A stretch of DNA of 64,000 nt from Geitlerinema sp. PCC 7407 (GTDB taxonomy: Bacteria; Cyanobacteriota; Cyanobacteriia; PCC-7407), in NCBI RefSeq assembly GCF_000317045.1, contig NC_019703.1:980501-1044500 (forward strand), in the 5' to 3' direction. A model generated the notes under the pieces. It was not told the origin of the DNA. It made no database searches and saw only the letters and a list, made by a program, of their open reading frames with translations. The position numbers and the translations under genes were made by a program. Of the stretch, positions 1 through 64,000 are shown piece by piece; the first letter of the stretch is position 1; the number at the start of each line of letters is the position of its first letter.

Positions 1-378
1 GCCGTCTTCTTCATTGAAGGTGAGGCTACCATCGCTACCGATGCTGAGGCTGCCTTCCACCTGGTCAATGGTCGTCGTGTAGCGAGTCAGGGGTTTGCCA
101 GGGACAAACGCAGACTCGCGCCGCTTGCTGCTCTCTTCCTTGACCAGATATTCGGTGGGCTGGAGGCAAAGGTCTCTCAGCCGATAGGACTTGCTGGAGT
201 CGATGGAAATAGCGCCCCGGCTGGTTTCTTGGAGCTGAGGACAGTTGTTTGCTAGGCCAGTTCCGACGATCTGGTCGTAGGTCAGCAGATCGCTGCCAGC
301 GGATGGTCCTTCGCTACAAGCGGTTAGAACGCTGAGGCATACAGCCACAAGCGCGGTGATCAGAGCACGGTATCTCAT
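1..378 (-). CDS. psbO: Photosystem II manganese-stabilizing protein PsbO (5' part)
   Basis: Extrinsic 33-kDa subunit that caps and stabilises the Mn4CaO5 cluster on the lumenal side of photosystem II. Only the first 126 codons lie in the window; the gene runs off the left edge. The translation starts MRYRALITAL with a hydrophobic signal segment ending LTAC at residue 21. It then carries the PsbO hallmarks LLTYDQIVGTGLANNCPQL and SYRLRDLCLQPTEYLVKE, with C46 and C71 as the conserved disulfide pair, and SIGSDGSLTF near the edge. The ATG at 376-378 is preceded by a GAGG Shine-Dalgarno (385-388) at 6 nt spacing. The identification is secure; the missing part is simply outside the window. Confidence 0.96.
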   Translation of the reverse strand, partial: MRYRALITALVAVCLSVLTACSEGPSAGSDLLTYDQIVGTGLANNCPQLQETSRGAISIDSSKSYRLRDLCLQPTEYLVKEESSKRRESAFVPGKPLTRYTTTIDQVEGSLSIGSDGSLTFNEEDG

Positions 379-1115
379 AGTTAACCTCAATACCAAATAT
401 CAAAGTCCCTGCCAGTGCAAGTAAAGGGGTGCTTCTTCAAAGCTGATCCAAGCGGGTAAGTAATGAGTTCTAAACCAAATTAGGAAAAGATGAACACATT
501 ACGTAACAATTTGTAATGTGTTTTTTCAAGACATTACCGATCGCTGGGGAGACGTTTTTGAGTTGATGCCAATTTTTAAAAAATGCCTCTATGATGCCGA
601 AATGGTTCAACCCAAGTCCCACCAAAGCATTGTACACGGTCTTGTAACCTTTCGAGGTGCCGTTAAATTGCTAGAGGTTTTTTAAAAGAATTAATTTCTG
701 GCTGCTGCTTTTCCCTCGTTAGATTAACGATTGATACATTTTGAAACACCTGAGTCTTGTAGATTGAGTTGACTTGGCTAGTAGCCCCGGCCCTGCTGCA
801 AGGGTACGGAGGGGCAAGCTGCGGTTGACTGGGGCTCAAATCACGGGCGGGGGTTAGCGACGAATTGCCAAGGGTGCAAAAATTAGCTTGGTAATGTCCA
901 TCGGCACCCCAGGTTTTTGGGAGCGTGAATCTGGTATGCGGAGCCTTGCGATAGGCGCTGAAGCGTATCTTCTGATGTGAAGCTCAAAGAACGAGGCTCC
1001 CGCAAAAACGAGTTTCTTTTGAGAAGCCTGGGCTGCGATCTTGGATTGAGTGTCGGAAGGTTTTCAGCCTAGGGCAGGTGTTGAGGGCTTAATCCTGAAG
1101 GACCAAAGGGGCGAT
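379..1115. other. Long intergenic region between psbO and a conserved small gene
   Basis: About 740 bases without a convincing gene. It holds the divergent leader of psbO, an AT-rich hairpin with a T tail at 493-526, and a GC-rich stretch at about 780-1010 with several complementary blocks, for example 938-946 with 994-1003. No tRNA or ORF with coding character is visible. The right half could encode a structured RNA; I could not match it to a known family. Confidence 0.5.
493..526 (+). terminator. Terminator-like hairpin upstream of psbO
   Basis: AACACATTAC (493-502) pairs perfectly with GTAATGTGTT (513-522), followed by more T residues on the + strand. This is the form of an intrinsic terminator reading rightward, yet no + strand gene precedes it. 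It may end an RNA antisense to psbO or its leader, or be a palindromic protein-binding site in the psbO promoter region. Confidence 0.4.
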
Positions 1116-1511
1116 ATGGAGGATCATCGATTGGAGCAGGTTCGGTGGCAGGAAACTTTGCAGGCGGAGTTGGAAGAAGTGCGGGCGATCGCCCATCAGC
1201 AGGAGGGGGATAGCCTCAATCTGCTGTTTGTGCTTCGGGAGCTGGAGCGTCTCCACAAGGAGATCTGTGATACGTGGTTTCAGGACTCGCTGCCCCAAAA
1301 CCGCCAGGCGCTCTATGCGCTGCTGCGAGATATTGAGGCGGAGGGCGGTTGGCCTTATATTCACCGGATGCGGCTGCGATCGCTGCTGGTGCGGATGGCG
1401 CCGGAAGACCTAGAGGCTCTGCACATCCAGTTTGGGGAACAGGCCGACCTGCAAAACGGGACGCGGCGATCGCCCTCGAGGCTATCCGCGCCTGAGGAAG
1501 ACCGGTCCTAG
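1116..1511 (+). CDS. Conserved hypothetical protein (131 aa)
   Basis: Small, charged, mostly helical soluble protein with no signal peptide or membrane segment. I do not know a function. The core (FVLRELERLHKEICDTWF, then QNRQALYALLRDIE and GGWPYIHRMRLRSLL) has the feel of a conserved cyanobacterial family. I chose the ATG at 1116, which has an AAGGGG ribosome-binding site at 1106-1111. A GTG at 1050 would add 22 residues of unlikely composition. The C-terminal 25 residues are polar and probably disordered. It stands alone between a long leader and the histidine-kinase pair. Confidence 0.7.
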   Translation: MEDHRLEQVRWQETLQAELEEVRAIAHQQEGDSLNLLFVLRELERLHKEICDTWFQDSLPQNRQALYALLRDIEAEGGWPYIHRMRLRSLLVRMAPEDLEALHIQFGEQADLQNGTRRSPSRLSAPEEDRS

Positions 1512-1684
1512 CAGAGAGTAGAGAGCAGAAAAATTTGCGTTAAAGCGGATTTAATATGCGGTTATGTTTCTGACGTTGTGAAGCGCAGGGACTCCCAGCT
1601 AGGATGCAGTGGCGAATTCTATGTTAAACAGCTCTTGTCGGCTGTTTACTGCCGCGATTTCGACGGCTGCACGAGCTTTTCCCC

Positions 1685-3073
1685 ATGTCAATACTGCCCT
1701 GTCTTGATGCCTCGGTTGCTTCGCCAGTTCGCGAGATGGGCGATGCAGCGGTGAGTTTGGAATCAACGCTCTATCAGTTGGCGCTGCACGATTGCCAAGT
1801 GGATTTGCAGGCGCCAGCCCAGTCAGTGGCGGATGCTTTGGATCACAATCCTCTGCTGCCCGGGATTGTTGTTCGGCGGGAAGCGGAGTTTGTAGGGGTG
1901 ATCTCTCGTCGCCGCTTTCGGGAGCTGACAAGTCGTCGCTACGGCCTGGAAATTTTCCTGACGCGATCGGTGGAGGTGCTGTACCAGTTTGCCTCGACGG
2001 AGGTGCTGGTGCTGCCGGCGACGGCGCTGGTGGTGAGTGCGGCTCAGATGGCGCTGCAGCGATCGCCCAGCTTGCTCTACGAGCCCATCGTGGTGGAAGT
2101 CGCCCCCCAAGATTACCGGCTGCTGGATACCCATCATTTGCTGGTTGCCCACTCCCAGATCCATGTGCTGGCGATGCAGCAGCTGCAAGAGCAGACCCAG
2201 GCGCAGATGATCCAAACGGAGAAGATGGCGAGCTTGGGCCAGATGGTGGCGGGAGTCGCCCACGAAATTCTCAACCCGGTGAACTTTATCTGCGGCAACA
2301 TCAAGCACTTGGCGAACTACAGCCAGGACCTGATGGACTTGGTGGAGCTGTATGAAGCGAAGGCTGGCCAGCCAGAGGCGATCGCCACCTTCAAAGAAGA
2401 CATCGAATTTGAGTTTTTGGCCCAGGACCTGCCGCGCTTGCTGAGCAGCGTGAGCTTGGGCGCCGAGCGCCTGCGCAAAATTGTGAACAGCCTGCGCAAC
2501 TTCTCCCACATGGATGAATCGCAGCTGCGGCCCACCGATTTGCACGAGTGCATCGAAAGCACCCTGCTCATTCTCAGCAGCCGCCTAAAAAAAGAAGGCG
2601 AAATCGAGGTCATCCGGCAGTACGACGATCTGCCGCTCGTCCCCTGCTACTCTGGGCAGCTCAGCCAGGTGTTTATGAACTTGCTGAGCAACGCGATCGA
2701 CGCCCTCAGTGAAAAGCACGCCCTGATACCTACCAACGGCGCAAGAACAGGCTGGCGGCCCCACCTCCAGATCACCACCCGGCTCCAGTCCCGACTAAGC
2801 GGCCCCCATGACCCTCATCCCAAAATGTGGGTAGCCGTGAGCATTGCTGATAACGGCTCGGGCATTCCTGAAGAGATTCAGACGCGAATTTTCGATACCT
2901 TTTTCACCACCAAGGCAGTCGGTAAAGGAACGGGGCTCGGTCTGGCCATCAGCCACCAAATCGTGACGCAAAAGCATCGGGGCCACCTAAACTTTTGGTC
3001 GCGGTCGACCCAAGACGGAGCCTTGATCGATCAGACAGGCACGACCTTTGAAATTTTGCTGCCTCTGGCCTAG
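1685..3073 (+). CDS. Sensor histidine kinase with CBS-like N-terminal domain
   Basis: Soluble two-component histidine kinase of 462 residues without membrane segments. Residues about 25-165 form a CBS-pair-like sensory region (LLPGIVVRREAEFVGVISRR; YEPIVVEVAPQDYRLLD). A short coiled coil leads into the H box, AHEILNP, with the phospho-acceptor histidine at residue 193. The ATP-binding domain is intact: N box FMNLLSNAIDAL, G1 box ADNGSGIP, G2 box GKGTGLGLAIS. No receiver domain or response regulator is adjacent, so the partner is encoded elsewhere. A small inverted repeat (1625-1632 with 1641-1648) lies 36 bases upstream of the start. It is tandem with a paralogue at 3404. Confidence 0.88.
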   Translation: MSILPCLDASVASPVREMGDAAVSLESTLYQLALHDCQVDLQAPAQSVADALDHNPLLPGIVVRREAEFVGVISRRRFRELTSRRYGLEIFLTRSVEVLYQFASTEVLVLPATALVVSAAQMALQRSPSLLYEPIVVEVAPQDYRLLDTHHLLVAHSQIHVLAMQQLQEQTQAQMIQTEKMASLGQMVAGVAHEILNPVNFICGNIKHLANYSQDLMDLVELYEAKAGQPEAIATFKEDIEFEFLAQDLPRLLSSVSLGAERLRKIVNSLRNFSHMDESQLRPTDLHECIESTLLILSSRLKKEGEIEVIRQYDDLPLVPCYSGQLSQVFMNLLSNAIDALSEKHALIPTNGARTGWRPHLQITTRLQSRLSGPHDPHPKMWVAVSIADNGSGIPEEIQTRIFDTFFTTKAVGKGTGLGLAISHQIVTQKHRGHLNFWSRSTQDGALIDQTGTTFEILLPLA

Positions 3074-3403
3074 CTGCGCTGCTCACCTAGCCATCGCTCA
3101 CGCTCTCTATGAGTATGAGAGAATCAGACCAATGGTTTGAGTGAATCGCTGCCCTGGTAACGCCACCCCAACGCCTGAGGGCTGGAGGTTGTATTCCCAG
3201 TTCCAGACGTTTTGCCTCGCCTGCGGTGAGTGGACGCTGAAAGATGCCTGTGAAATCAGTCTGGCGGAGGCTCGCGCCCCAAACGCTTGGGTCTCATCAA
3301 AAGGTTGAAAAGCAGGAAACCTTCGGGGTAATCCACGGAATTTTTCTGCATCTTTGTTAGGGTTGCGGAAAGAGGATGTCAACCTTTGTCTGGTCGTTGA
3401 TGT
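3074..3403. other. Intergenic region between the tandem kinases
   Basis: About 330 bases. No ORF with coding character, no obvious terminator and no clear promoter were seen. The two paralogous kinases may therefore be transcribed separately, but the sequence does not settle it. Confidence 0.4.
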
Positions 3404-4810
3404 GTGTTAGATGCCCATAGATATGAGCCTCCCTTGCCCTATCGGCTAGAAGGAAGCGAGCAGGATCTAAAGCTAGAGTCTGTGCTGCGAGAACTGCCGC
3501 TCTACGAGTTCTCGATCGCTGCCACCTGCCTGAGCCGCGAAATTGTGGCCATTTTTGAGCAGTATCCTTTGCTGCCGGGAGTGATTTTGCAGCAGCAGGG
3601 GCGCTTGCTGGGGTTGCTCTCCCGACAGCGCCTGCTCGAATCGCTAATTCGGCCAGAAGGCATGGGCCTGTTTCTCGATCGCCCGGTGTCGGTGCTCTAC
3701 AGCCACGCCCGCGCGGATGTTTTATGGCTGCTGGAGGATACGCCGATCGTGACGGCGGCTCAGCGGGCTCTGCGGCGATCGCCCGAATTGCAGGGGGAGC
3801 CGATTTTGGTGGAGTCCCCCGGCCAAGCCTACCGCCTGCTCAACGTCCACGATCTCAATATTGCCTACTGGCAGATTCGGGGCATCGAGACCCAGGTGCG
3901 CTACGAGCGCATTCAGATGCAGATGATCCACAACGAGAAAATGGCCAACCTGGGGTCCTTGGTGGACGGGGTGGCCCACGAAATTCTCGATCCGGTGGGC
4001 TTCATTTGGGGGAATCTGAGCCATTTGACCACCTATGGCGACCAGCTGATCGCGCTGCTGCGGGCCTACGAGGCCCAGGAGTCGACGCCGTCACCGGCGA
4101 TCGCTGTCCTCAAGGAAGCGGTGGAGTGGGACTATCTCCAAGAAGACCTGCCCCGGGCCATCGAAAGCATTCGCAGCGGGGCTGAACGCCTCAAAAAGCT
4201 CGCTTCTGGTCTGCAAAACTTTTGCCATATTGACGAGGTCTATCCCAAGCCTGCTGACCTCAACGCCTGTCTAGACGGCATCTTGCTGCTGCTCAAGAGT
4301 CGTCTGGCCAACGAAATTCAGATTGTCTGCGACTATGGCCATCTGCCGCCCGTGTCGTGCTATCTGGGGCAGCTGGGGCAGGTGTTTATGAATTTGCTGG
4401 TGAATGCGGTGGATTCGCTGCTGGATGAGGCGGTGCGCCAAAAGCTGGCGGTGGAGGCCGAAACCACGACGGCGATCGCCCACCGACCCCGCTCCCACGT
4501 CCAGAAGCCCTGCATCGAGGTGAAGACCCAGCTCTGTGACCAGGCGGAAGTGGGCAAAGAAGGCTCCCTGAGCGAACGCTGGGTGCGCATTATCATTGCG
4601 GACAATGGGCCTGGCATGAGCCCAGAGCAGCAGCGCCAGGTCGAGGAGTCCTTTTCGGTGGAGCGCCGAGCCACCAAGGAAACGAGCCTGGCCATGAGCT
4701 ATCGCATCGTGACGGCCAAGCACGGGGGCGAATTGCGCTTGCGATCGCCCCGAACTGTAGACGGCCATTCTCCTGGTACAGAGTTCGAAATTTTGCTGCC
4801 GCTGACCTAG
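3404..4810 (+). CDS. Paralogous histidine kinase with degenerate ATP lid
   Basis: Tandem paralogue of the preceding kinase (468 residues) with the same order: CBS-like region ([36 protein letters not shown]), linker, HisKA-like helix and ATPase domain. The phospho-acceptor histidine (residue 192, HEILDP) and the N box ([12 protein letters not shown]) and G1 box (IADNGPGMS) are present. The G2 box, GTGLGL in the first copy, is KETSLAMS here, and the F box FDTFFTT has become EESFSVE. Efficient ATP binding and autophosphorylation therefore look doubtful. It may be a pseudokinase, or a partner phosphorylated by the first kinase. The start is a GTG at 3404; an in-frame stop lies just upstream. Its stop codon overlaps the stop of convergent rimM. 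Confidence 0.85.
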
Positions 4811-5466
4811 CGATTGATCTCTAGCAGGCCGGCGGGCGGCACGACTTCCAGGCGCTTTTGCACCAGGTCGACCACCGGCACGATTTCTTTGACAAAGGGA
4901 ATCAGCACCGTTGGCGGCTTGGCTTTGCGAGGCCGTGCTTTGCGATCGCCTTTGTTCTCGGGGTCGGTCTCTGGCTCGGGAGTCTCGGCGGCTTCCGGGG
5001 CGGGAGCGTGGCTGGCCAGCCACGCCGGATCGAGCTGCACCTCCAGCAAATCGTTGCCCGCCGGAATCACGTCCTTGACGGTGCCAAGGAGGGTCTGGGT
5101 CGCCTGCTCAATGACGCTGAGGCCGAGCAGGTCGACAACGTGAAACTCGTCTGCTTCGAGGGGCGGGCGATCGCTCTCAGGCACCAGCAGCAGGCTGTCG
5201 CGCAGGGCTTCGGCCTGGTTGCGATCGCTCACCTCCGCCAGCTTGACCACGTAGAGGCCCTTGCCCGGCACCTCGTAGCCCTCCACGAGCTGCACGGCCT
5301 GGGGCTCCGTCTGGCCGGGGCGCAGCAGCCACCGCTGTCCCGGCTCCTCAAACCGCTCAGGAAAGTCGGTACTGGGATAGACCCGCAGTTCGCCGCGCAA
5401 TCCCTGGGGTGCGACGATACGGCCAATGGCAAGCCAGCCATCAAGATTCGGGGAGGGGAGGGCCAC
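4807..5466 (-). CDS. rimM: 16S rRNA processing protein RimM
   Basis: Ribosome maturation factor that acts on the 30S head during late assembly. The N-terminal RimM domain begins [19 protein letters not shown], followed by a PRC-barrel domain ([37 protein letters not shown]). At 219 residues it is longer than the usual 170-180 because a low-complexity insertion of about 35 residues, rich in Ala/Pro/Glu then Lys/Arg, interrupts the PRC domain. The start is GTG at 5466. The TAG stop shares the palindrome CTAG (4807-4810) with the stop of the convergent kinase gene, so the coding regions overlap tail to tail. Confidence 0.95.
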
Positions 5467-5533
5467 AGAAAATCACCATGATTTGGAAAGATCCACGATT
5501 TTAGCGCAGCCTTGGGACAGCGTCGCGTCGCGC

Positions 5534-6814
5534 CTAGGAACGGGCGATCGCCGGTTGGTAGACCCGCGCCACGGTCTGGGCGAGGCGCTCCATGGCGGTG
5601 GTGAGGTCGGCGTCGCTGGCCGTCAGGCTGATGCGGAAACACTGGTGACGGTGGTCCCACTCCTCGGTCAGGCCCGGGAAGAAGGGGCTGCCCGGCACGA
5701 CAATCACGCCTTCGCCCTTGAGCACCTGATAAAATTCCCAGTCCGTCATCGGCAAGTCCTTTAGCCACAGCCAGGAGAAGATCGACCCTTCGCCGCGGTG
5801 GAGGAACCAGGGCAGGTCTTGGGGCATGGCGCGATCGAGAGTTTCCTCGACCACCGCAAATTTTTGCTGGTAGTGGGGGCGGATCACCCGCTCTGAGATC
5901 TCGACGAGGGCTCCCGAGGCGATCGCCCGCGCCGCGATCGCCTGACCGTAGCGCGACGAGTGCAGGCACATATTGGTCAAAAAGGACTCCAGCGGCTGGA
6001 TCAGCCGCTCGTCGCCCAAGGCAATGCCAACGCGCTCGCCCGGCAGCCCAGCCTTCGACAGGCTAGTGCAGTGAATGATGTTGCCCCCAAAGATGGGTGT
6101 CATCTCGGTGAAGTTTAGGGCCGGGAAGGGCGGCGCGTAGGCCGAGTCGACAAAGACCGGCACATTGTGAGGGGCTGCCAAGGCTGCGATTTTGCGCACC
6201 TCTTCGTCACTGAGGACGTTGCCTGTGGGGTTGCAGGGCCGCGAAAACAAGACAAAGCCGGTGTTTTCGTTGATCTCCAGCTGGCTAAAGTCGGGGCGGT
6301 ATTTGAAGCGGTGGGCCGCTGCGTCGATGTCGAGGGAGGGGCGATAGGCCTTGAGGGATTCGGGGTTGAGGGGGACGCCGCCGTAGCCGGTGTAGTCGGG
6401 GCTCAGGGGCAGCACAATTTGCTTGAGATCGCCGCTGGTGGTGTAGCCGCCTAGGGCGTTGGCGGCCAAAAAGTAGAGAGACTGGCTGCCGGGGGTGATC
6501 AGGACGTTGCGATCGGTGAGGTTCAGGCCGTAGCGCTGGTTGTAGTCCTTCACGACGGCGTCAATGAGGGGCTGATAGCCCTGGCTGGAGCCGTAGCGAC
6601 AGACCACTTCGCCATACTCGGGGCTGCTCAGGAGGTCTTGGGTACACTCGCGCCAGAGCTGCTCGACCTCCGGCAGGATCACCGGGTTGCCGGCGCTGAG
6701 GTTAATGAAGTCTTGGTTGCCTGCTCTGAGGGTTTCAATGATGTCTTTCATGATCGCCCGCACGCCGGTCAGGTGAGACATGCGATCGCCAAATTGAGTC
6801 AGAGCAGGGTTCAT
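5534..6814 (-). CDS. Valine-pyruvate transaminase-like PLP aminotransferase
   Basis: Fold-type I pyridoxal-phosphate aminotransferase of 426 residues from the ATG at 6814, a better start than an upstream in-frame codon at 6907. Markers are the N-terminal INLSAGNPV, the cofactor-binding SRPCNPTGNVLSDEE, VPVFVDSAYAPPFP, and the Schiff-base lysine in CTSLSKAGLPGERVG. The overall pattern fits AvtA-type valine-pyruvate aminotransferases (alanine/valine interconversion). Substrate specificity cannot be fixed from sequence alone. It is transcribed towards rimM with a 67-base gap and may share its message. Confidence 0.88.
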   Translation of the reverse strand: MNPALTQFGDRMSHLTGVRAIMKDIIETLRAGNQDFINLSAGNPVILPEVEQLWRECTQDLLSSPEYGEVVCRYGSSQGYQPLIDAVVKDYNQRYGLNLTDRNVLITPGSQSLYFLAANALGGYTTSGDLKQIVLPLSPDYTGYGGVPLNPESLKAYRPSLDIDAAAHRFKYRPDFSQLEINENTGFVLFSRPCNPTGNVLSDEEVRKIAALAAPHNVPVFVDSAYAPPFPALNFTEMTPIFGGNIIHCTSLSKAGLPGERVGIALGDERLIQPLESFLTNMCLHSSRYGQAIAARAIASGALVEISERVIRPHYQQKFAVVEETLDRAMPQDLPWFLHRGEGSIFSWLWLKDLPMTDWEFYQVLKGEGVIVVPGSPFFPGLTEEWDHRHQCFRISLTASDADLTTAMERLAQTVARVYQPAIARS

Positions 6815-7388
6815 AGGTCCAAACTTCAGCGTAGAAAATGACAGGAAAACAAACGGGCGATCGCGGTGCTTTGGCAGTCTCAGGGGCGCATGATCGCCTT
6901 CGAACATCTTGACATTCCCACGGCGAAAGCGTGTGAGATTCTTGGCGATCGCCCCTTTTGGGCACTGACCGGAGCGCCGATCGCCCCAAGGCCGCTCCCA
7001 GCGGGGATTGCTCTCGAACCTTCAAAGAGTATGAAAAGACCCAGGATTCGCGAATCTTTCTGGCACTCTAAGAGCTAGTACGCAGTTCAGCAGCACCGCA
7101 GACTGGCTTCCAAAGAGCAACGCCTAAATCCTGTGCTACCCAGCGTGTTTGTGAAGCCACCGGGTTGTTGATGTCTGGTCGGATGCTGTTTCGGGTCGGA
7201 CTGCGCTGATAAGCGTGTATCCCAACCAATGCCTCTGGCGATCGCCTCAAGTTTGTCGTTTTGGAGCGGCCTAATCTCTGGCACGCTCTGGGGCCAAACG
7301 CGCTTTGCGCCTCGTGCTTTGACGGTTTGACTGCCGTGATGTTGTCGTCCTCTGAGACGGCTCGAACCCTATCACCACCATTTTTCCC
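6815..7388. other. Intergenic region upstream of the alpha-glucan phosphorylase
   Basis: About 570 bases between divergent genes. There are HIP1 octamers and, at 6906-6942, a TTGACATTCCCACGGCG-type sequence with an imperfect inverted complement that resembles the ends seen beside IS200/IS605-type elements. No convincing ORF is present. The reading frames open here are low-complexity and on the strand opposite the glgP-type gene. Confidence 0.4.
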
Positions 7389-9593
7389 ATGATCAAGGAA
7401 TGTGCTCCTGCTGCCCAACTGGCCGCAAAACTTCCCTTTCCGCTCAAGCGTCTTGCTGACCTGGCCTACAACTACTGGTGGAGCTGGACCGGCGATCGCA
7501 TCTCGATTTTTCGCAATATTGATCCCACTCAGTGGCAGGCCTGCGGCCATAACCCCGTTGCCCTGCTGACGGGGGCCTGCCCCGTGCGCCTGTCGGAGCT
7601 AGCCACCGATGCCGTCTACCTGCGGCGCGTCCAGCGCCTCGTAGACCAGTTCGACCAGTACATGGCCGAGGGCGAAACCTGGTCGAGCCGCGTGGTGCCC
7701 CACATTTCGGCCCAGCATCCCGTCGCTTACTTCTGCGCCGAATTTGGCATTCACGAGTCCCTGCCCATCTACTCCGGTGGCTTGGGCATTTTGGCCGGTG
7801 ACCACCTCAAGTCGGCGTCGGACCTCGGCATTCCCCTGGTGGGCGTTGGCTTACTCTACCGCCAGGGCTACTTCCGCCAGCGCCTCAACCGCCAAGGCTG
7901 GCAAGAAGACTACTACGTTAACAGCCAGTTCGAAAACATGCCCCTGGAGCTGATCCGAAATGGGGCAGGAGAGCCGGTCCTCGTCGAGCTCGAAATCCGC
8001 AATCGCCGCGTGAAAGTCCAGGTCTGGCTGGCGCGAATCGGCCGCGTCAGCCTGTACCTCCTCGATACCGATCGCGAGGACAACGATCAGGTGGATCGAT
8101 GGCTGACGGGCCACCTCTACGGCGGCAACTCCGAGACCCGCATCGCCCAAGAGGTGCTGCTGGGAATTGGTGGGGTCCGGGCCCTAGAAGCCGTGGGAAT
8201 TACTCCCTCGATCTGCCACCTCAACGAAGGCCACGCCGCCTTTGCCACCCTGGAGATGACCCGCCTCGAAATCCAGAAAAGCGGTCAGTCCTTCTACGAC
8301 GCCGAAAAGCTGGTGCGCGATCGCTCGGTTTTCACCACCCACACCCCCGTCCCCGCGGGTCACGACGCTTTCACCCCGGACCTGATGGACTCCTACTTTG
8401 CCCACTACTGGCCCGAGCTCAAGCTCTCGCGGGAGCAGTTCCTGGCTCTGGGGGCGCGCCGCCTGGGAGATCCCTGGGAAACCTTCAGCATGACGGTGCT
8501 GGCGCTGCGCATGTGCCGGACGGCCAACGGCGTGAGCGCCCTCCACGGCGAGGTCTCCCGCAAGATGTGGGCGACCCTCTATCCCGGCCCGGTGGACAAG
8601 GTGCCCATTGGCCACATCACCAATGGCGTCCATGCACGGACCTGGACAGCGCCCCTGATGTCCGATCTGTACGCCCAATACCTGGGCGAGGACTGGTCCA
8701 ACCGCATTGCGGACCCGGCGGTGTGGTCCAAGGTGGACGCGATTCCCGATGAGGAGCTGTGGTGGCGTCACCAAGCGCTCAAGGAGCGCCTGATCGCCCA
8801 TGTGCGCGATCGCATGAAAGTCGCCCGCCGGTCTCGCGGCGAATCCCAAGAGAGCATCGACGCCGTCGATCACCTCCTCAACCCCAACTGCTTGACCATT
8901 GGCTTTGCACGCCGCTTTAGCCAGTACAAGCGGGGCAACCTCCTGCTGCGGGATGCCCAGCGCGCCCTGAAGATTTTTGGCAACCCCGATCGCCCCGTGC
9001 AGATTATCTTCTCCGGGAAGGCGCACCCCGCCGACGAAGAAGGCAAGCGCATCATCCAAAAGCTGATGGAGTGGTGCCACGACCCGGCCATTCGCGATCG
9101 CGTGGCCTTCATCGAAGACTACGACATCTTCACCGGCCAAAAACTGGTCCAAGGCGTCGATGTCTGGCTCAACAACCCCCGCCGTCCCCTCGAAGCGTCC
9201 GGCACCAGCGGCCAAAAGGTTTGCTTCAACGGCGGCATCAACTGCAGCGTCCTCGACGGCTGGTGGTGTGAAGGCTACCAGGCTGGACCCGACGGCAAAG
9301 GCCTCAACGGCTGGGCGATCGGCGAAGATGCCCACACCAGCGACCAAGAGCTGCAAGATCGCATTGATTCAGAGTCCCTCTACCACTTGCTGGAAGAAGA
9401 GATCGCCCCGACCTACTACGACTGCGACGCCAATGGCCTGCCACGCCGCTGGATCCAGTTTATGAAGGCGTCGATCCGCACCAACTCGCCTCTGTTCAAC
9501 ACCGATCGCATGGTGGCAGACTACGTCGCGAAGGTCTACGCCCCAGGCACGCCGGTCGAGACTGCCCAGATTCGAGCCAGCACCCTCGCCTAG
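7389..9593 (+). CDS. Alpha-glucan (glycogen) phosphorylase family protein
   Basis: Phosphorolytic alpha-1,4-glucan-degrading enzyme of family GT35, releasing glucose-1-phosphate from glycogen or maltodextrin. The N-terminus (LPFPLKRLADLAYNYWWSW) marks the shorter TIGR02094-type branch rather than the classic 840-residue GlgP. Further landmarks are AYFCAEFGIHESLPIYSGGL, LAGDHLKSASDLGIPLVGVG, HLNEGHAAF, ITNGVHARTW, FARRFSQYKR, and the cofactor-end motif SGQKVCFNGGINCSVLDGWW. Its 734 residues are normal for this branch. ATG at 7389 has no obvious Shine-Dalgarno. A strong terminator follows directly. Confidence 0.93.
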   Translation: MIKECAPAAQLAAKLPFPLKRLADLAYNYWWSWTGDRISIFRNIDPTQWQACGHNPVALLTGACPVRLSELATDAVYLRRVQRLVDQFDQYMAEGETWSSRVVPHISAQHPVAYFCAEFGIHESLPIYSGGLGILAGDHLKSASDLGIPLVGVGLLYRQGYFRQRLNRQGWQEDYYVNSQFENMPLELIRNGAGEPVLVELEIRNRRVKVQVWLARIGRVSLYLLDTDREDNDQVDRWLTGHLYGGNSETRIAQEVLLGIGGVRALEAVGITPSICHLNEGHAAFATLEMTRLEIQKSGQSFYDAEKLVRDRSVFTTHTPVPAGHDAFTPDLMDSYFAHYWPELKLSREQFLALGARRLGDPWETFSMTVLALRMCRTANGVSALHGEVSRKMWATLYPGPVDKVPIGHITNGVHARTWTAPLMSDLYAQYLGEDWSNRIADPAVWSKVDAIPDEELWWRHQALKERLIAHVRDRMKVARRSRGESQESIDAVDHLLNPNCLTIGFARRFSQYKRGNLLLRDAQRALKIFGNPDRPVQIIFSGKAHPADEEGKRIIQKLMEWCHDPAIRDRVAFIEDYDIFTGQKLVQGVDVWLNNPRRPLEASGTSGQKVCFNGGINCSVLDGWWCEGYQAGPDGKGLNGWAIGEDAHTSDQELQDRIDSESLYHLLEEEIAPTYYDCDANGLPRRWIQFMKASIRTNSPLFNTDRMVADYVAKVYAPGTPVETAQIRASTLA

Positions 9594-9632
9594 GGCGTTT
9601 GCTAACTTAGGCGCTAATTAATCTCGAACCGA

Positions 9633-9664
9633 AAAAGCCCGCCGATCTTGATCGGCGGGCTTTT
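9633..9664. terminator. Bidirectional intrinsic terminator
   Basis: AAAAGCCCGCCGAT and ATCGGCGGGCTTTT form a perfect 14-bp stem around a CTTG loop. With A runs on one side and T runs on the other it can end both the phosphorylase transcript (+) and the convergent pilT transcript (-). Confidence 0.95.
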
Positions 9665-9701
9665 GGGGTAAAGGGGGCAGTTGTCTACGCAGCCGACAGC
9701 C

Positions 9702-10931
9702 CTAGGACGGCCGAAACTCCTGGCTGGCGCCCAAGAACTCTCGGTTGGAGGTACGCGAGGGGTCGACGCCCAGGTTGCGCACCCGGCGGCGCAGGTCGCC
9801 CGCGTCGGGAGAGGCCTTCACGGCGTCCTCGGGGCTGATCTTGCCCAGCAGCACCAAGTCGCAGAGGGCCTGGTTCATCACCTGCATGCCTTCGTCGAGG
9901 TTGGTCTCCATCAGGTTGAAGGCTTCGCTCTCCTCGCCCTTGAGCAGGTAGTCCTGCATGGCGGGGGTGTTGATCAAAATCTCGTGGGCTGCGGTCCGGT
10001 GGCCGTCTGTGGTGGGCAGCAGCTGCTGAGAAATAATCGAGATCAGCGAGTCGGTGATCTGGATGCGCATCGACTGCTGCTCTTCGGGGTTGTAGATGTT
10101 GAGCAGACGGTTGAGGGTGCTGATGGCGCTGCGGGTGTGCAGGGTGCCTAGGACGAGGTGGCCGGTCTGGGCGGCTTTGAGGGCGGTGTCGACCGTGACG
10201 CGATCGCGCATTTCCCCGATCAAAATCACGTCGGGGTCTTCCCGCAGCACGGCCCGCAATGCGCTCTGAAATTCAAAGGTGTGCAGCCCAACTTCCCGCT
10301 GGCTGATCAGACACTTTTTGGACGCGTGGACGTATTCAATCGGGTCCTCAATCGTGACGATGTGCTTTTGGACCATCTCGTTGAGGTGGTTGATCATGGC
10401 GGCCAGGGTGGTCGACTTACCCGAACCCGTAGGCCCCGTGACCAAGATCAACCCTTGGGGCTGGCTGACGATGTGCTTGAGGACTTCTGGCAACCCTAGC
10501 TCGTCGATGCTGGGGATGTTGAGCGAAATCAGTCGCAGCACGATCGCGCCGCCCATCAAGGAATCAAAGCAGTTGACCCGACAGCGGATAAATCCAGGAT
10601 AGAAAATCGCGGTGTCGAGCTCTTTTTCTTCTTTGAAGCGCTGAATTTGCTCCGGGGTGAGCATTTCGGTGAGGTACTGCTCGAAGACCTCGGCGGTCAC
10701 TCGACCCACGCTGGGGGCAGCCATCATTTCCCCACGAATGCGGTAGCGCGGCACTTCACCCACCCGGATATGAATGTCGGAAGCTTGGTGGGCATGGGCG
10801 TCTCGCACCATGCGCTCAATCAAGCCTCGCTGGGGAGACTGGCGCGGCTGGCCAATGGGGGGTGGAGGCGGGGTTGTGCTTTCCACAGGGGGACGAGGTA
10901 CGTCAGATCGTCTAGTAGTTGGGCCGGTCAT
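9702..10931 (-). CDS. pilT: Type IV pilus retraction ATPase PilT family
   Basis: Hexameric secretion-superfamily ATPase that powers type IV pilus retraction in twitching motility and phototaxis. After a Pro-rich, probably disordered N-terminus (residues 1-35) come the PilT N-domain (HQASDIHIRVGE), Walker A GPTGSGKST (residues 166-174), the Asp box TIEDPIEYVH, Walker B LREDPDVILIGEMRD and the His box TGHLVLGTLHT. The gene is not beside pilB or pilC, which suggests the second cyanobacterial paralogue (PilT2-like) rather than the one in the pilB-pilT-pilC cluster. That assignment is inference. The C-terminal tail is polar. Confidence 0.92.
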   Translation of the reverse strand: MTGPTTRRSDVPRPPVESTTPPPPPIGQPRQSPQRGLIERMVRDAHAHQASDIHIRVGEVPRYRIRGEMMAAPSVGRVTAEVFEQYLTEMLTPEQIQRFKEEKELDTAIFYPGFIRCRVNCFDSLMGGAIVLRLISLNIPSIDELGLPEVLKHIVSQPQGLILVTGPTGSGKSTTLAAMINHLNEMVQKHIVTIEDPIEYVHASKKCLISQREVGLHTFEFQSALRAVLREDPDVILIGEMRDRVTVDTALKAAQTGHLVLGTLHTRSAISTLNRLLNIYNPEEQQSMRIQITDSLISIISQQLLPTTDGHRTAAHEILINTPAMQDYLLKGEESEAFNLMETNLDEGMQVMNQALCDLVLLGKISPEDAVKASPDAGDLRRRVRNLGVDPSRTSNREFLGASQEFRPS

Positions 10932-11244
10932 AGACTCTCCTTTGGTAGGGCAGGGCAGGTGGTCGATCTGAATGACCTCTTTCCCTGAAGATGGCTGATA
11001 AAGAGGATAAATTGATTTGGTTTAACCGTAAGTGTACTGAAATATTTCCCTCAACATCTGCGGTTGTGAAGTAAAGATACGGAAGCTTTCGCGAAGATTA
11101 CGGACGGAAAAAGTGGCGCGGCTTCTGGCAGAGCGGGGTCTGGACACGGGAGAATGGAAGGCACCATTGGAGCGGGCAAAGCTGGGTCAAGTTGGGATCC
11201 GCTGGGGGCTTTGAGGTCACTGTCTGTCAACTGCGGGAGGCTGG
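10932..11244. other. Divergent intergenic region, pilT / DUF58 gene
   Basis: About 310 bases serving as the leaders of both divergent genes. No ORF, repeat or clear operator was recognised. Confidence 0.4.
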
Positions 11245-12402
11245 ATGTCTGTACAACGGCGCATCACGAACTGGCTCGAAACCCACTGGGTGAATCCGGC
11301 CTATGCGGGCTGGGTGTTGCTGGGGTTGACGCTCTTTTTCTTTGTGGCGGCGACTAATACTTTGTCGGGGTGGCTGTATGTGATCAGCGGCATTAGCGCG
11401 GCGCTAATCGCGATCGCCGTTTGGCTGCCCCTGCGATCGCTGCGGGGCCTGAAGGTGAGTCGGCGCACCCTCGAGCCCGTGAGCGCAGGGGATCTGCTGA
11501 GTGTGGAGGTGCTGCTGGAAAACACGACCTCCCAGGCCAAAACGCTGCTGGTGGTCCAAGACGAGGTGCCTGAGGTGCTGGGATCGCCAGCCCGGGCCTC
11601 CCTGGAGCTGATCGCGCCGCACCAGACCCATGCCTGGACCTACACCTATCCCACGGAGCGGCGGGGGGTGTATCGCTGGCAGACGCTGCAACTGCGCACG
11701 GCGGCTCCCCTGGGGCTGTTTTGGTGCCGGCGATCGCGCGAAGTGAAAGCCACGGCCATTGTCTATCCGCGAGTGCTGCCTCTCAATCGCTGTCCGCTGG
11801 TGGACGATCTGGGGCGCGATCGCAGCTTGCAGCTCCACAGCGATCAGCGCGCCCAGACGGCAACGGAGGGCCTGACGCGATCGCTGCGGCCCTACCGCTG
11901 GGGGGACCCGATTCGGCTGGTCCACTGGCGGACCAGCGCCCGCTACGGCGAGCTGCGGGTGCGGGAGCTGGAGGTGTTTACCGGCGGCCAAGATATCGTT
12001 TTGTGCCTAGATAGTAGCGGCACCTGGGATCCAGACACCTTCGAAGAGGCAGTAACGGCTGCGGCGTCGCTGTATTTCTATGCCAAGCGGTGTGCCCTCA
12101 GCCCGAAGCTGTGGACCGCAGGCAGTGGACTGGTGTGGGGCGATCGCACCGTGCTCTCCACCTTGGCTGCCGTCACCCTGGGCGAGCCCATGACTAGCGA
12201 TCGCCCCCCTGACTCGCCGGTGATTTGGCTGAGCCAGGATCCGCGCACCCTCTCTGCCCTGCCCCCCGGCAGTCGCTGGGTGCTGTGGCCCCCCACTGAT
12301 GATCTGCGCCGCTATCCCCTCGACCCCCACCATCCGGGCCTAGTCCTCAGCGCCGACCAGCCCCTCCAAAGCCAGCTCCAAACCCAGCTCAACCGCTACT
12401 GA
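11245..12402 (+). CDS. DUF58 domain membrane protein
   Basis: Two closely spaced hydrophobic segments (about residues 18-62: AGWVLLGLTLFFFVAAT and LYVISGISAALIAIAVWL) anchor a beta-rich region. The DUF58 signature follows, RPYRWGDPIRLVHWRTSARY with the diagnostic HW-T-ARYG-L, and then a VWA-like fold (DIVLCLDSSGTWD). DUF58 proteins commonly accompany MoxR AAA ATPases in envelope or complex-assembly modules, but no moxR is adjacent here. ATG at 11245 has a GGGAGG ribosome-binding site at 5 nt. The biochemical role is unknown. Confidence 0.88.
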   Translation: MSVQRRITNWLETHWVNPAYAGWVLLGLTLFFFVAATNTLSGWLYVISGISAALIAIAVWLPLRSLRGLKVSRRTLEPVSAGDLLSVEVLLENTTSQAKTLLVVQDEVPEVLGSPARASLELIAPHQTHAWTYTYPTERRGVYRWQTLQLRTAAPLGLFWCRRSREVKATAIVYPRVLPLNRCPLVDDLGRDRSLQLHSDQRAQTATEGLTRSLRPYRWGDPIRLVHWRTSARYGELRVRELEVFTGGQDIVLCLDSSGTWDPDTFEEAVTAAASLYFYAKRCALSPKLWTAGSGLVWGDRTVLSTLAAVTLGEPMTSDRPPDSPVIWLSQDPRTLSALPPGSRWVLWPPTDDLRRYPLDPHHPGLVLSADQPLQSQLQTQLNRY

Positions 12403-12472
12403 TCGACTCCTTGAGCACCCACCTCCCTCGCCAGGTAAAATCGTACAATCGTGTCCGTCATCACCATCTCCT

Positions 12473-12838
12473 ATGAACGTGAGTAATCCCCAGCCGCCTG
12501 CCGACGACAAAGCTCTTGAGGCTATGCGGAATTTTGCCGAAACCTACGCCAAGCGCACAGGCACCTACTTTTGTGCAGAGCCCTCGGTGACGGCGGTGGT
12601 GATCGAAGGACTCGCTCGCCACAAAGAAGAACTGGGTTCGCCCCTGTGCCCCTGCCGCCACTACGAGGACAAAGCAGCGGAAGCCAGCGCCACCTTCTGG
12701 AACTGCCCCTGTGTGCCCATGCGAGAGCGCCACGAGTGCCACTGCATGCTGTTTTTGACGCCGGACAACGAGTTTGCCAGCGATCGCCAGGAGATCAGCA
12801 TTGAGGCAATCCAGGCCGTTCGCCAGTCCATGGTGTAG
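12473..12838 (+). CDS. ftrC: Ferredoxin-thioredoxin reductase catalytic subunit
   Basis: Catalytic beta chain of ferredoxin-thioredoxin reductase. It passes photosynthetic electrons from ferredoxin through a [4Fe-4S] cluster to the disulfide of thioredoxin, tying Calvin-cycle enzymes to light. All diagnostic cysteines are present: C59-P-C61, C78-P-C80 and C89-H-C91. By family precedent C59, C78, C80 and C89 bind the cluster and C61/C91 form the redox-active disulfide. The length of 121 residues is typical. The following DUF309 gene starts 4 bases after the stop, suggesting co-transcription. The variable subunit is not in this window. Confidence 0.96.
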   Translation: MNVSNPQPPADDKALEAMRNFAETYAKRTGTYFCAEPSVTAVVIEGLARHKEELGSPLCPCRHYEDKAAEASATFWNCPCVPMRERHECHCMLFLTPDNEFASDRQEISIEAIQAVRQSMV

Positions 12839-12842
12839 ACCC

Positions 12843-13247
12843 ATGTCCGAAGTTCCGGCGGCTTTTTGGCAAGGCGTAGAGCAGTTTAACCAGGGCGAAT
12901 TTTACGCCTGTCACGACACCCTCGAAACGATTTGGCTCGAAGCGGTGGGGCCGCAGCGGAATTTCTATCAAGGAATTTTGCAGATTGCGGTGGGCATTTA
13001 TCACCTCAGCAATGCCAACGCGCGGGGCGCCATGGTCCTTTTGGGAGAAGGGGTCGGGCGCCTGCGATCCTATGAGCCAGACTACGCTGGCGTGGCGGTG
13101 TCGCCCCTGATCGAGCAGAGTCTGGACTTGCTCGAGACGGTGCAGCAGGCCGATTCGGAGGCGATCGCCCGCCTAGCCGATCGCCTGCGCCCCGACGCGC
13201 CCGATCCGCTGCCGGTGCCCAAGGTTCTCTGTCAACCTGACCGCTGA
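12843..13247 (+). CDS. DUF309 domain protein
   Basis: Helical 134-residue protein of the DUF309 family, recognised by FYACHDTLETIWLEA and NFYQGILQIAVGIYHLSNAN. Function is unknown; conserved His/Glu residues in the helix-rich core hint at a metal or small-ligand site. I chose the ATG at 12843, four bases after the ftrC stop. An upstream alternative start would overlap ftrC by about 65 bases without reason. It is probably translated from the ftrC message. Confidence 0.88.
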   Translation: MSEVPAAFWQGVEQFNQGEFYACHDTLETIWLEAVGPQRNFYQGILQIAVGIYHLSNANARGAMVLLGEGVGRLRSYEPDYAGVAVSPLIEQSLDLLETVQQADSEAIARLADRLRPDAPDPLPVPKVLCQPDR

Positions 13248-13366
13248 GCGGGCCCAGTTTTCCGGGGCGACCCAAGTTGCCGAAACCGTAACCGCGTCCC
13301 TCTAGAGGGGCTCCCGTGCCAGATTAGAGACAACTGATTCTCTACCCTCTGTGAGGAGCTATGACT

Positions 13367-14089
13367 ATGCGTCCGTCTTCCCCTTGGTGGGCCTCATCGG
13401 TCAAACTTTTGCCCCTGACCCTGGGCATCTTGACCCTGGTCTGCATGAGTCCTGCGATTGCCCAAGAAAAACTCCTGCGCACCCTGACCGTTACCGGTCG
13501 CGGCAGCGAAATGGTCCAAACGAGCATTGCCCAAGTCCGCCTCGGCGTCGAGGTACAGGGCAAGTCTGCCCAAGAAGTCCAGGCTGAGGTGGCCCGCCGC
13601 TCATCGGCGGTGGTGGACCTGCTCAAGTCCCGCCGCGTGGACAAGCTGGAAACAACGGGCATCAGCCTGACGCCGGTCTACAACTACAGCAACGACACCC
13701 GCACCCTCGAAGGCTATGCGGGCACCAACATTGTCAGCTTCAAGGTGCCCACCGAGCAGGCAGGCGCCCTGATGGATGACGCAGTGAAGGCCGGGGCCAC
13801 GCGCATTGACGGGGTGAGCTTCGAGGCGGCGGAGCCCGCAATGGATAACGCTCGCAAGACGGCGCTCCAAGAGGCCACTCAGGATGCGCGGGAGCAGGCC
13901 GACACGGTGCTGGCTGCCCTAGGCCTGCGATCGCAGGAAATCGTGAACATCCAGGTGGATCAGGCGGTGCCGCCGCCTCCCATGCCCTTGGCCTACGCGC
14001 GGGACGCCAAACTGGCGAATGAAAGCATGCCGGTGATGGGCGGTGAACAGGAAGTTCAGGCCTCGGTGACCCTGCAAATCAGCTACTAG
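13367..14089 (+). CDS. Secreted SIMPL (DUF541) domain protein
   Basis: Exported 240-residue protein. The N-terminal hydrophobic segment (LPLTLGILTLVCMSPAIA) ends in a likely signal-peptidase site before QEK. The SIMPL fold follows: LRTLTVTGRGSEMVQTSIAQ, VRLGVEVQGKSAQEVQ, GISLTPVYNY, YAGTNIVSF. Such proteins are periplasmic or outer-membrane associated and of uncertain function. ATG at 13361 is also in frame, but the GAGGAG site (13353-13358) sits 8 nt from the ATG at 13367 and only 2 nt from the first, so I prefer 13367. Its stop overlaps the convergent WD40 gene by the shared CTAG palindrome. Confidence 0.9.
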   Translation: MRPSSPWWASSVKLLPLTLGILTLVCMSPAIAQEKLLRTLTVTGRGSEMVQTSIAQVRLGVEVQGKSAQEVQAEVARRSSAVVDLLKSRRVDKLETTGISLTPVYNYSNDTRTLEGYAGTNIVSFKVPTEQAGALMDDAVKAGATRIDGVSFEAAEPAMDNARKTALQEATQDAREQADTVLAALGLRSQEIVNIQVDQAVPPPPMPLAYARDAKLANESMPVMGGEQEVQASVTLQISY

Positions 14090-15558
14090 ACGGCAGGCAC
14101 CTGAGCGGCTCGCCAGAGGTGAATCACGCCGTTGACGGTGCCGCTAATCAGATAGCGCTGGTCTGGGGCGATCGCCACCGATAGGATCGGGCTGCCGTCC
14201 TGGACGAGAACGCCGCAGCACTCCTGGGAGTCTAGGTGCCACAGCCGCAGCGTGCCGTCGGTGCTGGCGCTGACGAGAAACTCGCCGTCGCTGCTAAAGG
14301 CGATCGCCGTTACCGGGGCGGTGTGGCCTTCGAGGGGTGCCAGGTTGGGCTGGTCATCGAGGGACCACAGCTTAACGGTGTGATCGCTGCTGCCGCTGGC
14401 CAAAATGGGCCGGTTGGGGTGCAGGGCGATCGCCGGGGCGGCCCCCACATCTTCGCCGACGGTGCTGATGCACTCTCCCGTTTCGACGTCCCACTGCTGG
14501 ATTAGGCCGTCTTCGCCGCTGCTAAACAGGGTCTGGCCGTCCCGGCTAAACACCAGCGATCGCACCGACCCGGTGTGGCCCAGGTGGCTATGGAGCTGAG
14601 CGCCGGTCTGCCACTCCCAAAAGCTAACGGTGCCGTCGAACCCGCCACTCACCAGCACCTGGCCGTCGGGACTGAAGGCGATCGCCCGCACGGAGCCCAT
14701 GTGAGCTTCCCAGCTTCCCAGTCCGGCCCCGCTGGCCGCGTCCCACAGCCCAATGTTGCGATCGAAGCTGGCGCTGGCGAGCACGCCGCCGTCAGGACTA
14801 AAGGCGATCGCGCTCACGGCGCCCCGATGGCCGGTCAGGATCTGGCGCAGCTCCCCCGTTTCCAGATGCCAGACCTTGAGAGTCTGGTCATAGCTCGCGC
14901 TCACCAGCAGCTGGCCATCTGGGCTCACCGTTACCGTGCTGACCCAGCCCCCATGTCCCGGCAGCGACAGCCAGGCGCTCCAGGGCGCAGCCGGGCACAG
15001 TGGCGCTTCCTCTTCTGCTATCTCTGCTCCGGCAGCGCCGACCTGGGGAAACTGGAGGGCCGGTGAGTCAGCGTCGAGGGTCTCCCCTTTGAAAGCCGCG
15101 AAGGCCTGGTCCCAGCGCTCGATTTTGCCGGGAGGCAGCATGCGGTTGAGGTAGTCCACCACTTGGGTCAGGGAGTCCTCCAGGGCGATCGCCCGCTCCT
15201 GCAAATCCTGATAGCGCTGATGGAGCGATCGCAGCTCGATTTCGGCGATTTTGGGCGACACTTCAGCGCGATCGCCTTTCTCTGAGGCGGGCGGCAGCGC
15301 CTTCGGCTCGCTTCCCGGGCCCTGGGATCGCAGCTGGCCCATGATCTGCCGCCGCATCTGGCTCATGATCACCGTGGTGTCCCGGCGGGTGAGCTGCTCC
15401 TGGGAGCGCCGGTTGAACCAGTTGAGCACCAGAGCCACCGTCAGCGGCACCAGCGCATAGAGCACGGAGCGAGACGCCAGCACCAGCCCCAGGCCCCCCA
15501 CCGCCGCCGCCAGGGCCACCAATTCTGCGATCGCCATCCACAGACGAGATTGAGGCAT
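14086..15558 (-). CDS. Membrane-anchored WD40 repeat protein
   Basis: 490 residues in three parts. An N-terminal hydrophobic hairpin (about 8-45: AELVALAAAVGGLGLVLASR then YALVPLTVALVLNWF) is followed by a polar/coiled-coil stretch (about 95-145) and seven WD40 repeats from about residue 200 (SPDGQLLVSASYDQTLKVW is the first), enough for one beta-propeller. The propeller presumably scaffolds partners at the cytoplasmic face of a membrane; partners are not indicated. The terminal TAG overlaps the stop of the convergent SIMPL gene within CTAG at 14086-14089. HIP1 octamers recur between blades. Confidence 0.9.
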   Translation of the reverse strand: MPQSRLWMAIAELVALAAAVGGLGLVLASRSVLYALVPLTVALVLNWFNRRSQEQLTRRDTTVIMSQMRRQIMGQLRSQGPGSEPKALPPASEKGDRAEVSPKIAEIELRSLHQRYQDLQERAIALEDSLTQVVDYLNRMLPPGKIERWDQAFAAFKGETLDADSPALQFPQVGAAGAEIAEEEAPLCPAAPWSAWLSLPGHGGWVSTVTVSPDGQLLVSASYDQTLKVWHLETGELRQILTGHRGAVSAIAFSPDGGVLASASFDRNIGLWDAASGAGLGSWEAHMGSVRAIAFSPDGQVLVSGGFDGTVSFWEWQTGAQLHSHLGHTGSVRSLVFSRDGQTLFSSGEDGLIQQWDVETGECISTVGEDVGAAPAIALHPNRPILASGSSDHTVKLWSLDDQPNLAPLEGHTAPVTAIAFSSDGEFLVSASTDGTLRLWHLDSQECCGVLVQDGSPILSVAIAPDQRYLISGTVNGVIHLWRAAQVPAV

Positions 15559-15616
15559 AAAACCGTCCGCCAGACCGATTAGAAACGACGAAACCCGCGT
15601 GCAGAATGCGCCGACA

Positions 15617-17014
15617 TCAACCTAAATATCGCAAAACCAGACGCGCGACCGAGAAGTAAATAAACACCCCCAGCACGTCCACCGCCGTTGTAATAAACGG
15701 TGCCGACATCAGAGCCGGATCAAATCCCAAAGACTTGAACAGAAAAGGCAGCGCCGAGCCCGCCACCGACGCCAAAATCGAGATGCCAAGCAGGCTGATC
15801 CCCACCGCGATAGACACCGCCAGGTTGTGCTGAAGCAGGTAAGCCCAGATCGCCACCACAATGCCGAGCAGCGCCCCGAGCAGCGCCCCGGCGATCGCCT
15901 CCCGCCGCACCACCGTGAAGGCCTCCGTAGGCCGCACCTTATCCACATTCAAGCCCCGAATCACCACCGTCGAAGACTGGGCGCCCACGTTGCCCCCAGT
16001 GCCGATCAGCAGCGGAATGAACGCCGTCAGGGCCACCACCCGCTGCAAAATGTCCTCCTGACTGCTAATCACCGCGCTCGTGCCCGTATTGGTAATCAGC
16101 AGCACAAACAGCCACACCACCCGTCGCCGCGCCACCGTAAACAGGTTGGTTTGGAAGTAGTCATCATCCCCGGCCTGGACGCCGCCCAGGGTATAGATAT
16201 CCTCTGTGGTCTCCTGCTCCAAAATATCGATCACGTCGTCCACCGTGACGATACCCACCAGCCGCTGCTCAGCATCCACCACCGGCACCGCCAAAAAGTC
16301 ATAGCGCTGAATCATCCGGGCCACTTCTTCTTGGTCCGTGTCCGTCGTCACCGAGACCACCTCGCGAGTCATCACATCGCCGACCCGGTCTCCGGCCTGG
16401 GCCGTCACCAGATCCCGCAGCGACAAAATGCCGGTCAGACAGCGGGCTGCATCGGTCACATAGAGGTAATAAATCGTTTCGGTCGTGTCGGCCATGGTGC
16501 GAATGCGCTCGATGGCCTGGGTGACCGTCATGCCCTCTTTGAGGGAAATGTATTTGGGCGTCATGATCCGCCCTGCGGTCCCGGCCTCGTAGCCCAGCAG
16601 CAGCGCCGTGGCCTCCCGCTCAGCGGGGCTGAGCTGGCCCAGCAGCCGCCGCACGACTTTGGCGGGCAGCTCGTCAAACAGGCGCGCCCGATCGTCCGGA
16701 GACATCTTGTCAACGATGTCTAGAACATCTTGACGTTTGAACTCCTCAATGAGGGCCTGCTGCACGCTAGAGTCGAGGTATTCGTATACCTCTGTCGCTT
16801 CGTCTTTGGACAATAACCGAAAGGCAATCACCTGGAGGGGTTCAGGCAACCCTTCGATTGCCTCTGCAATATCGGCTGGCTGGACGGGGATAAGGAGGGC
16901 TTTGGCTCCCTGAAAGTTTCCTTGATCCAGCAGCATTTGCAGCTGTACGCGAACGAGGTCCCGCAGCTCTTTTCGGGAGACAGAAGGAGCGGAGGTGTTC
17001 TGGTGTTCGGTCAA
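15617..17014 (-). CDS. mgtE: Magnesium transporter MgtE
   Basis: Dimeric Mg2+ channel of 465 residues. Order: N-domain (about 1-135, superhelical, LFDELPAKVVRRLLGQL), two CBS domains that sense cytosolic Mg2+ (about 140-260: GRIMTPKYISLKEGMTV and GDVMTREVVSVTTDTD), connecting helix, then five membrane helices with the pore signature GTGGNVGAQSSTVVIRGL. The start is a TTG at 17014 with a well-placed GGGAG site (6-7 nt). No ATG occurs until residue 33, inside the conserved N-domain, so TTG initiation is convincing. Confidence 0.95.
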   Translation of the reverse strand: MTEHQNTSAPSVSRKELRDLVRVQLQMLLDQGNFQGAKALLIPVQPADIAEAIEGLPEPLQVIAFRLLSKDEATEVYEYLDSSVQQALIEEFKRQDVLDIVDKMSPDDRARLFDELPAKVVRRLLGQLSPAEREATALLLGYEAGTAGRIMTPKYISLKEGMTVTQAIERIRTMADTTETIYYLYVTDAARCLTGILSLRDLVTAQAGDRVGDVMTREVVSVTTDTDQEEVARMIQRYDFLAVPVVDAEQRLVGIVTVDDVIDILEQETTEDIYTLGGVQAGDDDYFQTNLFTVARRRVVWLFVLLITNTGTSAVISSQEDILQRVVALTAFIPLLIGTGGNVGAQSSTVVIRGLNVDKVRPTEAFTVVRREAIAGALLGALLGIVVAIWAYLLQHNLAVSIAVGISLLGISILASVAGSALPFLFKSLGFDPALMSAPFITTAVDVLGVFIYFSVARLVLRYLG

Positions 17015-17398
17015 GGCAAGCTCCCTTCGTCTGGTCTTAGGTGGATTGCTGCATTTAGTCTATAGGGCACAGGCCGCTCTGTGGGCCAGCCGAATCGAAC
17101 TTTCCCGAGCATAGCCAATCGCTCTAAGGCTGAGGGGCAAGGCGATCGCCCGTGGAGGGGTAGGGGGTGCAGACGCGCTGCAAGACAGATAATGCTCCGA
17201 GTGCAAATGCGAGAAATGGGGCTCAAATTTTTTGAAGATTCCAATATTCCCACGGCGTATGGAACGATGTTCCATGCTCGATAATGGGGAGGTTTGCCTC
17301 CGGGGGATGGGTGTAGAAACGATCCCAAATTCCCGTAAGATGAAACGCTCTGACGCGATTCGCGGATAACCTTCGATTTCAGATACTCACGAACTGCC
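17015..17398. other. Divergent intergenic region, mgtE / aspS
   Basis: About 380 bases. Contains ATTCCCACGGCG (17246-17257), which also occurs at 6914-6925, a perfect palindrome at 17259-17275, and a small GGAGG/CCTCC hairpin at 17288-17301. No ORF of quality. Confidence 0.45.
17259..17275. promoter_or_regulatory. Perfect palindrome upstream of aspS
   Basis: ATGGAAC-GAT-GTTCCAT, 7-bp perfect arms around 3 bases, about 125 bases before aspS and 245 before mgtE. It could be a dimeric repressor site or an RNA hairpin; no regulator is identified. Confidence 0.4.
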
Positions 17399-19204
17399 AT
17401 GCGAACCCATTACTGCGGTCAACTCCGACCCGAACATATAGGAGAAACTGTCACAATTTGCGGCTGGGTGGACCGTCGCCGCGATCATGGGGGCGTAATC
17501 TTCCTGGATCTGCGCGATCGCACCGGCATTGCTCAAATCGTGAGTGACCCTGAGCGGACGCCCCAGTCCTATGGCTCGGCAGGCGAGCTCCGCAATGAAT
17601 ATGTGATCAGAGTGACCGGCCGCGTCTCTCGCCGGCCAGACGAATCGCTCAATGCCAAGCTGGCGACGGGCGAAATCGAGATCTATGCGGATCAAATCGA
17701 GGTTCTGAACGCGGTGCAGCGCCAGCTGCCTTTCCAGATCTCGAGCGCAGAATCGGAGACGGTGCGCGAGGATCTGCGCCTGAAGTATCGCTATCTCGAT
17801 TTGCGCCGCGATCGCATGACCCGCAACCTGTTGCTGCGTCATCAGGTGGTCAAGGCGGTTCGGCGGTTCCTGGAGGACGAGCTGAATTTTGTCGAGGTGG
17901 AGACGCCGGTGCTGACCCGCTCGACGCCGGAGGGGGCGCGCGACTATCTGGTGCCGAGCCGCGTCAACCCTGGGGAGTGGTTTGCGCTGCCCCAGTCGCC
18001 CCAGCTGTTCAAGCAGTTGCTGATGGTGGCGGGCTTCGATCGCTACTATCAGGTGGCTCGCTGCTTCCGGGACGAAGATCTCCGGGCCGATCGCCAGCCG
18101 GAGTTTACGCAGCTCGACATGGAAATGAGCTTCTTGTCCCAAGAGGAAATCCTCGAGCTCAATGAGTCCCTGGTTTGCCATCTGTTCAAGGTGGTCAAAG
18201 GGGTGGATCTGCCCCGGCCCTTCCCGCGTTTGACTTACGCAGAGTCGATGGCTCGCTACGGGACCGATCGCCCGGACACGCGCTTTGGCCTAGAACTCGT
18301 GGATGTGTCGGACCTGATGGCGGAGTCGGGCTTCAAGGTCTTCTCGGGGGCGATCGCCTCTGGCGGTAGCGTCAAGGTTCTGCCCATTCCCGGCGGCAAC
18401 GACGCCATCTCCAATGTCCGGATCAAGCCGGGCGGAGACCTGTTCAAGGAGGTCTGCGACGCCGGAGCCAAGGGACTGGCCTACATCCGCGTGCGCGAAA
18501 ACGGCGAAATCGACACCATTGGCGCAATTAAGGACAACCTGACGGAGGAGCAAAAGGCCACGCTGCTGGCTCGGACCGGCGCGGAAGCGGGGCATTTGCT
18601 GCTGTTTGGCGCTGGTCCCACGGACATCGTCAACAAGTCCCTCGATCGCCTGCGTCAGTGCCTGGGCCGAGAGCTCGACCTGATTGATCCCGACAAGGTG
18701 AACCTGCTGTGGGTGACGGATTTCCCCATGTTTGAGTGGAACGCGGACGAAAAGCGCCTAGAAGCGCTCCACCACCCGTTTACTGCCCCCAACCCAGAAG
18801 ATCTCGGCGATCTCAAGACGGCCCGCGCCCAGGCCTACGACCTGGTGTACAACGGCTTGGAAATCGGCGGTGGCAGTTTGCGCATCTATCAGCGCAACGT
18901 CCAGGAGCGGGTTTTTGAGGCGATCGGCTTGTCTCCTGAGGAGGCTCGCAACAAGTTCGGCTTCTTGCTGGAGGCCTTCGAGTACGGGACGCCTCCCCAC
19001 GGCGGCATTGCCTACGGTCTCGATCGCTTGGTGATGCTGTTGGCGGGCGAGGAGTCGATCCGCGATACGATCGCCTTCCCCAAAACCCAGCAGGCTCGCT
19101 GCTTGCTCACTGATGCGCCGTCGGGCGTGGACGATCGCCAGCTCAAGGAGTTGCAGGTCAAGTCCACCTACCAGCCCAAGAAAGAGTCGATCGCTCAAAG
19201 CTAG
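17399..19204 (+). CDS. aspS: Aspartyl-tRNA synthetase
   Basis: Class II synthetase that charges tRNA-Asp (a tRNA-Asp gene lies at 25847). The 601-residue length is the long bacterial form with the GAD insertion (about 280-420). Markers: anticodon-binding OB fold at the N-terminus ([20 protein letters not shown]), motif 1 region [20 protein letters not shown], motif 2 [20 protein letters not shown], flipping-loop [16 protein letters not shown], and motif 3 [20 protein letters not shown]. Whether it is discriminating or also mischarges tRNA-Asn depends on whether the genome has asnS or gatCAB, not visible here. Confidence 0.97.
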
Positions 19205-19288
19205 GGTGGCCGCTCCGGGGGGCTTTCTCGTAAGCTGAGGAAATAAAACCGGGCCAAAAAGGCCTGGGCACCCTCCAGGGATGCCGGT

Positions 19289-19579
19289 ATGAGCGACACC
19301 TTGAAAGTGTGTTTGGTGGTGATGTTGGGTTTGGGGCCGCCCATGGTGGCCTTCGGGCTGCTGAGACGAGCCGAAGCGAAGGCCCAGGCTCGCTTGCAGC
19401 GGACGCTGGAGCACTGGCGATCGCGCCGGTTGTCCTTGGTGACGTCCACCGTGGTCGAGGAGCCAGGTTTCTTGGGCGATCTGAGCTGCCAGTTCAATGC
19501 GCGATCGCCCTACCTGCGCTGTGCTGTAAACCCCCATGGCCCCTGTCAGTCCTGCACCTGCTATCAGCCCCTTGGCTAG
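19289..19579 (+). CDS. Small conserved protein, DUF6464-like
   Basis: 96 residues with an N-terminal membrane segment (VCLVVMLGLGPPMVAFGLL), a basic helix rich in Arg/Ala, and a Cys-bearing C-terminus: FLGDLSCQFNARSPYLRCAV followed by NPHGPCQSCTCYQP. The C-terminal pattern with ARSPYLRCAVNP matches my recollection of the cyanobacterial DUF6464 family. Four of its five C-terminal cysteines could bind a metal or form disulfides. It follows aspS by 84 bases and is closed by a strong terminator, so aspS and this gene may share a transcript. Confidence 0.75.
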   Translation: MSDTLKVCLVVMLGLGPPMVAFGLLRRAEAKAQARLQRTLEHWRSRRLSLVTSTVVEEPGFLGDLSCQFNARSPYLRCAVNPHGPCQSCTCYQPLG

Positions 19580-19650
19580 CAAGCCCTGACCAGCTGAGAA
19601 GTTCGGCTAAACTGCCTCCACCAAATTCTGTTCAAAATTCATGCTGCGCA

Positions 19651-19679
19651 AGAGGAGGGCCATTGGCCCTCCTCTTTTT
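19651..19679 (+). terminator. Intrinsic terminator
   Basis: AGAGGAGGGCC and GGCCCTCCTCT form an 11-bp stem with a 3-base loop, followed by TTTT. It terminates the aspS/DUF6464-like transcript. Confidence 0.9.
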
Positions 19680-19743
19680 GCTGGGAGCTTTGGCGGCAGG
19701 AGTCTCAAGGGGGCGATCGCCCTTTTCCCTGACCCTTTTCAGA

Positions 19744-19775
19744 CAAAAGAAAAGGGGGTGACGCCCGTCACCCCC
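19744..19775 (-). terminator. Intrinsic terminator of ftsH
   Basis: On the minus strand GGGGGTGACG pairs with CGTCACCCCC and is followed by TTTTCTTTT. It sits 30 bases past the ftsH stop. Confidence 0.88.
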
Positions 19776-19804
19776 TGCCCATTCACTTCACCAAGACTTA
19801 CAGA

Positions 19805-21691
19805 CTACAGTTGGGGAACATACTGTTCCTTCTCGGGCACATCTGTATACTCAGCAACGATTTGGCGGAACTCCTCGCCGTCGATCGTCTCTTTTTCGAT
19901 GAGCAAATCTACCAAACGGTCGATGACAGCTCGGTTATCGCGCATGATGCGGCACGCATCTTCATAGCAGTGCTCAACAATCGTGCGGACCTGCGCATCC
20001 ACTCGAGCCGCGATCTCCTCGGAGTACTCCGATCGCGTCATCAGGTCGCGTCCCAAGAACACCTCAGAAGACTGGCCTTCCAGGGAGAGGAGACCCAGGT
20101 CAGACATGCCAAACCGAGTCACCATCTGACGAGCCATGCCGGTCACTTGCTGCAAGTCATTGCCAGCGCCAGTCGTAACTTCGTCATCGCCGAAAATGAC
20201 CTTCTCAGCGGCTCGACCGCCCAGGGCGCCCGTGATCCGAGCCAAAATCTGGGAGCGCGAGATCAGGCCTTGATCCTCTGAAGGGGTGAACCAGGTCAGA
20301 CCCCGAGCTTGGCCGCGAGGCACCAGGGTGACTTTCTGCACTGGGTCATGCTCTTTCACCAGCGTGCCGACGATCGCGTGGCCCACCTCGTGATAGGCAA
20401 TCAGGCGCTTGCTCTTGCTGTCGACCAGCGGCGTGCCTTCCATCCCAGCGACCACCCGGTCAACGGCATCATCGATTTCGAGCATCGTGATAGCCTCTTT
20501 GCGGCGGCGCGCCGTTAGGATGGCGGCTTCGTTGAGCAGGTTGGCCAGGTCAGCCCCGGTAAAGCCGGGGGTCCGACGGGCGATCGCATCGAGAGACACT
20601 TCCGGAGCCAGCTTCTTGTTGCGAGCGTGGACTTCCAAGACTTCCAGACGGCCCTTAATATCGGGAGCGTCCACCGTCACCTGGCGATCGAAACGGCCCG
20701 GGCGCAGCAGCGCAGAGTCGAGGACGTCTGGGCGGTTCGTGGCCGCGATGATGATGATGCCCGTGTTGCCCTCAAAGCCGTCCATCTCGGTCAGCAGCTG
20801 GTTGAGGGTTTGCTCACGCTCATCGTTACCGCCGCCGATGCCAGCGCCCCGCTGGCGGCCCACTGCGTCGATTTCATCGATGAAGATGATGCAAGGAGCG
20901 TTTTCTTTGGCCCGTTTGAACAGGTCACGGACGCGGGAAGCGCCGACCCCGACAAACATTTCCACAAACTCAGAACCGGAGATGCTGAAGAAAGGAACGC
21001 CTGCTTCACCGGCGATCGCCTTAGCCAGCAGCGTCTTACCCGTTCCCGGAGGACCGACGAGCAGCACGCCCTTGGGAATGCGAGCTCCCACCGCCGTAAA
21101 GCGCTCAGGCTTCTTGAGGAAGGTCACCACCTCTTGCAGCTCTTCCTTCGCTTCTTCAATCCCGGCCACATCATCAAACATGACGCCGGTCTTGGCCTCC
21201 ATCTGGAAGCGAGCGCGAGACTTCCCAAAGCTCATCGCCTGCCCTGGGCCGCCAGGCACGTTGTTGGAGCGGCGGAACAGGAAGAAAAGACCCGCAATCA
21301 GCAAAATGGGGAACAGCAAGTTGCCCAGCAGGCCCCAGATAGCGCCGTTGTTGCTCGGCGGATGCGTGTCAAAATCGATGTGCTCTTGGCGCAGACGCGT
21401 GACCAGCTCCGGTGCATTCGCCGGGAGATCCACCCGTAGCCGCTGAATTCGGCCTTCTAGGTCAGGGTCAATGGCTTCGACAATGGCCGTCCGGCCACCA
21501 TCGTATAGATCCACGCTTTGGACGCGGTCTGCATCTAGGTACTCCAAGAACCGACCGTAGGTCATCCGGGTACTAGCCGTGTTCCGTCCCATGTCAGCTG
21601 GAGCTGTAGAGAAAGCTCCCTGCCACAGAAAGAAGCCGATGACTAGGGCAGGTAGGGTCCATAGCAGCAGGACTCTCCAAGAAAATTTCAT
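19805..21691 (-). CDS. ftsH: ATP-dependent zinc metalloprotease FtsH (FtsH2-type)
   Basis: Membrane AAA+ protease of 628 residues. It has an N-terminal membrane helix ([16 protein letters not shown]), a lumenal domain, a second helix ([15 protein letters not shown]), Walker A GPPGTGKT, Walker [15 protein letters not shown], the second region of homology [20 protein letters not shown], and zinc site HEVGH. The start MKFSWR and the end [12 protein letters not shown] closely match the cyanobacterial FtsH2 branch, which with FtsH3 removes photodamaged D1 during photosystem II repair. Paralogue assignment is by recalled similarity. GAGG lies about 11 nt before the ATG. Confidence 0.96.
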
Positions 21692-22239
21692 AAGTCAATG
21701 ACCTCTAAAAATACAGCGTGCAACGGGTGGGGCAGCCGAAGCGAAAAGCTTCCTTCGCCGAACGGGTTGCTAAACAGGCGTTTTTCTAACCAAAACTAGA
21801 TTGCTAGCCAAATCTTAATGTTTTTAGAACGCCGCCCTCAATGTGACACGGTTGCCCGTAAGGGCAAAGACTCTTTTCTGAGAGCCTTCTTAACTAAATT
21901 TAACCTAATGCCCAGAATTCGATCAACTTTGGGCCCATCTTTACCAATTTCTGGGCTCCTAGAAGGGGAAATCGGTGCTTTTGCAGCCCTTCAGCAGTAG
22001 CGAGATGGATCAGCGATGGGGAGCTAAAGCCGGAATGGGGGATGAACGGGGGGACGCACCGGGCGATCGCCTGCTAGAAGACTTGTCTGAAAATAGGGCA
22101 AGTGTATTATAAAACAAGCGTTCTATTCTAATGGCTAGGCCATGGCGAAGTGCCTGCTAGGGGCCAGTTCTCAGCAGCGGTGTTGCTGCTGGGCCGGGGG
22201 CAGTCCAGGAACGCCATCCCACTTTGGAGCGGAAACACT
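21692..22239. other. Divergent intergenic region, ftsH / parM-like
   Basis: About 550 bases. The ftsH-proximal half is AT-rich and presumably holds the high-light promoter. The right half holds a plausible sigma-70 promoter at 22083-22110 for the ParM-like gene. No ORF of quality was seen. Confidence 0.4.
22083..22110 (+). promoter_or_regulatory. Candidate sigma-70 promoter of the parM-like operon
   Basis: TTGTCT (22083-22088) and TATTAT (22105-22110) are separated by 16 bases, giving a leader of about 120 bases to the ATG at 22240. Confidence 0.5.
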
Positions 22240-23304
22240 ATGACCTTCTCCCAGTCCGCTGCGCCGCTAGGCACTATCCTCAGTATCGACCTCGGCCGCA
22301 CATCTACCAAGTCCTGTATGGGCCGTGATCCGGAATCAGTGGTTTTGATTCCAGCCAATGTTGCTCACATGACCGTGGAGCAAGTGCGTCGAGGCAGCTT
22401 TGAGTCTCAGCCGACAGATCCTCTGCTAGACATCTGGCTGGAGCATCAGGGGGGTGGTTATGCCATTGGCCAGCTAGCGGCCGATTTTGGGGCCAACCTG
22501 GGGGTGGGGCAGTCAAAGGTTGAGGATGCTTTGGTGAAGGTGCTGGCCTGCATCGGCTATTTTGGCATTGCCGGAGAGATCGCGATTGTTTTGGGATTGC
22601 CCTATCACTCCCAGGAACAGTTCGATCGCGAAAAGGAGCAGTTGATTGGTTTGCTGCGATCGCCCCACGTCCTGAGCTATCGCGGGGAAATGCTCTCTGT
22701 CAATATTCAGCAGGTCTGGGTGATGCCCGAGGGCTACGGCAGCCTGATTTGGTGCGAGGCTCAGCCCAAGCGGGCAGCCGATTTTACCCACCAGTCTGTT
22801 GCTGTGGTGGATATTGGGCACCAGACAACGGACTTTTTAATGGTCGATCGTTTCCGGTTTGCCCGAGGTGCCTCCAAGAGCGAACCCTTTGCGATGAGCC
22901 AGTTCTACGACCAAGTCGCGACCCAAATCCAAGGGGCAGATAGCCAGTCGCTGTCGCTCATTGAAGCGGTACATCGCCTCGAAGGAGAGCGCTTTTATCG
23001 GCCTCGGGGCGCAACTCGCCCGACCAACTTAGATGATATTTTGCCAAGTCTCAGCAAAAGCTTTGCGCGGGAACTCTCCGATCGCTTGGTGCGGTGGCTG
23101 CCTGAGCGAGCAACGGATGTGATTGTCACCGGAGGCGGGGGAGAGTTCTTCTGGAATGACTTGCGACCGCTCCTGCGAGACGCCAAGCTGAAGGGCCACC
23201 TCGCGAAGCCGTCCCGCCAAGCGAACGCCCTGGGGCAATACATCTACGGCGAGGCCCAGGTGGCGGCTGCGGCCGCGCGTCAGCCGGCGGGGACCTCTCT
23301 ATGA
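22240..23304 (+). CDS. ParM/StbA-like actin-fold ATPase
   Basis: Actin-superfamily ATPase of 354 residues, closest in style to plasmid-partition ParM/StbA and related filament-forming proteins. Phosphate-1 loop ILSIDLGRTSTKSC (13-26), phosphate-2 loop VAVVDIGHQTTDFLMVD (187-203) and adenosine loop VIVTGGGGEFF (294-304) are all intact, so ATP binding is likely. I chose ATG at 22240 (GGAG upstream); a longer in-frame start at 22150 adds 30 residues of non-conserved sequence. The next gene overlaps it by 4 bases (ATGA), the classic arrangement of a motor filament with its adaptor. A role in DNA segregation or as a cortical filament is inference. Confidence 0.85.
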   Translation: MTFSQSAAPLGTILSIDLGRTSTKSCMGRDPESVVLIPANVAHMTVEQVRRGSFESQPTDPLLDIWLEHQGGGYAIGQLAADFGANLGVGQSKVEDALVKVLACIGYFGIAGEIAIVLGLPYHSQEQFDREKEQLIGLLRSPHVLSYRGEMLSVNIQQVWVMPEGYGSLIWCEAQPKRAADFTHQSVAVVDIGHQTTDFLMVDRFRFARGASKSEPFAMSQFYDQVATQIQGADSQSLSLIEAVHRLEGERFYRPRGATRPTNLDDILPSLSKSFARELSDRLVRWLPERATDVIVTGGGGEFFWNDLRPLLRDAKLKGHLAKPSRQANALGQYIYGEAQVAAAAARQPAGTSL

Positions 23305-23720
23305 CTGAAACGGATACCTACGCCGCCTCAGGTCGGGAAAAACGAGTTACCAAGTCGATCACATTCAGCGCATCCCCTGCCGATCAGCGCTTTTTGGCTG
23401 CGCTGGAGACGCTGGTGGCGACGGGCTGCTATGAAAGCTTTAGCGATCTGTGCAAGCAGGCTTTGCGCGCCATCCTGCTCCTGGTGGAGGGAAAGGGGGC
23501 AGCGGTGGCGACAGCGTCTCTAGAGCAGGAGGTGCGAGATTTGCAGCTCAAGGTTGCTGCTCTCGAGGGTCAATTGTTTTCTCTTCGGGCTGGTGCTGCC
23601 GGCCAGCGGGCGATCGCCCTTGAGCCAGCCAATGGCCTCAGCGCTCCTCAGCCTGCATCAGCGCGATCGCCCGCAGATCCGCTCTTGCAGCGCCTAGGTC
23701 CCCTCCTAGAGGATTTCTAG
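23301..23720 (+). CDS. Small RHH/coiled-coil partner of the ParM-like ATPase (ParR-like candidate)
   Basis: 139 residues, translationally coupled to the ATPase through an ATGA overlap. Residues about 15-55 (VTKSITFSASPADQRFLAAL then FSDLCKQALRAILLL) look like a ribbon-helix-helix unit: a short strand followed by two helices. Residues 72-97 form a Leu/Glu heptad coiled coil, then comes an Ala/Pro-rich linker, and the last 14 residues (DPLLQRLGPLLEDF) can form an amphipathic helix. ParR adaptors combine an RHH DNA-binding domain with a C-terminal ParM-binding peptide, so the architecture fits. No family name is claimed from sequence identity. Confidence 0.7.
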   Translation: MTETDTYAASGREKRVTKSITFSASPADQRFLAALETLVATGCYESFSDLCKQALRAILLLVEGKGAAVATASLEQEVRDLQLKVAALEGQLFSLRAGAAGQRAIALEPANGLSAPQPASARSPADPLLQRLGPLLEDF

Positions 23721-23755
23721 GGCGATCGGAAAACTCACCGAAGAGAAACCCCTGG

Positions 23756-24262
23756 CTACTGGCTCTCGCTGATGCGAATAGTGTAGGGGTTGTACTGGTT
23801 GCGCTTGTAGGAGCCAACCCAAATGTTGTAAGTGCCCGCCAGCCACTGACCGGAGATGCCCGGATTCTTGCCGTTGGCGTCGTCATTACACCAGTTACCG
23901 CCAGGTCCCTGGATGATCAAGGTGGTGTCTTCAGAGCTCTGGACCTGCACGCTGAGATAGTCGAAATAAGCCGACAAGACCAGGGTGTGATCAGGCTTAT
24001 CGTCGATATAGCCTAGACAGGGCCCTGTGGGGGTTTCCTGTTGGCTAATCTTCTTGGGGGCGTCCATGGCCCCACCACTGATGCCTCGCAAGACGGTCGG
24101 GTCCGGTGAGAAGCCGGGCTTCAAGGTGACGTTCTCGAAAATCGAGAGCAGCGGCGATTGAACTTTTTGCGCGTAGGCGGCGTCACCTAGTGCAATTCCG
24201 GAGATGACTGTGGCGATCGATACCAGTAGCCCAGTCTGGCGCTTTGACAAAATCCTGCCCAT
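23756..24262 (-). CDS. Secreted protein of unknown function
   Basis: 168 residues from the ATG at 24262, with a signal peptide (LLVSIATVISGIALGDAAYA, cleavage before QKV). The mature part is beta-rich with one cysteine pair (PCLGYIDDK and GNWCNDDANG). The C-terminal section GQWLAGTYNIWVGSYKRNQYNPYTIRI resembles the pre-peptidase-C-terminal/jelly-roll type fold common in exported cyanobacterial proteins. No catalytic motif is visible. It is convergent with the ParR-like gene (35-base gap) and lies downstream of gltX on the same strand. Confidence 0.72.
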   Translation of the reverse strand: MGRILSKRQTGLLVSIATVISGIALGDAAYAQKVQSPLLSIFENVTLKPGFSPDPTVLRGISGGAMDAPKKISQQETPTGPCLGYIDDKPDHTLVLSAYFDYLSVQVQSSEDTTLIIQGPGGNWCNDDANGKNPGISGQWLAGTYNIWVGSYKRNQYNPYTIRISESQ

Positions 24263-24354
24263 CAAAGTGAGGTCGGTGCGTAGGGGATGGTCGTGTTTAG
24301 TCTAGATCACGAGGACGCAAGGGTATCAAAAAAAGTTCCTAGAGAAGGGTAAAG

Positions 24355-25803
24355 CTACGCTTGGGCCAAAGCGATCGCCGATTCGAGGCGAGATTTATCT
24401 TGGCCGTGCTGATTAAGCAAGATCCACGACTGAGTTAGGTCGGGGCCGTGCACATCCCCAGTCAGGGCTGCCCGCAGCGATCGCATGACCAGGCCTTTTT
24501 TGACGTTTTGACTCTTGGTGACCTGCTTGACTAGCTCACCGGCAGATTCCGCAGTCAAAGATCCGGGGGTGAGCTGCTCGGCGATCGCCTGAAGCACACC
24601 GGCCACCTCGGCTTGCTGGAGCTGAGCTTTACCTTCCTCGCTGTAGGCCAGCTCGCTGGCAAAAAAGAAGCGAACCATTTCGACTGCGTCATCCAAGCGC
24701 ACCAGGCTCGGACCCACCAGCGCCGTTAGGCTTTCGAGCCAGGCGCGATCGCCTTCAGCATCAAAGCTGTAGCCCGCCTCCTGCCAGTAGGGAATCAGCT
24801 GATCCACGAGCTGCTCAGCGGGCATTTCGTGAAGGTATTGGCTATTGAGCCAGTTCAGCTTGTCCCAATCAAATTTTGCTCCCGCCTTGTTAACCCGCTC
24901 AAAGCTAAACTCCTTGGCCGCATTCGCCAGAGTAAAGCGCTCTTGGGTCGAGTCCGGCGGAGACCAGCCCAGCAAGGTCATGTAATTCGCCAGCGCCTCG
25001 GCGACGTAGCCCATCTTCTTGAAGTCCGAGATAGACGTTACGCCGTCACGCTTAGACAGCTTTTGGCCGGTCTGATTCAAGATCAAAGGCGTGTGGGCAA
25101 ACAGCGGCACCTCAGCGCCTAGGGCCTCGTACAGCAAGATTTGCTTGGCCGTGTTGGCAATGTGGTCTTCGCCGCGGATCACGTGGGTGATCCGCATATC
25201 GATGTCGTCCACAACGACCGCTAGGTTGTACAGCGGCTGGCCCACCTCAGTGGCGCTGGCCGCCCGCGCGATGACCATGTCTCCCCCGAGGTCGCTGCCT
25301 TTCCAGGTCATGCGGCCCCGGACCATGTCATCCCAGACAATCTCGCGATCGTCCTCGATCCGAAAGCGAATCACAGGCTGACGACCCTCGGCCAGGAAGG
25401 CTTGCTCTTGCTCGGGCGTCAGGTTGCGATGGCGGTTGTCATAGCGCGGCGCTTGACCCCGAGCTTTCTGATCGGCTCGCATCTGGTCGAGCTCTTCGGT
25501 CGTGCAGTAGCAGCGGTAAGCCTTGCCCCCGGCCACAAGCTTGGCGATCGCCTCGCGATATAGCTCAAGACGTTGGGACTGGAAAAATGGGCCTTCGTCC
25601 CAGGTGAGGCCCAGCCAGGTAAGGCCCTCGAAAATATTTTGGGTGTACTCGTCGCGCGATCGCTCTAGATCGGTATCTTCTACCCGCAGAATAAACTGAC
25701 CGCCCAGATGGCGCGCAAATAGCCAGTTGAATACAGCCGTCCGAGCGGTACCAATGTGAAGGTTCCCAGTCGGACTAGGGGCAAGACGAACACGAACGGT
25801 CAC
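24355..25803 (-). CDS. gltX: Glutamyl-tRNA synthetase
   Basis: Class I synthetase, 482 residues, making Glu-tRNA(Glu) for translation and for tetrapyrrole synthesis through glutamyl-tRNA reductase. HIGH motif appears as [15 protein letters not shown] near the N-terminus; KMSKS appears as KLSKRDGV. Other markers are VEDTDLERS and WDEGP. The start is GTG at 25803, preceded by AGGAG at about 10 nt. A non-discriminating role (also charging tRNA-Gln) is usual in cyanobacteria but cannot be read from the sequence. The tRNA-Asp gene lies immediately upstream on the same strand. Confidence 0.97.
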
Positions 25804-25846
25804 CGGATGCTCTCCTAGTTGCCTTATTTATTTAGGTTTTGTTTAA

Positions 25847-25920
25847 CGGGACTGACGGGGCTCGAACCCGCAACTTCCGCCGTGACAGGGCGGTGCTCTA
25901 ACCAATTGAACTACAGTCCC
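25847..25920 (-). tRNA. tRNA-Asp (GUC)
   Basis: 74 nt cloverleaf with acceptor arms GGGACTG/CAGTCCC, anticodon stem CCGCC/GGCGG and loop CTGTCAC giving anticodon GTC (25884-25886), and T-loop TTCGAGC. Discriminator base is G, as expected for tRNA-Asp. CCA is not encoded. Confidence 0.97.
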
Positions 25921-26201
25921 CCGTCTTGGGACACCGCTTTGAGAGCGTTTTGCGCGCTCACCTCCGCAGCGATTTCTATTGTGCCTAGGTCATCCAGATT
26001 TGTCAAATATTTTCTGATTTTTTTTTGAAAACTGCTGGAAACCTAGGGTTTCTGGGCGATCGCCCTCGGCTAGACCTGTTCTACGGCCAGATCTGGGGCG
26101 CTCCTGCCTGCTGAGCTGAGAGACCTTCAAAAGGCGATCGCTCTGTTGATTGGGTGATCTGATTGGGTGATCGAAATGATCGAGCTCAGCCGCCGAAACG
26201 A

Positions 26202-26238
26202 TCAAAGGAGCAACCCGATAAAAAGGCTGCTCCTTTGA
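26202..26238 (-). terminator. Inverted repeat downstream of psbY
   Basis: TCAAAGGAGCA (26202-26212) and TGCTCCTTTGA (26228-26238) are perfect complements around a 15-base loop, 33 bases beyond the psbY stop. There is no T tract, so it may stabilise the psbY mRNA rather than terminate it. Confidence 0.5.
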
Positions 26239-26270
26239 AACGTGAGATAGCTATGCAGCACTGGCTGAGC

Positions 26271-26390
26271 CTAAGCTTGCTTGTTCAGGAAGTTCTGAAC
26301 CTGTGCCAGAGCATATTTGCCGATGTTGAAAACCGCCCAGCCACCTGCCAGGAGAATCGGTAGCAGAACAATCAACAGACGCAAATCCAT
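26271..26390 (-). CDS. psbY: Photosystem II protein PsbY
   Basis: Thirty-nine-residue single-span subunit at the periphery of photosystem II near cytochrome b559. The translation is [20 protein letters not shown], then [19 protein letters not shown]. The MD-R-L-VLLP-LLAGGWA-FNI pattern is the PsbY signature (the Synechocystis protein begins MDWRVLVVL). A GAGGA ribosome-binding site precedes the ATG at 26388-26390. The gene stands alone, which is usual for psbY. Confidence 0.92.
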
Positions 26391-26535
26391 GTTCTATTCC
26401 TCTCCCAAACTTTTGTGAAAATCTCTCAGCTTTGTTTACTATGTTGCGCCAAGTTGACCCAAATTTCTAGAGTCAGCAGGCAGTTTACTGAGGGATCTGC
26501 AACAAAAGTTTAAAGACTCTAACGTCAAAAAATTT

Positions 26536-27093
26536 TCAAGCGGGGGAGGGGCCTGTAAATCCGAGATCGCTGCCTCTCCCTGCGTGGGCGATCGCCAGGG
26601 TTTCGTAGCGACGAGCGTGCTCAATCAGTTCTGCCGCCTCTTCCTGAGAAACCTCTCGCAAAATCTTGGCCGGAACGCCAGCCACCAGCGATCGCGGCGG
26701 AACGTCCTTCGTCACCACCGCCCCAGCCCCCACAATGCTGCCCGCGCCCACGCGCACCCCATTGAGGACCACAGCGCCAATGCCGATCAGGCTCCCGCGC
26801 TCGATGTGGGCGCTGTGAATCACGGCGCGATGACCCACGGTGACGTAGTCTTCGAGGACCGTTGGCTGACCAACATCACAGTGCAAAATAGCGCCGTCTT
26901 GAACATTTGTATGGGCGCCAATCTGAATTCGCTCGATATCACCGCGCAAAATGCTGCCATACCAAACACTGCTGCCCTCGCTGAGGGTCACCCAGCCCAT
27001 CACCGTGGCGTTTTCGGCCACAAAGGCAGCAGCGGAGAAATCAACGCTGGGCCAAGGAGAAGCGTTTGCTGGAGTTTTGTTGCGATCGCCCAT
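26536..27093 (-). CDS. Gamma-carbonic-anhydrase-like hexapeptide protein
   Basis: 185-residue left-handed beta-helix protein with repeated hexapeptides (SVWYGSILRGDIERIQIGA, LEDYVTVGHRAVIHSAHI, SLIGIGAVVLNGVRVGAGS). The potential zinc histidines occur in DGAILHCD, VGHRAVIH and SAH. The pattern is the PaaY/YrdA/ferripyochelin-binding branch, a short gamma-CA homologue distinct from the carboxysomal CcmM. Carbonic-anhydrase activity is possible but often absent in this branch. The ATG at 27093 is preferred over a GTG three codons upstream. Confidence 0.88.
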   Translation of the reverse strand: MGDRNKTPANASPWPSVDFSAAAFVAENATVMGWVTLSEGSSVWYGSILRGDIERIQIGAHTNVQDGAILHCDVGQPTVLEDYVTVGHRAVIHSAHIERGSLIGIGAVVLNGVRVGAGSIVGAGAVVTKDVPPRSLVAGVPAKILREVSQEEAAELIEHARRYETLAIAHAGRGSDLGFTGPSPA

Positions 27094-27207
27094 GAGAACC
27101 ACCTGCCCTCAAGCAAAATGCTCGTAGAATTGGCGTGAAGGGTCAAATGCCCCCTAGCTATAATAGGGCTGGCACTGATGCACGGAGAATGTGTTGGAAC
27201 GCCGTTC

Positions 27208-27717
27208 ATGATGAATCCAGGCTTGCAATATCCCATTTTCGGACCGGAAATCCAGTGCCCGCATTGTCGCCAAACTATCCCAGCACTTACTCTGACCGAT
27301 ACGTATTTGTGTGCTCGTCATGGGGCCTTTGAAGCCGATCCGGAGACCAAAGAGTTAGTGCATTTGCAGTCGGGTCGTCATTGGCGTCAGTGGAATAACG
27401 AGTGGTATCGCCAGCACACTCATCCAGACGGAATTCGCTTTGAGATTCACGAAGCGCTCGATCGCCTCTACACCCAGGGATATCGGGCAACGCGGGTCAT
27501 CATTGCGCAACGCTACAAAGATCTCATCAGCGCATTTCTGGAGCGCAATACGCCCTGGCGAGGCCAGTCCGACGCTTCTAGGCCCAGACTGTATGGTTTG
27601 CCTGTGGAGTTTAGCCCCGATCCCCAGGAGGAGCCTTGCTGGGATGTAATCAACTTCAATCTTGAAAAAGAACCCGGGGCGCCGGTTCGCTATCCCTACT
27701 TTCGGCTGTTTGAGTGA
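27208..27717 (+). CDS. TIGR02652 family protein (cyanobacterial conserved)
   Basis: 169-residue soluble protein starting MMNPGLQYPIFGPEIQCPHC. A CPHC motif, and a second Cys/His pair in YLCARHGAFEADP, suggest a small zinc-binding N-terminal module. The rest is rich in aromatic and charged residues (RHWRQWNNEWYRQ; IAQRYKDLISAFLE). It matches a cyanobacteria-restricted family of unknown function. I began at the first of two adjacent ATGs (27208); an upstream ATG at 27178 is also in frame but adds unconserved residues. The VOC gene follows after 52 bases. Confidence 0.82.
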   Translation: MMNPGLQYPIFGPEIQCPHCRQTIPALTLTDTYLCARHGAFEADPETKELVHLQSGRHWRQWNNEWYRQHTHPDGIRFEIHEALDRLYTQGYRATRVIIAQRYKDLISAFLERNTPWRGQSDASRPRLYGLPVEFSPDPQEEPCWDVINFNLEKEPGAPVRYPYFRLFE

Positions 27718-27769
27718 TGCGCTGAGAGCGGGGATGGGCGCGACGGGTGCCTGATGAAGGTCCTAGTTT

Positions 27770-28204
27770 ATGCACCATGCGTCAATTCGTACTGCGAATA
27801 TTCATCGAGCGATCGCCTTCTATGAGCAGCTGGGGTTTACGGTTTGTGAGCGCTTCACGACGGGGATGACGCTGGCGTGCTGGATGGAGGGTTTGGGGGG
27901 ACGCATTGAGCTGATTCAGATTCCCCAGCCTCGACCCGCGCCGGATGCCTTTGGCGATGAGCACTATGTGGGCTATTACCATCTCTCTTTTGACCTGACG
28001 CGTCATGCAGACAGTCTGCCGAGCTGGCTGGAGGCGCTCAGAGATCAGTTCCTGCGGGCAGCGGCAGAGCAGCCCGATCGCCTGCAACCCCTCACGGTCC
28101 TGCTGCCGCCTATGCAGCAGATGATTGGCGATCGCGTGTACGAAGTGGCTTTCATTGCGGATGCGGACGGGCTGCCCCTGGAATTTTTGCGAGTGCTGTC
28201 ATGA
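27770..28204 (+). CDS. VOC (glyoxalase/bleomycin-resistance) superfamily protein
   Basis: 144 residues with the paired beta-alpha-beta-beta-beta fold. The first module starts HHASIRTANIHRAIAFYEQLGF and the second ends FIADADGLPLEFLRVL, where the glutamate in LEFL is a typical metal ligand with H3. The reaction is unknown; members include glyoxalase I, dioxygenases and antibiotic-binding proteins. Its stop codon overlaps the start of the following AAA gene (ATGA), so the two are translationally coupled. Confidence 0.85.
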   Translation: MHHASIRTANIHRAIAFYEQLGFTVCERFTTGMTLACWMEGLGGRIELIQIPQPRPAPDAFGDEHYVGYYHLSFDLTRHADSLPSWLEALRDQFLRAAAEQPDRLQPLTVLLPPMQQMIGDRVYEVAFIADADGLPLEFLRVLS

Positions 28205-29619
28205 TGGCGGGGACCGGGACCGTAGAGCCCTTTGCTAGTAACTGGGCCTATCTCAAGGTCGAGCTCAACTGGCTGGAGCGGCTGCTGATGGTGTCTGCGG
28301 CTCGTCAGCGAAAAGAAACCCGAGACGTAAACCGCGTTGCGCGATCGGCGGTGGATCGAGCGACGAGCCACTGGTGGCAGGGACTGATTGCCTTGGAAGG
28401 CACGATCGCGTCGGATTCTCCGGCGATGGACGGGCAGGCCCGTCCCCCTGAGTCCAAAGACTCCTACCGAGAGCGTCTGGAGGCGCGAATCCAGGCGACG
28501 GCTCGGTCTGGGGAAGTGCTGGCCTTGCCGCTGCTGCGCGATCGCCTCCAGCTGTCCGCCTTTGAGAAATCCGTGGTGCTCATGGCGCTGGCGATCGAGG
28601 TCAATCAGCGCTACAGCCGACTGTTTGGGGTGTTGCAGGGGGACGAGCGAGCGGGGGTGCCGACGGTGGGGTTGCTGCTGCGCCTGCTGTGTCGCAATGA
28701 CCGCGAATGGCAGCTCGCTCGTGCTTCGCTCCAGAGGGACGGCACGCTGCGCCGCTACGGCATCATCCAGCTAGTGCACCGACCAGATCAGCCGATGCTG
28801 GCCGATGGCGTTGTGCTGGCGGAGCCCTGGACGGACTTTTTGTTGGCGATCGCCCCGCAGCCCTCTCACCTGGAGAGCCTGGTGACCGGGAGCGGCTGGG
28901 TTACTCTGGAGCGCTGGGACATTGGCGATCGCCCCCAGGCTTGGGAGGATCTGCTGCTGCCGCCCAGGCTCAAAGACCAGTTGCGCCACGTGCGCGATCG
29001 CTATCAGTGGATTCCTGCGATCGCCGACGCGCCTGGGCCTTCCCTCCCGCCAAAGCTGGGCACCCGAGCCTTCTGGGTCGGGGCGACCGGCACGGGAAAA
29101 GTAGCCGCCGCTAGGGCGATCGCGGCGGATCTAGCCGAGCCGCTGTGGGGAGCAGACCTCTCCCGGCTCGACGGGGCGGCGATCGCCCGTTTGCTCACCC
29201 AGGTCATGGCCGAAGGTCCGCCGCTCCTGATGCTCAAGGCGGCCCACCGCCTGGTGGGCCGTCACGCTCAAATTCCGCCGGAGACCTTTTGGCAGTTTTG
29301 GCAGGTGCGCTCCCGCTGCCATGGCATCACGCTGCTGTGCGCGCCTTCTGTGCAGAGCCTGCCGCTACAGCTGCGCCAAGCGGTGGATCAGGTGCTGACG
29401 TTTCCGCTGCCGTCTGCGAGCGATCGCCGTCAGCTCTGGCAGCAATTTTTGGCTAACTTGCCCCTAGAAAAAAACTTTGACTGGGAGCGCTTGGTACGGC
29501 AAAAGCATTTGAGTGGTGGGGACATTGAAGCGATCGCCCGAGCCACAAAAATTTGGAGCAAAGCCCATCCCAACCAAGCCATCACGGCAGAGCAAATCTT
29601 GTTACTGGGTCGGCGCTAG
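28201..29619 (+). CDS. AAA-family protein with degenerate nucleotide-binding motifs
   Basis: 472 residues. The N-terminal half is helical (FEKSVVLMALAIEVNQRYSR; GLLLRLLCRNDREW) and resembles the winged-helix-containing front part of large bacterial AAA proteins. The C-terminal AAA module has a Walker A of GATGTGKV (294-301), with Val where Ser/Thr is expected. In the Walker B position (about 341-347) it reads LLMLKAAH, without the Asp-Glu pair. The C-terminal lid ends HLSGGDIEAIARATKIWS. ATP binding may persist, but hydrolysis looks compromised. It is coupled to the VOC gene by an ATGA overlap; function unknown. Confidence 0.75.
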   Translation: MMAGTGTVEPFASNWAYLKVELNWLERLLMVSAARQRKETRDVNRVARSAVDRATSHWWQGLIALEGTIASDSPAMDGQARPPESKDSYRERLEARIQATARSGEVLALPLLRDRLQLSAFEKSVVLMALAIEVNQRYSRLFGVLQGDERAGVPTVGLLLRLLCRNDREWQLARASLQRDGTLRRYGIIQLVHRPDQPMLADGVVLAEPWTDFLLAIAPQPSHLESLVTGSGWVTLERWDIGDRPQAWEDLLLPPRLKDQLRHVRDRYQWIPAIADAPGPSLPPKLGTRAFWVGATGTGKVAAARAIAADLAEPLWGADLSRLDGAAIARLLTQVMAEGPPLLMLKAAHRLVGRHAQIPPETFWQFWQVRSRCHGITLLCAPSVQSLPLQLRQAVDQVLTFPLPSASDRRQLWQQFLANLPLEKNFDWERLVRQKHLSGGDIEAIARATKIWSKAHPNQAITAEQILLLGRR

Positions 29620-29808
29620 GGCCACTTGGGAAAAGCTAGACAGTGCGCCTAAAAACGAGTCAAAAAGCTAAAAAAGCGCGTGACGATCTCAGGAAAAGAG
29701 AAAACGATCAAGGCAATGGCAGATGGTGAAGTCTGCTTTAGTGCGTTTTACAGAAGCTGGAACCTAGAGGGCGTAGGCGTGAAGTCAAAAAGTAGGTCTG
29801 CGGTTGGT

Positions 29809-30018
29809 CTATGAGAGACGCTCTAGCTGAGGCATTGCAGTGCGATTGCTTGCCTCGCGGTGAATGCGCCCGGAGTGGACAGCATCGTAGAGTTGATGAA
29901 GGGCCTCGATATCAGAAGCTCGATAACCCTTGATAGCCAACACTTGGCGGATCAGACCTTCTGACTCGACGCTTAGACAACCAGTGCGGAATGCAGATTG
30001 TACAAGTATTCGAATCAT
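29809..30018 (-). CDS. Small hypothetical protein (69 aa)
   Basis: Starts MIRILVQSAFRTGCLSVESE and continues with EGLIRQVLAIKGYRASDIEA and LHQLYDAVHSGRIHREA. It is compact, with regular helices, balanced charge and no low complexity, unlike random frames here. GAGGA lies 11 nt before the ATG at 30018; an upstream in-frame start at 30051 is also open. It looks like a short conserved cyanobacterial protein, function unknown. The region upstream contains the CRP-like palindromes. Confidence 0.5.
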   Translation of the reverse strand: MIRILVQSAFRTGCLSVESEGLIRQVLAIKGYRASDIEALHQLYDAVHSGRIHREASNRTAMPQLERLS

Positions 30019-30127
30019 TCTCGAATCGGTCCTCATCCTGCAAAGCAACAACTTTAATATCGGTGATCAAAACCGGTTCGCAGTTGATGAAGATCGGTCT
30101 ACTGTGTGACTTCAATCGCTATTTTTT

Positions 30128-30143
30128 AGTGACCAAAATCACT
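30128..30143. promoter_or_regulatory. CRP-like palindrome
   Basis: AGTGA-ccaaaa-TCACT matches TGTGA-N6-TCACA except for the outermost base of each arm. It lies about 110 bases upstream of the small minus-strand gene and 141 bases from the perfect site. Confidence 0.4.
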
Positions 30144-30268
30144 TTTTGTCTCTAATGGCGTGCGCCTATCGAAACTGGAAGCTTGGTATTAGGGGATTGT
30201 GGGCCTATATGAAGCTTTCACGAAGCAAGTATTGCTTTCCGGAATCCGCGATCGCAGTTTCGCCTCTG

Positions 30269-30284
30269 TGTGATTTTGATCACA
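30269..30284. promoter_or_regulatory. Perfect CRP/SyCRP1-type binding site
   Basis: TGTGATTTTGATCACA is an exact TGTGA-N6-TCACA palindrome, the consensus for cAMP receptor proteins including cyanobacterial SyCRP1. It is located 339 bases before the CapA-like start and 250 bases before the divergent small gene. Confidence 0.6.
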
Positions 30285-30607
30285 GGTTTTAGGGCCTAAT
30301 GAGGGGCAGGTGAGCGATCGCTCTCAAAAAGCTAGCTGTTAGAAACCAAAATTTTGAGAAATCGCCCGAAAAAGGCTGAGACTCTCCCTGGCGAATGGTT
30401 CAGAATGGCTTATGATGGCGGGCAACAGAAACTGTGTGGGAATGCTGACCTACATCCCTTTGCCCTCGCGTGGGTGGCGATCGCGTCCCCAAGACTGGAC
30501 TCAGTCCAGGGACGATGATTTTGCTGCGGGCTGTGAGAGGACTTCAGGGGGAGGGTAACTGGCAAGCGGCCAGATCCTCGGTGTCGGTGATAAGGAGTGG
30601 TGAAAGC

Positions 30608-32428
30608 GTGGTGAACCCTTACGGCTTGTATCAACCGTCTGTGCTCGAAATGGCGCGAGCCGGAAACTTTCAGGCGATCGCCTACTGGCTCAATGGTTAC
30701 CTCGCTCCCCACGGTATCCACGCCTATGTCGGTCCCGTCCGCCCAGGGTGCCTACAGATTTTTGTCGAGTTTCAGCCCCTGGCACGGCCCCGCGCTTTTT
30801 ATGTCCAGCTGCGCGATCGCCTGGTGCGCTTTATCTGTAGCCGGATCTGGAAGCTCAACTCCGAAGCGATCTGCGCAGTGCGAATTGTGGCCTGCTGCGC
30901 TGGAGAGTCCGAAATCCTCTGGCGCCAGTCCATCCGGATCATCACGCCCGCCAACCGCAAGCGGCATCGGAGATATCGCTCAGCCAGTCAGCGTCGTCGG
31001 GAGGGCGATCGCCGTCTCAAGATCGCCCGGGCGCTGCTGCTGTGTGGCTCTGCCGTGTCGATTTTTGCCTTTGCCTGTGTGCTTACCCTCCAGAGCCTGA
31101 CCACTGGCTGGCTCATGGACAGTGATGACGGCACCTCGATCGCAGACCAAACCGATACTGTCCAAACTCCCCTGGAGACCGTCGCTGTCACAGCGCGCAC
31201 TGGCTCGAAGGGCTGGCCAAACCGAACGGTGACGCTCCTGTTTGCCGGAGATGTCCACGCTGGCGATGGGAGTGAAGCGCCGCAGAAGTCCTCGAGAGCG
31301 ACAGCCAAGCTCCTAAAGACCACTCGCGAAGCAGACTTGCTGTCGGTGAGTCTGGAAAACTGGCCCACGGCTGGCTTTGGTAATGACTCGCTGACCTCCG
31401 ACGCTGGGATTCAGCCCTTGGCTGAGGCAGGCGTCGACATTGTGAACCTGGCGAACTATCAAGTCCAGCAGCTCGATCGCTCCGATTTGCAAACGGCCCT
31501 AGAGACCCTCGAACAGTCTGATGCCAAGCCTATTGGCGCGGGGCGCAACCGCACAGAAGCCCGCCGCCCAGAAATCATTGATATCAAAGGGCAGCGCGTT
31601 GCCTATCTGGACTACGCCAAGGGAGGGCTGCGAGAGGCGACCGCTGATGGAGTGGGCGTCAATCCCTGGTATGGCCGCAGCATTGCTGAGGATATTCGGG
31701 CGATTCGGCCCCAGGTGGATTGGGTGATCGTCAACTATCACTGGGGCGGCACCCTGTCCGAGAAGCCAGAGGCCTGGCAGGTGAACTTGGCTCGCTTCAC
31801 CATTGATCAGGGGGCCGACGTTGTTGTGGGATACCATCCCGAGACCTTGCAGGGCGGCGAAATCTACAAGGGTCGCCCGATCGCGTATTCGATGGGAGAG
31901 TTTGCCTTTGGTCAGGGGAGCGAAACCCGCACCGATTATGAGACGGCCATGCTGAAGGTGTCTCTCAAGCAAAAGCAAATGAAGGTCGAGTACGTGCCGG
32001 TCGTGGTGGAAAATTCCCAGCCGCGCTTGGCTAAGGGAGGAGAGGCCCAGCGAATCCTGGAGAAGCTGGGCCAAAATTCTCAGAATTTTGATCAGCCGCT
32101 GGCCGGTCCTCTGCTGCTAGAGGGGCGATCGCCCACGGCGCCGAACCCGTCTCTGCCAGACTCTGGGGCCTCTCCCCAACCGGCTTCCCCGGCGGCCCAG
32201 GATCCTCTAGAGACCCCGCAAGAGGGCGAGACTTGGCCCGTACCCCCAGACAGCAGTCCGTCTCTAGAGGCCCCAGAGGCAGAAGCGCCAGCACCAGCAA
32301 CGCCAGAGCCAGAGACAGGTGAATCGACGTTTCTAGAAGAGTCGCTGTCGACCTTCACCAGCACCGAGGAAGAACGGTATCCGGCGACAGAAACGGCCGA
32401 TGAGGAATACGGGGCGATCGCCCCCTAG
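30608..32428 (+). CDS. Membrane-anchored CapA-like (poly-gamma-glutamate synthesis CapA family) protein
   Basis: About 606 residues. An N-terminal cyanobacterial module (SVLEMARAGNFQAIAYWLNG, PHGIHAYVGPVRPGCLQIFV) precedes one membrane helix (about 137-165, LLLCGSAVSIFAFACVLTLQ). An exported CapA metallophosphatase-like domain (about 205-460) and a Pro/Glu-rich disordered tail of about 130 residues follow. Retained motifs: FAGDVHAGD, SLENW, VNYHWGG. Replaced motifs: NNH is NYQ (NLANYQVQQL), HPH is HPE, GNF is GEF. So catalysis is uncertain. The start is GTG at 30608 with AAGGAG at 30592-30597; upstream in-frame starts (30515, 30470) have weaker signals. Confidence 0.82.
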   Translation: MVNPYGLYQPSVLEMARAGNFQAIAYWLNGYLAPHGIHAYVGPVRPGCLQIFVEFQPLARPRAFYVQLRDRLVRFICSRIWKLNSEAICAVRIVACCAGESEILWRQSIRIITPANRKRHRRYRSASQRRREGDRRLKIARALLLCGSAVSIFAFACVLTLQSLTTGWLMDSDDGTSIADQTDTVQTPLETVAVTARTGSKGWPNRTVTLLFAGDVHAGDGSEAPQKSSRATAKLLKTTREADLLSVSLENWPTAGFGNDSLTSDAGIQPLAEAGVDIVNLANYQVQQLDRSDLQTALETLEQSDAKPIGAGRNRTEARRPEIIDIKGQRVAYLDYAKGGLREATADGVGVNPWYGRSIAEDIRAIRPQVDWVIVNYHWGGTLSEKPEAWQVNLARFTIDQGADVVVGYHPETLQGGEIYKGRPIAYSMGEFAFGQGSETRTDYETAMLKVSLKQKQMKVEYVPVVVENSQPRLAKGGEAQRILEKLGQNSQNFDQPLAGPLLLEGRSPTAPNPSLPDSGASPQPASPAAQDPLETPQEGETWPVPPDSSPSLEAPEAEAPAPATPEPETGESTFLEESLSTFTSTEEERYPATETADEEYGAIAP

Positions 32429-32455
32429 GCCCCAAGCTTTCTCAGGGCTGTGCGC

Positions 32456-34150
32456 TCAGGGCTGGCTCGGTGCCAGGGCGTACTGCACGAGCTGAGCAAT
32501 GCGCTGGCGCAGCGTTTCGAGGCCGAGGCGAGCCCCCGCTGACACAAACACGCCGTGGGGATACTCCTCTTGGGCGATCGCCAGCGCATCGCTGCCGACT
32601 TGATCGATCTTGTTGAACACGACCAAGGACGGCCCCGGCGTCACCGGCATCTCCGACAAGATCTTCATGACCGATCGCAGCTGGTTTTGCCAGGCATCAT
32701 GGGACAAATCCACGACGTGCAGCAGTGCGTCAGCTTCCGTCACTTCCTCTAGCGTGGCGCGGAATGCATCCACCAGAGAGGGCGGCAGCTCGTGGATGAA
32801 GCCCACAGTATCCGTCAAAATCACGGTGCGCGGCTCATGGGTCGCTGCATCCGGCACGATCAGCCGCCGACTGGTCGGATCGAGGGTGGCAAAGAGCTGG
32901 TCTGCCGTGTAAACCTCAGCGTTGGTGAGGGCATTCAAGAGGGTAGATTTGCCAGCGTTCGTATACCCCACGATCGCCACCGAAGGCACCTCTTGGTGCT
33001 GGCGCTGCTGGCGCAGTCGAGCCCGATGGGCCTGAAGCTGGTTGACCTCCTGCTGGAGTCGCGCAATCCGACGCTGAATGGCTCGTCGCTCGGTTTCTAG
33101 CTTGGTTTCACCAGGGCCCCGCGTACCGATGCCGCCCCCGAGACGCGACATGGTTCGCCCTCGGCCCGTCAGCCTAGGCATCATGTACTCAAGCTGGGCC
33201 AGCTCCACTTGCAGCTTACCGGCGCGTGACTGAGCATGCTGCGCAAAAATATCCAAAATCACCTCAGTCCGATCGACCACTCGGACCCCGATCCGCGTTT
33301 CTAGATTGCGGATTTGGGCCGGGGAGAGGTCCCGATCGAACACGATAAGGTTAGCGCCGACGGTTTGGGCCAAGAGCGTAATTTCCTGAACCTTGCCCTC
33401 TCCCACAACGATCTGCGGATGGGGCTGATTGCGACGCTGGTGGGTGATTTGCAAGACCTCGCCGCCCGCTGACTCGACCAAGCGAACCAGCTCTGCCAAG
33501 TTATCTTGAAAGCGCGCTGCTGTGACGCTGCTCGTCATTAGACCTACCAGAAGCACGCGATCGTGGTCGGCGTCGACCTGCTGAGCCACGTACTCCCGCT
33601 CAAACTCCGCTTCGAGACCCTCCACTAGGTCCAAAAAGTCCTGCTGACTCAGCAGGTCTAGGCTGAGGGGAGGCGAAACGGTCCAGGTCGTTTCTGGATG
33701 GGGGACGAGATGGGCAAGGTGCACCTCGCGCACGTAGCCGCTGGCGCCCCCGCCGCGCCGCTCAAAGCCGCTGCCAGAGAGCCCCAAGACGACCAGTGCA
33801 TCAAGGCGCTGAAGGGCCATCGCTGTCAGGACGGCGGTGCTGGGAGGGCTGGTGTCTCGCTGGGTCGCGATGCAGCGGATGCCGCAGAGACGCTCAGCGC
33901 CGTAGCGGGGCAGCTCAAGGGGAGGAATCTGGGTCTGGATGGGTGTACCGACCCCGACGCGGATAACTTGGCCGCGCCGATTGATGTAGACACACAGAGG
34001 CTGTCCAATTTCCGTGCTGATGGCTGCTAAGCGCTGGGCGAAGTCTGATGTGGTGAAGCGATCGCCCGGTAGGCGCTGATGATACAGCCGCTGAATTTGC
34101 TTGATTTGGCTAGACTTCAGACCCTGAAGGTTGCCGTAGATTGTGTCGAT
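32456..34150 (-). CDS. hflX: GTPase HflX, extended N-terminus without a standard start codon
   Basis: Ribosome-associated GTPase that rescues stalled or stressed ribosomes. The HflX domain (GGEVLQITHQRRNQPHPQIV; GRGRTMSRLGGGIGTRGPGE) is followed by a G domain with GYTNAGKST, DTVGFIHELP and NKID. The first ATG (33820) gives 454 residues. The same frame stays open a further 110 codons and encodes a conserved-looking cyanobacterial N-terminus (TIYGNLQGLKSSQIKQIQRL; LCVYINRRGQVIRVGVGTP; ELPRYGAERLCGIRC). Those 110 codons contain no ATG, GTG or TTG, and an in-frame TGA lies just upstream (34160-34162). The expected MDTIYG start reads IDTIYG with ATC at 34148-34150, so I extend to that codon. Confidence 0.85.
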   Translation of the reverse strand: MDTIYGNLQGLKSSQIKQIQRLYHQRLPGDRFTTSDFAQRLAAISTEIGQPLCVYINRRGQVIRVGVGTPIQTQIPPLELPRYGAERLCGIRCIATQRDTSPPSTAVLTAMALQRLDALVVLGLSGSGFERRGGGASGYVREVHLAHLVPHPETTWTVSPPLSLDLLSQQDFLDLVEGLEAEFEREYVAQQVDADHDRVLLVGLMTSSVTAARFQDNLAELVRLVESAGGEVLQITHQRRNQPHPQIVVGEGKVQEITLLAQTVGANLIVFDRDLSPAQIRNLETRIGVRVVDRTEVILDIFAQHAQSRAGKLQVELAQLEYMMPRLTGRGRTMSRLGGGIGTRGPGETKLETERRAIQRRIARLQQEVNQLQAHRARLRQQRQHQEVPSVAIVGYTNAGKSTLLNALTNAEVYTADQLFATLDPTSRRLIVPDAATHEPRTVILTDTVGFIHELPPSLVDAFRATLEEVTEADALLHVVDLSHDAWQNQLRSVMKILSEMPVTPGPSLVVFNKIDQVGSDALAIAQEEYPHGVFVSAGARLGLETLRQRIAQLVQYALAPSQP

Positions 34151-34266
34151 AGGCGCTGCTCACCAGGGTATCTGGCGACCGAAAGCTACGCCCCCATTTT
34201 AGCGAGAACTTGCTTTTGGCAACTTTTGTTTGGCTGCCGTTGAACCTATCAGCAATCCTCTTATTT

Positions 34267-34290
34267 TCTGATAGCTAGTCTGATAGCTAG
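34267..34290. repeat. Tandem 12-bp direct repeat
   Basis: TCTGATAGCTAG occurs twice in direct succession in the gap between the hflX leader and the 3' end of the TPR gene. No function apparent. Confidence 0.8.
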
Positions 34291-34322
34291 AAAGTTACTG
34301 GGAAGCTAGTGATTAGAGCAAA

Positions 34323-34946
34323 TCACGGTCTTTTGAACCAGCGTTGGAAATTGGCTTGGACTTGTTGCAAAAACTTTCGGCGTGGGCTCGGCGCTTCCTG
34401 GTTTACCCGCTGATAGCATTCATAGGCCGCCTCGTACTGCCCCAAATAGTGCAGCGCAACTCCCCGAAAGAGCTCCGCTTCTTTGTCCTCGGGGGCCAGC
34501 GCAAGCGCCTTCTGGCAGCTCTCTAGAGCGGCTTTGTATTGCCCCAGATGAATGAGTACTACGCCCCGAAAGGTCCAGGCAGGGCTGTGGTCAGGTTGCA
34601 GCTCTAGCACTTTCTCAAAGCTTTGGAGCGCTGCTTCGTGGCGCTCTAGGTTGGCTAAGGCGTCTCCTCGGCCATACCAGCTGCGATCGTCTTGGGGATT
34701 GAGCACGAGGGCGTTGTCAAAGCTGGCGATCGCCTCTTCGTAGCGCTTGAGATGATACTGCGCGACGCCCTGGCCATACCAAGCGGCTGCGTCCTCAGGA
34801 CACGCTTGCAGCGCCCGTTCAAAGCCCCGCAGCGCCTCCCAGTAGAGCTCCCAGTCGAGAGATCGATAACAAGCTTCTAGGTGGGGAGGACACTCAGCTG
34901 AGTCAAACCGAAACAATTGCTTAAGACGGCTGGTCGCTTCACTCAT
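34323..34946 (-). CDS. Tetratricopeptide repeat protein
   Basis: 207-residue soluble protein with about four to five TPR units between residues 25 and 190 (AWYGQGVAQYHLKRYEEAIA, SWYGRGDALANLERHEAALQ, AWTFRGVVLIHLGQYKAALE, AELFRGVALHYLGQYEAAYE). A basic tail ends FQRWFKRP. TPR stacks bind peptides or partner proteins; no partner is indicated by context. It has no signal peptide or membrane segment. Confidence 0.88.
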   Translation of the reverse strand: MSEATSRLKQLFRFDSAECPPHLEACYRSLDWELYWEALRGFERALQACPEDAAAWYGQGVAQYHLKRYEEAIASFDNALVLNPQDDRSWYGRGDALANLERHEAALQSFEKVLELQPDHSPAWTFRGVVLIHLGQYKAALESCQKALALAPEDKEAELFRGVALHYLGQYEAAYECYQRVNQEAPSPRRKFLQQVQANFQRWFKRP

Positions 34947-35470
34947 GGCGTCGCTAACTAAGGACGAAGGCAGTCACGGAAGGCAGGGCAAATCCGAGAT
35001 GATTGATGACAAAATCACCACTGGATCATCTCAGAATTCCCATTTCGACGTGGCGCAAATGCACCACTTTACAAACTGGTTCAAAGGGGCGCCGTACTAA
35101 AACGTTTTAATGAATTGCTTAATGAACTGCTGATAATCGCGAAGGCGATCGCCCGCAAACTCAACGGTTTTGCGATCGCTCTAATGCTGAACCACGTTTA
35201 GGCTGTCCATCACTGGACTGTCTTGCTGACCGCATCGAGTAGAAGCACCGTCGCGATCCTGGTTCTCAGGACAGCAGGGATCGCGCGCATCCCGATTGTG
35301 GTCTCAAATGCAGTTCAAAACAGTCTATCTTTCACAAATCTCAACAAGTTCGCTCCGGAAAAAGCCTGGGCGAACTTGTTTGAAATATCTTTTGATGCTG
35401 GCCTAAATTTCGCGACAATAACGCCAGCAAAATTACTGGCTGGCAATGCCCTTATATGCCCGAAAAAGGG
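34947..35470. other. Intergenic region with a long perfect inverted repeat
   Basis: About 520 bases. Contains AACAAGTTCGC (35343-35353) and GCGAACTTGTT (35370-35380), 11-bp perfect arms around 16 bases, and a GCCAGC/GCTGGC pair (35423-35428 with 35439-35444). An open frame at 35223-35492 on the + strand lacks coding character. Could hold a terminator for the lipoprotein gene or a small RNA. Confidence 0.4.
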
Positions 35471-36010
35471 TCAATCTTGGGGGGCTAAATAATATTGCTT
35501 GGCGAGAGACTGGAAGAGGGGATAGTACTCCGGAAAAACCTCGCTCGGGGCCTGGGCCTGCCACGTGTAGAGAATGCGATCGCGCTCTAGACGCAAAGTC
35601 ATGGTGCTCACCTCTGGACCAATGTCGACTTGGAGGCGGCCCGATAGACCCTGACGCGTCGTAAAGTTTTCGCCCTCAGGGGCCTTGGGCGTGTCATCGC
35701 CGGCAAAGACCAACGGATAGCTTCCCCACGCTCGCACCTCGATCGCCTGGTTGTCAGGGGCGTAAAAGGCTTGGCCATCCCGATTGTCGGGCGAAGGTCC
35801 TGGCTTCCAGCCGCGCGGATAGACCAGCTCAAAATCAAAGCGCTCGTTGTAGTAGGTCTGCGAGCGATCGCCCGACGTGATGGCTTGGTCGCACCCCTGC
35901 AGCGAGGCCATCACCCAGATAGCCGTCACCAGGGCCCATCCCCTTCGCTGCGATCGCCGGCTGTCCGGCGATCGCACCCGTCGCAATAACTCTCCAGCAC
36001 CCATAATCAT
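35471..36010 (-). CDS. Putative lipoprotein of unknown function
   Basis: 179 residues. The basic N-terminus and hydrophobic segment (ALVTAIWVMASLQGC) end in a lipobox (L-Q-G-C), indicating lipid attachment at the cysteine near residue 40. The mature part begins with YYNERFDFELVYPRGWKPG, reminiscent of PsbP-like folds, and continues with AFYAPDNQAIEVRAWGSYP and ILYTWQAQAPSEVFPEYYPL. No catalytic residues are recognised. ATG at 36004 is an alternative start two codons in. It is divergent from the RHH gene. Confidence 0.75.
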   Translation of the reverse strand: MIMGAGELLRRVRSPDSRRSQRRGWALVTAIWVMASLQGCDQAITSGDRSQTYYNERFDFELVYPRGWKPGPSPDNRDGQAFYAPDNQAIEVRAWGSYPLVFAGDDTPKAPEGENFTTRQGLSGRLQVDIGPEVSTMTLRLERDRILYTWQAQAPSEVFPEYYPLFQSLAKQYYLAPQD

Positions 36011-36134
36011 CAGCCGCGCAGAGCGGGACTCTCTGCCAGTACTCTTCGCCCGTTGGCAGTCCCGAACCGCACGATTGAGAAACGATGCTTTGTTAAGCTC
36101 TGTAACAATTATGCCGTCATGGCGTCATACCGTC

Positions 36135-36163
36135 TTGACAGCCTGCTGGCTAGCCGATATCGT
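36135..36163 (+). promoter_or_regulatory. Sigma-70 promoter of the RHH gene
   Basis: TTGACA (36135-36140) and TATCGT (36158-36163) with 17-base spacing, 34 bases before the ATG at 36198. Confidence 0.6.
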
Positions 36164-36197
36164 GGCATAGCATACCCGGGTAAAACGATTGAAGTCT

Positions 36198-36542
36198 ATG
36201 CAAGACAAGCAAAAAGTTACGTTATACCTTCCGCCAGAGTTACACCGTCAACTGAAGATTCGCTCCGCAGTTGATGTAGAACCGATGTCAGCTATTGCAG
36301 AGCGAGCACTGATCTTTTACCTCAATCATGCGGATGTCGTAGAGGAAGTCGAATCCTCCATTGGCAAGACCCACAGAGTTTACGAATGTCCGGAATGTGC
36401 CTCATCGGTCATCTTGCGTGACAGTGAGCTGATCAAGCTAGGCCAGCAGCCGGGAGTCGTGGTCACCGATGACATCTCTGTGAACCCTGTGCAGCCTGCT
36501 GCACCCGGCCAAGAAGGTGAAGAAGAGCTAGTTCCCTGCTAA
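36198..36542 (+). CDS. Ribbon-helix-helix protein with CxxC motif
   Basis: 114 residues. The N-terminus (KQKVTLYLPPELHRQLKIRS; MSAIAERALIFYLNHADVV) is a typical RHH strand-helix-helix, normally a dimeric DNA-binding unit. A short C-terminal part contains YECPECASSVILRDSELIKL, a single CPEC knuckle that could bind zinc if dimerised, then an acidic Pro-rich tail ending VPC. ATG at 36198 is preferred over a TTG three codons earlier. It lies directly upstream of ycf46 in the same direction, but an apparent operator at 36604 separates them. Cyanobacterial conserved; target unknown. Confidence 0.8.
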   Translation: MQDKQKVTLYLPPELHRQLKIRSAVDVEPMSAIAERALIFYLNHADVVEEVESSIGKTHRVYECPECASSVILRDSELIKLGQQPGVVVTDDISVNPVQPAAPGQEGEEELVPC

Positions 36543-36603
36543 GCATTGCTGAGTCACCCAGGTTTTGTGGGCTCTGTGCTGCTACCGACAAGCCGGTCCG
36601 TTA

Positions 36604-36617
36604 AGTACTTCAGTACT
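36604..36617. promoter_or_regulatory. LexA-type box upstream of ycf46
   Basis: AGTACTTCAGTACT fits the cyanobacterial LexA consensus RGTACNNNDGTWCB at every position and is 33 bases before the ycf46 ATG. Whether LexA here controls DNA repair or other genes is open. Confidence 0.5.
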
Positions 36618-36650
36618 GTCTGCGCCGTGTTCTAAGTTAGGTCGATGGTT

Positions 36651-38159
36651 ATGAAAGAAGAGCTCAGCATCTTAATACAGGCCCAATATCCCCTGATTTA
36701 CCTGGTGACCTCCGAAGAAGAGCGAGCAGAGCAGGCGATCGCGGTGATCGCGGCGCAGCAAAAGCCTCAACGCAGGGTTTACCTGTGGACTGTGACCCAT
36801 GGCATCGTCGAGTATGGCCAGCCAGGCAAGGTGATGCAGCAAAACACGGTCTCTCCTGAGGCAGCAGTCAGCTGGGTCAATCGCCAGGAAAATGGCATCT
36901 TCATCTTCAAAGATCTCCACCCCTTCGTTGACTCCCCCAATGTCACTCGCTCCTTGCGAGATGCGATCGCCAGCTTCAAAGGCACGCCCAAGACCATCAT
37001 CTTGATGTCTCCAATCCAGCAAGTGCCCATCGAGCTTGAGAAAGAAGTCGTAGTTCTCGACTTCCCGCTGCCCGACATGGCCGAGCTCAACCAAGTCCTT
37101 TCCCGTCAGCTCGAGCAGGGCCGGAATCGACGCATCACCACCGAAGGCCGCGAAAAGCTCCTCAAAGCGGCTCTAGGTCTGACCCGCGACGAAGCGGAGA
37201 AAGTCTACCGGAAAGCTCAAGTAACCGCTGGCTGCCTCACCGAAGAGCAGGTCGACATCGTCCTTTCCGAAAAGCAGCAGCTCATTCGACGCAATGGCAT
37301 TCTGGAGTACATCGAAGAAGACGAAACCATTCATTCAGTCGGTGGTCTAGAAGAGCTCAAGCACTGGCTCCATCAGCGCTCCAACGCCTTTACCGAGCGA
37401 GCTCGAGAATACGGCTTGCCCCAGCCAAAGGGGATGCTGATTCTGGGCGTTCCTGGCTGCGGAAAGTCGCTCATTGCCAAAACGACGGCCCGCCTCTGGG
37501 GTCTGCCGCTCTTGCGCCTAGACATGGGCCGAGTGTACGACGGCTCTATGGTTGGCCGCTCCGAAGCCAACCTGCGCAACGCTCTCAAGACAGCCGAATC
37601 CATCTCTCCCACTATCTTGTTTATCGATGAGCTGGACAAAGCCTTTGCTGGAGGGGCGGGCTCTGCGGACTCTGACGGTGGTACCTCCAGCCGGATCTTT
37701 GGATCCTTCCTGACCTGGATGCAAGAGAAGACCTCGCCGGTCTTCGTGATGGCCACTGCCAACCGGGTAGAGCGCCTGCCGGGAGAGTTTCTGCGCAAGG
37801 GCCGCTTTGACGAGATTTTCTTCGTCGACCTGCCCACGCCCGAAGAAAGACAAGCAATTTTCCGCATTCATCTAGCCAAGCGGCGTTCCGATATCACGCG
37901 TTTTGCCCTCGACCAGCTTGCGAGCGCCTCAGATGGCTTCTCTGGCGCTGAAATTGAGCAAGCCGTGATTGCCGCAATGTATGAAGCTTTCGCCCAAGAC
38001 AGAGAGTTTACGCAGCTCGATATTTTGGCTGCGCTCAAGGCCACGCTGCCGCTGTCGCGGACGATGAACGAGCAGGTCACTGCGCTTCGTGATTGGGCTC
38101 GCCAAAGAGCCCGACCTGCTGCGTCCTCCGTCGCTGAATATCAGCGCATGGAGTTCTAA
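36651..38159 (+). CDS. ycf46: Ycf46-family AAA ATPase
   Basis: 502-residue AAA ATPase conserved in cyanobacteria and some plastid genomes, reported in connection with inorganic-carbon and photosynthesis control, with no settled mechanism. Residues 1-240 are the Ycf46-specific domain (LIQAQYPLIYLVTSEEERA; FPLPDMAELNQVLSRQ). The AAA module has Walker A GVPGCGKS, Walker B TILFIDELDKAF, ATANRVERLPGEFLRKGRFD with the arginine finger, and sensor 2 DGFSGAEIEQAV. I prefer ATG 36651 because the AGG at 36639-36641 is 9 nt away; ATG 36645 is too close. A hairpin (38162-38173 with 38181-38191) follows the stop. Confidence 0.93.
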   Translation: MKEELSILIQAQYPLIYLVTSEEERAEQAIAVIAAQQKPQRRVYLWTVTHGIVEYGQPGKVMQQNTVSPEAAVSWVNRQENGIFIFKDLHPFVDSPNVTRSLRDAIASFKGTPKTIILMSPIQQVPIELEKEVVVLDFPLPDMAELNQVLSRQLEQGRNRRITTEGREKLLKAALGLTRDEAEKVYRKAQVTAGCLTEEQVDIVLSEKQQLIRRNGILEYIEEDETIHSVGGLEELKHWLHQRSNAFTERAREYGLPQPKGMLILGVPGCGKSLIAKTTARLWGLPLLRLDMGRVYDGSMVGRSEANLRNALKTAESISPTILFIDELDKAFAGGAGSADSDGGTSSRIFGSFLTWMQEKTSPVFVMATANRVERLPGEFLRKGRFDEIFFVDLPTPEERQAIFRIHLAKRRSDITRFALDQLASASDGFSGAEIEQAVIAAMYEAFAQDREFTQLDILAALKATLPLSRTMNEQVTALRDWARQRARPAASSVAEYQRMEF

Positions 38160-38327
38160 AGCTTTCCTGCCTGTTCCCAGCAGGCGGAAAGGCTAGCCCA
38201 AGGCTAGCAGACTGATCCGACCGTTGCTACATCGATTCTGAGCTTTGGCTGGTTAGCCGAATATCTCAGTTCCCTACCTACCAAAACGTTGTTGTATTTC
38301 TCGACTCTCTACTAGGAGGAAGTCCAA

Positions 38328-38681
38328 ATGTCTCACTTCAGCACACTGCGCACGAAAATCACCGAGTCTGAAATCCTAAAGTCTTCCCTGCGTGATTTGG
38401 GAATCAACGTCAAGACTGAGGCGGATGTCCGGGGCTACAACGGCCAGCGGGTTCGTGCGGACATTGTTGCCGTTCTGGACGGTGAGTATGATCTCGGCTG
38501 GTCTCGCAATGCTGATGGCACCTTCGATCTGATTGCGGATCTGTGGGGCGTTGCCAAGAAGCACAATCAGACCGAGCTGATCAACTCCATTAACCAAAAG
38601 TACGCCGTTAACAAGACCTTGGCAGAAGTTAAGCGTCCTGGTCTGCAGAACGCTAATGTCAAGCTGGTGGTTCAAAAGTAG
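38328..38681 (+). CDS. ycf35: Ycf35 (DUF1257) protein
   Basis: 117-residue soluble protein of the DUF1257/Ycf35 family, found in cyanobacteria and red-lineage plastids, function unknown. It starts MSHFSTLRTKITESEILKSS and contains ADVRGYNGQRVRADIVAVL and GEYDLGWSRNADGTFDLIAD. A strong TAGGAGGA ribosome-binding site precedes the ATG. It lies 168 bases after ycf46 in the same direction and has its own terminator. Confidence 0.93.
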   Translation: MSHFSTLRTKITESEILKSSLRDLGINVKTEADVRGYNGQRVRADIVAVLDGEYDLGWSRNADGTFDLIADLWGVAKKHNQTELINSINQKYAVNKTLAEVKRPGLQNANVKLVVQK

Positions 38682-38704
38682 TCTCTCTGCGCGTTCCCAA
38701 GCTG

Positions 38705-38735
38705 ACGGGCTTTCCTGGTAAGGGTAGCCCGTTTT
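38705..38735 (+). terminator. Intrinsic terminator of ycf35
   Basis: ACGGGCT (38705-38711) pairs with AGCCCGT (38726-38732), followed by a TTT run. Confidence 0.8.
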
Positions 38736-38885
38736 CTGTCTCCTAAAATTTGCGTTGCCTATCTCTTTTATGAGCGTGGTTTTGGAGCGATCGCCGCTTC
38801 CAGGACCGCGCTTATTTTTTGCCAAATGCGTCTACTCTGAAAAAGGCTGGCTTTGATCGGGATAGTACGTCCATAGGAGAAGCGC

Positions 38886-39071
38886 ATGTTTGGTCTTGGG
38901 TGGTTAGAAGTTGGCGTTATTTTTCTGGTTGTGCTGCTGATTTTTGGACCCAAAAAGATTCCTGAACTGGGCAGCGCTCTGGGAAAAACCCTGCGGGGCT
39001 TCAAGGATGAAGTTCAGCGTCCCAAGGAAGAGGATGAGTTTGGGGAGACGGACGAGGATTCGCTGCGCTAG
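38886..39071 (+). CDS. tatA: Sec-independent translocase subunit TatA
   Basis: 61-residue pore-forming component of the twin-arginine pathway, which exports folded proteins. One membrane helix ([17 protein letters not shown]), the hinge [11 protein letters not shown], an amphipathic helix ([11 protein letters not shown]) and an acidic tail are in the standard order. In cyanobacteria one or two TatA/B-like proteins serve both cytoplasmic and thylakoid membranes. The gene is monocistronic between two terminators; tatC is not in this window. Confidence 0.95.
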
Positions 39072-39166
39072 GGTTTCTGGGTGGGTCGCAGCGATCGCCT
39101 AGGGACGCAGTCCTTCGGAGGCGTTGCGAATCTGTTTGCCCCATGAGTATCAAAGCAGGCACCGAA

Positions 39167-39195
39167 AAGGGCCCAGTCAACTTGACTGGGCCCTT
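39167..39195. terminator. Bidirectional terminator between tatA and cphA
   Basis: AAGGGCCCAGTCAA and TTGACTGGGCCCTT are perfect complements separated by one base. A-rich flank on one side and T-containing flank on the other; placed between convergent tatA and cphA. Confidence 0.9.
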
Positions 39196-39223
39196 AGTTC
39201 TTTTGAGATGTGCGCAGGCGGCT

Positions 39224-41932
39224 TCAGGAATTTAGGCGGCTGCTGACGGAGACTTCTTCGGTTTCGGACTCGAGAGGGGGATTGAGGGGAGTGGGGCGAT
39301 CGCTGAGGTTCGCGGGCTTGGGCGATCGCTCCTCAATGATGGCGATGGCGCGGCTAACGCTCTCCGGCAAAATCACCACCAGGCTGCCTTCGGTCGCCTG
39401 GTCAAGGGCCGTCCGGATGGCCTCCGCCTCGTCCAAAATGAGCTGATAGGGCTGCTGAGGATTGCGATCGAGAATGCCCCGCTCGATCCAGTCAGCGGCG
39501 TCTCCCCGAGGACGTCCTCGGGTGTCGTCATCTTCTTTGATGATGATGGTGTTAAACATTTCGGCTGAGAGCTGGCCGAGGGTGACGAAGTCCTCATCGC
39601 GGCGATCGCCCGGCCCGCCGACCACCCCAATGCGATCGCCCGGCCAGTTCAGCACAAACCCCGCCAGCGCCTCGTAGCTGGCAGGATTGTGGGCATAGTC
39701 CACCAGCGCGTGGTACTTGCCCAGATCAAAAAGATTCATCCGGCCAGGCGTCTGGTCCACCGAGGCCTCAAAGGTCGCCAGCGCCGCCCGAATATCCTCA
39801 ATCCGCACCCCCTGGGCAAAAGCCGCCAGGCTGCCTGCCAGCGCATTGGCAATCATAAACGGGGCCCGTCCTCCCATCGTCAGCGGGACGTTCACCGCCT
39901 GCTCGATGCGCAGCGTCCAGTCCCCCTTGATGATGGACAGATAGCCATTCTCATAAACAGCCGCCAGACCGCCCTGGAGGGTATGCTCGCGGATCAGCTC
40001 GCTGTCTGCATTCATCGAAAAATAGGCCACCTGCCCTTTGACCCGACTGGCCATCTGGGCGACCCGCGGGTCATCGGCGTTGAGCACTGCGTAGCCGTTG
40101 GGAGCTACCGCTTCAGCGACCACGCTCTTGAGGTGGGCCATCTCCTCGATCGTGTTGATGTCCCCCAAGCCGAGATGGTCTGCCGCCACATTCAGCACCA
40201 CCCCGACATCGCAGCTATCGAAAGCCAGGCCAGAGCGCAAAATACCCCCCCGGGCCGTCTCCAAAACGGCCACCTCCACCGTGGGGTCTTGCAGGATCAG
40301 CTGGGCGCTTTGGGGACCGGTGTTGTCTCCCTTCTCCACCAAGTAATCCCCGATGTAGGTGCCGTCCGTGGTGGTGTAGCCCACGGTCCGCTGGGTCTGC
40401 CGGTAGATGTGGGCAATCAGGCGCGTCGTGGTGGTCTTGCCGTTGGTGCCCGTAATGGCCACGATGGGCACCCGGGCTGGCGTGCCCGGCGGAAACAGCA
40501 TGTCAATCACCGGAGCCGCCACATTCCGGGCTTTGCCCTCGCTGGGGCAGACGTGCATCCGGAAGCCAGGCGCAGCGTTGACCTCGACGATCACCCCGTC
40601 CGTTTCCCGCAGAGGACGCGAGATATCGTCCGTCACCACGTCAATGCCCGCAATATCGAGGCCGATGACCTTGGCGACGCGCTGGGCCAGCCAGACATTT
40701 TCGGGATGGATGTCATCGGTGCGATCGATGGCAATGCCGCCCGTACTGAGATTGGCAGTGGCCCGCAGATAGCAAACCGCACCAGTGGGCAAAACGCTAT
40801 CAACGGTGTAGCCCTGGCGCTCTAGGAGCTGACCACTGGTGCGGTCCATGGTGATGCGAGTCAGGACATTGTCGTGGCCTTCACCGCGCCTTGGGTCACG
40901 ATTGGTTGCTTCGATCAGCTCCGCGATCGTGGACTTGCCATCTCCCGTCACGCAGGCGGGGACTCGCTCGGCGACGGCCACAACCTGGCCATTGACCACC
41001 AAAATGCGATGGTCGCGGCCGCGATAGTAGCGCTCAACGATCACGGTTTGGGTTTTGGAGGCGTTGCTGGCAGCGTCGTAGGCTTCCTCGGCTTCTTCCC
41101 AAGAGTTGATGTTGATGGTGATGCCGCGCCCGTGGTTGCCGTCGAGGGGCTTGATCACAATGGGAAAGCCGCCGACCTCTTCGACGGCGGCTTCTAGTTC
41201 GTCAAAGTAGCGAATGACGGTACCCGCCGGTACTGGAATGCCAGCGTCTCGCAGGGTTTTCTTGGTGCCTTCTTTGTCGCAGGCCAGCTCGACGCCGAGA
41301 ATGCTGGTGTTGCTGCTGAGGGTGGCTTGGAGGCGTTTCTGATAGACGCCGTAGCCGAGCTGAATCATGGAGCGAGCGCTCATGGCGTTCCAGGGGATGC
41401 CGCGAGCCTCGGCTTCGGTGACCAGGGTTTCGGTGCTGGGGCCGAGGGCGGCATCGGACCACAGCTGACGGAGATCCTGGAGGTCCTGCTCGACTTCTTC
41501 GAGGGGGTAGGTGCCGGTGTCAACGATGCTTTGGCAGAGGCGGACGGCGGCCCGGGCAGCGTAGCGCCCTGCTTGCTCGTCGAGGTACTCGAAGACGACT
41601 TGGTAGATGCCGGGGGTGGCGGTCTCGCGGGTGCGGCCAAAGCCGACCATCATGCCGGCCAGGGACTGGAGCTCGAGGGCAACGTGCTCGACGATGTGAC
41701 CCATCATGGTGCCGTCTTGGACGCGGCTCAGAAAGCCTCCCCGACGTCCGGGAGAGCAGTAGTGCTCGATCAGGCTGGGCAGCGCCTGGGTGAGGCCTTC
41801 GTAGAAGCCTGGGATTTCGTTAGAGGGCTTGTCGATGAGATTTTCTAAATCCAGCCGCATGACCACGAGTTTGGCATGGCGGATACTCCAGTAGTTGGGG
41901 CCGCGTAACGTCTGGATTTTTTCTATCTTCAT
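39224..41932 (-). CDS. cphA: Cyanophycin synthetase
   Basis: Polymerises aspartate backbone with arginine side chains into cyanophycin, a nitrogen reserve, using two ATP-dependent ligations. The 902 residues show the N-terminal domain (KIEKIQTLRGPNYWSIRHAK), an ATP-grasp domain (about 210-470: GGFPIVIKPLDGNHGRGITI; VIVEVNAAPGFRMH) and a Mur-ligase-like domain with P-loop ITGTNGKTTTTRL (about 493-505), DYAHNPASYEAL and the C-terminal lobe. The last 30 residues are Pro/Ser/Glu-rich. cphB lies immediately upstream on the same strand (128-base gap), the usual cyanobacterial pairing. Confidence 0.97.
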   Translation of the reverse strand: MKIEKIQTLRGPNYWSIRHAKLVVMRLDLENLIDKPSNEIPGFYEGLTQALPSLIEHYCSPGRRGGFLSRVQDGTMMGHIVEHVALELQSLAGMMVGFGRTRETATPGIYQVVFEYLDEQAGRYAARAAVRLCQSIVDTGTYPLEEVEQDLQDLRQLWSDAALGPSTETLVTEAEARGIPWNAMSARSMIQLGYGVYQKRLQATLSSNTSILGVELACDKEGTKKTLRDAGIPVPAGTVIRYFDELEAAVEEVGGFPIVIKPLDGNHGRGITININSWEEAEEAYDAASNASKTQTVIVERYYRGRDHRILVVNGQVVAVAERVPACVTGDGKSTIAELIEATNRDPRRGEGHDNVLTRITMDRTSGQLLERQGYTVDSVLPTGAVCYLRATANLSTGGIAIDRTDDIHPENVWLAQRVAKVIGLDIAGIDVVTDDISRPLRETDGVIVEVNAAPGFRMHVCPSEGKARNVAAPVIDMLFPPGTPARVPIVAITGTNGKTTTTRLIAHIYRQTQRTVGYTTTDGTYIGDYLVEKGDNTGPQSAQLILQDPTVEVAVLETARGGILRSGLAFDSCDVGVVLNVAADHLGLGDINTIEEMAHLKSVVAEAVAPNGYAVLNADDPRVAQMASRVKGQVAYFSMNADSELIREHTLQGGLAAVYENGYLSIIKGDWTLRIEQAVNVPLTMGGRAPFMIANALAGSLAAFAQGVRIEDIRAALATFEASVDQTPGRMNLFDLGKYHALVDYAHNPASYEALAGFVLNWPGDRIGVVGGPGDRRDEDFVTLGQLSAEMFNTIIIKEDDDTRGRPRGDAADWIERGILDRNPQQPYQLILDEAEAIRTALDQATEGSLVVILPESVSRAIAIIEERSPKPANLSDRPTPLNPPLESETEEVSVSSRLNS

Positions 41933-42060
41933 AACGGTATCCGGAGTGTTGGGCGAGGCCGGGCAAGCACGGGCAACAGCTATCTAGTGTCCACTTTCAA
42001 AAAGTAGGGAAACCGTTCGTGGTGAACAGTCCTGAGGGGCGATCGCCCGAAAATCGGGAC

Positions 42061-42918
42061 CTACGCTGGTTCTGGGGCCGTGGCTGTTTTTCTGTGCAGA
42101 TCGTAGCAGTCTCCGTGGCTCAGGATGTGAAGCCGCAGGTGGTGGAGGCTGAGGGGATCGGTGGCGCCGACACCAGCGCTGTTGGTGTAGGTGGATTCTT
42201 TGGCGTCGATGATGGTGACGGTGCCTTTGCCCATGACGCGGATGAGGCCCTCGCCCTCGAAGATGGCGCAGGTGTCTTCGTCGATGCCGATGCCGTGGCG
42301 ATCGGGGTGCATGGCGATCGCGCTCAGCAAGCGGGCCATGCGATTTCGGTTGTGGAAGTGCTGATCCACGATGACTTCGGGAATGATGCCCAGGCCGATC
42401 GCCATGTCCACCAGGGCGCGATTGGGCGATTCGCCGCTGCCGCCACCGGCGATCATGTGGTGACCCATGACCGCTGCCCCGGCGCTGGTGCCCGCCAAGA
42501 CGATCTGGCCCAGCTGAGCCTTGAGGCGCACTGCCTCCATCAGCGGGGTGTCGGCTAGCAGGGAGCACAGCCTCAGCTGGTCGCCACCGGTCATGAAGAC
42601 GCCGGTACAGTCGTCGAGGTCGCGCTGCCAGATGGGGTCTTCGCCCTGGCTACGCTCCCGGATGTCGAGAATCTTGATCTCGGAGGCCCCCATCTCTTGA
42701 AAAATGCTCCGGTAGCGCTCGCCAATGACCGCCGGCTCCCGCGAAGCGCAGGGAATAATGGCAATGCGGGCTTCGGCTTTGCCCGCACGGGCAAAAAAGG
42801 TGTGCAAGATTTCGCGCCCGTGCACTTTGTCTTCCGCTCCGCCAATGACCATGACAGAGGTTCTCGTCGATTGAGGTCTCCCCTGGTGCAAGAGGGACTG
42901 GGGTTCTAGCTGCAGCAT
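42061..42918 (-). CDS. cphB: Cyanophycinase
   Basis: Serine exopeptidase of family S51 that cleaves cyanophycin to beta-Asp-Arg dipeptides. The 285 residues include VMVIGGAEDKVHGREIL, CTGVFMTGGDQLRL and the nucleophile motif LAGTSAGAAVM (Ser145). VDQHFHNRNRMARLL and GIGIDEDTCAIF complete the family pattern. Located upstream of cphA in the same direction, so degradation and synthesis of the reserve are co-located and probably co-expressed. Confidence 0.97.
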   Translation of the reverse strand: MLQLEPQSLLHQGRPQSTRTSVMVIGGAEDKVHGREILHTFFARAGKAEARIAIIPCASREPAVIGERYRSIFQEMGASEIKILDIRERSQGEDPIWQRDLDDCTGVFMTGGDQLRLCSLLADTPLMEAVRLKAQLGQIVLAGTSAGAAVMGHHMIAGGGSGESPNRALVDMAIGLGIIPEVIVDQHFHNRNRMARLLSAIAMHPDRHGIGIDEDTCAIFEGEGLIRVMGKGTVTIIDAKESTYTNSAGVGATDPLSLHHLRLHILSHGDCYDLHRKTATAPEPA

Positions 42919-43273
42919 AGTGTCGTGTCGATGGAAGGTGAACCAAGTGCTCCAGAAGCCGCGTCGAAAACTCGGTCAAGTCAGCAATCAGCAACAGCCA
43001 CCTGGCAAAGCAAGGGGCCGAAAAGGGACAAAATTGGCGTCCGAGACACGACGGCCCTTAGATGTGGCCGTAGCTGCCAGCAACTTCTGGAGATTGCGGG
43101 GATGCTCCGAGCATGGCGCGCTGCGAAAGTCATCGATGGCATCGGTCAAACTCTCATTATTGGTGAGTCTAGACCCCGGAAACTGTAAAGAATTTGGCAA
43201 ATTGTTTAAACACCATTAAACCAAGCCGGGGGCTGGAAAGACCAGGCTGCCAAGAGATTCCCTCGCCTGAGCC
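42919..43273. other. Intergenic region, cphB / ClC channel
   Basis: About 355 bases, upstream of cphB and downstream of the ClC gene on the same strand. No ORF with coding character, no clear terminator. The right end is AT-rich (TTTGGCAAATTGTTTAAAC) and could carry the cphB promoter. Confidence 0.35.
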
Positions 43274-44569
43274 TCAATCGACGATCGCCTCCTGCCGGAC
43301 TTTGAGCTGGGAATGGATGAAAGGCTGACGGGGCGCCAGGAAAAAGCCCATCAAGCTGGCAAAGAGAATCGGCGTAAACGGGGTAAAGTTGGCCAGTTTG
43401 GAAAGCAGCAGCGTGGTGCTGACCGGAGTGCGGGTCACTGCAGCGTTGAGGGCTGCCATGACGCAAATCATGGCTAGGCTGCTGTTGAGACCGGGGGTCG
43501 CGAGGGCGATCGCCTTGCCCAGACAGGCGCCCGTGAAGAACAGCGGAATGATGATGCCGCCGCGCCAGCCTCCGGTCACCGTGGTGCTGATGGCGATCAT
43601 TTTGGCGAAAACTAGCCCCAACAGGGCGATCGCCGTCAGGTTGCTGCCGATGGCCTCCGCCAGCTCGTGGTGACCGTAGTAGCGGGTGAGGGGAAACGCG
43701 AAGGCCAAAACGCCGAGCACCAGACCCGCCACCGTGGTGCGCACATAGATGGGGCCGGGAATGGCGCTCAGCAGGCGATCGCAGCTCCGAAAAATCGCGA
43801 TAAACAGCCAGCCAGCCCCCGCCCCGATCACCCCATAGGCCAGGGCCAGCCACACCTCATCGATGCCATTGGGCGTGTACTGCGGGAACGTCCAGGTCGG
43901 CGCGATCCCCAGCTGCGTGATCGCCGCAAACACCAAGAAACTGGCGCAGCTTGACACCAGGGCTGGCAAAATCGCCTCGTAGTATTCCACCACGTGCTCA
44001 TGGTGCAAAATCTCTAGAGCAAACATCGCCCCGCCCAGGGGCGACCCAAACAGCGCCGTAAACCCTGCGGCCATTGCTGCCAAGCTCATCGTGCGCAAAC
44101 TCTCGCCCTGAAGCTTTAGGCGATCGGCTGCCCAGGTCCCAAAGGAGCCTGTCACCTGCACCAGCGGCGCCTCAGGCCCCGCGCTGCCTCCCGCCGAAAT
44201 GCTAACCAGGGAGGACAGCAGCATGGACGGATTTTGGCGCGGATTGAGGCGACCGCCCTGGAAGTGGATGTTGTCCACAATCAGGCCGATTTCCCCAGGG
44301 TCGCCGAGATAATAAATCACCAGGCCCACCCCCAGCCCTGCCAGGGGCATCACCCACAGCAGCGTCGCGCCGGTGATTTGCTCCATGCCGTGAATCACCA
44401 GCTCTAGAACGTTCCAGTACAGGGCCGCAAAGAGGCCGCACACGATCCCCACCAGCGCCCAACACAGAAACCAGCGGGACAGCACGATGGGATTACTCGA
44501 AGTCAGGCTCGAAATCCAGCGCAGCGCGCTGTTGGAGCGCTCAGAGGGAGGAGTCTGATTTGACGACAC
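43274..44569 (-). CDS. ClC-family chloride channel/transporter
   Basis: Multi-span (about 10-12 helices) anion channel or Cl-/H+ exchanger. The selectivity-region motif GGSAGPEAPLVQVTGS includes the gating glutamate; a conserved block AAMAAGFTALFGSPLGGAMF and the later TGGWRGGIIIPLFFTGACLG are present. The ORF opens with TTG at 44626; a GTG at 44569 starts at SSNQTPPSE and gives 431 residues. Neither start has a clear ribosome-binding site. No CBS domains, so it is the short form. Physiological role not deducible from neighbours. Confidence 0.9.
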   Translation of the reverse strand: MSSNQTPPSERSNSALRWISSLTSSNPIVLSRWFLCWALVGIVCGLFAALYWNVLELVIHGMEQITGATLLWVMPLAGLGVGLVIYYLGDPGEIGLIVDNIHFQGGRLNPRQNPSMLLSSLVSISAGGSAGPEAPLVQVTGSFGTWAADRLKLQGESLRTMSLAAMAAGFTALFGSPLGGAMFALEILHHEHVVEYYEAILPALVSSCASFLVFAAITQLGIAPTWTFPQYTPNGIDEVWLALAYGVIGAGAGWLFIAIFRSCDRLLSAIPGPIYVRTTVAGLVLGVLAFAFPLTRYYGHHELAEAIGSNLTAIALLGLVFAKMIAISTTVTGGWRGGIIIPLFFTGACLGKAIALATPGLNSSLAMICVMAALNAAVTRTPVSTTLLLSKLANFTPFTPILFASLMGFFLAPRQPFIHSQLKVRQEAIVD

Positions 44570-44782
44570 GGCAGTTAAACGATAAACAGCAAAAACGGCA
44601 CATTCAAAAACGGGATCAGACGCCAAAGCGGCGTGACCCAGAGGCGCTGCGGGAGGCCGCGGTTGGCTCAGGTGCCATTAGCGCATTTTGATGGCATGGT
44701 ACTTTTGATTGTCTCAGCTTTGCAGCCCGGTGCGGGATCGCGATCGCTGTAGGCTGACATTGCATTTCCTTTGAGGCGCACC

Positions 44783-45502
44783 GTGCGATTCGACATTGTC
44801 ACTCTGTTTCCCGACTTTTTTGCTTCTCCCCTCAGCTCCGGGCTCCTAGGCAAAGCCCTCGCCAAAGACATCGCCGAGGTGCACCTCACCAACCCCCGCG
44901 ACTTCACCACCGACAAGCACCACCGCGTCGATGATGAGCCCTACGGCGGCGGCGTCGGGATGCTGATGAAGCCGGACCCGATCTTCGCAGCGGTCGAATC
45001 CCTGCCCGTCCTGCCGCGCCGAGAAGTGGTCCTGATGACGCCCCAGGGCGAAACGCTCCACCAGCCCCTGCTGCGTCACTGGGCCGAAACCTGCGACCAG
45101 CTCGTGATCATTTGCGGCCACTACGAGGGCGTGGACGATCGCGTCCTCAACCTGGTCACGCGGGAGGTGTCCCTGGGAGACTTTGTGCTGACATGTGGCG
45201 AAATTCCGGCCCTGACCATCCTCAATGGCGTGATCCGGCTACGGCCCGGCACCGTCGGCAAAGAAGACTCGCTGAAGTTCGAGAGCTTTGAGGCGGGGCT
45301 CCTGGACTATCCCCAGTACACGCGACCGGCGGTGTTTCGGGGCTGGGAGGTGCCCGAGGTGCTGCGATCGGGCAATCACCAGGCGATCGCCCAGTGGCGT
45401 CTAGAGCAGCAGATCCAGCGCACCCGCGATCGCCGCCCCGACCTCTACCAAGCCTGGCTGCAATCCCAATCCCAAAACCCCGGCCCCGCCCCAGAGCCCT
45501 AG
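44783..45502 (+). CDS. trmD: tRNA (guanine-N1)-methyltransferase TrmD
   Basis: Methylates G37 beside the anticodon of tRNAs, preventing frameshifts. A SPOUT trefoil-knot enzyme of 239 residues: MRFDIVTLFPDFFASPL, DDEPYGGGVGMLMKPDP, ICGHYEGVDDRVLNL and SLGDFVLTCGEIPALTILNG. The start is GTG at 44783 with GAGG 6 nt upstream (44773-44776); the TTG at 44771 is in frame but overlaps that site. clpR follows after 27 bases, so they likely share a message. Confidence 0.96.
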   Translation: MRFDIVTLFPDFFASPLSSGLLGKALAKDIAEVHLTNPRDFTTDKHHRVDDEPYGGGVGMLMKPDPIFAAVESLPVLPRREVVLMTPQGETLHQPLLRHWAETCDQLVIICGHYEGVDDRVLNLVTREVSLGDFVLTCGEIPALTILNGVIRLRPGTVGKEDSLKFESFEAGLLDYPQYTRPAVFRGWEVPEVLRSGNHQAIAQWRLEQQIQRTRDRRPDLYQAWLQSQSQNPGPAPEP

Positions 45503-45529
45503 CCAACGCCCTCCCCGCTGCTCAACCAA

Positions 45530-46243
45530 ATGGCACGCTACTATGAGAAGAAACAGCGCCACTATTTCGAGCAACTGCACGCAATGAAATCACCGATTCA
45601 GGCCGTTCAGTCTCCCTACTACGGAGACGGATTTCATCGGACCCCCCCGCCAGACTTGCCCTCCCTTCTTCTGAAGGAGCGCATCGTGTATCTCGGCATG
45701 CCCCTCGTGCCAGCGGTGACGGAGCTGATCATTGCTGAGCTGCTGTACTTGCAGTACGAAGATCCCGAAAAGCCCATTCGGATCTACATCAACTCCACCG
45801 GCACCTCCAGCTACAGTGGCGAACCTGTGGGTTTTGAGACCGAAGCCTTCGCTATCTGCGACACCATCAGCTACATCAAGCCCCCCATCCACACCATCTG
45901 CATCGGCTCTGCGATGGGTATGGCCGCCATGCTGCTGTCCGCCGGAACCAAAGGCTGTCGCGCGAGCCTTCCCCACGCCAGCATCGTGCTCCATCAGCCC
46001 AAGAGCTACGCTCGCGGTCAGGCCACCGACATTCAGATCCGAGCCAAAGAAGTGCTGGCCAACAAAGAAACCATGGTCAGCATCTTGTCTCGCAACACCG
46101 GTCAGGCGCCGGAGAAAATCATCAAAGACATGGACCGCCTGCTCTACATGACGCCCCAAGAGGCGAAAGAATACGGCTTGATCGATCGCGTGCTGGAATC
46201 CCAGGAAGATCTCAACAAGCCTCTGCCTGCTGGCGTTAGCTAG
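45530..46243 (+). CDS. clpR: ClpR, catalytically inactive ClpP paralogue
   Basis: ClpP-fold subunit of the cyanobacterial Clp protease core. The position of the catalytic serine, in [10 protein letters not shown], is glycine (residue 130) instead of the Ser in the usual ASMG, so it is proteolytically inactive; the histidine region SIVLHQP is retained. At 237 residues it has the N-terminal extension ([20 protein letters not shown]) of ClpR. By precedent ClpR forms mixed rings with ClpP3, whose gene is next (65-base gap). Confidence 0.95.
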
Positions 46244-46308
46244 GCAAAACTGCCGGCTGCGCACTAGCTCTCAACTGCCTATTTATATTTGTCTACGGAG
46301 CGTACACT

Positions 46309-46902
46309 ATGCCGATTGGCGTCCCAAAGGTTCCCTACCGGATGCCGGGGGAGACCTACACCCAATGGATTGATATCTACAACCGCCTGTACCGGGAGCG
46401 CATTATTTTCCTGGGTCGGGATGTCGACGACGAGATCGCCAACCAGATCATTGCTGTGATGCTCTATCTGGATTCTGAGGACCCCGGCAAAGACATCATT
46501 CTCTACATCAACTCCCCGGGCGGGATGGTGACAGCGGGTATGGCCATCTACGACACCATGCAGCACGTCAAGTCCGACGTGGTGACGATCTGTGTCGGCC
46601 TTGCGGCGTCCATGGGCTCTTTCTTGCTGGCTGCTGGCACCAAGGGCAAGCGTTTGGCGCTGCCCCACTCGCGGATCATGATTCACCAGCCGTCTGGCGG
46701 TACGCGCGGTCAAGCGACGGACATCGAGATCGAGGCGCGGGAAATCTTGCGGATCCGCCAAGAGCTGAACGGCATCTACGCCAAGAACACCGGTCAGCCC
46801 ATCGAGAAGATCGAGAAAGATATGGACCGCGACTTCTTCATGTCGGCCTACGAGGCGAAGGAGTATGGTTTGATCGATCGCGTGATTGAGGATCACCGAT
46901 AG
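46309..46902 (+). CDS. clpP3: ATP-dependent Clp protease proteolytic subunit ClpP3
   Basis: Active serine protease subunit (197 residues) pairing with ClpR in a core served by a Clp/Hsp100 chaperone. Catalytic serine is S101 in [11 protein letters not shown], histidine H126 in [11 protein letters not shown]. Substrate-loop and oligomerisation features are standard ([19 protein letters not shown]). Symbol assignment as P3 rests on pairing with clpR, the standard cyanobacterial arrangement. Confidence 0.95.
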
Positions 46903-46952
46903 GGTTGTGCGATCGGCGGTAGGCCGCACCTAAATCGGTATGCTGTTTCATA

Positions 46953-46997
46953 AGGGCTGTTGGCGGGAAAAACTCCCATCAGCAGCCCTGTTTGTTT
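46953..46997 (+). terminator. Probable terminator after clpP3
   Basis: AGGGCTG (46953-46959) pairs with CAGCCCT (46983-46989) with an inner GGG/CCC, followed by the T-rich GTTTGTTTGG. Confidence 0.55.
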
Positions 46998-47045
46998 GGA
47001 AACCAGTAGTGGCAAAATAACGGATAATTCTGCCGTTATTAATCG

Positions 47046-47657
47046 ATGAACCTTGCAGATTGCTATCGTGTGTTGGGACTGCGTTCTGGAGCCTCGTTTG
47101 CTGAGATTAAGGCGTCCTATCGACGGCTGGCGCGGCAGTACCATCCCGATGTGAATGCGGGCGATCAGCGGGCGAAGGAAAAGTTTATCGAGCTGACGGC
47201 GGCCTATCAGCAGCTGCTGACTGCGGTGCAGCCCCAGAACCAGGGGGCTGAGACGGCGGAGCGATCGCCCCAAGCAGCTCAGAGCGCGGCCTCTCGACCG
47301 GTGAAGACGCGGGTGGTGCGCCGCCCGCCCAAGGTGGAGATGAATCCGCGCCTGTCGGAGATCGAGCAGCGCCTGAAGGAGCAGTCCTACGATCAGCTCC
47401 AGGAATTGCTCAAGCACCATCGCTATCCGCGGGCGATCGCTCTGGTGGAGGGACTGGCTCAGCGGATCGCCCATGATCCGGAGGTGCGCCAGTGGCAGGC
47501 GATCGCCTATCAGCGCTGGGGCCGCCACCTGATCCAGCTCAATCAGCTCGATAAGGCGCGGGTCTATCTCAAAAAAGCCCTGCGCACCGACCCCCACAAT
47601 CGCTCTCTGTGGGCGGAGGTGGAGCGAGATTTTCGGACATTAGAGGAGCGCTACTAG
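47046..47657 (+). CDS. J-domain protein with C-terminal helical repeats
   Basis: 203 residues. J domain at 1-60 (CYRVLGLRSGASFAEIKASY; HPD at 33-35), which stimulates an Hsp70 ATPase. A disordered Gln/Ala-rich linker follows, then a C-terminal helical region (about 110-200, YPRAIALVEGLAQR; WQAIAYQRWGRHLIQLNQLD) with TPR-like character. It lacks the Gly/Phe and zinc-finger regions of classical DnaJ, so it is a specialised co-chaperone. It follows clpP3 and is convergent with the deacetylase gene (14-base gap). Confidence 0.88.
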   Translation: MNLADCYRVLGLRSGASFAEIKASYRRLARQYHPDVNAGDQRAKEKFIELTAAYQQLLTAVQPQNQGAETAERSPQAAQSAASRPVKTRVVRRPPKVEMNPRLSEIEQRLKEQSYDQLQELLKHHRYPRAIALVEGLAQRIAHDPEVRQWQAIAYQRWGRHLIQLNQLDKARVYLKKALRTDPHNRSLWAEVERDFRTLEERY

Positions 47658-47671
47658 GTCGGGGCGAGCCG

Positions 47672-48589
47672 CTAGAGGCGGCAGTGACGGTAGACTTCGC
47701 TGGCGGCCCGGTGCAGCAGGGAGTGGCGATACACCAGGTCGTTGAGGTTGTGGGCGTAGCCGCCGCCGATGACGCTGGCCACCGGATAGCCGCTCCCTAG
47801 GCAGGTGCTCAGGACCTGCATGTCGCGCCGATAGAGCCCCGAGTCGGTCAGCGCCAGCTTGCCCAGGCGATCGCCCACGTGGGGATCGGCCCCGGCGTCG
47901 TACAGCACTAGATCGGGCTTCACCTGGCTCAACAGATCCGGTAGGTACTGGGCCAGCGTTTGTAAATAGGCATCGTCTTCGAGACCTTCGGGCAGCGGCA
48001 CGTCGAGATCGCTGCGCTGCTTGGTGCCGGGAAAGTTGACCTCGCAGTGCATCGAAAAGGTGAACACGCTGGGGTCGTCCTGAAAAATCAGGGCTGTGCC
48101 GTCCCCTTGGTGGACGTCCAGATCGACGATCAGGACTTTTTGGACCACGCCTTCGGCCTGGAGCACCCGCGCCGCGATCGCCAAATCATTAAAAATACAA
48201 AAGCCCGAGCCGTGGTTGGGGAAGGCGTGGTGGGTGCCGCCAGCGGTATTGCAGGCGAGGCCATGCTCTAGGGCCATCCTCGCCGTCAAAAGGGTGCCCC
48301 CCACGGCGGTACAGGTGCGCCGGACCAGGGCGCTCGACCACGGCAGCCCAATGCGGCGCTGGGCCTTGGCGTCCAGGGTGCCCTCGCAGTAGGCCTGAAT
48401 GTAGTCGGGGCCGTGGACGTGGGCCAGGATCTCCGGTGTCGGGTACTCCGGCTGATGAAACTGGCTGGCATGGGCCACGCCGTCCTGGATCAGGCTCTCG
48501 TAGAGCAGCCGAAACTTGGCCATGGGGAAGCGGTGCCCCGCTGGCAGCGGAATCACATAGTCTGGGTGATAGACCAGGGGTAAGTCCAT
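47672..48589 (-). CDS. Histone deacetylase family (class II-like) amidohydrolase
   Basis: 305-residue zinc-dependent deacetylase fold. Key motifs: catalytic histidine pair AGGTHHAFP, zinc ligands DLDVHQGDGT and YDAGADPH, loop GSGFCIFND, and C-terminal IGGGYAHN. Bacterial members act on acetylated proteins, polyamines or acetoin-type substrates. The specific substrate is not deducible. It ends 14 bases from the J-domain gene and starts 15 bases after serS on the same strand, so it may be co-transcribed with serS. Confidence 0.92.
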   Translation of the reverse strand: MDLPLVYHPDYVIPLPAGHRFPMAKFRLLYESLIQDGVAHASQFHQPEYPTPEILAHVHGPDYIQAYCEGTLDAKAQRRIGLPWSSALVRRTCTAVGGTLLTARMALEHGLACNTAGGTHHAFPNHGSGFCIFNDLAIAARVLQAEGVVQKVLIVDLDVHQGDGTALIFQDDPSVFTFSMHCEVNFPGTKQRSDLDVPLPEGLEDDAYLQTLAQYLPDLLSQVKPDLVLYDAGADPHVGDRLGKLALTDSGLYRRDMQVLSTCLGSGYPVASVIGGGYAHNLNDLVYRHSLLHRAASEVYRHCRL

Positions 48590-48604
48590 AGCGGGGGGCG
48601 CGCC

Positions 48605-49885
48605 CTAGATCACCTCACAGCGCAGATAGGGCTGCAGCACCTCAGGCACCTTCACCGTGCCGTCGGCTTGCTGATAGTTCTCCAGCACTGCCGCCATCGT
48701 GCGCCCGATGGCGAGGCCCGAGCCGTTCAGCGTGTGCACGAACTGCGTGCCCTTCTTGCCCGCCGTCTTGAAGCGGATCCCGCCGCGCCGCGCCTGGAAG
48801 TCGCCAAAATTCGAGCAGCTGGAAATCTCCCGATAGCTATTGGACGAGGGCAGCCAAACCTCTAGGTCGTAGCACTTCATCGCCGAGAAGCCCAGGTCTC
48901 CTGCGCACAGCTGCACCACTCGGTAGGGCAGCTTCAGCGCCTGAAGAATCGCCTCCGCGTCGGCCACCAGCTTTTCGTGCTCCTCCTCGGAGGTCTCGGG
49001 GTGAACGAACTTCACCAGCTCTACCTTGTTGAACTGGTGCAGCCGAATCAGGCCGCGGGTGTCGCGCCCATAGCTGCCCGCTTCGCGCCGGAAGCACGGC
49101 GTGTAGGCGCAGTGATAAATGGGCAGCTCCTCGGCGTTCAGGATCTCGTCTCGGTAGAGGTTGGTGACTGGCACCTCTGCCGTGGGAATCAGCCACAGGT
49201 CATCCTGCCGACACTGGAAGCTTTCTTCTGCGAATTTGGGCAGCTGGCCGGTGGCGGTCAGAGACTGGCTGTTGACCAGCAGCGGCGGCATCACCTCGCC
49301 GTATCCGGCGGCGGTTTGGCGATCGAGCATGAAGTTGATCAGCGATCGCTCCAGCGCTGCGCCCTTGCCCAGCAGCGTGGCAAAACGGCTCTGGGCAATC
49401 TTGGCCGATCGCTCGAAATTCAAAATGCCCAGCTTTTCCCCGATCTCCCAGTGGGGCAGCAAGCCCTCGCCCTGGGGAATGTGCTCATCGCCCCAGCGCC
49501 GCACCTCTACATTGTCCGCGTCGCTCTTGCCCTCGGGGGTCGAAGGATGGGGCAAATTGGGCAGGGCCAGCACCAGCGCCTCGATCTGCGCCTTGATGTC
49601 TCGCTCCTGGGGCTCGAGCTCGGCGAGCTGCTCTTTGACCTGGTTGCCTTCCTGGCGCAGCGCCGCGATTTCGGGGCCTTGGGGATCGCTGCCCGCCTTG
49701 ATCTTTTGGCCGACCAGCTTCCCAATCTCATTGCTGCGGGCCTGCAGCTGCGATCGCCCGGTTTCCAGTTCCCGCTGCTGCTGGTCCAGCGCCAAAATCG
49801 GTTGCAGATCGTAGCCAGCTCCCCGGCGGTTGAGAGCAGCTTGCACCTGGTCAGGGTTTTCGCGAATTTGCTTGAGATCGAGCAC
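48605..49885 (-). CDS. serS: Seryl-tRNA synthetase
   Basis: Class II synthetase with an N-terminal coiled-coil arm (about residues 30-100) that holds the tRNA-Ser long arm and a catalytic domain ([59 protein letters not shown]). I start at GTG 49885, which gives the conserved [14 protein letters not shown] and has AGGA 7-8 nt upstream. The ATG at 49912 adds nine unconserved residues. Length 426 aa is standard. Confidence 0.97.
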
Positions 49886-50085
49886 GGGTCTTCCTAAATG
49901 ATGGCCTATCAAAAACAGCGACCTTCTCCCTCGAAAATCGCTGTTGGTGGGTTATCAAAATCCTCCCCAGGTCACCGATCGCCCGAGGGTCAAATTGCCC
50001 CAAAGGCGAGGCGATAGGCGGTTTAGGGGCCTGACAACCTGCTTAAAACAGCATATCGCCTCACGGGACGGCAACGCACCTGTTC

Positions 50086-52320
50086 CTACGGCACCGTAAT
50101 GGCGACCATTTGATCCTCCGGCAGGTACTCGCAGAAGCGGCCCTCATCCGCAAAAATCGACACCAGCCGCAGCGACCAGTCCGGCTCTGCTGGCGGCAGA
50201 TCGGCCCAGGGAATGGCAACCTCTAGGCAGGTGTTGAGACCGATCTGGATGCGGTTGGCCCGCGAGTACCATCGGTAGTGCTCCCCCGCTTCCTGGAACC
50301 AGGTCGATTGGGTTTCGAGGTTGATGCCCAGGTGGTGGTGGTAGAGGTAGTTTAGCGGCGCATGGTCGGGCAGCTCCGCCACCGGAATCGGGCTGTTGTG
50401 CAGAATGCGATCGGGATAGTACCAGAGAATGTGCAGCTCCGGCGGGCAGTCGACCCCCACTTTCACCCCGGCGCGGAAGTCAAAGCGCAAGTAGAAATTC
50501 AAGTGGTCCACGCCGTACCAGATCCGCTGAATCGTGCTGCTGCGGTGCATGGTGCCCCGGGCGCCCCCCACTTCGACCCGACCGGCCTTGTCCCAGTCCT
50601 GCTCGTCTCCCAGGCCATCGATGATCGGGTGAATGAAGCTCTCGGGGCCATGATCGCCCCGCGCCTCGTGGATTTCGACCGGACGCCGCAGCTCCTCGGG
50701 CACCGGCTCGTTGAGGGCCTGATACAGCGCGTAGAGGTGCTCCCGAAACAGCTGGTCGAACATGGCGTCCTGGTTGGAGGAGTGCCCTTCGCCAAACCAC
50801 CAGAACCAGTCTGAGCCCTCGGCTGCATACAGCGCTTCCCAGGCTTCGGGGTTCGTTTCTTCGGTGGCTTCGGGATGGTTGGCCAGGACCTGGCGCGCTT
50901 GGGTAAGTAGGTCCCAGGCCCGGTTTTTGGCGGGGTCGCCAATCCAGGTGGTGAAGCTGCCGTCGACCCAGGAGCCGCTATGCAGCTGGTCGGCGGGCAG
51001 CTTGGCCGTGGGTGGAAACTGGTCGATGTATTCCGCCACGGTGACCAGCTTGATGTCTCGGTGCTCGCTGAGGGTGTGGTAGAGGTGCTCCAAGAAGGGC
51101 TTGCCGTCTTGCTGATAAAACTCCCAGCAGTTTTCGCCATCCAGGGCGATGGTGACTAGCCAAGGATCGTGGAGGACGGTGCCGCCGCCTTCTTGGCGAG
51201 ACTTGAGGGAGCGGCTGATGGCTTCGAGGTGGCTGACCAGGTCTGTGGCGGCCCGCTTGGGATCCATGGCGCCGTAGGTGAAGCCGATCAGGTCCGACAG
51301 TCGGTGATCGCGGAAGACGATGGCCAGATCGCCGTAGGGGGTTTCGAGGCGGTAGGGCCGATAGAGCATCTCGGGCTCTAGGACATTGCCGAAACCGTCG
51401 CGATGGAAGAAGTGCTTGAGGGTCCAGCCCAGGACGGCTTCGTCAGAGCAGAGCCAGTTGAAGCCTTGTTTGGCGACGTAGGGAAGGATGGTGGGGCTGA
51501 CGGACTGCTCGGAGGGCCACAGACCGCGAGGCGATCGCCCAAAGCGATCGAGATACAGGTCCCAGGCTTTTTGGAGGTGGCGAGGAATGTCTTCGGCCCA
51601 CTGGAAGCGGTGCTCGGGCAGTCCCATCTGGGGCACGGCGACGCGGCCGGCGTTGGTGTCTGCCAGCAGCGGCAAGATCGGGTGAGTGTAGGGGGTGGTG
51701 GTGACCTCGAGCTGGCCCGCATCCTGCATCTTGCGGTGCTGGGGAATGATCCGGCTCAAAATCTCGCGCTGCTTGGAGTAGATGCGCTGGCGATCGCTCA
51801 GGGTGAAGTTTTGCCCCTGCTCGAGCCACTGGGCGATCGCCGGATCATCCCAAAACAGGGGGTCGATCCAGGCCAGGTTGTGCCACGCCATCAGGTCGCT
51901 GTAGTCCTGGGCGCTCCAGTGCTCTAGGCACCAGGTGATTCCCCGCTCTTGGCGCTGGTGATAGAGCTCGGCATAGCGGGGATGGGGGTCGATCAGGTGG
52001 TGGCGATTGGCGTCGAAGAAATGCTCGGCAATGAAGCGCTTTTCGGTGTCGTCGAGCTGCTCCTCCGCCTTGAGGGCCACGCTCAGGTACGGATCAAAGG
52101 CCGTCCCCGCAACATAATCCTCCAGTTGCAAAATCAGCGACGGCACCAAGTTGACCGTTTGGTGCAGCTTGGGATAGCGCTCGAGCAGAAGCACCAAATC
52201 CAGGTAGTCTTTGGTGCCGTGGAGCCGGACCCAAGGCAGGCGATACTGGCCTCCCATGCGGCTTTTGTAGAGAGGCTGATGCTGGTGCCAGATGATTGCG
52301 ACGTGGAGGGGATGAGCCAT
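50086..52320 (-). CDS. Glycoside hydrolase family 57 (amylase/amylopullulanase-like)
   Basis: 744-residue retaining alpha-glucan hydrolase. GH57 conserved regions: the start HVAIIWHQHQPLYK, WIDPLFW, GLWPSEQSVSPTILPYVAKQ (containing the nucleophile-region Glu), WLCSDEAVLGW (acid/base Asp), and DGENCWEFYQQDGKPFLEHL. The last 200 residues are a beta-rich domain (FYLRFDFRAGVKVGVDCPPE). It probably trims cytoplasmic glycogen or maltodextrin, complementing the phosphorylase at 7389. ATG 52320 is chosen because it opens the conserved MAHPLHVAIIWHQHQP; an ATG at 52389 is in frame upstream. Confidence 0.9.
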   Translation of the reverse strand: MAHPLHVAIIWHQHQPLYKSRMGGQYRLPWVRLHGTKDYLDLVLLLERYPKLHQTVNLVPSLILQLEDYVAGTAFDPYLSVALKAEEQLDDTEKRFIAEHFFDANRHHLIDPHPRYAELYHQRQERGITWCLEHWSAQDYSDLMAWHNLAWIDPLFWDDPAIAQWLEQGQNFTLSDRQRIYSKQREILSRIIPQHRKMQDAGQLEVTTTPYTHPILPLLADTNAGRVAVPQMGLPEHRFQWAEDIPRHLQKAWDLYLDRFGRSPRGLWPSEQSVSPTILPYVAKQGFNWLCSDEAVLGWTLKHFFHRDGFGNVLEPEMLYRPYRLETPYGDLAIVFRDHRLSDLIGFTYGAMDPKRAATDLVSHLEAISRSLKSRQEGGGTVLHDPWLVTIALDGENCWEFYQQDGKPFLEHLYHTLSEHRDIKLVTVAEYIDQFPPTAKLPADQLHSGSWVDGSFTTWIGDPAKNRAWDLLTQARQVLANHPEATEETNPEAWEALYAAEGSDWFWWFGEGHSSNQDAMFDQLFREHLYALYQALNEPVPEELRRPVEIHEARGDHGPESFIHPIIDGLGDEQDWDKAGRVEVGGARGTMHRSSTIQRIWYGVDHLNFYLRFDFRAGVKVGVDCPPELHILWYYPDRILHNSPIPVAELPDHAPLNYLYHHHLGINLETQSTWFQEAGEHYRWYSRANRIQIGLNTCLEVAIPWADLPPAEPDWSLRLVSIFADEGRFCEYLPEDQMVAITVP

Positions 52321-52455
52321 GAATTTAACCAGCGAACGTCCGCAAAACGCGATGAACAGGGATAGATTGTAGTCTGCTTCCCTGTTCATCAGTTTAGGCT
52401 TAGCGCTGAGCTTTGCGGGTTGCCCAAAAATACGTTTTGCGGCGAAGGTGAGGGC

Positions 52456-52698
52456 CTAGAGGACCTGCTCGACCTCAGCAATCTCGGGGATCATTTCCCG
52501 GAGCCGACGCTCGATGCCCATCTTGAGGGTCATGGCAGAGCTGGGGCAGGAGCCGCAGGCGCCCTGGAGGCGCAGCTTCACGATGGGGCCTTCGATATCG
52601 GCAAGCTCGACGTTGCCGCCGTCCGCCATCAGGTACGGGCGCAGATCGTCGAGGACTTTTTCAACGTTCTCGGGGGTCAATTCCATGACTTCGGCCAT
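52456..52698 (-). CDS. NifU C-terminal-type Fe-S scaffold (Nfu)
   Basis: 80-residue protein made only of the NifU C-terminal domain: [19 protein letters not shown] and [20 protein letters not shown], with the CxxC that bridges a [4Fe-4S] cluster between two monomers. In cyanobacteria this small Nfu is the main scaffold that supplies clusters, for example to photosystem I. Isolated, with about 135 bases before the GH57 start and about 120 after DUF3386. Confidence 0.95.
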
Positions 52699-52816
52699 AG
52701 GTCACCTTGCTACTTTCACAACGGATGTGTTTCTTTTCTTAGTGTACTCTGGCGGGCTGCCAGGGCGCGGAGTCTCTAAGGAGCGATCGCGCCCTGGCGC
52801 CTTCTCGCTTTGGGGT

Positions 52817-53470
52817 TTACACTGCGGCTGGTGTGAGCAACTGCACGTTGGAGTAGCTAAAGCACGTGGTGGTTTGCTGACCTTGGGGGTCTTCGGCCTG
52901 GATCACTTGCTGGGTGAGGATGTAGTAGTCCCCCACCGGCTCAAAGCGATCTTCAAACTTCATCACCCGCAGCAGGTCCTGGGTCTGGGGGTTGCGAAAG
53001 ACCGCGTCGTAGCGGGTAGCGACGTAGCCTTTGCCGGTGTCCTGGCTGGCGTGATGGTCGATGGTAAAGGCCATGCGGCCCATGACGCGGCTAACTTGGC
53101 AAATTTCTTGGCCGCGCACCTTGTAGTTGGATCCCATGGCGTCGCCCTGCACCAGGATCTCGATGGCGTCGGTGTCATCGCGATCGCCAAAGCTAAAGCT
53201 ATTTTTGCCGTGGGACTGCTCAAAGCTCGATCGCTTGCGGTGGGTTACGATGTCCCGCAGCTGGGTGTAGACACTTTCGCGAACCGTTTCGTCTTCAATG
53301 CCGCTGACCTCGACACTAAAGTCAGCGTTGATCCGAACTTTGCCCGTGTAGACCTCGTCGCCCTGGGTGAGCTCTAGATCAGCGGTGTAGCCCGGGAAGT
53401 CTGTGTCCCAGGTGTAGCGATTTTCGTAGGCCGCGCGAAAAAATGCGCGAGCGTCTTGTTGGTCCGTCAT
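52817..53470 (-). CDS. DUF3386 family protein
   Basis: 217 residues, soluble, no signal peptide. Recognised from ARAFFRAAYENRYTWDTDFP, GYTADLELTQGDEVYTGKV, THRKRSSFEQSHGKNSFSFG and VSRVMGRMAFTIDHH, a cyanobacteria-wide family of unknown function with a lipocalin-like or beta-barrel predicted fold. Aromatic clusters suggest ligand binding. Upstream of nfu on the same strand. Confidence 0.88.
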   Translation of the reverse strand: MTDQQDARAFFRAAYENRYTWDTDFPGYTADLELTQGDEVYTGKVRINADFSVEVSGIEDETVRESVYTQLRDIVTHRKRSSFEQSHGKNSFSFGDRDDTDAIEILVQGDAMGSNYKVRGQEICQVSRVMGRMAFTIDHHASQDTGKGYVATRYDAVFRNPQTQDLLRVMKFEDRFEPVGDYYILTQQVIQAEDPQGQQTTTCFSYSNVQLLTPAAV

Positions 53471-53580
53471 GGCGCTCTCCGTACACTAGCCCCACTGTGC
53501 CACACCGATCCAAAAGTCGTCAGAGAAAATTTTGGGCCTTCTGGGGTGAGGGTGAAGAGCAGCAAAAGGGCGATCGCTCC

Positions 53581-55434
53581 CTAGGCGCCCGACGCGATCA
53601 GCAGCGGCAGCTGGAAAATCGGCACCGTGAAAGTCACGGTGGACCCCAGCCCCTCGCCCAAACTAAAGAAATTCACCTCGCCGCCCATGGCCTCGACGAG
53701 CTTCTGAGAGATGGTCAGGCCTAGGCCCGTGCCGCCGTACTGTCGCGTGCGGGAGCCGTCCACCTGGCTAAAGGACTGAAACAGCTTGTACTGCTTGTCG
53801 AGGGAGACGCCGATGCCCGTATCTGCGACCCGCACCTTCACCAGCCCCGGCAGCTCGTTCTTTTGGATCACCACTGGCTGCTTGATCACCTCAGCGCTGA
53901 TGGTGATGCCGCCCTCGTGGGTGAACTTGATGGCGTTGCCCACCAGGTTGAGCATCACCTGGAGCAGCCGCTGGTAGTTGCCGTAGAGAATGATCTCGTC
54001 GTGGGTGGCCGGGGTGACAATCCGGAAGCTGAGGTCCTTTTGCTGGGCCTGGGGCCGCGTGAAGTCTTCAACGGCGTTGAGCAGGTCTTCAAGCTTGACC
54101 GGGGTCAGCTCTAGCTCCATCTTGCCCGCTTCGATTTTGGCGATGTCGAGGATGTCGTTGATGATGTTGAGCAGGTGCAGCGCCGATCGGTAGGCCTCGT
54201 CGATGAACTCGTGCTGCTCCTCGGGGTCTTCGGCCATGCCGTCCATCACCAGCTTGAGGAAGCCCAGCATGCCGTTGAGGGGAGTGCGCAGCTCGTGGGA
54301 GGTGTTGGCCAAAAATTCGCTCTTGAGGCGGGAGGCTTCTTCGGCCTGCTGTCGGGCTTCTTCAGCCTGCTGTCGGGCTTCTTCGAGCTCTTGGTGCTTG
54401 TGGATGAGGTCTTCGTTGACGCGCTGGAGCTCGCGGGCCAGAGCCTGACTTTCGCTAAAGAGGGTAGCGTGGGCGATCGCCGTTCCCACCTGATCGGCTA
54501 GCTCCTGCACCAGGCCCAGCTCGGCCTCATTCCAAATGCGGAGCGGTGTGTCGACGGGCGCGTCAGCGGGAATGCAGTGTTGCAGGATGATGAACCCGTT
54601 GGGCTGATCCTGGTAGCAGGTGGCGATCGTCAAGACTGCCTGCCGCTCGCACAGGGGATCTTCCTCCTGGCCGGCCTGCTGCTTGTAGAGAACTGTGGGC
54701 GTGAGGTTGGCCAGGGCCTCCTGGAGGTGAGGCATCTCGGCAATGCTGATCTGGTGATCAAGCAGCGATCGAAAGGGCTGCTGACGATACTCGGCGACTA
54801 CCCTAATGGGCTGGCGCGGATCGCGGCAGGGACAGATGATGCAGCGGCTCACGCCCAGAGCCTGACCGAGGCCGTTGACGGTCTGGTGCCAGATGGTCTC
54901 AAGGTCGAGGGTTCGCCGGATGTTCCAGGCGATCTGGGTCAGCAGCTTTTGGTAGCGGCCCGAGTGGGAGAGGAGGGGTGGGTGGAGCGTGTCGAGGGGA
55001 TCGGCGATCGGAGTCGTGCTTTCGTCCACTTTGTGGCCGGTGACCCAGACCAGGCTGGATTTGCCGGTGGCGCTCAAGACAGGGCTGACCACAAGCTCCA
55101 GCAAAAAGTAGCGATCGCCGTAGTGAAACGGCACCTGAAATTCTTCGGGGGTCAGGTAGTCCAGGACTCGTCGCACCCGGCTCAGATAGGGCGCGATCGC
55201 CACCGGCCCAAAGGACGCCTCCATCGAAGCGCCAACCACCTCCATGGGATCGAGCCCATAGGCGGCTGCCTCGTGCCACTGAAAGGAGACGTAGTGTCCC
55301 GCTGGATCGTGGGTAAAAACAAACTCAGGCCTTCCTCGTTCTGGCTGGTCTGGAGGACTCGACTGATTCGAAGCAGAAGCGAGTGCATCCATAGCTGAAA
55401 CGGACGAGACGTGGAAGTCAGCAGAAGCAGTCAT
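53581..55434 (-). CDS. PAS-GAF sensor histidine kinase
   Basis: About 617 residues, no membrane segments. Order: PAS (about 37-136, FVFTHDPAGHYVSFQWHEAA), GAF (about 160-325, RRTLDLETIWHQTVNGLGQA), coiled coil (about 330-370), HisKA with phospho-acceptor His380 in NTSHELRTPLNG, and ATPase domain: N box VMLNLVGNAIKFTH, G1 VADTGIGVS, F box LFQSFSQVD, G2 GGTGLGLTIS. No receiver domain. The coiled coil contains a tandem duplication of seven residues. ATG 55434 is preferred to a TTG at 55461. No partner regulator is adjacent. Confidence 0.92.
   Translation of the reverse strand: MTASADFHVSSVSAMDALASASNQSSPPDQPERGRPEFVFTHDPAGHYVSFQWHEAAAYGLDPMEVVGASMEASFGPVAIAPYLSRVRRVLDYLTPEEFQVPFHYGDRYFLLELVVSPVLSATGKSSLVWVTGHKVDESTTPIADPLDTLHPPLLSHSGRYQKLLTQIAWNIRRTLDLETIWHQTVNGLGQALGVSRCIICPCRDPRQPIRVVAEYRQQPFRSLLDHQISIAEMPHLQEALANLTPTVLYKQQAGQEEDPLCERQAVLTIATCYQDQPNGFIILQHCIPADAPVDTPLRIWNEAELGLVQELADQVGTAIAHATLFSESQALARELQRVNEDLIHKHQELEEARQQAEEARQQAEEASRLKSEFLANTSHELRTPLNGMLGFLKLVMDGMAEDPEEQHEFIDEAYRSALHLLNIINDILDIAKIEAGKMELELTPVKLEDLLNAVEDFTRPQAQQKDLSFRIVTPATHDEIILYGNYQRLLQVMLNLVGNAIKFTHEGGITISAEVIKQPVVIQKNELPGLVKVRVADTGIGVSLDKQYKLFQSFSQVDGSRTRQYGGTGLGLTISQKLVEAMGGEVNFFSLGEGLGSTVTFTVPIFQLPLLIASGA
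54344..54385. repeat. Tandem 21-bp repeat inside the kinase linker
   Basis: Two copies of a 21-bp unit (54344-54364 and 54365-54385) differing at the last base. They encode EEARQQA twice in the coiled coil before the HisKA domain and keep the heptad phase. Confidence 0.9.
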
Positions 55435-55687
55435 CAGCGTCGGCTGGAGTAGGGTTGACAAGGATCCAAAACGGTTCGCCAGCAGACATTGGGGCTCATC
55501 GCGCGTTCTTTCAAGTTGCGTTGTCTCGAACCGTTCACCCTGACTCGGCGCCCACGCGGTCTGCGAAATCGTGGGGCGATCGCCCCACGGGCCAGGATTT
55601 GCTCCCCAGCCCAGCGCTCAAAACCTATTTCAGCGCCATCCTAGGCTACTTTGGGGGCGATCGTCCAGACGGGGGTCGCCCTGGAGG

Positions 55688-55924
55688 CTAGTCGTTCCAT
55701 TCCCCGCGAGGCGGCACCGGCGGATTGCGCGGCAAAGAGCGGCTCAAGTCCGCCTCGCGACGGCCTTCGCCCCGCAGCCACTGGCGCACTGCGGCTTCGA
55801 TCACCTTGCTGGGGTCGTGGGTCAAATGCTGAATCTGGTCCAGCAGCTCTGGATCGAGGCGAATGGAGACCTCGACCTTGTCGGCGGGACGGCGAGAACG
55901 GGTGCTGGGCTGATTGAGGTCCAT
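55688..55924 (-). CDS. Orphan ribbon-helix-helix protein
   Basis: 78 residues from ATG 55924. Residues 14-50 (KVEVSIRLDPELLDQIQHLT; DPSKVIEAAVRQWLRGE) are an RHH fold of the CopG/CcdA kind, normally a dimeric DNA-binding repressor or antitoxin. The tail is Arg/Pro-rich. No toxin gene is adjacent, so a stand-alone regulator is more likely than a toxin-antitoxin pair. An open frame extends upstream to 56044 but lacks conserved features. Confidence 0.7.
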   Translation of the reverse strand: MDLNQPSTRSRRPADKVEVSIRLDPELLDQIQHLTHDPSKVIEAAVRQWLRGEGRREADLSRSLPRNPPVPPRGEWND

Positions 55925-56360
55925 GGCAAATCGGCAGAGGAGAACAAAAGAGGGGTAGCGATCGGAAGGGCTTCCGGTGGTGACCAGGGAGGGCGATCGC
56001 CTCCAAACGAAGCGCTCAACAGCCACGAGTCGCCAACGATACAAAGCCGCAGCATCTGAGGAGAGATGCCCCCATTGTACGCCTCCGCCTCGGGCGATCG
56101 CGCCCGCAGCGCCCCAGCATCCCCATTACTCACCAAATCTTAATGTCGGGCGCTGGGAGCCGCGGAGCACCGCCCTTCGGCTTGAATCCGGATTCCCTGA
56201 CCCTGGGGCTGCCTGCTGAGCTGCCCTAGATCCATAAGTTGCGGGCTTGCCCTCTGTCCCAAGACGAGGAAGACCCTTAAAATGGCAATGTAACGCTTTG
56301 TCACACAAAGGTTGCCTCTGAATTTGCCCGCGATGTGCGGCCTGAAAAGCTCCAAAACCT
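55925..56360. other. Intergenic region upstream of lepA
   Basis: About 435 bases between divergent genes, with HIP1 octamers and no ORF of coding character. It must hold the lepA promoter; the AT-rich segment near 56275-56310 is the likeliest location. Confidence 0.35.
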
Positions 56361-58166
56361 ATGACTGACGTCCCTGTCTCTCGAATTCGAAATTTCTCGA
56401 TCATTGCTCACATCGACCACGGTAAGTCCACCCTGGCCGATCGCTTGTTGCAGGTGACCCAAACCGTCAGCGATCGCCAGATGAAGGAACAGTTCCTCGA
56501 CAACATGGACCTAGAGCGCGAGCGGGGCATCACCATTAAGCTACAGGCCGCTCGCATGAACCATGTGGCCCAGGATGGCGAGCAGTACGTTCTTAACTTG
56601 ATCGACACCCCCGGCCACGTGGACTTCTCCTACGAAGTGTCGCGATCGCTGGCCGCCTGCGAAGGGGCGCTCCTCGTCGTGGACGCCTCCCAGGGGGTCG
56701 AGGCCCAGACCCTGGCCAACGTCTATCTGGCCCTCGAGCATGACCTCGAGATCATCCCCGTTCTCAACAAGATTGACCTGCCCGGAGCCGATCCAGACCG
56801 CGTAAAGCGGGAAATCGAGGAAGTGATCGGCCTCGACTGTAGCGGCGCGATCGAGGCCTCGGCCAAAGCAGGCATCGGCATCGCCGAAATCCTAGAGGCG
56901 ATCGTGGATCGTGTGCCACCGCCCCAAGACACCACCGGCGATCGCCTGCGGGCCTTGATTTTCGATAGCTACTACGACAGCTACCGGGGCGTGATCGTCT
57001 ATTTCCGCGTCATGGACGGCACCGTGCGCAAGGGCGATCGCGTGCGCCTGATGGCCTCCGGCAAAGAGTACGAAATCGACGAGCTCGGCGTCCTCGCGCC
57101 CATCCAGACGCCGGTAGACGAGCTGCACGCTGGAGAAGTGGGCTACTTCGCGGCGGCGATCAAGGCCGTCGAAGATGCGCGGGTCGGCGACACCATTACC
57201 CTGGCCTCTGCGCCCGCCACCAAGCCCCTGCCTGGCTATGTCGAAGCCAAGCCCATGGTTTTTTGCGGGCTGTTCCCCACGGACTCCGACCAGTTCGAGG
57301 AGCTGCGCGAAGCCCTCGAAAAGCTCAGGCTCAGCGACGCCGCCCTCCAGTACGAGCCCGAGACCTCCAGCGCCATGGGATTCGGGTTCCGCTGCGGCTT
57401 CCTGGGCCTGCTGCACATGGAGATCGTCCAGGAGCGCCTAGAGCGAGAGTACGACCTAGACCTGATCACCACAGCGCCGTCGGTGGTCTACCGCGTCACG
57501 ACTCTCAAGGGCGAAGAGCTCTACATCGATAACCCCTGCACCCTGCCCGATGCCCAAGAGCGGGAAAAAATCGAGGAGCCCTACGTCAAGGTCGAAATCA
57601 TTACCCCCGAGAGCTACGTCGGGGCGCTGATGGACCTGTGCCAGAGCCGGCGCGGCGACTTCAAAGATATGAAGTACCTGACTCCCGAGCGCACCACGCT
57701 GATCTATGAGCTGCCCCTAGCAGAGGTGGTCTCGGATTTCTTTGACCAGCTCAAGTCGCGATCGCGCGGCTACGCCAGCATGGAATATCAGTGGATTGGC
57801 TACCGCGAAAACCACCTCGTGCGCCTCGACGTCATGATCAACGGCGATCGCGTCGATCCCCTGGCCACCATCGTGCACCGCGACAAGGCCTACCCCGTGG
57901 GCCGCGCCCTGGTCGAGCGCCTAAAAGAACTCATCCCGCGCCACCAGTTCAAGATTCCGCTCCAGGCCGCCATTGGCAGCCGCATCATCGCCAGCGAAAG
58001 CATCCCGGCCCTGCGCAAGGACGTCTTGGCCAAGTGCTACGGCGGCGACATCTCCCGGAAGAAAAAGCTGCTGCAAAAGCAGGCCAAAGGTAAAAAGCGC
58101 ATGAAGTCCATCGGAACCGTGGACGTTCCGCAGTCAGCCTTCATGGCCGTGCTTCGCCTCGAATAA
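56361..58166 (+). CDS. lepA: Elongation factor 4 (LepA)
   Basis: Ribosomal back-translocase-type GTPase, 601 residues, EF-G-like without domain IV. G domain motifs: AHIDHGKST (G1), RGITI (G2), DTPGHVDF (G3), NKIDLPGA (G4). Domain II, the EF-G-like domains III and V ([20 protein letters not shown]) and the LepA-specific C-terminal domain ([30 protein letters not shown]) follow. ATG 56361 gives the canonical [21 protein letters not shown] terminator follows at 58227. Confidence 0.98.
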
Positions 58167-58226
58167 GTGACGGGGCAACTTTCTTTTGGCGATCGCCAAA
58201 AGAGCGATCGCTGAAGTACACAGATT

Positions 58227-58262
58227 GGGCTGACGCTACCTCCCGGTAGGCAGCCCTTTTTT
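58227..58262 (+). terminator. Intrinsic terminator of lepA
   Basis: GGGCTG (58227-58232) with CTACC/GGTAG inside pairs with CAGCCC (58251-58256), followed by TTTTTT. Confidence 0.92.
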
Positions 58263-58693
58263 GTGGGCGATCGCTCCCAGATATCAGAGCCAAAGGGTAG
58301 AAATCACCATCAAAAATTTCAAATTCTGAGGGTTTCTTTCCTCTCCCAAGAACCTATCCCAGAGATGTTGTTCTGCCGGGCACGTCGGGTACCCTAGGGT
58401 AGCCGCAACCGCCCAAATTCTCGGCAAATCGGCTAAAACGCTTCTATATCAAGACTTTTGGAGGATGCAACTAATTGGCACCTTGCCTGGGATAGACTTT
58501 CCAAGCGGTAATTTCAAAAAAATGCTTTGGATTGATTGTGCTTATCAGTCAGGGTATTTGTTCTGAATTCCTTCGCACAATGGGAGAGATTAATAAACTG
58601 AGACTCAAAAACCGTCCTCAGTGATGTCAGAGTTTCCCACAAAGCGTTCTATTGGGTGTTTTGGTTCGTGATTTTTATCCTTAGCTTCCAACT
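58263..58693. other. AT-rich leader upstream of the nucleotide-sugar genes
   Basis: About 430 bases with no ORF. The stretch at 58460-58690 is markedly AT-rich compared with its surroundings, as for a promoter or regulated 5' leader of the UDP-xylose synthase gene. No specific operator recognised. Confidence 0.4.
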
Positions 58694-59659
58694 ATGAGAA
58701 TTTTGGTCACAGGTGGTGCTGGTTTTATTGGATCCCACCTCATCGATCGCTTGATGGCTGAAGGGCACGACGTCATCTGCCTGGATAACTTCTACACCGG
58801 CAGCAAGCGCAATATTCAGCAGTGGCTGGGTCACCCTTCCTTCGATCTGATTCGTCACGACATCACAGAGCCCATCCGCCTGGAAGTCGACCAGATCTAT
58901 CACTTGGCCTGTCCTGCCTCACCGGTGCACTACCAGTACAACCCAGTCAAAACCATCAAAACCAACGTTTTGGGAACGATGTACATGCTGGGCTTGGCCA
59001 AGCGAGTCAAGGCGCGCCTGCTGCTGGCCTCCACCTCCGAGGTGTATGGCGATCCCGAAGTTCACCCCCAGCCCGAAGAGTATCGGGGCAACGTCAACCC
59101 CATCGGGATTCGCAGCTGCTATGACGAAGGGAAGCGGGTCGCAGAAACCCTCGCCTTTGACTACCATCGCCAAAACGACGTGGAAGTTCGGGTGGCGCGG
59201 ATTTTCAACACCTATGGTCCTCGGATGCTCGAAAACGATGGCCGAGTGGTGAGCAACTTTGTGGCTCAGGCCCTGCGCGACAAGCCCCTGACGGTGTACG
59301 GCGAGGGCTCCCAAACCCGCAGTTTTTGCTATGTCTCGGACCTGGTAGAAGGCTTGATCCGCCTGATGAACGGCGACCATGTGGGGCCGGTCAACCTGGG
59401 AAACCCAGGCGAGTACACGATTTTGGAGCTGGCCCAGGCGGTCCAAAAGTTTGTCAACCCTGATGTGCCGATCAAGTTTGAGCCGCTGCCCCAGGATGAC
59501 CCCCGGCGCCGCCAGCCCGACATTACCCGGGCGCGCACGTGGCTGGGCTGGGAGCCCAAGGTGCCGCTAGAGGAGGGGCTGCCTTTGATGATTGAGGATT
59601 TCCGCCGGCGCTTACTGGCGGAAGGAGCAGAGGCGGCTGAGCCGTCGATGCTGTCCTAG
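58694..59659 (+). CDS. UDP-glucuronate decarboxylase (UDP-xylose synthase)
   Basis: NAD-dependent short-chain dehydrogenase/epimerase of 321 residues converting UDP-glucuronate to UDP-xylose. Rossmann motif [11 protein letters not shown] (7-17), [20 protein letters not shown], substrate motif STSEVYGDP and catalytic [14 protein letters not shown] (YxxxK), then [10 protein letters not shown] and [17 protein letters not shown]. The Uxs-type HLACPASP distinguishes it from GalE. The adjacent downstream UDP-glucose dehydrogenase supplies its substrate, so the two form a UDP-xylose route for polysaccharide or glycolipid synthesis. Confidence 0.94.
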
Positions 59660-59789
59660 GAATTTGAGGACGGTTGTTGAGTGCTCCGGACAGGCCGGGC
59701 GATCGCCCGCAAACAGAAAAGGGCAACTTGTGCGTCTCGGCCCTGTCAGTTTTTGTAAATCATTTGCCTTGTTTTGAGGATTGATTCCC

Positions 59790-61172
59790 ATGCGTGTTTG
59801 TGTCATTGGTACCGGATACGTCGGCCTTGTAACGGGCGTGTGCTTGGCCCACATTGGTCACAACGTCATCTGCGTTGACAACAACGAGGAAAAAGTCAAG
59901 CTGATGAAGTCAGGGCAGTCCCCCATTTTCGAGCCGGGGCTGTCGGAGCTGATGCAGTCGAGTATTCAGGCAGGGCGAATCGAGTTCACGACGGATCTGG
60001 CGGCAGGCGTGGATCACGGCGAGATCCTGTTTATCGCCGTCGGAACGCCGCCGCTGCCGACCGGGGAGAGCGATACCCGCTACGTGGAGGCAGTGGCGCG
60101 GGGCATCGGTGCCAATCTCCACAAGGGCTACAAGGTGATCGTGAACAAGTCCACGGTGCCCATCGGCTCCGGAGACTGGGTGCGCATGATCGTGCTCGAC
60201 GGCATGGCCGAGCGCCAAAAGTCCCTGGTGGGCGCTGGCGGCGGCAGCGAAGCCCCGGCGATCGAGGCGCAGTTTGACGTGGTGAGCAACCCCGAGTTTC
60301 TCCGGGAGGGCTCGGCGGTCTATGACACCTTCAACCCGGACCGGATCGTCCTGGGCAGCAACAGCTCGCGGGCGATCGCCCTGATGCAGGAGCTGTATAC
60401 GCCCATTGTCGAGCGCCAGTACGCCGAAGAGAAGGCCCTGCCGCCGGTGCCGGTGGTGGTGACCGACCTCAGCTCGGCTGAGATGATCAAGTACGCGGCC
60501 AATGCTTTCCTGGCAACCAAGATCAGCTTCATCAATGAAGTGGCCAACATCTGCGATCGCGTCGGCGCGGACGTGACCCAGGTGGCCAAGGGCATCGGTC
60601 TAGATTCCCGCATCGGCAACAAGTTCTTGCAGGCAGGCATCGGCTGGGGCGGCTCCTGCTTCCCCAAAGACGTCTCTGCCCTGGTCCACACCGCAGACGA
60701 CTACGGCTACGAAGCGCAGCTGCTCAAGGCCGCTGTGAGCGTCAACCAGCGCCAGCGCCTGATCGCCGTGGAGAAGCTCCAGCAGGTGCTGAAAATCCTC
60801 AAGGGCAAGACCGTGGGCCTGCTGGGTCTGACCTTCAAGCCGGACACCGACGACATGCGCGACGCGCCAGCGCTGATCTTGATCGAGAGCCTGAACCGCC
60901 TGGGGGCTCGGGTCAAGGCTTACGACCCGCTGGTGTCCCAGACGGGGCTGCGCCACGGCCTGACGGGCGTCCACGTCGAAACGGACCCCGATCGCCTGGC
61001 AGACGGCTGCGACGCGCTGGTGCTGGTGACGGACTGGGCTCAGTTCAAGACCCTGGACTACGCCAAGATGGCCCGCCTGATGAACAGCCCGGTGATCATC
61101 GATGGCCGCAACTTCCTCGATCGCCAGGCCCTCGAAGAGCTGGGCTTCCAGTACGTCGGCATTGGCCACTAA
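59790..61172 (+). CDS. UDP-glucose 6-dehydrogenase
   Basis: Oxidises UDP-glucose to UDP-glucuronate with 2 NAD+. 460 residues: N-terminal Rossmann MRVCVIGTGYVGLVTGVCLA, VGTPPLPTGESDTRYVEA, NPEFLREGSAV, catalytic cysteine in GWGGSCFPKDVSAL, C-terminal GLTFKPDTDDMRDAPAL. ATG 59790 follows GAGGA by 9 nt; an in-frame TTG at 59781 lies against that site and is unlikely. It is 130 bases downstream of the decarboxylase in the same direction. Confidence 0.96.
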   Translation: MRVCVIGTGYVGLVTGVCLAHIGHNVICVDNNEEKVKLMKSGQSPIFEPGLSELMQSSIQAGRIEFTTDLAAGVDHGEILFIAVGTPPLPTGESDTRYVEAVARGIGANLHKGYKVIVNKSTVPIGSGDWVRMIVLDGMAERQKSLVGAGGGSEAPAIEAQFDVVSNPEFLREGSAVYDTFNPDRIVLGSNSSRAIALMQELYTPIVERQYAEEKALPPVPVVVTDLSSAEMIKYAANAFLATKISFINEVANICDRVGADVTQVAKGIGLDSRIGNKFLQAGIGWGGSCFPKDVSALVHTADDYGYEAQLLKAAVSVNQRQRLIAVEKLQQVLKILKGKTVGLLGLTFKPDTDDMRDAPALILIESLNRLGARVKAYDPLVSQTGLRHGLTGVHVETDPDRLADGCDALVLVTDWAQFKTLDYAKMARLMNSPVIIDGRNFLDRQALEELGFQYVGIGH

Positions 61173-61223
61173 GGGCGACGCTGCTGGCGCGATGAAGGGC
61201 TAGCGCCAGGCTCCCAATATTCC

Positions 61224-61259
61224 AAAAAGCGCCCTCTTCGCAGGAAGGGGGCGCTTTTT
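61224..61259. terminator. Bidirectional intrinsic terminator
   Basis: AAAAAGCGCCC and GGGCGCTTTTT frame a 14-base loop, between convergent UDP-glucose dehydrogenase and exbD genes. Confidence 0.92.
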
Positions 61260-61287
61260 GTGGATGCTGGGTTCAAGGGGCGTGGTT

Positions 61288-61692
61288 CTAGGAGGGGCGC
61301 TTGGCCGCGATCGCCAGCCGGACGCCGGGGAGCGATCGCAGCCGGTCCATCACCGTCACCACCTGACCGTGAGGCACCTGCTCATCGGCATTGATCACCA
61401 CAATGGACTCAGGGTTCGCCTCCAGCAGGGCCTCGACCTGGTTGGTCAGATCGGGCAGGCGCACAGACTGGCGATTGACGCTGAGCTGACCCTCCTGGGT
61501 AATGGTCACCACGATCTGGCCCTGGGGCTGGCTCTGGACGCTGCCCGCCTGGGGAAGATTCACCGGCAGCCCCTCCGATCGGGTCAAAAACAGCGTTGAC
61601 ATAATGAAAAACGTCAAAATCGCAAAGATCACATCGATCATCGGCACGATGTTGATCTGCATTTGATCTTCGGGCTCTTCAGGAAGGCGCAT
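61288..61692 (-). CDS. exbD: ExbD/TolR biopolymer transport protein
   Basis: 134 residues with one N-terminal membrane helix (IVPMIDVIFAILTFFIMSTL) bearing the conserved Asp (VPMIDV) that carries protons, and a periplasmic domain. Works with ExbB to energise TonB- or Tol-type systems. Start chosen as ATG 61692 (MRLPEEPED); ATG 61701 gives three more residues. Its 5' end overlaps the 3' end of exbB by 14 bases, indicating translational coupling. tonB is not nearby. Confidence 0.92.
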   Translation of the reverse strand: MRLPEEPEDQMQINIVPMIDVIFAILTFFIMSTLFLTRSEGLPVNLPQAGSVQSQPQGQIVVTITQEGQLSVNRQSVRLPDLTNQVEALLEANPESIVVINADEQVPHGQVVTVMDRLRSLPGVRLAIAAKRPS

Positions 61693-62320
61693 AGGGCACA
61701 TCTCCGCGTTCGTAGCGACGGCGGTACAGCAGCTCCAGCTGGCCGCCGTACTCCTGGATCAGAGCGGTTTGGCGACGGTAGAGGCCGCGAAACGCATTGG
61801 CAAACAGCAGGGTGAAAATCGCCACCACCAGCCCCGTTGCCGTGGAAATCAGGGCCTCGCTGATGCCTGCGGTTACTCCGGCGCTGTTGCTGCCCCCCAG
61901 GTCTCCCAGGCGCAGGGACGAGAAGGAGTTGATCAGGCCCAAGATCGTGCCCAGCAGGCCCAACAGGGGAGCCACGCTCACGATGGTTTCAAAAATGGTG
62001 CCAAAGCGCTTTAGCAAGGGCAGCTCGGCCTGAGCCGCGCTCTCGAGGGCCAGCCGAAATTCCTCTGGATTCGGCCGATCGAGCTCCAGCGCCGCCAAAA
62101 AAATGCGGGCAATGGGCAGATCGGCGTGCTGCTCTAAAAACTTGAACGCCTGCTGGGAACTGCGTCGATAGAGCCCGAGGGACTCCCGCACGACGCGGTC
62201 TTGTCGCCGCAAAATCCGAAACCAAAATGCCGCCCGCTCAAGAATCAGCGCAACGGCCAAAACCGAGAAGCCCAGCAGGGGCCACATGACGACCCCGCCC
62301 AGGATGAAAAGATTAGCCAT
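61679..62320 (-). CDS. exbB: ExbB/TolQ/MotA proton channel family protein
   Basis: 213 residues with three membrane segments: MANLFILGGVVMWPLLGFS, SVAPLLGLLGTILGLINSF and ALISTATGLVVAIFTLLFAN. The last two carry the ExbB/TolQ/MotA channel signature. It forms the pentameric partner of ExbD. ATG 62320 is preferred to a TTG at 62362. Upstream and overlapping exbD, the pair forms a small operon. Confidence 0.93.
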   Translation of the reverse strand: MANLFILGGVVMWPLLGFSVLAVALILERAAFWFRILRRQDRVVRESLGLYRRSSQQAFKFLEQHADLPIARIFLAALELDRPNPEEFRLALESAAQAELPLLKRFGTIFETIVSVAPLLGLLGTILGLINSFSSLRLGDLGGSNSAGVTAGISEALISTATGLVVAIFTLLFANAFRGLYRRQTALIQEYGGQLELLYRRRYERGDVPYAPS

Positions 62321-62463
62321 AGCCTCGAAAGGGAGCGAAAAAACGACCGCGTGCTCCTGCAAGGCTAGCTTACCGGAAGCGGGGGCTGGGCGATCGCCTT
62401 CTATAAGGCTGTCACTGGGGCGATCGCCTCGTTAAGCTAGGGCAAGCACCTTTTGCCGCCGCC

Positions 62464-64000
62464 ATGACCTCCGTCGTTACGCCCCAAGAACTTGCAATTG
62501 CCCACCTGCGGGATAGCCTGCGAGCGGGCCAGCGTCCCCTGGCCGACTGGCAGGGCGGCTCGCTGGCGGTGTCGGCGGTCCCGGGCGCGGGCAAGTCCAC
62601 GGGGATGGCCACGGCCGCCGCGATCGCGATCGCCCGTCACCAGCTCAACCTGCGGCGTCAGCTGGTGGTCGTCACCTTTACCCGCTCCGCCGCCGCCAAC
62701 CTCAAAGCCAAGATTCGCGAAAAGCTCAAGGCCCTCTCTCTGCCGCCCACGGGCTTTACGGTCCACACCCTGCACGGGCTGGCCCTGCACATCGCCAATC
62801 GCCACCCCGAGCTGTCGGGCCTGAATCTGGAGAGCGTCACCCTGGTTTCGCCTTCTCAGAACCATCGCCTGATCCGGGCCTGCGTCGATCAGTGGATCGC
62901 CGAAAATCCCCTGCGCTACCAGCGGCTCTTGGAGGGCCGCGCCTTCGACGGCGAAGAAACCGAGCGGCTGCGGCGGCAGTCAGTCCTGCGCACCAGCATT
63001 CTGCCGGACCTGGCCCAAACGGTGATCCACGAGGCCAAAAGCTCCGGCCTGACGCCCCAGGACCTGTGGGCCCTCGAGGCTGACGCTCCGGACGAGCTGT
63101 CGGTGCTGGCGATCGCCGCTGGCCTCTACGAGCACTACCAAACCCTCCTGCGGGCGCGGGGCCTGATCGACTACGACGAAATGATCTTGGCGGCTCTGCG
63201 GGTCCTCGAAAACGAGAGCGCCCGCCACCTCTGGCAGAGCCACACCTTCGCGGTCTTTGAGGACGAAGCCCAGGACTCGACGCCGCTGCAAACGCGCCTG
63301 CTCGAAATCCTGGCCACGGACCCCGAACAGCCGGATCAGCCCAACTTGATCCGGGTGGGCGACCCCAATCAGGCCATCAACTCCACCTTTACCCCGGCGG
63401 ACCCGATCTTTTTCCGGGAGTTCTGCGCCCAGTGCCAGACCCAAAACCGCCTGGCCCAGATGACCCAGGCCGGCCGCAGCAGCCCGATTATTTTGGCGGC
63501 GGCCAACTTCGTCCTGGAATGGGTAAATCGCTCTCAGTTGGCGGGCTCCGAGCAGCCCTTTCGGCCCCAGCGCATCGAGCCCGTGCCTCCCGACGACCCC
63601 CAGGCCAACGCCAACCCAGCCCCGACGGGGGGCGGTCTGGAGCTGTGGACGCCTCGGGACATTCATCACACCCTGGAGTTGCTGGGCCAGCGAGTGCGGC
63701 ACCTGCTGACGGAGAACCCGACGGCCAATGGGGCGGTGCTGGTGCGTGAAAACAAGCAGGGGCGCTTTGTGGCCCAGGCTCTGGCCTATCTGGAGAAGGA
63801 GCACGGCATCCCGGTGTACGAGGCGGGCGCCCGCGATCGCCAGTCGCACATTCCCAGTGAAATGCTGGCCCTGCTGCAATTTATTGAGCGGCCCCACTCG
63901 CCGGACTACCTGAAGGCCGCCCTGAAGGTCCTCAGCGATCGCCGACAGATCCCGTCCCAGGATCTCGACGCGATCGCCAGCCAGCCCGAGCGGTTTCTCT
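62464..64000 (+). CDS. UvrD/Rep-like superfamily I helicase (5' part)
   Basis: Runs off the right edge after 512 codons. Helicase motifs: I AVPGAGKST (about 37-45), Ia VTFTRSAAANLKAKI, II VFEDEAQDSTPLQ (DEAQ variant of DExx), III LIRVGDPNQAIN, IV region AQMTQAGRSSP. The order is UvrD/Rep/AddA-like; the DEAQ motif fits the UvrD-type family. A specific symbol is not justified from this part. The ATG at 62464 has no strong ribosome-binding site. Divergent from exbB. Confidence 0.9.
   Translation, partial: MTSVVTPQELAIAHLRDSLRAGQRPLADWQGGSLAVSAVPGAGKSTGMATAAAIAIARHQLNLRRQLVVVTFTRSAAANLKAKIREKLKALSLPPTGFTVHTLHGLALHIANRHPELSGLNLESVTLVSPSQNHRLIRACVDQWIAENPLRYQRLLEGRAFDGEETERLRRQSVLRTSILPDLAQTVIHEAKSSGLTPQDLWALEADAPDELSVLAIAAGLYEHYQTLLRARGLIDYDEMILAALRVLENESARHLWQSHTFAVFEDEAQDSTPLQTRLLEILATDPEQPDQPNLIRVGDPNQAINSTFTPADPIFFREFCAQCQTQNRLAQMTQAGRSSPIILAAANFVLEWVNRSQLAGSEQPFRPQRIEPVPPDDPQANANPAPTGGGLELWTPRDIHHTLELLGQRVRHLLTENPTANGAVLVRENKQGRFVAQALAYLEKEHGIPVYEAGARDRQSHIPSEMLALLQFIERPHSPDYLKAALKVLSDRRQIPSQDLDAIASQPERFL

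Follow-up and report, generated by a model that had tools for sequence, protein, structure and literature searches.

The closest described systems come from Nostocales. In Nostoc punctiforme, FcmB (Npun_R4472) forms filaments at the membrane that encircle the cell, FcmC (Npun_R4471) is required for holding these filaments at the membrane, an interaction of the two proteins is supported by a positive two-hybrid result with the Nostoc orthologues, and deletion of either fcmB or fcmC yields wide, round cells that have lost their rod shape, with no visible nucleoid defect (PMC12645912). The FcmBC family is described there as "completely absent" from unicellular strains. From Anabaena sp. PCC 7120, PDB entry 9rmi is titled as a cryo-EM structure of the CorM filament with CorR present. 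We conclude with high confidence that a pair of adjacent genes from Geitlerinema sp. PCC 7407 constitutes a corMR (= fcmBC) operon, a chromosomal cell-shape cytoskeleton derived from plasmid ParMR. The corMR/fcmBC system is already described, and the pair reported here adds a member to it.

Geitlerinema sp. PCC 7407 is filamentous. The window that we analysed, a stretch of 64,000 nucleotides, covers positions 980501-1044500 of one 4,681,111-bp contig and has a G+C content of 59.7%; a genome of 4.68 Mb with a G+C content of 58.46% has been published for this strain (PMC5694629). Within the window, corM (22240..23304, forward strand) encodes a ParM-derived actin-like ATPase of 354 aa from the ATG at 22240, and corR (23301..23720, forward strand) encodes a protein of 139 aa consisting of an RHH-like N-terminal module (about residues 15-60), a coiled coil (about 70-100), a proline/alanine linker and a conserved tail. 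The stop codon of corM and the start codon of corR share a 4-nt ATGA overlap (23301..23304, forward strand), an arrangement that is consistent with translational coupling, whereas in most Nostocales corMR loci about 5 nt separate the two genes. The original prediction of an intact actin-fold ATPase overlapping a 139-residue gene by ATGA is confirmed at the level of the ORFs, and the ATPase matches the Pfam families ALP_N (57.8 bits, cut-off 26.3) and MreB-like_C (35.0 bits, cut-off 27.8). Each gene is present in a single copy in the genome, and scans for promoters and terminators gave signals no better than those in shuffled sequences. MreB resembles this system in its actin fold and in contributing to rod shape; it is encoded by a gene of its own at a separate genome site (1198301), and shows only 11-15% identity in fold matches of CorM.

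Evidence for the identity of the ATPase comes from both sequence and predicted structure. The top PDB sequence match of CorM is 9rmi (E=2.6e-156, 523 bits, residues 12-346), and the same entry is the top fold match of its AlphaFold model (pTM 0.81; E=2.7e-46), with the same fold and 67% identity over the solved chain, while archaeal Ta0583, Alp7A and plasmid ParM match far less well; the predicted structure thereby bears out the actin fold. Moreover, CorM scores 651.7 bits against the FcmB equivalog NCBIfam NF052678, well past the cut-off of 300. Because the same protein matches both 9rmi and the FcmB equivalog, CorM and FcmB represent one family, of which the window ATPase is a member, and it is a clear orthologue of both Anabaena CorM and N. 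punctiforme FcmB. Of the two options previously raised for this pair, a cortical ParMR-derived filament of the Anabaena type or a separate cytomotive system, the former is right, as this orthology shows. Three nucleotide motifs are present, DLGRTSTK (17-24), DIGHQTTD (191-198) and TGGGGEFFW (297-305), most columns of which are invariant or nearly so across 36 homologues. In our phylogenetic analysis, CorMs form a clade that a long branch (support 100/99) divides from the ParMs of cyanobacterial plasmids; the window CorM falls in no supported set within the tree, so its placement among CorMs is not firm, and an AspS tree was too weak to separate vertical descent with losses from transfer.

The partner protein is considerably more diverged, with identities to other CorRs of 24-41%. 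Nevertheless, a profile of 56 other CorRs, built without the window's own sequence, recovers the corR ORF as its sole match in a six-frame search of the window (E=2.1e-26), and a CorR gene lies directly downstream of all 57 unbroken CorM loci examined, a set that leaves out broken frames, a MAG locus with no adjacent CorR (L041) and the paralogues L065 and L066. Against the FcmC family (NCBIfam NF052682), the window CorR scores 82.9 bits (E=3e-23), just under the cut-off of 90, which sets it apart from FcmC of N. punctiforme, although membership of its partner in the FcmB equivalog family, gene order and chromosomal location are all shared with that system. Since CorRs from intact loci score on both sides of this threshold (85.1 for RU_5_0 and 93.9 for one relative), the low score seems to reflect a strict cut-off and not a foreign protein; the Xenococcaceae and Gloeomargarita-like (G239) proteins score 75.7 and 53.3. 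As it stands, a cut-off of 90 bits would exclude apparently true CorRs, the window's among them.

Across the family, the conserved parts of CorR are a K-S-[VI]-T-F strand, an SFSDLCKxAL helix, the coiled coil, the linker and a tail of the pattern DP[LVI][LI]xRLxxLL[ED]DF. The last residue is F in 57/57 proteins and D occupies position -2 in 53 of them; the CorR list had been filtered for a terminal F, and a listing made without this filter gives the same genes. In the window, the tail reads DPLLxRLxxLLEDF (DPLLQRLGPLLEDF; 23676..23717, forward strand), and its conservation together with a predicted helix at residues 127-136 suggests an amphipathic element that, by analogy with the ParR C-terminus on ParM, is the foremost candidate for binding CorM. 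The remainder of the AlphaFold model comprises an extended N-terminal segment, a helix at residues 26-41 and a long helix at 47-103. An RHH-like N-terminus, a coiled coil and a short C-terminal helix had been proposed for this protein, and the predicted helices match that layout. The RHH assignment fits the order of elements in the model; no match to a known RHH protein was found in Pfam, PDB or fold-library searches, and the PDB profile matches of CorR are coiled-coil matches.

The surroundings of the pair bear on whether it might be a working ParMRC partition system, either left over from plasmid integration or acting on behalf of the chromosome. In favour of such a role, CorMR descends from ParMR (PMC12645912), a relationship that is also apparent in our tree. 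Additionally, the RHH-like module is retained in CorR, and its first strand, KRVTKSITF, is basic. A module of this kind is the DNA-binding element of ParR. The ATPase fold and the ancestral partner layout are likewise shared with the plasmid ParM-ParR-parC systems (R1, pSK41, Alp7A and cyanobacterial plasmid ParMs), yet CorM is only about 25-29% identical to their ParMs and belongs to a deeply separate clade. Furthermore, the roughly 0.6 kb flanking the genes on each side contain no parC-like iterated repeats, only two-copy repeats of 9-17 nt, and no tandem array was found near corMR. The neighbours in the window, as originally predicted, are the chromosomal housekeeping genes ftsH, aspS, gltX and tRNA-Asp, and plasmid genes do not adjoin the pair. 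Upstream lies a divergent ftsH (19805..21691, reverse strand; Pfam Peptidase_M41 and AAA); downstream, a convergent gene for a 169-aa protein with a signal-peptide-like start (23756..24265, reverse strand) precedes the glutamyl-tRNA synthetase gene gltX (24355..25803, reverse strand; identified by Pfam). In some 20 further loci, including those of Phormidium, Drouetiella, Oculatellaceae, Tychonema and Microcoleus, a divergent ftsH likewise lies upstream of corM, and the 169-aa gene and gltX hold their downstream places in the nearest relatives. Given that this synteny is kept, corMR appears to be an old chromosomal locus and not a recent integrant, and the suspicion of an integrated plasmid finds neither a flanking parC-like array nor a plasmid context, while ftsH adjacency extends to distant relatives. 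The 169-aa protein, which has no Pfam match, occupies the same position beside corMR in near relatives, with 55-64% identity. Combined with orthology to a shape system that lacks a nucleoid phenotype (PMC12645912), the missing flanking repeats and the conserved housekeeping place make a working partition system very improbable, and we reject it. Even less credible is a chance pairing of an actin-like ATPase with an unrelated coiled-coil protein: although the small protein has no Pfam match, the CorR profile match and the conserved operon described above leave this explanation next to no probability, and it too is rejected. ParMs encoded on a chromosome are also described from Desulfitobacterium hafniense (PMC12270681), the likeness lying in this chromosomal location.

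A cell-shape cytoskeleton consequently remains our strongly preferred reading, within which the mode of membrane attachment deserves consideration. In Nostocales, CorR starts with MFQWSKK (the MFxW type) and in Microcoleus-type proteins with MALWAKNK, whereas the window CorR and its near kin start with MTETDTYAASGREK or MSDRKER; the MFxW/MALW start is also missing from Moorena and Gloeomargarita. Compared with Anabaena CorR, the window protein is thus short and diverged as well as devoid of the Nostocales start. Over residues 1-14, the hydrophobic moment is 0.10 in the window CorR vs 0.53 in a Nostocales CorR. Lacking an MFQWSKK-type start, the window CorR may therefore differ in its membrane attachment, and the filaments of the shape system could be anchored differently, whether by the C-terminal helix of CorR, by some other region of this protein or by a partner. 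This would be a variant of the shape-cytoskeleton explanation, not its opposite, and is suggested by both the absence of the MFxW motif from CorRs of the window clade and the low hydrophobic moment. However, the N-terminal motif is itself a putative anchor and a changed start may be neutral, and on balance we consider a different anchor rather unlikely.

Given its orthology to FcmBC, the CorMR pair of the window should therefore act in a similar manner to the N. punctiforme proteins. CorM would assemble with ATP into actin-like filaments, while CorR would probably dimerise via its RHH-like module, cluster via its coiled coil, and bind CorM, most likely by the conserved C-terminal helix. In this way CorR would bring the CorM filaments to the inner surface of the cytoplasmic membrane. 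There they may encircle the cell, narrowing or directing the growth of its lateral wall, with rod-like cells as the result.

CorM paralogues without CorR exist on Nostocales plasmids, namely Trichormus variabilis plasmid A, Nostoc N6 pNPM2 and Dolichospermum pUHCC0315c. Paralogue loci on plasmids and elsewhere in Nostocales are L111:1474-4047, L112:1470-4026, L113:2947-4053, L065 and L066; in the tree, the plasmid paralogues group together with L065 and L066 (97/93) inside the chromosomal CorMs of Nostocales (95/97). Nucleotide motifs are altered in some of these proteins, and in 4/5 loci a nearby gene encodes a conserved protein of 336 aa that matches HNH weakly and below threshold. Separately, corM carries in-frame stops at L010/L062 in a 2.2-Mb genome (G372), which may mark a copy in decay within this small genome.

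Gloeomargarita is unicellular, and corMR occurs in Gloeomargarita sp. SKYG116 (L052:3971-5541), with CorR present, as well as at L057:2085-3714 and L058:2232-3855 in two genomes of 3 Mb each (G239 and G083), whose CorMs are 77-78% identical to that of SKYG116; G239 is a single 3,049,282-bp contig. CorR of the Gloeomargarita type has two RHH-like modules in tandem, the halves of which align better than 1000/1000 shuffles in 3/3 proteins. A Xenococcaceae MAG also carries corMR (L048), and here a binning error is possible. The Gloeomargarita loci contradict the reported absence from unicellular strains and call that statement into question (PMC12645912). Beyond that publication, the present analysis contributes corMR with a duplicated module in Gloeomargarita, the absence of MFxW from the window clade, and plasmid CorM paralogues without CorR. 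Considering the Gloeomargarita loci alongside the plasmid copies in Nostocales, there is an even chance that CorMR has a greater age or mobility than published descriptions suggest, with CorM alone having been copied back to plasmids, that it is no hallmark of filamentous growth, since it is present in deep-branching unicellular Gloeomargarita, and that several lineages, the window's included, have remodelled the part that anchors it to the membrane.

The Geitlerinema pair clearly exemplifies how DNA-segregation machinery became a skeleton for cell shape, and does so in a lineage distinct from the two Nostocales studied. The published tie between CorMR and filamentous growth is called into question by its orthologues in Gloeomargarita. 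The diverged CorR of the window offers, in addition, a natural test for separating the filament-binding part of the protein, represented by the universal tail, from its membrane-binding part, perhaps the clade-variable N-terminus.
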